DNA of 24,641 nt from Fragilaria crotonensis (lineage: Eukaryota > Bacillariophyta > Fragilariophyceae > Fragilariales > Fragilariaceae). Position 1 is the stretch's first letter, and the number at the start of each line of letters is the position of its first letter. The stretch covers positions 1 through 24,641 of the forward strand of contig JAKSYS010000797.1 in assembly GCA_022925895.1 (NCBI GenBank). Direction: 5' to 3'. The notes below the pieces were generated by a model. That model searched no databases and was not told where the DNA came from. It was given only the letters and a program-made list of their open reading frames with translations. Of the stretch, positions 1 to 24,641 are shown piece after piece. A program made the translations under genes and the position numbers.

Positions 1-16
1 TACAGATCACACGGTT

Positions 17-384
17 GGCGAGCACGACAGTACAATTAGAGATGCATTGTAAGTACTCTATTAGCAGTACAAGCACTGTAATCTACGGTAGACAGTAGCT
101 TTCATGGGATCTTTTGTACTGTGTAGTGTTCGGCACAGGTACCGGTATAGTACTGGAGTACTTTCGAAACATTGTGTATAAAATGATGGAAGGACGTGTG
201 GATGTGTTCATACTGTACATGTATGGCGAGCACGACAGTACAATTAGAGATGCATTGTAAGTAGTTCTATTACCAGTACATAAAAGTACTATGTTGGGTT
301 TTTTTTGTAATCTAGAGTTGTACCATAGTAGATTTCATGGGATCTTTTACCGGTATAGTACATTCGAAACATAGCACATACACG
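17..384. repeat. 208-bp tandem duplication, second copy interrupted
   Basis: Copy 1 runs from 17 to 224 and copy 2 starts at 225. Both begin with GGCGAGCACGACAGTACAAT and share the following stretch to about position 55. They also share a CATGGGATCTTTT block, an ACCGGTATAGTAC block and TTCGAAACAT. Copy 2 has internal deletions relative to copy 1. Its last part (TGTATAAAATGATGGAAGG) is found only after the inserted element, at about 2191, so the duplication is older than the insertion. Confidence 0.85.
377..384. repeat. Left target-site duplication of hAT-like element
   Basis: CATACACG here matches CATATACG at 2178-2185 at seven of eight positions. The two copies directly flank the terminal inverted repeats. 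An 8-bp duplication is the size expected for the hAT superfamily. Confidence 0.7.
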
Positions 385-405
385 CAGGGGCGTCCTATTT
401 AAGGC
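385..405 (+). repeat. Left terminal inverted repeat
   Basis: It begins CAGGGGCGTCCTATTTAAGG. The reverse complement of 2157-2177 matches it at 20 of 21 positions, the difference being T for C at the seventh base. Confidence 0.8.
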
Positions 406-1666
406 GGGCGCCTTAATTTTGGGGCTAAAGGCCAATGCTGCTTGTTTTGTTTCTCATTTTGTGAAAAACACGCCTTATGTCGAACAGTCTGCACCACGAT
501 ATGTTCACTATACAAACTCGTATAAAATAAATGATTCCAACTAGTACAATCTACAATCATGTAGAACAATACCGAAACTGTGCACCAGCCACCTCGTATT
601 CATAGATTCAATCGCTATCATTCAACTTGCACCATGCACCATGCTGCATCCAACATTTGGCTTCATCATCAACTCTCAATGATAAGAAGAATGGCTAAAT
701 GTTTCCACCATGATTGTCCTATAGTATTGTACTATCATAGAAGGATGGTGCAAGAAGCCGCCCAGTATTACGCTTTGGTTTTGAACGTTTCATTGTTGTT
801 GGAGCCGTAGTCTGAGGAGCCTTCTCGTCCTTTGAATCTCTACCTTCCACCTTTGTCAAGGGAAACATGAACTTTGAGCAATGACAATGAACCATAACTT
901 TGATGCTTGGAAGCAGCATCGTGATGGAGTCTGCTCGATTCGCAGTTGCGACAACCATGCCAGTCATTTGTCAGTAGTACTAGCTATGAATGGCTTTGGA
1001 TCAGGCACATTATCCGCCATCATTCAAGCATCATGTTCCTGAATTGCAAAAGTTGCTCTTGATCCACATTAGTTTGCTCATTCTTCCTCCGTACGACAGC
1101 TTGAGAAATGTCAAGAAAGTTACAAGCAGGATTGGTCGCACAAAGAGCATGTTGGTGGTGAGTTGTGAGGGGTGATGAGTCCGTCGCGGAATCACATTCG
1201 CACTGAAAAATGAGCTGAGCAACAGGTTTGCTCCTTGTTATTTTTGCACTCTTAACAACTTCTCTATGGTTGATGTGCGACAGAGAGTCATTGTATAGAA
1301 GGACATGACGCCAACTGTCCATTACCATTGTTGTTTCAGGCAAGTCAGGAGCGTTTGGTCATCAGTGCACTACGATTCTACCATATATGGCGAAAGCAAA
1401 TTCACATTCGAGTGGACGATCCGGCACATACTACCAGCACTGTCGTAGACTACGAAGTAGATGTTCTTGTGCACATTTTGTGCGAACCCCGGAGCCGAAC
1501 AAACCGTGTTACACGGATTGTGAAAAAAGGTCATGCCACCCGGCTTCACAAAACGTGCATCATGTTTTATTTTGTGATTTTCCATCCTAAGGAATGGAAA
1601 GTACAAAATATGCAGTGAATTTCTGTTTTGCGAACACCATTTGTTTGAGATAAGCATCGGCCTAAT

Positions 1667-1710
1667 CGCCTTTTTGAAGCCTTGAAATAGCGCCTTAAAT
1701 AAGGTCCTGT
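1667..1710 (+). repeat. Vestigial second copy of the element's right end
   Basis: CGCCTTTTTGAAG at 1667-1679, followed by CGCCTTAAATAAGGTCCTG, resembles the right subterminal region (CGCCTTTTTGAAG at 2085-2097 and GCCTTAAATAGGACACCCCT at 2157-2176). This suggests an older nested copy or an internal duplication of the terminus. The outer CACCCCTG is not preserved here. Confidence 0.5.
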
Positions 1711-2038
1711 ACGCTAGAAACATACCGTCGTGTAGAATTGTACGTGCAAGTTTGTACGGAGCATTCTCGTAGCATAGTGCGACAGTACTCCAGTAGATAA
1801 TAAACAACACATACAGTAGACATAGATACAGTACCCTATTGAACAGTACTCCAGTGTATCCATTGCCAGTAGCCAGATGCTTTACTTGGACTTGGAACTC
1901 AACTGTTGCAGTGACAGAAGCTGAAACAATTGAAGTTACTTCCATGATTGTTCATGGTGTGGTGTGAGGTCTGTTGGCAGTGTCATTTTCTTTATGGACT
2001 GAAGTGGGGATGAGCGTTGCAGCAGCTCTGTACAGTCG

Positions 2039-2083
2039 TAAACCTAAACTCTAAATCCCCAAAACCCTAACCCCTAACCCCCA
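2039..2083 (+). repeat. Degenerate telomere-like CCCTAA repeats
   Basis: The stretch reads as variants of CCCTAA (AACCTAAA, CTCTAAAT, ACCCTAACCCCTAACC). CCCTAA/TTAGGG is the telomere repeat of many eukaryotes, including diatoms. Here it is short, imperfect and internal, just inside the right end of the hAT-like element. Confidence 0.55.
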
Positions 2084-2156
2084 CCGCCTTTTTGAAGGCC
2101 CATAAAAGCGCCTATATTAACTAATGAAGGCGCGCCGCCGGCGCGCCGGCCCGGTT

Positions 2157-2177
2157 GCCTTAAATAGGACACCCCTG
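2157..2177 (-). repeat. Right terminal inverted repeat
   Basis: It ends TAGGACACCCCTG. The same 13 bases occur alone at 11508-11520, so a related element once lay elsewhere in this window. Confidence 0.8.
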
Positions 2178-2185
2178 CATATACG
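2178..2185. repeat. Right target-site duplication of hAT-like element
   Basis: CATATACG pairs with CATACACG at 377-384. The second copy of the 208-bp tandem duplication resumes immediately after it. Confidence 0.7.
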
Positions 2186-2215
2186 ACGTATTGTATAAAA
2201 TGATGGAAGGACGTG

Positions 2216-2893
2216 TGTATGAATATGATGTCAAATCCTTTTTTTTGAAGACAGCACCTCCAACACGTACAGTACAACGTCCTATAAAATGTAAAGGCGC
2301 ATTGTTAAGTACCGCAGTCATTGAGATATTCATTGTCAAAGCCAATGTAGTTAATGGCAATATTCTCTGCCGAGTTCATCACAAGGTGGGTTTTTGTGAG
2401 TTGATATACATGTAGTCATTAATGACGGTTTATGTTTACTAAAGTGGTTACTTTTAGACTTAAAAATAGTCAATAGTTATATATAGTTGGTTTTTTTCTA
2501 CATGTTATAATGATATAATACTTAAATATTTTTATTATCAAATTTTAACAGTGAATTCTTGAATTATAATCAATCTATATGGTTTGATATCAACAAAAAA
2601 AGATAAACTATAAATATATTTCTGATTGAATCAACAAAGTGATGGGTATAGCGAATTGATTTTCACTGCAGCAACCATTTTTTCAAAAATTTGACTTGGT
2701 GTTTTCTAAATTCACTGATATTGAGGCATACTCGCCAGTTAGGTTTCCGAGGCACAGTGAATGGCGTTGTCTAAAACTTTTACCGTATTTCTGGCATTTA
2801 ATGGCTGTTGTTCAACAGGTCCAGTGATCTTTTGAGTTCATTGTTGAATCTTCGACAATTCTGTGCATTGCTTCTCTCTTTACAAGGATTCAC
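2216..2893. other. Gene-free stretch before the transposase
   Basis: No convincing coding sequence is seen. The part from about 2420 to 2640 is strongly A/T-rich. Several CACTG/CACAGTG words lie between 2665 and 2760 (TTTTCACTGCAGC, AAATTCACTGATA, GGCACAGTGAATG) and could belong to a degraded transposon end, but no matching inverted repeat was found past the partner gene. Confidence 0.4.
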
Positions 2894-5800
2894 ATGCCGA
2901 AACGCACATCCTCTACTACGTTGTGTGACGGATGTCACAAACCCTTCAAGCGAATCCAGGTACACTTGAATCACAATCTTGTTTGCAACAGCATTTATGC
3001 TTCTCGGAAGAGCACAATTGATCTGTCTGCTGGTATTGGTGGTACTTTGATTAACAGGAGTGCTGCCAAGGCCGCGCAAAACCACGCTTCGTTGTCCTCA
3101 CATATCCTCACAGGACAAGTAAGTACTGGACACCAGGAGGGTCACAGTCGTCAACGATTTTCTGCACCATTCGAATTCAGTTCTGTTCAGGATGCTGGTC
3201 GTGCTGCTTCTGTTGAAGCACTAGATGGTGACGATGACCCCGATGAGCATGAATTGGACGACGACGATGACGTCAATCCTTTTGGTGAGGAAGAGTCGTT
3301 GACGACGCCACCTGATTTGGTTGAGAACGGAACGACAGACCCTGACGAAGGAGTCCTTGAATTGTACGAGGAACTCCTCCGCCTTCAGTCAAATCCATTA
3401 TCCTCGCTGGCCAAATTCTCTTGTGAAGAGAAGGTTCATATTGAGTTGCTTCAACTCCTAAAAGACTTGAAGGCGCCACTTTCTGCGTTTAAGTACATAC
3501 TGAACTGGGCCGCGAAAGCAAATGAAAATGGCCACCAATTTCAGACCAGTTGCCAGCCATCACGTGAGACGGTTACAAAGATGTTGTTCAGTCGTTATAA
3601 CATGCATGGTTTGGTTCCCAAGGAGAAGAAGTTGTATCTGCCCTATTCAAAGCGTATTGTTACGATGGTATATTTCGATGCACGCCAAGTGTTTGCGTCA
3701 TTGCTGTCATGCCGTTCCCTCAATAAGGACGAGTGTTTTATGTTTCATGAACAGGGGGATCCATTTGCTGTGCCTGATGCGAGGACATCAGTAATTGGTG
3801 ACATCAACAGTGGTCGGTGTTATCGAGAAACCTATAAGAAATTGGTGAAGAATCCGCAGTCTGACATGATACTTCCTTGTGTGCTTGCAATGGACAAGAC
3901 GCACATTGACCTTCCGGGTAGACTCCAGATGGAGCCAATCACAATTTCTCACGGGTTATTGAAGCATGAGTTTCGCCGTTTACCCATTGCAATGCGAATT
4001 TTGGGTTACATCTATCACGGGAGTGCCTCACGTAAGGCTCAGAAGGTTGACCTCAACGTTGATTACAATGAGGCACCCAATGACCTTCCTCCTGGTGTTG
4101 CGACTGTGAGCAATGTTCTAAAACCTAAAAAAGGCGTCACCTGGCCTACATACATGTTGAATGAGTATCACATGCAGATTGCATTTATTCTTTCGGCATC
4201 AGGTTTTTTAAGTTTGCAGGACAAAGGCTTCAAGTGGAAGCTTCAATACAAGAAGACTGTCCACGACGTCGTATTTCACCCCTTTGTCCCTTTCATAATT
4301 GGTGACACGGAGGGTCACGATCGTCTTTGCGGGCACTACACCGCACGATTTGCAAAAATCAAACAACTATGCCGTGCATGCGAATGTCCCACAGAGATGA
4401 CTGGTTACTCGAAATCTGTGTACCGCCACAGGAAGCCAAGTCATGTTGGAGGTTTGGTGAGAGAGGGTGATGTTGAATCCTTACGCGCACTATCACAAAA
4501 TTATGTTGTTAACGGCTTTAACAAAGTTCGGTTTGGCCAGCACAATGCGAGAGGAATTTTTGGAGCTTGTCCTGGTGAAATCCTCCACTTGATCACACTT
4601 GGGTGGTTCAAGTACTGCCTTGAATCCTTTGCACACCAAGCTGGCGCAAAGAAAGGGAAGAAATCGGCTGCGCTTGAACATTATGACGCTCTTTGCGCAG
4701 ACATTGGAAGTGCCATGGTACGGAAAAGTGACCGCGACCTACCACGTACAAATTTTCCGAAGGGTTTTCCACGGGATCTAATCTGATGGGTCATGAGATA
4801 CCAGGATGTCTCCTAGTCAAACTCTTCGCATTGCACACTAGTAGTTTCCGACAAATCTTTCCCCTCCTAAAGAGTCAAAGAACAAGGCTGCGAATGGAAA
4901 GGGATGGAAGAAGAACGAGAACGGAAAGCCTGCAGAAAGAAAGGGACAACAGAAACGGCCGTCGGCAACTGTGGAAGCAGGGAATGATGCTGCGATGCAC
5001 GATGCGAAGCAGGAGGAAGTGAAGTATGTACCACCCCCACTGCCTAAACTAGGGTGTCCCAAGCACACCGCAGATTGGATTCACATCATTTCTTGTCTGC
5101 TGCAATGGCATCAATGGATGAAGCAACCGACAATAAGGCGTAGTCATGTGATAAGGTTGGCCACTGGTGTTCGATGGCTAATCCGCAATGTTGCCAATAT
5201 TTGCCCACGGATGTCGGGAATGAGGAACAATACAATCAAGATGCACCTTGCGCTTCACATCAGTGAGGATATACTTGATCATGGTGTCCCCGACGTGGTA
5301 AACTCATCATATGCAGAATCTGCACATTCCACTTGCAAAGAATACATCTCGCAATACTCAGAAGCGTGTTGCATCCTTTACAAGACAAGCAGCACACCGG
5401 TACCATGAGGATTTGGCAATCTTGGTTGCCAATAATGATGTGGACGAGTTTGAGGCCAAGAAGCCTCCAATCCCTTTAACTTCCTCTGGTGCTGCTGGTC
5501 GTCGGTTTGTTCTATCGCAGAAACCCTCCTCAGCTGGTGATGACATCATGTTTGCGTGGAACTCTCCCGCGCGACAGATGATTCGCCTAAAAACAGGCTT
5601 CCATCTCGTATCTCCAAATTTATTATGAAATATTGTTGCCCAGATGTCCCCAGGGGTTTGGCAAAGTCTGTGCAATGCTTCACGGAGTTTATCTCTGAGG
5701 AAGGAGATCGGTACAGAGGCCATCCAAACTATCATGGGAAACGTTGGTGCGATCATGCAATGATTAATTGGAATCTTGATTTCCCCTTGCCAGGACTCAT

Positions 5801-6271
5801 TCACACCTTTGTGGACCTTCGTCATCTCCCAGATAATACTCGTATTCGCACGAAACTACAAAAGAATCTCAAACCTGGAATGTATGCGGTTTTGGAATCC
5901 TACGATGCAGAAGATGCAGATCCGGCTGTTCGAATAATATGATCGGCCTGTACACACTTCATAGGGAACCAGAAGAGGGTCGTGGCAATATGCTGGTATC
6001 TATTTACCTCATCGAGGTTGGGAGCATCTTTGCTCCCACAGTTGGGATTCCGGACTTCGGGAACAGAGACTCAGACAAGTATTTGTTCCTATTCCGAAGA
6101 AGAGAGGAATGGCCATCAGCATGGGATCATTTTGTACAGTACTGTTGCAAGAATAACGAGGAGGAAAGCTTAGAGTCTGAATACGAGGAGGAGGATGACA
6201 AAGACAACGAAGAAGTCAACGAGGACGACGAGCAGGATGATGACGACGACGATGAGCAGGAGGATGACAAT

Positions 6272-6315
<44 letters not shown>

Positions 6316-6469
6316 CAATGACAATGACAATGACAAAGAGGATGACAATGATGACAAGGACGACAAGGATGATGATGATGAGGACAATGACGACGATGAC
6401 AACAACTCGGATGATAACGATGATGACAACGAGAACGAGGATGATAACGACGATGACGACAACGAGTGA
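2894..6469 (+). pseudogene. Plavaka-like (KDZ/CACTA-related) transposase, frameshifted
   Basis: This would cut and paste its own DNA element using a DDE nuclease. The first 630 codons are open. A Cys/His finger lies at residues 11-31 (C11, C14, H24, H27). A strongly acidic linker follows. The first catalytic Asp is probably D334 in the MDKTHID segment, and the second D471 in GDTEGHD, followed by a CRAC-type cysteine knuckle (C493, C496, C498). After a frameshift at 4763-4770 the block containing GHEIPG supplies a candidate Glu (codon 4795). Further frame changes fall near 4865, 5325, 5580 and 5938. The protein then ends in a long Asp/Glu tail, stopping at 6467. Frames join edge to edge with no splice sites needed, so this is a decayed gene and not an intron-rich one. 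The Plavaka-type family is recognised from motif order, not from a search. Residue assignments are inference. Confidence 0.6.
6174..6466 (+). repeat. GAY trinucleotide tract coding a poly-acidic tail
   Basis: An imperfect run of GAC/GAT/GAG codons, purest at about 6238-6315, encodes roughly 95 residues of Asp, Glu and Asn at the C-terminus of the transposase-like gene. The opposite strand reads as a serine-rich frame, which is a shadow. Confidence 0.8.
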
Positions 6470-6624
6470 ATACTCAACAAGTACAATGGTAGGTTACATA
6501 CGGCAAGCTAAATTCTAAACTTTAGTACTCCTTTCTTCTCCTTTTCTTTTCTTCCATTGTTGTGAAGGTGCACCAACGCCTACTAATTCCATCCCCAGAT
6601 TGAGCTCATCATCAAAAGGTGTGG

Positions 6625-8620
6625 TCACTCCTCCAATCGTATATCATCCTTGCACGTCGTGGACGATGATACGATGGCAGCACATGCATTGACCCTGCCC
6701 GCCCGAACAACCTTCTCTTTGCATGCCGTGAACGTTCCGTAAAGGTGATTGTCAAACCTTGACCGCCACCCGAAAAAACTTCGGCGTTGTCCTCGCCGTC
6801 GGGTTTGGAAACCGAAGTGCAGTGCCGAAGCACTCGCCCATCCCAGCTGATGGCAACTCCGTGATAGAGGCGCACAGCCAACCCAGAGAAAGGTTTGCCA
6901 TCTGCTCGTGTGCCAAACACATTTGGCATTATGAAGTACCAATTAGAGGCTTTGCCGGGCATCTCTTCCGTCCACACAGCAAAGCCCTGCGAACAATCAT
7001 TGACATCAAAGTGTGAAGAGTTGCCGAGGTTGACACTCATGTCAATAGTGCGCCCAACCCAATCCCCATCCTTTCCGTCCATAGGAGACATCATCGGAAC
7101 ACCAGAGTCGCTTTCCAAAGTCTTGATCAAGTGCATCAAGTCAGGGTAACACAGACGGCCAAGGCAACAAAGAGCAGCAACCATGTCTCGCAGGACAAGT
7201 TCGTCAACCTTTTCGTTTGCAGCGTAAGGAATCATGGTAGCCCCATCTCCCTCCACACGCATGCCAATGGCGTACATGTTACCAACATCACCCCCCGTAT
7301 TCCTGACCCCACTAGTTGTTCGCATGCCCCGGCGAATTGCAGTGTTACACCGCGTGATCTTCAAAAGCAAAGACGCACGGCGGGCTATTCTCAATTTCAA
7401 GTCGTCCATCGGCACAGGATCTGTTTTCAGCATGAGGGTATGCCTCACCCTCACCACAGTTTGCCGATCCACCGAGGTCCCACACGGTGCATCATCAATC
7501 ACGACGTCTACCATCGGATCAACCACGGGATCCAACACCAAGCATGAAGATGGAAGGTCAAAGTAACGTGTACCCGAAGCGTAGTGCCGACCGCCGAGTC
7601 GGGCAGACTTAGATCCCGCAAGAATAGAGTTGAATTCCAGTGCCAGTACCTCCCGTGGCCATGCCAAGGAGAAATTCTGTCCTGAGATAACATCTGGGGG
7701 CAACATGGGGCCGTCTTGATCAGCGCACTGATTGGCACGAATGATCACACGTTTGTCGCAAAGAATATTGTACGTCATGCGCCACACCGAAACTGGAAGG
7801 CCATCAGAACCGCCACCACAATGAAGTCGCTTAACATAACCGCCATCACCAATGGTGTACATAGGAACACGACGTTGTTGAGAGTCCAAAACTTCACTGC
7901 GATGTAGGCGAAGCCAACTCATGTCGTGAGGAACAAGCGTCTTTTCAACACCTGCGTCAGCACGTCGTCGATCACATGAGCAGTAGAAGACACCAGCATT
8001 GGGGATGAAAGCTATCAACGCACGGAACTGATAGTCCACAGAGTCATCAAGATCATCCGGTTTGAAGCATCTCATCACCCGAACATCATTGCCATTGTTA
8101 ATCTCGCTTGTAGTGGGAACAATTGCACGATTCAGCACAACATCCATGAAAAACACTTCACAGACAGATTCCCCAGGGGAGATGCTTCACATGCGACTCG
8201 TGGAACATATCTGATAGCTTATTGATGCGATAGAAGTCGCAGATGCGATATCCCACAGAATCCAAGGCCGCTCGAAAGAATGAGACAGGAGTGCCGCAGA
8301 TATCGTCATCAACGCCGCCAATTGGAGGAAGAGGAGGATTCAGCACGGCATCTCTGAAGGCTGTCGCAACCCGCTCGCGATAATCCTCCTGATCAAAAAA
8401 ACAGTACCTGCATCAACAGTGAAAGTACACGCTCCTTTGACGGAAGGAATCCTTCAGCAGTCCGATCTAAAGGCAGAGAACTGCCAGCAATGTCATGGCC
8501 TGCAGCACCAACCCCAACCGCACGCGGATTGCGTCCCATGGCTGAAACAGAGCTCTGCGCCGGAAGCGTACGCCGCGCGCTAGCTATCCTGGCGCGATCT
8601 CGTGAAGGATCTGCAAACAT
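6625..8620 (-). pseudogene. 2OG-Fe(II) dioxygenase-like transposon-associated protein, frameshifted
   Basis: A minus-strand gene of about 665 codons faces the transposase-like gene, the 3' ends lying 155 bp apart. It starts at ATG 8620. The frame breaks in a T7 run (minus strand, about 8395-8401), again near 8183-8190, and again near 6750-6770, where the better C-terminus is the frame containing NHLYGTFTACKEK and ending at 6625. The middle segment (8156-6612, 514 codons open) contains HFD at codons 382-384 and, 61 residues later, H445 in GRVLRHCTSV. An HxD...H triad at this spacing is the metal-binding pattern of 2-oxoglutarate/Fe(II) dioxygenases such as the TET/JBP group. The basic residue that would hold 2-oxoglutarate is not certain. 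Alternative: an unrelated transposon accessory protein. The coding nature is well supported, the enzyme class much less so. Confidence 0.45.
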
Positions 8621-8633
8621 GATGATACCGACG

Positions 8634-8865
8634 ATAAGGCGGCAACGCGATCACTAACGACAAGTTGTTCACCCCTGTCTGGGGAAACAACCAATCCTGA
8701 GTTCGCACGCGCCAGAAAAACAAGCAATTCCCCTCTTCACGTTGAGTGATAAGGCAGCACGTCGTCACAAAGGACAGATTTGCAAATCCCTGTCTGGGGA
8801 GAAGGCAATTGTACCAGAGTTCCAACACGCCAGAAAAGCAAGCAGTTCCCCTCTTCAGACGACAA
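8634..8865 (-). repeat. Two divergent 115-bp tandem repeats
   Basis: Two adjacent units with a 115-bp period lie directly upstream of the minus-strand dioxygenase-like gene. Shared words include ATAAGGC(G/A)GCA, CCCTGTCTGGGGA (8673 and 8788), CGCCAGAAAA(A/G)CAAGCA and TTCCCCTCTTCA. They could be a promoter array or subterminal transposon repeats. The apparent reading frame across them is not convincing as a gene. Confidence 0.75.
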
Positions 8866-9709
8866 CAAGCATGAATGTGGTATACCTCACGTATGTGCTG
8901 GGCACAAAGAGTGCAACAGCAGTGTGGATGTCCATAAATTGTTGTGAAAGCAACTCGTGCAAAATAGTGCATTTCACGTCGATTCCAGTATAACCAATAC
9001 TACGTGCAAGGCACGCGTTATGTGGGACTTCAGGCCAAAATTTCCTTCCCTCAAAACTGTCTAAGTACAAAAACAAATAAACATGTGTTAGTCATTTATT
9101 TTTCATCTTCTTCATTTTGCCATGGCAACAAGACCCTAACTAACGTAGCCATAGATGTGCTAAATCCTTATGTATTCAGGCACACATTCTTGTCACATAC
9201 AGAAATTCCAAGTCGAATGCATCACCAGCCAGCCAGTACTTAAGATGATAACGGTAATTTACCTTAGTACTGAGAACTGACGCATCGCAGCACCTAAAAA
9301 AACTCGCAGCACTTAGTAACAAATCATATATACCAAGCACATGCGCATCTTCATCGTACCGAGTGAGTGTACATGATACGCAAACATCGGAGTATTCCAC
9401 GAAGTAATCGTGGCGGTTACAAAAACGATTAGCGGCAAAATATTGCCATATAAACGTATACACATCATGATATATTGCAGGAATATAACTAGTAAGCCTT
9501 CAATCCCCGACACAGCAATATTTATTTACAACGGTAGCTTGCCACAAACAATTGTACAGTGCCTTTAGTAATAATTTCTGTCGACACACCCATTCAAATT
9601 GACTCTGTGTCAAGCATACAAACAACATGTGTGCCCAACTCTTCAAATTTAAATGGGAGTTGTGAACAAAAGTGCTTCGCGCTCAAAACTTTTCTTGTGT
9701 GCATAAGCG
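8866..9709. other. Gene-free stretch
   Basis: Both strands hold only short, compositionally random frames. No terminal inverted repeat matching the region in front of the transposase was found here, so the right-hand boundary of the 2894-8620 element stays open. Confidence 0.4.
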
Positions 9710-11071
9710 ATGAAACTTGTTCCCACAATTGTATACTTCTACAACAGAGTAACTGAAGCCATGAACAACGGAACTGTATCTGACAAATCAGACTCCGAAT
9801 CTTTATATGAGGATGAAGACAGCGGCAGTGGCGAAGACGAAATTGCCGAATCGTCAAAAGGAGGAAAGCGGCAAAGAGAACATATCGAAGAAGAGACCAT
9901 GACAACGAGGAGGCTACGGCACGGTCTAGTAGCCCGGACCACACATATAACACAAGTGACGGAGAAGAAAATAGTGACCAAGAACGAGAGTGGGATAGGG
10001 AGTTGACAAAATGCTTCCCTGCCGGGGTGCCGAGGAATTACATTCGTCCGATGATGACGATGATGATGACGACTATGTTGTTCCTGCAAAACGTGGAAGA
10101 ACATCGTCAGCAGGAGCTGCGCAGAATTTGGAGGGGTTGATACGAGTAAGAGGTATGTCAGCAAAAGAATCGTCCATGTCGGAAAAACACCAGGAGAACA
10201 TTGCAGATAGGGTCACAACTTACGTCAGAAAACATATGTTTCGAGTCGTCAAGTTTATCAGCAATGAACACATGTTTGGTAAGGCTTTCAAGGAGGTGAT
10301 GGACCACGAGTGTGTGGCAAACCGAGATCGTGTGAAATTCCAGATGTTATATGAAAGTGTTTTTAACCATGCGTTGAACAGCAAGAGGAGCACATGCGAG
10401 CAGGCGGGAAGAACATCATGATGAGAGAACTAAAACAATTCAAGGAAGATAGAATGGATGTGTTCTCAATTGATGAATTACAAAAAATGAGGAGAGCAAG
10501 TACGGAAAGGAGAAAAAGCATTCCTCTGGTTCTATGGAACATTTCTTGAGTGCGTTTGTGGCCTGAAGCACTGGGGTGTACAAAAGAGTAAGCAATTGGT
10601 GTCGCAGGCGACGAGCTCGGCCACAAAACACGGCAAGTTGGTGACCATCAGCGACGAGGCTTTCGCTCTCCTTCTCTACGACAACTATATTGAGAAGTGG
10701 CTCAAGGCATTTCAGCGAGAGGAACAACTGCGGCACGAGACCCCACCAGCAGAACCACAACCAAGGAGCGGCGCCGGCGGCAGGGAAAGTCCAAGAGGGA
10801 AAGGGAGAAAGGCAAGTATACTGCGCAAAAAACAGGCCACTGCAAGTATGGTGGATGGAGCCGCGAAGGAATGGCAAGGTACAACGAATTCTATCACTTG
10901 GTGAAGGCTGATCGCACGTGTGAACAAGCCATGGATATGGAGCGTGAACTGCTCAATCACTGCATTGCACTGAAAAGGAGAGGAACAAATGGTGAAGGAA
11001 GTCGAGACACCTCCGATGGAGAGCAGGCAGAAGCATTAGAACCAGTGGAAGCATGTTGGGATTTGGAATAA
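9710..11071 (+). pseudogene. Unrecognised algal repeat-associated protein, frameshifted
   Basis: I do not recognise a named domain. The likely start is ATG 9761 (or 9710). The order is an acidic, Ser-rich N-terminus with a lysine/arginine patch, a second acidic run of eight Asp, then a dense coding-like core (about 10194-10405) containing FISNEHMFGKAF and RVKFQMLYESVF. After frame changes near 9950-10010, 10405 and in an A5 run at 10513-10517 comes a segment with FLWFYGTFLECVCG and an ISDEAFALLLYDNYIEKW block (to about 10705). A last shift between 10700 and 10770 leads to a basic region, then GHCKYGGWSREGMARYNEF and the stop at 11071. Four shifts joined without splice sites argue for a decayed gene. 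It converges on the SAP-like gene 11657-12493. The acidic-plus-zinc-like make-up and context suggest a mobile-element protein, which is inference. Confidence 0.5.
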
Positions 11072-11656
11072 CAACGCAATTTATTGAGGTGCACAATTAT
11101 TATGATCATCACCATAACATTCTGAAACGAAACCGCAACGAGTGATTACTCCACTTTTGAATGTGGAGATGTCGACATGCAGCGTCATTGTTAAACATAG
11201 AAACTTAAACTATACACATATTGTTGTCAAGCAATCAATATTTCAAGCTAGTAAGCAACGTTTAACAACGACTCTGCACAATTTAAAGAATTTCATTTCA
11301 TCAGATAAAGTTATAGCATTTATCTTTTATTGTTATAAATGACTATAATATGGTGACAGATACCCATTAAATTGATTTATTCAATTTACATTGTGATTCA
11401 AATTTACTGCATAACGTTGCTTAAAACCAAAAAAAGCCATGTAAACCAATTTAAAAGTTTAAAACACAAAGCAAATTGTAATTGCAATCGACAAATCTTG
11501 TTTTATTTAGGACACCCCTGTTTTGATGTTTGTTGAGTATTTGCTTAAGGACGGTGTAGTATGATTTTAAACTGTGAAATATAACTTTAAAATGTTAGTG
11601 CTAAATATTTTATAATCATTAATCCCCGTCCACTAACCATATGTATTGAATCCATT
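11072..11656. other. A/T-rich gene-free spacer
   Basis: No coding signal is seen. The stretch separates two convergent broken genes and contains the solitary transposon end at 11508-11520. Base composition is markedly richer in A/T than the flanking genes. Confidence 0.5.
11508..11520 (+). repeat. Solitary hAT-like right end
   Basis: TAGGACACCCCTG is identical to the last 13 bases of the element at 385-2177 and is preceded by a similar T/A-rich TTTATT. No left end (CAGGGG(C/T)GTCCT) was found within reach, so this is a truncated or excised relic. Confidence 0.5.
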
Positions 11657-12493
11657 TTATTTTTTAAAAGTCACCATATACCACCTTGTGATGTTGTCAA
11701 GGTAGGTAAGCAAAAGCTTGTCATAGTATGTGGGCTTGTTTGCAAACGTCTTCTTCCTTGCGTCGACGAGTTCCCGAATGGTAGGACAGGAACCCATGTT
11801 GTTGACAATGTCTACTCGGTTCCTCTCATCAAGCCAAATGTTGATGGCTCAATAGTATGTTCCATCGATCGTAACTGAAGATGGCACGGTGGTCTTGTTA
11901 CATGTTTTTGGCTTCTTGCTGGATGGTGACGGCTCAACTGCCAACATGAGGTTCTTTCCCCGCCTCTTCTTCTTTGTCGTCTCATTTGCCAACAATGAAG
12001 CGGCAGCTTTATCCGTGGTTGACCGCGTCACTGGGGATGATGCAGCTGGCATTTTGGAATCATCTTCACTGGAATCGGAATAGAGCTGAGAATTATCAGC
12101 ATCAACATGCAGCAGTCTAGTATCTTGTAGTGGTGACTCGTCCTCAACATTTTCATCATCATACTGGTCCCTCTCCACAAATTCGTTCTTTTTTTGTTCC
12201 CAAAGCAAGCTCACCATTTCATCATGCCTCCTGTTCTTGTACCCTGACATCTTGAATTTGGAACACAGCGCACGTAGATGTTTCATGTTCCATGATTCTA
12301 AAGGCTTTGAATCAATTGATTCAATGCTCTCACAATCCGCAGAAAGCACGATGCTGTCCAGAGTAACAATTCTTGTCCACTCATTGAATGCCGCATCGGC
12401 ATTCTTCTTTTTCTCGGCCTTTTTCTTCTCCAGCAACATCATGTGATGCTGCTTTGCAGCAGTGATCTCCGACTCTTGCTGGGCACCATCCAT
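11657..12493 (-). pseudogene. SAP-like DNA-binding protein with in-frame TGA
   Basis: The start is taken at ATG 12491-12493, giving MDGAQQES; an ATG 21 bases upstream is possible. A Lys/Ala-rich helix lies near residues 10-35. Residues about 66-98 (SWNMKHLRALCSKFKMSGYK and following) fit the SAP helix-turn-helix, a motif that binds DNA or chromatin. Then come an acidic stretch, a Ser-rich part and basic clusters (KKKRRGK) that could direct nuclear import. A TGA at 11849-11851 ends the open frame after TIDGTYY. The same frame then continues open for 63 codons (AINIWLDERNRVDIVNNMG, DARKKTFANKPTYYDKLL) to TAA 11657-11659, and this part looks as coding as the rest. A nonsense change is the simplest reading; programmed readthrough is less likely. 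It converges on the broken gene 9710-11071. Confidence 0.5.
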
Positions 12494-12690
12494 GCTGATC
12501 ACTACAAGCCACAACCTACCGGTAGTTATGACGACTAGTACTATGCATTACGAACGTCGTTGGGAGCAGTAGAATGTGATGGAGCGGACCGTACAAGAGC
12601 GAACACATTTAAAATGTTTTTGGATGATTATCCACATGGACATATAAAAGTATAAAGAGTTGAGGGGAATTTCATACGACATTATACATG

Positions 12691-12759
12691 TGGTAGGATG
12701 CTCGAGGTGCGTCCACCCCTGTTTGCAAACAGGGGTCGAGGCACCTAATGCCCCTACCA
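12691..12759. repeat. Long near-perfect palindrome / hairpin
   Basis: Positions 12715-12736 form a perfect 22-bp palindrome whose centre is TTTGCAAA flanked by CCCCTG and CAGGGG. The symmetry extends to 12705-12746 (AGGTGC / GCACCT) with only two mismatched pairs. With a one-base offset TGGTAGG (12691-12697) pairs with CCTACCA (12753-12759). As RNA it would fold into a strong stem. It lies between the SAP-like gene and the Copia fragment. Confidence 0.8.
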
Positions 12760-12959
12760 TTTTCCGGGTTTTTTCTCACATTTCACGTCCTGTTAGCAAC
12801 AAATGACCAATTGTCCCAAAATAGTGCTGAGGATGAGGTAGGACAATGGAATTGTATGTTTGAAAATGGTATTATACCACCCAGTTTTGGAATTGTATTT
12901 TAAATTGTATTTTACATAGCTCACTACAAACAATCCTAGGGTGTCAAAAACATTTCTGA

Positions 12960-14958
12960 TATACCTTTTACAATCTTACCGCCTTATCGGCTGTGGCCTC
13001 TTCTGACGCCATGACCTTCAAGATTGTTTTCGCGCCGGATCGATATATTCCTGTCACAGATCGGCGTCAAAATTCCCCTATCCATCTATCCGTCGACCAA
13101 ATTCGTGTGATCAACTCAATCCTCTCCGAAAGTCCACCGGACGGGAAACCAGTGATCGAAGATAACCCGACGCTCATCATACGTTCACTGAACACCACGA
13201 GCCACGGAACCCACGAAGAACAGGCCATTGGAAATTTCACTCGGCGCAAACTCATTCGTCTTTCGAACTGGAGTGAATGGCAACAGAGCGAAGTCAAGCA
13301 GCTTGACTCTATGCAGAAACAAGACATGTATGGTGAACCATGTCTCCCTCCGCCAGACGCCATCATCCTTCGTCAACATTGGAATTACTCGATCAAGGCC
13401 GACGGAACTCGTAAAGCAAGGAATTGCTGTGATGGCTCACCCCGCGCAGCTCCGCAATTGAAATTGGCAAACACATATTCGTCATGTATTGAGCAACCTT
13501 GTATGCGTTTGTTCTTCGCATTATGTGCTCATGAAGGATTCATCAGCCTTAAGGTGGATGCGACCAATGCATACGCAAACTCTCCCCCATCGGAGCAGCC
13601 AACTTTTGTATTCATCGACGACCAATACGCGGAGTGGTATTTTGCTCGTTTCGGTATCCAGGTCCCTCGCGATATGGTTCTCCCCGTCCAACATGCCTTA
13701 CAAGGACATCCCGAATCAGGAGCCCTATGGGAAAAGTTTGTGAATAGCGTCATTGCTCGACATGGTTTCAAATCCACCGTTCATGAACGTAGCCTCTACC
13801 AAGGAACATACAAAGGACATCGTATGCTCATTTGCCGTCAAGTTGATGATTTGCCTTAGCCATTGGATGCAAAGATCCCGAGGCCATACGCGATCTTGTT
13901 CGCACCATCTGCAAGGAGGATGGTATTGATCTCCGCGATGATGGAATTCTCAATTCTTTTAATGGCGTTGATGTTGAACAAGCAGATCGCTACATCAAAA
14001 TATCCTGCGAGACATACATCGAAAAGCTGCTCACACATTATGGATGGTCCGCTCCTGGAAATCATGAAACAGATGTCAAACCCATCAAACCTCTGGCATC
14101 ATCAACACTGCAACAGATGTTTGAGGACTATGAAACGTCTCCGCATGACGGTACACCCGAACACGCTGCCTTGGAACGCTCTGCAGGGTTCTCCTATCGA
14201 AGCGTCCTTGGTGCCCTGATTTATGCCTACGTGGTCGCACGTCCTGACATTGGTTACGCCATGACCACCCTTGCTCGTTTCTCAAGCCGGCCCTCTAAAG
14301 TCCATTATGACGCCCTTCGACGTGTTGCACGATATCTTCGGATAACTAAGACATGGGGCCTCTACTATTGGCGTCGTGCTCCTCTGACCATACTTCCGGC
14401 TGGTGTTTTCCAACCTCTGTCTTCCGATCCGTCTCTCCCTTCTTTCCCCGAGCCATCGCAGCCTACTCTTCTCGCCGGATACGTTGACGCCGCTCACGCC
14501 ACTGACCTTATTACTCGTCGTTCCATCACGGGTATCGCTTTCATGCTCGGTGGTGGACCAATCGCGTACAAGTCAAAAATTCAATCTACGGTCTCCACCA
14601 GTTCCACCGAAGCCGAATTCCTCGCTGCCATGCGGCCAAAATCGCCAAGTATCTCCGATCCATTCTCGACGAACTTGGTTATGTTCAACATGAGCCTACT
14701 CGCCTTTATGAAGATAACGCAGCCGCGATTCTGATGATCAATGCCAGCCGACCGACACCACGTTCCCGTCACATTGACATTCAGCATTTTGCGATTCAAG
14801 AGTGGAAAGCAAATCGTGAGATTGTTCTTGAGCACATTCCGGGGATCATAAATCCGGCAGATTCACTAACCAAATCCCTCGGTACCACACTCCATCATCG
14901 ACACGTTCGCCGTTTGATGGGACACTACGGCGCCCCCTCCAGTCACCACTCCTCTTAG
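12960..14958 (+). pseudogene. Ty1/Copia pol fragment: reverse transcriptase and RNase H
   Basis: This is the 3' half of a Copia polyprotein, which copies element RNA into DNA. The RT domain shows the first catalytic Asp in VDATNAYANS (codon 13557) and the paired Asp in RQVDD (13845-13850). A one-base deletion just after it, about 13851-13853, ends the first frame at 13859. The second frame (about 13853-14734) holds ARPDIGYAMTTLARF and RNase H with D at 14486 and STSSTEAEF. A second shift at about 14630-14635 moves to the third frame, with YEDNAA (D 14713), RSRHIDIQHF and PADSLTKSL, stopping at 14958. No gag, protease or integrase is visible upstream, so the copy is 5'-truncated as well as frameshifted. 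The N-terminus of the open frame is arbitrary: it opens after TGA 12957, and the first ATG is at 13011. Confidence 0.9.
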
Positions 14959-15018
14959 ATCTCCCCTGGCATACTCGGATGCACTTCTGTTACTCATTGC
15001 CATCATCTACGATGTTGA

Positions 15019-15440
15019 CAATGGGGAGGTGTTCGTGCACATTGGCGATCCAGACCACTACTGTGCCGTTCCGTCCAGTATGCGCTGAGACTACATATTA
15101 CATCTTCGTACGTGGCTGAGTCACACTTGCTCCTTCACTGTGACCCACGTACACCTACGTACAGTGAATACTACGATAGTCTAAACAGCGGAGTACCTTC
15201 CGGGCTCCGCTCACAACTTCATCTTAGCTTAAACACTTACCCTCAACTGCATCTTTGCCGGTCCTCGATCGTAAAGGTAAAGAGGGATCGTTTATTGTTT
15301 CGATAAAAGCCTTCCAAACACTTCCCGTTTAACGTGCACAATCGCCTCATTCAACGACCCTCCCCACCTTGTCTGTGTGCACATCGTTTCATCCCGACGT
15401 TATCGTTCGAGGACGCCCTGCTGCTGCCTTGCAACTAAAC
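15019..15440 (+). repeat. Polypurine tract and 3' LTR of the Copia element
   Basis: CAATGGGGAGG (15019-15029), shortly after the end of pol, fits a polypurine tract and is followed directly by TGTTCG at 15030, a usual LTR start. CGATAAAAGCC at about 15300 could be a poly(A) signal. The 3' end cannot be fixed because no 5' LTR is present in the window. About 15440 is a guess from where low-complexity C-rich sequence ends. Confidence 0.4.
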
Positions 15441-15925
15441 CTGCTCCCCAGCGAGAGCGGCACCGAGGCAGGGCCTTGGAAGGTTTGGATTCACATATAT
15501 TAGGGGCTTATGCATTGACTTGTGTTTCAACCAATGAGTAAGCTCACTAAAAAATCCTAGGGCATCATGAACAACACCAATGCAACTGAAAGAAATATTA
15601 ATAGGATCATCTTCTGCATCTCCAAGTCTGACCACAGACTCTGCTTGGTATGCAGTGTCTTTGATCAGAGCACACAAACAGGCAGCAAATCCAACCACCA
15701 GCATAGAATTCCATTGCCGCTAGTGATGATCCTGCATCTTTCAGCAGCATGGAACCAAGCTCCTTGTTGGCCAAGCCTGAATCTGTCAACTTTACAGTAG
15801 TAGGTGAGGAAACATGGTGGTGTGGAGATATTCTCATTCCACACTGCGGCTCCTAAATTGCTGGTTACGTATGATGAAGAACCACCCCTACCCAAAACAC
15901 ACAAGTTAAACACATCAATGACCAT
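15435..15925 (-). pseudogene. Unrecognised minus-strand coding-like mosaic
   Basis: Three overlapping minus-strand frames each look protein-like in turn: MVIDVFNLCVLGRGGSSSY (from 15925), then TDSGLANKELGSMLLKDAGS in a second frame, then CALIKDTAYQAESVVRLGD followed by VVHDALGFFSELTHWLKHK in a third (from about 15704). Such a relay suggests a gene fragment with two frameshifts, but I cannot name the family and chance is not excluded. Confidence 0.25.
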
Positions 15926-16636
15926 GACAGAACCATTTTACTAGGTGAATTAGGTCTTTAATTGCAATTTTTTTACTTTCTATGCTATGTTAGTATACTT
16001 GTTAACTAACCTCCAAAAAGGCACGTACTTGGAAGCCCTGCTCAGGAAAGTTTTCCGCATGTGGCGGGCTAACCCCCAACCCAGAGCACGTAGCACGGTA
16101 GTAGTCTACTCGGTACTGTACTGTAGTGCTGTTTAATACAATATGGTATAATACAGTAAAATACAGTATAATACACCCTCCATCTCAAATATTTGTTTAA
16201 TACAATTCGATAGGTAGGACGGGAGTTAACAACGGTAAAATATATTAAAACATTACAAAAAGCGAGTGATACATGCTGAGGTGAACGCTGCATGCCCTTT
16301 TCAAGGCTCACAGTTTACACTAATTCAATCTCTGGTTCACCAATCCTATCAGAAAGGCAAGCAGTGGTTTCTTCGCCCTTCTCTCCCCTCGACCTCGCAG
16401 CAGTGTCTCGGGTTCCACACACAGTATCGACTACTGTAGTATCGACTAGTGAAAGACACAACATCAAAGGCTACCATTCTCTAGCTGAGAATTGACTTTC
16501 GCATTCGCTCGTAACCAGGTATGTCTCACAAACAAACAAAGGCATGATCGAATGATATGCCTCGTCGCTCATCACATCCCCGTTCCCATGCCATATTGCT
16601 AACATCATCCCTTTTCCCTAATGATCCTCATCAAGG
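15926..16636. other. Gene-free stretch with TACAGTA-type repeats
   Basis: The part at 16085-16180 is full of short repeats (GGTACTGTACTGTAG, ATACAGTAAAATACAGTATAATACA). At 16172 a TA is followed by CACCCTCCATCTCAAATATT, which resembles a mariner/Stowaway end, but no partner end was found. No gene is seen. Confidence 0.4.
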
Positions 16637-16644
16637 TATAAAAG
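16637..16644 (+). promoter_or_regulatory. Possible TATA box of ANK-1
   Basis: TATAAAAG lies 74 bases before the chosen ATG of ANK-1, a plausible distance for a core promoter with a short leader. It is not conserved in front of ANK-2 or ANK-3, so support is weak. Confidence 0.25.
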
Positions 16645-16717
16645 TGTGATTTTGTTCGACAAGTCCTATCACATTCCTCCTTTTGCCTACCATAGTGAAG
16701 TGCTGACCGAAAGCACA

Positions 16718-18002
16718 ATGTCATTGATGGACTCCTCCGAACAGCAAAGGTTCCGTCAAAATATTGCTTCGCTCATCGATTCCGCACCAAACCTGTCAAT
16801 CAGGGGTCGTCGTCATCTGCTGCGATGCCTGGAGAGATGCCTAAAGGGAGGTGATGTGAATTACCCTGTTTATGCTGACAGGACACTTCTGTCCTTGGCA
16901 TGCCGCTTTGGAGCTTTGAACATTGCCTGCGAGTTGTTGAGACACAAGGAGGTCAATGAATGCCACAGACTTCGATGGCCGCACTCCACTCGCCTCCGCT
17001 TGCGCGCTGGGACATCTGGACATTGTCTACGAATTGTTGAAATGCAAGGAGTTGGATGTAAACATCAGGGATGACAACGGCCTAACACCATTGATATGGG
17101 CATGCACCAGGGGACACTTGGATATCGTTCGCGAATTATTGAAACGCATGGACGTCGATGTCAATGTCCAAGATAATGAAGGGCGCACTCCACTCATTCA
17201 CTCATGTTGCACTGGATCACCGCACATTGTTTGCGAATTGTTGAAACACAAGCAAGTGGATTTGCATTTGCGCGATTCTAAATCCCGCGCCCCACTCGCC
17301 TACGCATGCGCCAGCGGAAGTTTGGAAACTGTCTGCTATTTGTTAAAACACAAAGAGGTGGATGTAAATGCCCAATGTAAGGATGGCTGCACTCCACTCA
17401 TAGTGGCCAGCTTCACGGGAAATGTGGACATTGCTCGTGAATTGTTGAAGCACAAGAAGGTGGATGTCAATATCAGGGATAACGCTGGCTCGACACCACT
17501 CTTGATGGCATGCGGCCGTGGCCATTTGAACATTGTCTGCGAGCTATTGAATCACACGGAGGTGGATATGTTCATGCGAAATAGTAAAGGTCGCACACCA
17601 CTAAGGATCGCATGGTCGCATGGCCATATGGACGTTGTTGGGCATATGCTGAAGCTCCTGGGCATGGATGTCAATGTCCATGCAGAGGATCGATGGGAAA
17701 GTGTTCTCGAGTTGTTGAAGTATGAGAAGGCGAATGTGAATGCACAAGGTGCTCTTGGTAACACAGCCCTTATCTGGGCGACCCTTAGCGGCCGGTTGGA
17801 TGTAGTTTGTGAGCTTTTGGATGACGTCAGGGTGGATGTGAGTATTCGGAATAAAGCAGGATCGACGGCGTTGGACATTGCTCGCAAATGCGATTTGTTA
17901 GAAATCGCACGCTGTCTCGAGGAACATGCCAATGCTTCTCGGCGTCGCGAGTCAGGAGCATATATCCTTCGAACAGCAGATGACAGACAAATTTCGGATT
18001 AG
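16718..18002 (+). pseudogene. Ankyrin-repeat protein ANK-1, frameshifted and C-terminally altered
   Basis: Ankyrin repeats are protein-binding scaffolds; the partner is unknown. The start ATG 16718 is chosen because the three paralogues share the context AGCACAATG and then a DSSEQ motif (MSLMDSSEQQRFRQ here). After a 70-residue N-terminus come about eleven repeats of 33-34 residues (consensus G.TPL..AC..GHL.IV.ELLKHKEVDVN). At about 16953-16962 GAGGTCAATGAATGCC stands where the family has GAGGTGGATGTGAATGCC, a 2-base loss. The first frame runs to 17074 and the repeats continue in the frame that is open to 18002. The ninth repeat is shortened. The C-terminus lacks the RERKRRR tail of the other two: deletions of 16 and 30 bases after CTTCGA removed it and the ancestral stop, so translation runs into old 3' UTR before TAG 18000. 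No signal peptide or membrane segment is seen. If the indel is a sequencing error the gene could be intact. Confidence 0.85.
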
Positions 18003-18456
18003 CCCATGGGGTGGCGGGCAAGTGGTTAGGATATTTATATGGTTAGGGATTTTCGTTGTTAGATATGTCTAGTGTATTGCCATGTTTCTGACCGCAATAA
18101 TAAGTCAACGACGTTGATTTGATTCGTCTCATTGTACATTTTCCTCACACTTTTTGAAGGCTTTAAAATATCTACGCTTGTATATGTTTGGCACCTTGGA
18201 TTACAATCACTCCATGTATATATCGCGAAGTTGTTACGTAAACGTGCCCCTCGAAGACAATTCACACAACTCGACACACTTCTATTTTTCAAGAATGGGG
18301 ATCGGATAGTGCCAGTAGCCCAGTGCTCGATGCGCAATCCCACAGGAACACAACACGCGCAACACACACATACTGCGGTGTTCTTGATAGTCGCCACAAC
18401 ATCCCTCCTTTGCTGTCCTATAATTGAGTGTGCGACCCAAAAGATTCAATAGCACA
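18003..18456. other. Intergenic spacer ANK-1 / ANK-2
   Basis: No gene is seen. The CA-rich run ACACAACACGCGCAACACAC is at about 18350-18369. The spacer should contain the ANK-2 promoter; CCTATAATTGAGTG at about 18417 is the only TATA-like word near the start. Confidence 0.4.
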
Positions 18457-20349
18457 ATGTCGTCGTTGGATTCTTCAGAACAAGAAACATGGTTCTGGAA
18501 CAAGATCAATTCGCTCGTACATGCACCCGGCTATCCATACCATGATCGTCGTGAACACCTGCAAATTCTACAGGAGGCTGATGTGAAGCAATGGGATCCA
18601 CGTGACCGTAGTAGTTGGACATGTCTTTATATTGCAAGCGGACTTGGGGACTTGGAAATGGTTCGCGAGTTGTTACAACACAAGGACGTGATCAAGGCGG
18701 TGAATGGCAGCAGCAGTGGACACGGTAGCACAGCACTAATGATGGCATGCATGTATGACCATCTGCCAATTGTTTGCGAGTTGTTGAAGCAAAAGGAGAT
18801 TGATTTGAATATCAGAGATGTAAGAGGTCGCACAGCGCTCATCACTGCATGCATGCGCGGACATTTGGGGATTGTTTGCGAGTTGTTGAAGCGCAGAGAG
18901 GTGGATGTGAATGCCCAATGCACAAGAGGCCTAACAGCACTCTTCACTGCAGCCGACCTTGGATATTTGGAAATTGCTCGTAAGTTGTTGAAGCGCGAAG
19001 AGGTGGCTGTGAACGCCCAAGATGAGCATGGTCGAACAGCACTCAAGGCTGCAAGTGGTTATGGACATGTGGGAATCGTTTGCGAGTTATTGAAACACAA
19101 GGAGTTGGATGTGAATATCGGAGATACACGCAATATAACAGCACTCACTAGTGCAATCATTTCTGGCCATGTTGGGATTGTTCGCGAGTTGTTACAACAC
19201 AAGAAGTTGGATGTGAATGTCTAAGATATTAATGGTCGTACGCCACTCATCATTGCATGTAACAATGGTGATTTGGATATTGTTCGCGAGTTGTTGCAGC
19301 GCAAGGAAGTGAATGTGAATGCCCAAAACAAATATGCCGACACACCACTCGGCCTTGCAAGCAGCGATGGACATATGGCTATTGTTTGCGCGTTGTTGGA
19401 GCACAAGTCGAAAAAGTTGAAAATGAATATCAGAAATATGGACGGCCGCACGCCACTATGCTGGCATGTGTCAGAGGACGTCTGCCAATCGTTCACACGT
19501 TGTTGCAGCACCATGAGGTGGATGCGAACGCCCAAGATAAGGATGGCAAAACACCACTCCTCTATGCATGCTCGGAGAATAGGTATGGCATTGTTCGCAT
19601 GCTGTTGCTGCGCAAAGAGGTGAATGTGAATGCCCAAGATAAAAATGGCTACACACCACTCATCAGTGCAAGTGAAGATGGCTTTTTGGGAATTGTTCGC
19701 GCGCTGTTGAAACACAAGGCGGTGGATACGAATGCCCGCGACAATCGCGGCCACACATCACTCGCCATTGCAAGCAACACCAAAGAATTGGGACATTGTT
19801 TGCGAGTTGCTGAAACAAAAGGAAGTGGATGTGAATGCCCAAGATAACCAAGGCTGCACACCACTTATCCTTGCATGCTCCATGGAACATTGGCCGAGTG
19901 AATTGGATCGTAATTTATCTATTGTTTCCAAATTGTTGCAACGCGAGGGGGTGGATGTAAATCGAAGAGACGAAAAAGGTCGCACAGCCTTATACGTAGC
20001 GATTGCAGATGGTCGAAGGGAAGTTGTTCTAGAGTTGGTGAAACACGGCGAGTTGGATGTGAATGTTAGAGGTGCTCATGGCAACACAGCCCTTATCTGG
20101 GCAACCCTTAGGGGCCGGTTGGATGTGGTTTGTGGGCTTTTGGATGACGACAGAGTGGATGTGAGTGTTCGGAATAAAGCAGGATCGACAGCTTTGGACA
20201 TTGCTCGCAAATGTAACTTGTTTGAAATTGCTCGCCGTCTCGAGGAACATTCCAAAGTTGGTCAGCGTCGTGAGTGGGAAGCAAAGGCGCTTCGGCAAGA
20301 TGTGGAATTGCACAACAGGGAAAGAAAGCGGCGGCGTTTATCAGTCTGA
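18457..20349 (+). pseudogene. Ankyrin-repeat protein ANK-2, stop plus two frameshifts
   Basis: This paralogue of ANK-1 and ANK-3 starts at ATG 18457 (TAGCACAATG context, MSSLDSSEQE); an in-frame ATG at 18424 also exists. About 16 ankyrin repeats can be followed, more than in either neighbour. TAA at 19222-19224 stands where the family has CAA (GTC-CAA-GAT), a single C-to-T nonsense change, and the same frame continues at once with DINGRTPLIIACNNGDLDIV. A one-base loss at about 19460 (CCACTATG for CCACTCATG) and another shift at about 19780-19790 follow. The last frame ends normally at TGA 20347-20349 after the basic tail RERKRRRLSV, nuclear-localisation-like. One repeat near 19880-19940 carries a 9-residue insertion also seen in ANK-3. 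Three lesions make this a pseudogene. Confidence 0.88.
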
Positions 20350-20686
20350 TGACAGATCAATTTCCGAGCATGGCGGTAGATGGTGGACAAAGCGGAAAAG
20401 TGATATGCCATCTTCATTCACGTAGAGTCCTTCGACTCGCATCGGATGCCAGTATTCCCGAATCAGTGATGAGCGATGGCTGGATTTGTCGTCACGCACG
20501 ATGGGCAGGAGCAACGAGATGGTACAAGGATGGCCATCCGTTTCTTTTGAAAGTCACAACAAACGTAAACAAATAGATGTATGGGCAACGAGCGCACTAG
20601 TTCCATTTACGTGCACGTTCAATATTGTAATCATTATTGTTGATTGTATTTTATTCCGAGTTAGGGATTTGTATGCTTGGCTCACA
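20350..20686. other. Spacer between ANK-2 and the VPS53 fragment
   Basis: The first 30 bases (GATGACAGATCAATTTCCGA) are the shared 3' UTR of the ankyrin family and also appear, translated, in ANK-1. A plus-strand frame continues to 20576 (WICRHARWAGATRWYKDG) but has no family I recognise. Confidence 0.4.
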
Positions 20687-21895
20687 CTACCGGAATGCTT
20701 TTCGAAAGTCATCGACCGTTTGGCGCATCTGACTCAAATCGTTGGTCACCTTGGAGGCTGCGTCGGTCCTGCGTTGCCAAATTTCTTGTATGCGTTTCGA
20801 GACCAAATGTTCCGATGTGACTCCAGCCATGGCACCGCAGAGTGCAATCTGCGGGTCGAGCCCAATTTGTTCCGACATGACGGCCTGTTCGTTTGCAGTT
20901 GGATCCCTTGAGATTCATCATGGTCTGTAGGTCGAGCGCCGATCCGCCGGGCCATTGGAATCGGAACACGTCAACTCGCATTGTGTTTGGTGTACCAACA
21001 AATCTTGAACAACGTTTCGATGCGTTGAAAGTGCTTGGTGACCATTTTGGGTGCACATTTCGGGACCAATAGACGTGGCCGCGCGCCCACCGAGTTGGCG
21101 CGTTGCGTTGTGTGGGCATTCACTTCGAAGACTCGCAGCTTCAAGATTGCCGTCTTGAGATAATAGGCGTCCAGCAAGAGTTGCTGGGTTGCCATCTCGC
21201 CAACCCGTTTTGGGCGAATAATAGTAGAAAGGTAAACTGAGGAACAGGTTGTAGCAAATTTGTCACAAAATTTCGAAAAGAAGGTTGAGAAACAAGTCCT
21301 CGGACGGTGGCAAAGAAAGGAACACAGTCCCTTGAGTCATTCCCACGTACGACGGCTTCTCGCCAACCATGTCGAACGTAACCCAGTTGATATCAGTTAT
21401 GGTTTTGAGAACGTCTTGGAGGCGATGCATGAGACCTGAAACAAGCACATTCATGCATTTTGCAGTAACGTCGCGGAAACGCAATTTGCTGAGCCGACAT
21501 ATCGATACAACCCTTGAATGCCCGTTCAATTGTATAAAGAATCAAGTCTTCCAGTGCTTCGACAGTTTCAGCGCAGGACTCACACGTTCGAATAACTTGG
21601 CAAGCCGTGACTTGACGCCCTTGGGTATCGCAATTGTGGCGCCCTCGGTGAACTGCTGCCCTTGTTGCTTTCTAAAAGAGGAACCGATGTTGATACCACC
21701 CACAACCGTGTTTTGGGAAGTCGACCCTGCCTGAGGCAGTTGACCCCCAAGTACTTGAGCGTATTTGTTCAGAGAATCCTGAAAGGCTGCAAATAGCAGA
21801 AAGAATGCCTGTCCCTTGGTCATGGCAGTCCATCGCGTAAGATCCCTTGATGTTAACGAACAATCCAGTCGACATCGTGAAGACAGGCAACTCAC
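20687..21895 (-). pseudogene. VPS53 C-terminal half, multiply frameshifted
   Basis: VPS53 is a subunit of the GARP and EARP complexes that tether retrograde and recycling vesicles to the trans-Golgi and endosomes. Reading the minus strand with frame changes gives, in order: STGLFVNIKGS; TAMTKGQAFFLLFAAFQDSL; YTIERAFKGCIDMS; DVTAKCMNVLVSGLMHRL with INWVTFDMVGEKPSYV; SKFCDKFATTCSSVYLST; MATQQLLLDAYYLKTAILKL; KMVTKHFQRIETLFK; DVFRFQWPGGSALDLQTMMN; and MSEQIGLDPQ to the stop at 20687. This follows the C-terminal order of VPS53, notably the QLLLD-x-x-x-LK block and the following K-x-F/M...RIE and D-MNLKG-like segments. At least five frame changes and no splice sites mark a pseudogene. The N-terminal half is absent; the true left edge could reach about 22060. 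It lies antisense inside the ankyrin cluster. Confidence 0.75.
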
Positions 21896-22513
21896 CCCAC
21901 GGGTATCAGCAGCGCCATCTCCGAGAGATTCAACAGTTGCTCGACCCTACATTGTCCTTCCAAAAGCACTGCACGGATCCTTGTGAGCAGTGTAGATTGG
22001 TGAGCCTCACTCATATAACAGGGATCATGCTCCGAGAGTATCCGTGTATAATGTAGTGGTGTCCAAAAGTACTGGAGTACTCCGATACTGAGTAGTGCTA
22101 TGCCGTACAAAAGTCGTCAAAGTCCTACAGTCCTACGGTTATAATGTCCTGAATTCACTTCCTTCTATTGGCACGCCAATCGAAACTTGTATGTACTACT
22201 ATTAGCTAGTAGAGTAGTACCAGATACAAGATACCGGATGTATCGCAGATCGCACGTACAATTACTGGTACAAGTACTGGTATGCATACCTCCTTGGATT
22301 AAGCTGCGTAGTTGAATCATACACTGTAGAACAGTACAGGTACAGTACGACGAACTAAGTCCAAGAAATATCTCCAGATTTGATGTTCGTTGTTCGTAAT
22401 CTCCTCATCTGACATCTTACTTCTGTCACTAGTACAAATTGTTGTTGTTGTAGGACCAGGGCCGCGGTCCACTAGATGAGCTTTAGTTTCTTCACCGTGC
22501 TCGCTTTAGCACA
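21896..22513. other. Spacer before ANK-3 with GTACT motifs
   Basis: The part 22055-22360 is dense in TACTG/GTACT words, including AGTACTGGAGTAC at 22068-22080, the same word as at 149-161. A weak minus-strand continuation of the VPS53 region (LEGQCRVEQLLNLSEMAL, about 21910-21965) may be more of the fragment. No other gene is seen. Confidence 0.4.
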
Positions 22514-23881
22514 ATGCCGACATTGTTGGATTCCTCCGAACAGCAAAGGTTCCGGAATAATATAAATTCTCTCCTCAATGCCACACCCGACCTGTCAATG
22601 GAGGTTCGCTGCCGTCTGGAGCTATGCCTATACACTGACCTGAATCGCCAGGATCGTGTCGGTAGAACATCTCTCTCCTACGCATGTCGCCACGGCCATT
22701 TGGAAATCGCGTTGGAGTTGTTGAGACACAAGGACGTCAATGTCAACATCAACGACCGTAATCGCCGCACACCACTCATGTTTGCATGTTCCAATCGACA
22801 TCGGGACAGCATGGGTGGTAATTTAGGTATTGTTCGCGAATTGTTGAAACACCAAGTCGTCCTTGAGAATGTGAATGCCCAAGATATGTATGGACGCTCA
22901 CCTCTCCTTGATGCATGCTCCGAGGGAAATTTGGACATTGTTGTCGAATTATTGAAACACAATGGGGTGGATGTGAATGTACGAGGGTTGCATGGCTTCT
23001 CACCACTCATCAAAGCATCCATGGTTGGTAATCTGGAAATTGTTTGCGAGTTATTGAATTACAAGGATATGGAGGTGGATGTGAATGCCCAAGATGCTAT
23101 AAGCCGTACACCACTCATTATTGCGTGTTCAGATCGCAATTTGGGGATTGTTTCCAAATTGCTGGATCACGACAAGATTGATGTGAATATCAGAAACAGT
23201 GGAGGGTGCACAGCACTCATCATTGCAACCGTCCATGCTCAATTGGGTATTGTTCGCGCATTGCTGAAATGCACGGGGACTAAAGTGAATGCCCGAGATA
23301 GTGATGGCCGCACACCGCTCATCATTGCAAGCTATTCAGGCTGCTTTGGAATCGTTTGCGAGTTATTGAAGCATAAGGAGTTGGATGTGAATATGCCAGA
23401 TAGTGCAGGCAGTACACCACTCATCATCGCATGCACCCAGGGAAACTGGGACATTGTTCGCGCCTTGTTTAAAAACAAGGATGTTGATGTGAATGTCAGA
23501 GACAGCAAAGGCCAAACAGCGTTATACTGGGCCTGTGGACAGGATCGATGGGATGTTATTCTCGATTTGTTGAATCACAGCAACTTGCATGTGAATGTTC
23601 AAGGTGCTCACGGCAACACAGTCCTCATCTGGGCCTGCCTCAGGGGCCGGTTGGACGTTGTTCACGAGTTTCTGAAAGACGGACGGGTAGACTTGAGTGT
23701 AAGGAATAAAGCAGGATCGACAGCTCTGGACATTGCTCGCAAATGTGAGTTGTTTGATATCGTACGTTGTCTTGAGGAACATTCCAAGGCTTCTCGGCGA
23801 CGCGAGTTGGAAGCAACGAACCTTCGACATGATATCGATTTGAACAGCAGGGAAAGAAAGCGGCGTCGTTCATCAAAATGA
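22514..23881 (+). CDS. Ankyrin-repeat protein ANK-3, intact
   Basis: This is the one unbroken member of the cluster, 455 residues, with no signal peptide or membrane segment, so probably cytosolic or nuclear. ATG 22514 sits in the TAGCACAATG context shared with ANK-1 and ANK-2, and the N-terminus (MPTLLDSSEQQRFRNNINSL) is the family's. About eleven ankyrin repeats fill residues 55-420, each near 34 residues with the usual TPL..A and IV.ELL helices. The second repeat carries a 9-residue insertion (RHRDSMGGN). The last two repeats (GAHGNT.. and NKAGSTALDIARKC) are the most conserved part between paralogues. The C-terminus is basic (RRRELEATN...RERKRRRSSK), which could be a nuclear localisation signal. 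Ankyrin proteins act as adaptors; the partner is unknown. The VPS53 fragment separates it from ANK-2. Confidence 0.92.
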   Translation: MPTLLDSSEQQRFRNNINSLLNATPDLSMEVRCRLELCLYTDLNRQDRVGRTSLSYACRHGHLEIALELLRHKDVNVNINDRNRRTPLMFACSNRHRDSMGGNLGIVRELLKHQVVLENVNAQDMYGRSPLLDACSEGNLDIVVELLKHNGVDVNVRGLHGFSPLIKASMVGNLEIVCELLNYKDMEVDVNAQDAISRTPLIIACSDRNLGIVSKLLDHDKIDVNIRNSGGCTALIIATVHAQLGIVRALLKCTGTKVNARDSDGRTPLIIASYSGCFGIVCELLKHKELDVNMPDSAGSTPLIIACTQGNWDIVRALFKNKDVDVNVRDSKGQTALYWACGQDRWDVILDLLNHSNLHVNVQGAHGNTVLIWACLRGRLDVVHEFLKDGRVDLSVRNKAGSTALDIARKCELFDIVRCLEEHSKASRRRELEATNLRHDIDLNSRERKRRRSSK

Positions 23882-24641
23882 TGACGGAGGAATTGCCTAA
23901 GATGGCCTTTCGGTGGTGGACAATGGGGTGAGGGATTTCTAATGTTCGTAGTTGTCTAAATTCTATATGGTCGCAAAATCTTTGATTCGTTGTCTATTAC
24001 GTATCATCAAGAAACTCTCAACGACGACAACATAATTGAAAAGAGGACATGCCGGCCCGTGAGCTAACAATCATGAGTGCTGCTGTCGTACGAATGCTTG
24101 AATGGTCCCATTGACTACGACCTGAAGACTGAACATTATCGGTGTGCTGATCTCTGCACTACAAGATCCATTCCCAAAAACAATATATACCTTCTGGTCT
24201 TGCCCATTGCATGCTATTGTTGAGTTGTATACTTGCCTCACACTACAAAAGCAATGCATGGAGCCATGAATTCATTAAGGCCGATGTCGCCACTCCCACC
24301 AGTGGATCTTCTGGAATTTGTTCGGCAGACACACGTCACCGGCAATATTTTCACCTTTGCAAGGGTGGTCTCTTGTTTCAGCCGTCGCTATTTTATGCGA
24401 ATTCCCTGTGGACTGTCTCCTACGACAGCTTGGCCGGACTCATCAAACTCCAATACTTCACCACGGTCTCCACGAAATTGCAGTCTGCTATTGGTGTGGC
24501 TGCTGCTGATACTATGTCTTGGCAGTGCCACTGACTGAGAAAACAGGACGAAAGTCTCGTTTCAACCAGTCCATAAATTCTTAATCAAAGAGGATTTGAC
24601 CTTAATGGCCTTGAGGAGAGAGTCGTTGCATTATCGGAATC
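23882..24641. other. Unresolved right end of the window
   Basis: Both strands show moderately protein-like frames between 24071 and 24540: minus strand NSTIACNGQDQKVYIVFGNG and QFRGDRGEVLEFDESGQAVV, plus strand GLLFQPSLFYANSLWTVSYD. None has a known motif and they contradict each other. A gene fragment or an exon continuing beyond the window is possible. Confidence 0.25.

Follow-up and report, generated by a model that had tools for sequence, protein, structure and literature searches.

Within the window, by which we mean the whole stretch of 24,641 nucleotides that was analysed, a transposase gene faces a gene with a dioxygenase-like motif (hereafter the partner), which raises the question of whether an algal transposon carries its own eraser of silencing marks. 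KDZ transposons were reportedly linked to TET/JBP genes by Iyer et al. in 2014, and the preliminary description of this DNA had proposed an algal counterpart of such elements. Taken as a whole, the locus is best explained by a mobile Plavaka transposon with a portable anti-silencing dioxygenase-like gene, a reading to which we assign a probability of about 0.4.

A Plavaka-type transposon and its copies

The transposase gene (2894..6469, plus strand) is frame-disrupted in the window copy, its frame being open from 2828 to 4786 and then continuing to 6469 in other frames. It matches the Pfam Plavaka profile PF18759 (E 2.8e-7, 30.5 bits, cut-off 26.3), as does a paralogue that exceeds the curated cut-off (E 6.3e-9), and Plavaka matches number 80 across the genome. 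The three motifs by which a Plavaka-type transposase had been proposed were all found (MDKTHID at 3890, GDTEGHD at 4301, GHEIPG at 4789); with CRACEC between the last two, they form an ordered series of putative catalytic role (motif positions 3890, 4301, 4370, 4574, and 4789). In the parts of Kojima 2025 (PMC12730594) drawn on here, Plavaka belongs to the CACTA-like group, defined by acidic catalytic residues of which the last is preceded by a C(2)C motif, and has no sequence similarity to KDZ. The transposase also carries a putative zinc-binding motif at its N-terminus (CxxCHKxFKRxxxHLxxNxxC, 2924..2986, plus strand), whose Cys and His columns are kept in two aligned paralogues.

The true unit extends beyond the coordinates of the preliminary description: a whole Plavaka-type transposon copy of 9,317 bp (2377..11693, plus strand) was delimited by blastn against 7 other copies, by its inverted repeat, and by termini read in the copies. 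In the blastn comparison, the outermost copy ends fell at window positions 2375-2377 and, where the right side was complete, at 11689-11696. The left terminal inverted repeat (2377..2402, plus strand) starts CATCACAAGGTGG and the right one (11668..11693, minus strand) ends CCACCTTGTGATG; both are 26 nt long and 81% complementary, with the outer 13 bases identical, and in the window copy they are flanked by a 2-bp target-site duplication, TT (left 2375..2376, right 11694-11695). Both termini were present in 5 of the 8 copies read and a single terminus in the remaining 3, while a 2-bp duplication was seen in 4 of the 5 copies with both ends readable (TT, TT, AT, and TC; none in C138). The 7 further copies, all in the same 62-Mb genome, are 98.7–99.6% identical to the window copy, and two of them share one flank, leaving six or more other independent sites. 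This genome has 61 light-harvesting matches and is therefore photosynthetic. The window element is a recently amplified cut-and-paste Plavaka (CACTA-like) transposon of an alga.

Between its terminal repeats and 2-bp duplication, the element holds the transposase gene and the partner gene in convergent orientation, the two frames ending at 6469 and 6625, which bears out the 155-bp gap noted beforehand. The pair lies inside the near-identical copies, so that the idea of a unit moving as one within shared terminal repeats held, here for a photosynthetic eukaryote. The proposed KDZ counterpart survives as a transposon-carried pair in an alga and fails as a label: KDZ membership was rejected because the transposase is Plavaka and the duplication is 2 bp, against the published 7 bp for Kyakuja and 8 bp for Zisupton (passages of PMC12730594). 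KDZ elements with TET/JBP genes and the window element nevertheless share a transposon-linked putative base-modifying enzyme and large copy numbers, across different transposase superfamilies. The window termini instead equal the PlavakaB type, which is given in the same passages as CATCA..TGATG with a 2–3-bp target duplication. Plavaka has also been reported outside fungi, in the giant repeats of Amoebidium (PMC11244446) and as EnSpm-Plavaka in the green alga Auxenochlorella (PMC12636532); in the sections of these two papers used here, both resemble the window element in that a Plavaka transposase occurs in a eukaryote other than a fungus, in one case an alga, and a dioxygenase-like partner is not mentioned for either.

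Both genes are frameshifted, as first described, and this copy, as assembled, is likely dead. Of 31 private single-base indels, 13 are no more than 5 bases away from a homopolymer, compared to 12% of positions, and because indels differ between copies and show this homopolymer excess, some may be assembly errors. A third open region inside the transposon (9999..11071, plus strand; open frames 9999-10421, 10491-10904, and 10694-11071) had no Pfam match, and two of its frames gave none in NCBIfam and one weak score in PHROGs (E 0.032). Searches for relatives outside the window's genome returned pattern matches in viral contigs and 23 such matches in genome contigs, but none of these could be confirmed; every comparison made here is therefore internal to the genome of the window.

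The partner family and its transposon neighbours

The partner family has at least 119 merged loci in the genome, a count in which two C873 loci were split and the L051 and L055 queries added, and whose members are not independent events because some are assembly duplicates (C22/C40, and several with identical scores). Adjacency of homologues, set as a test beforehand, is borne out: a Plavaka transposase lies within 5 kb of the partner at 32 of the 119 loci in convergent orientation and at 2 co-directionally, with none divergent. In 2000 trials of random placement, with genes reduced to points of 6.5 kb reach on a single 62.1-Mb line that stood for the genome, the mean was 3.5 neighbours and the maximum 11. 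A coarser count in which C873 loci were merged by a gap rule yielded 77 loci, 24 of them convergent within 4.0 kb.

Adjacency might still have arisen by chance where insertions nest within one another in repeat-rich DNA, and such insertions do occur: a MULE sits in a Plavaka copy, and a tyrosine-recombinase-type retroelement is inserted in the transposase gene of the C22 and C40 copies, which share flanks and inserts and are duplicates of one assembly place. This explanation is extremely improbable, however, and is refuted for the window's family, whose near-identical copies enclose both genes within the same termini; among the Plavaka neighbours of all partner loci, 32 of 34 adopt one orientation. 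We consider it virtually certain that transposase and partner are jointly mobile. Carrying the partner is no general feature of Plavaka in this genome, since a second, better-scoring transposase set had a partner locus within 6 kb in 0 of 22 cases. Within 5 kb, 64 of the 119 partner loci had no Plavaka, MULE, or Ulp1 match (D 33/44, M 7/23, W 24/52), in a search limited to these three and, for Plavaka, to its closer relatives.

The other recurrent neighbour is a MULE transposase, which adjoins 16 of the 23 loci of the M clade, always divergently, and at 13 of these 16 an Ulp1 protease match is present as well. One such element is a nested MULE of 7,066 bp in C22, inserted in a Plavaka copy and with the partner inside. 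Its terminal repeats extend over at least 91 bp (89/91 bases identical), CTTTAAAATG flanks it on both sides as a 9–10-bp duplication, and it carries PF10551 (3.5e-8), PF00872 (3e-6), and Ulp1 domains. MULE target duplications are typically about 9 bp, and the insert has the features of a MULE: transposase, long terminal inverted repeats, and duplication. In plants, KI-MULEs hold a MULE transposase and an Ulp1 gene between long terminal repeats; the C22 element, with its 9–10-bp duplication, shares this combination but additionally carries the dioxygenase-like gene, divergently transcribed. As the partner occurs both beside MULEs and in Plavaka, two unrelated superfamilies carry one accessory family, and we regard a family common to both as highly probable.

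When a 9-sequence tree was rooted, by assumption, on its three D-group sequences, the window family grouped with C592/C873, and the C22 MULE copy with the Plavaka-linked C317 (both splits with IQ-TREE support 98; FastTree 0.945 and 0.98). The accessory gene may accordingly have switched superfamily two or more times, a count weakened by the C317 piece, which is incomplete and runs in the same direction as the Plavaka gene beside it, and by the host element of C592, whose ends are undefined. Separately, the W group hints at a second MULE arrangement: a MULE match converges on the partner at C592 and C20, and an Ulp1 match shares its strand at C20, C193, and C873 (62847); these host elements lack readable terminal repeats.

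The partner protein and its possible role

The partner gene, encoding a putative Fe(II) dioxygenase (6612..8620, minus strand; delimited by open frames and the family in the genome), is frame-disrupted, with a main frame at 8186-6612 and the Met of its N-terminal part at 8620 in a different frame. Intact paralogues of the C592, C873, and C122 types have open frames at least 751 aa long. The HxD...H motif named in the preliminary description is present: in the main frame, HxD spans residues 392-394 (from window position 7013 downwards), within a candidate iron site H392xD394...H442G...GR451...H455 (6822..7013, minus strand) read from an alignment of family members. HxD is invariant in 7/7 aligned rows and HG...GR plus H, including candidate distal histidines 442 and 455, in the 6/6 members covering that region, both counts including two near-identical copies of the window's family. 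The distal iron ligand is ambiguous between H442 and H455, giving a predicted spacing of 50 or 63–64 residues. For comparison, the algal TET homologue CMD1 has a His345-His397 spacing of 52 in the portion of PMC7854593 consulted; both proteins are of algal origin, and CMD1 was not among the PDB profile hits of the partner at E up to 10.

The proposed affinity to 2OG-Fe(II) or TET/JBP families found no match in profile searches: Pfam, NCBIfam, PHROGs, and PDB returned nothing meaningful for the partner (best PDB E 0.38, at chance level). PF12851 (Tet_JBP) and PF20515 had no match across the genome, a weak negative because both profiles are weak or silent in control genomes (one PF12851 match below cut-off, none for PF20515). 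Distant TET/JBP members may escape such searches, as HHpred linked PE-type proteins to CMD1 with no better than E 1.4 in the relevant passage of PMC12730594. Two single-sequence structure predictions were unusable (pLDDT 29.5 and 31.2). Purifying selection has acted on the partner protein, with dN/dS of 0.26, 0.30, 0.13, and 0.11 in four non-saturated pairs, dS being low (0.13) for the first of these and for no other; the single non-saturated transposase pair gave 0.126. Even should the partner have some other enzymatic role, one accessory family under purifying selection in two unrelated superfamilies suggests a general DNA-transposon helper rather than a part of one mechanism.

Given the motif, there is about an even chance that the partner is an Fe(II)-dependent dioxygenase. 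CACTA and MuDR elements encode accessory products, and the partner could be a second transposition protein whose H, D, and R form another site (nuclease or zinc), in keeping with the missing fold evidence and family match and with W405, W416, and W448, as conserved as H, D, and R in a core of 56 invariant among 190 columns. Fe(II)/2OG enzymes, however, usually have HxD, ~50 residues, HG, 7 residues, and R, the order found in the partner, and a protein tied to a single mode of transposition could hardly be of use to Plavaka and MULE alike, so we judge this alternative unlikely.

"Dioxygenase" is thus a plausible name, from which "TET/JBP" and "removes host methylation" would be further steps; that the partner acts on nucleic-acid silencing marks is a tentative proposal. 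The iron ligands would be H392, D394, and either H442 or H455, with the co-substrate bound by R451 or a nearby basic residue; the enzyme would oxidise methylated bases of the transposon that encodes it, or some other silencing mark, after which host DNA methylation would no longer keep the transposase gene off. One such gene may help any silenced DNA transposon, which would account for its passage between superfamilies, parallel to that of TET/JBP genes in fungi. In the parts of PMC12730594 considered here, TET/JBP-carrying Plavaka elements are all PlavakaB, and those of Agaricales resemble the window element in Plavaka transposase, termini, 2–3-bp duplication, an accessory gene inside the transposase's element, and accessory genes shared among superfamilies. 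They differ in host, a fungus rather than an alga, and in the accessory protein, which here lacks a TET/JBP or 2OG profile match. The accessory family here is moreover common to MULE, a superfamily not listed among the TET-carrying ones in the abstract of that paper, where MuDR appears in one introductory passage only.

An Fe(II) dioxygenase-like partner might instead act on RNA, histones, the transposase, or in another transposition role. Motif conservation does not tell the substrate, the partner has no sequence match to TET/JBP, and in the M clade it accompanies, at the 13 loci noted above, an Ulp1-type protease, which acts on proteins; conversely, the nearest comparable case, the TET/JBP genes carried by fungal Plavaka, Zisupton, Kyakuja, and other elements, is treated as DNA-directed in the parts of PMC12730594 considered here, and cytosine methyltransferase matches are present in the host. 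We rate this alternative as quite unlikely. It is doubtful, if conceivable, that the partner represents a new dioxygenase family with no detectable TET/JBP relation, a portable anti-silencing gene that has moved between Plavaka and MULE on two or more occasions, arose in algae independently of the fungal TET/JBP case, and perhaps makes a new base modification. Should the partner oxidise bases, transposons of algae would have arrived on their own at the fungal solution of carrying a silencing-mark eraser; this eraser would be shared across superfamilies, and its family would be a new one in which to look for DNA-modifying activity.

The host has 13 matches to the C5-cytosine methyltransferase family, so a target for a base-oxidising enzyme may exist; the candidate family thus occurs in a host that has such genes, in copies young enough (98.6–99.8% identical) for activity tests. 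Transitions at CpG were about twice those at other C/G, a mild effect.

Structure, copies and identity of the Plavaka element

A whole Plavaka-type transposon of 9,317 bp (2377–11693) was delimited by comparing the window with seven further genomic copies: similarity among copies complete on the relevant side stops at 2375–2377 and at 11689–11696, and both boundaries in the window carry an inverted repeat (CATCACAAGGTGG...CCACCTTGTGATG). Of the 8 copies, 5 allowed both ends to be read, and four of these 5 are surrounded by a 2-bp duplication (TT in the window, TT in contig C279, AT in C108, and TC in C571; absent in C138), and the chance of at least four such duplications in five is 7e-5, assuming that two dinucleotides agree once in 16. 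The eight copies are 98.6–99.8% identical across ungapped columns, indicating that amplification was recent; those in C22 and C40 represent one event, with left flank and inserts in common. The transposase gene (2894–6469, + strand) and the partner gene (6612–8620, − strand) lie between common termini and form a real, mobile, and multi-copy pair; the preliminary description had raised the possibility that the two travel together. The transposon also contains a third open region (9999–11071), which matched no family and could be a further accessory gene. Separately, the right transposon end recurs at 13 other places in the genome with 79–89% identity (12 of ~74 bp and one of 113 bp), perhaps marking other or non-autonomous Plavaka families.

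The transposase matches the Pfam Plavaka family above the curated cut-off, and includes a zinc-type N-terminal motif along with the three motifs named in the preliminary description. The KDZ label given there is rejected and does not apply, because Kojima 2025 (PMC12730594) sets Plavaka apart from KDZ; the window element fits the Plavaka description in that same study. Plavaka elements outside fungi have been published already in two studies (PMC11244446, PMC12636532). The host genome includes 61 matches to the light-harvesting family and is therefore that of a photosynthetic eukaryote. Taken as a whole, the transposon is an algal PlavakaB element whose partner family is shared with Mutator-like transposons (MULEs); the element itself belongs to a known kind, within which its cargo sets it apart.

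Private frame-shifting indels in the eight near copies number 33 within the spans of the two genes and 21 beyond them. Single-base private indels are found near homopolymers in 13 of 31 cases vs 12% of positions, so that sequencing or assembly error may explain part of the apparent gene death in these copies. Among 21 partner pairs compared, the four unsaturated at synonymous sites gave dN/dS values indicative of purifying selection, namely 0.26 (C592/C873), 0.30 (C873/C122), 0.13 (C285/C466), and 0.11 (C122/C466), all but the first of which are rough, as dS is low (0.13) only for C592/C873. For the transposase, dN/dS was 0.126 (C30/C249, the sole unsaturated pair of three).

One accessory family in two transposon superfamilies

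The Plavaka copy in C22, like that in C40, breaks off at the position corresponding to 11594 of the window and picks up at that of 11585 ~7 kb further on. The C22 insert (22107–29172; 7,066 bp) is a MULE with inverted-repeat ends, identical at 89 of 91 readable bases and scoring 87 (≤19 for shuffled ends), and with CTTTAAAATG on both flanks. Since this insert, which encodes a MULE transposase (PF10551, 3.5e-8) and an Ulp1 protease (PF02902, 5.8e-8), also encloses a partner gene (C22:22803–24800), two unrelated transposon superfamilies carry one accessory family.

Three merged genome searches assigned at least 119 loci to this family, which we grouped by identity to the queries into a window-like W group (52), a divergent D group (44), and an M clade (23) whose members average ≥62% identity to the MULE copy of C22. 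Plavaka transposases were detected ≤5 kb from 34 of the 119 loci (32 convergent, 2 co-directional, 0 divergent), compared to a mean of 3.5 and a maximum of 11 under random placement (2000 trials). MULE transposases adjoined 18 loci at the same distance (random mean 2.2, maximum 8); the M clade accounts for 16 of these, every one divergent, and the W group for the other 2, which are convergent. Ulp1 matches were found ≤5 kb from 17 loci, against a random mean of 1.1 and a maximum of 6, and 13 of the 17 belong to the M clade. The remaining 64 loci (33 D, 7 M, 24 W) had no Plavaka, MULE, or Ulp1 match within 5 kb, although distant Plavaka elements may escape our list, which combined searches with the window transposase and PF18759. 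A second Plavaka set (22 matches) scored better in the PF18759 genome search, and none of the 22 had a partner locus within 6 kb; the partner therefore characterizes a single Plavaka lineage rather than Plavaka elements in general.

Putative function of the partner

Invariant columns make up 56 of the 190 in the core of the partner alignment. The HxD motif (residues 392–394) is invariant in 7/7 aligned rows, of which two are nearly identical copies belonging to the window's family, and H442, H455, D449, R451, and R454 are invariant in all six rows covering that region. The motifs run HxD, 47 residues, HG, then an arginine nine residues past that histidine. HxD, HG, and R is the usual residue order of Fe(II)/2OG enzymes. 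The HxD...H arrangement can also be likened to the His/Asp/His triad of CMD1, given as His345, Asp347, and His397 in PMC7854593. Against the dioxygenase-like character proposed in the preliminary description, searches of Pfam, NCBIfam, PHROGs, and PDB gave no support for a dioxygenase, nor for a TET/JBP identity, and two single-sequence structure models were unusable. Weighing the motif against these searches and models, we put the probability that the partner is a dioxygenase near one half. Among the literature titles and abstract openings listed, none described an algal Plavaka or MULE with such a dioxygenase-like gene as partner.

An anti-silencing role for the partner would be consistent with the fungal parallel, with host methyltransferase matches, and with two transposition machineries keeping one family, and is proposed on that basis. 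The C5-cytosine methyltransferase family has 13 matches in the host genome, some being pieces of one gene and contamination being possible. Transitions occur at 0.043 per site at CpG vs 0.017 and 0.027 at other C or G, an approximately twofold excess that weakly hints at methylation.

Other elements in the window and in copies

A short way right of the transposon lies a Copia-type reverse transcriptase (PF07727, match in 12960–13859) with a following broken-frame region (together 12960–14958). Ankyrin-repeat genes, in part frame-disrupted and with a repeat period of 102 nt, occupy 16625–20349 and 22487–23881, with Pfam matches for two frames. To the left of the transposon, at a distance of about 190 bp, a 27-nt inverted repeat holding CAGGGGCG (arms 379–405 and 2157–2183, 89%) encloses a 1.8-kb stretch (379–2183) that may be another DNA transposon. 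Finally, the C22 and C40 transposase genes are interrupted at the window equivalent of 4306 by a ~6.9-kb retroelement of reverse transcriptase and tyrosine-recombinase type, its domains named by eye.
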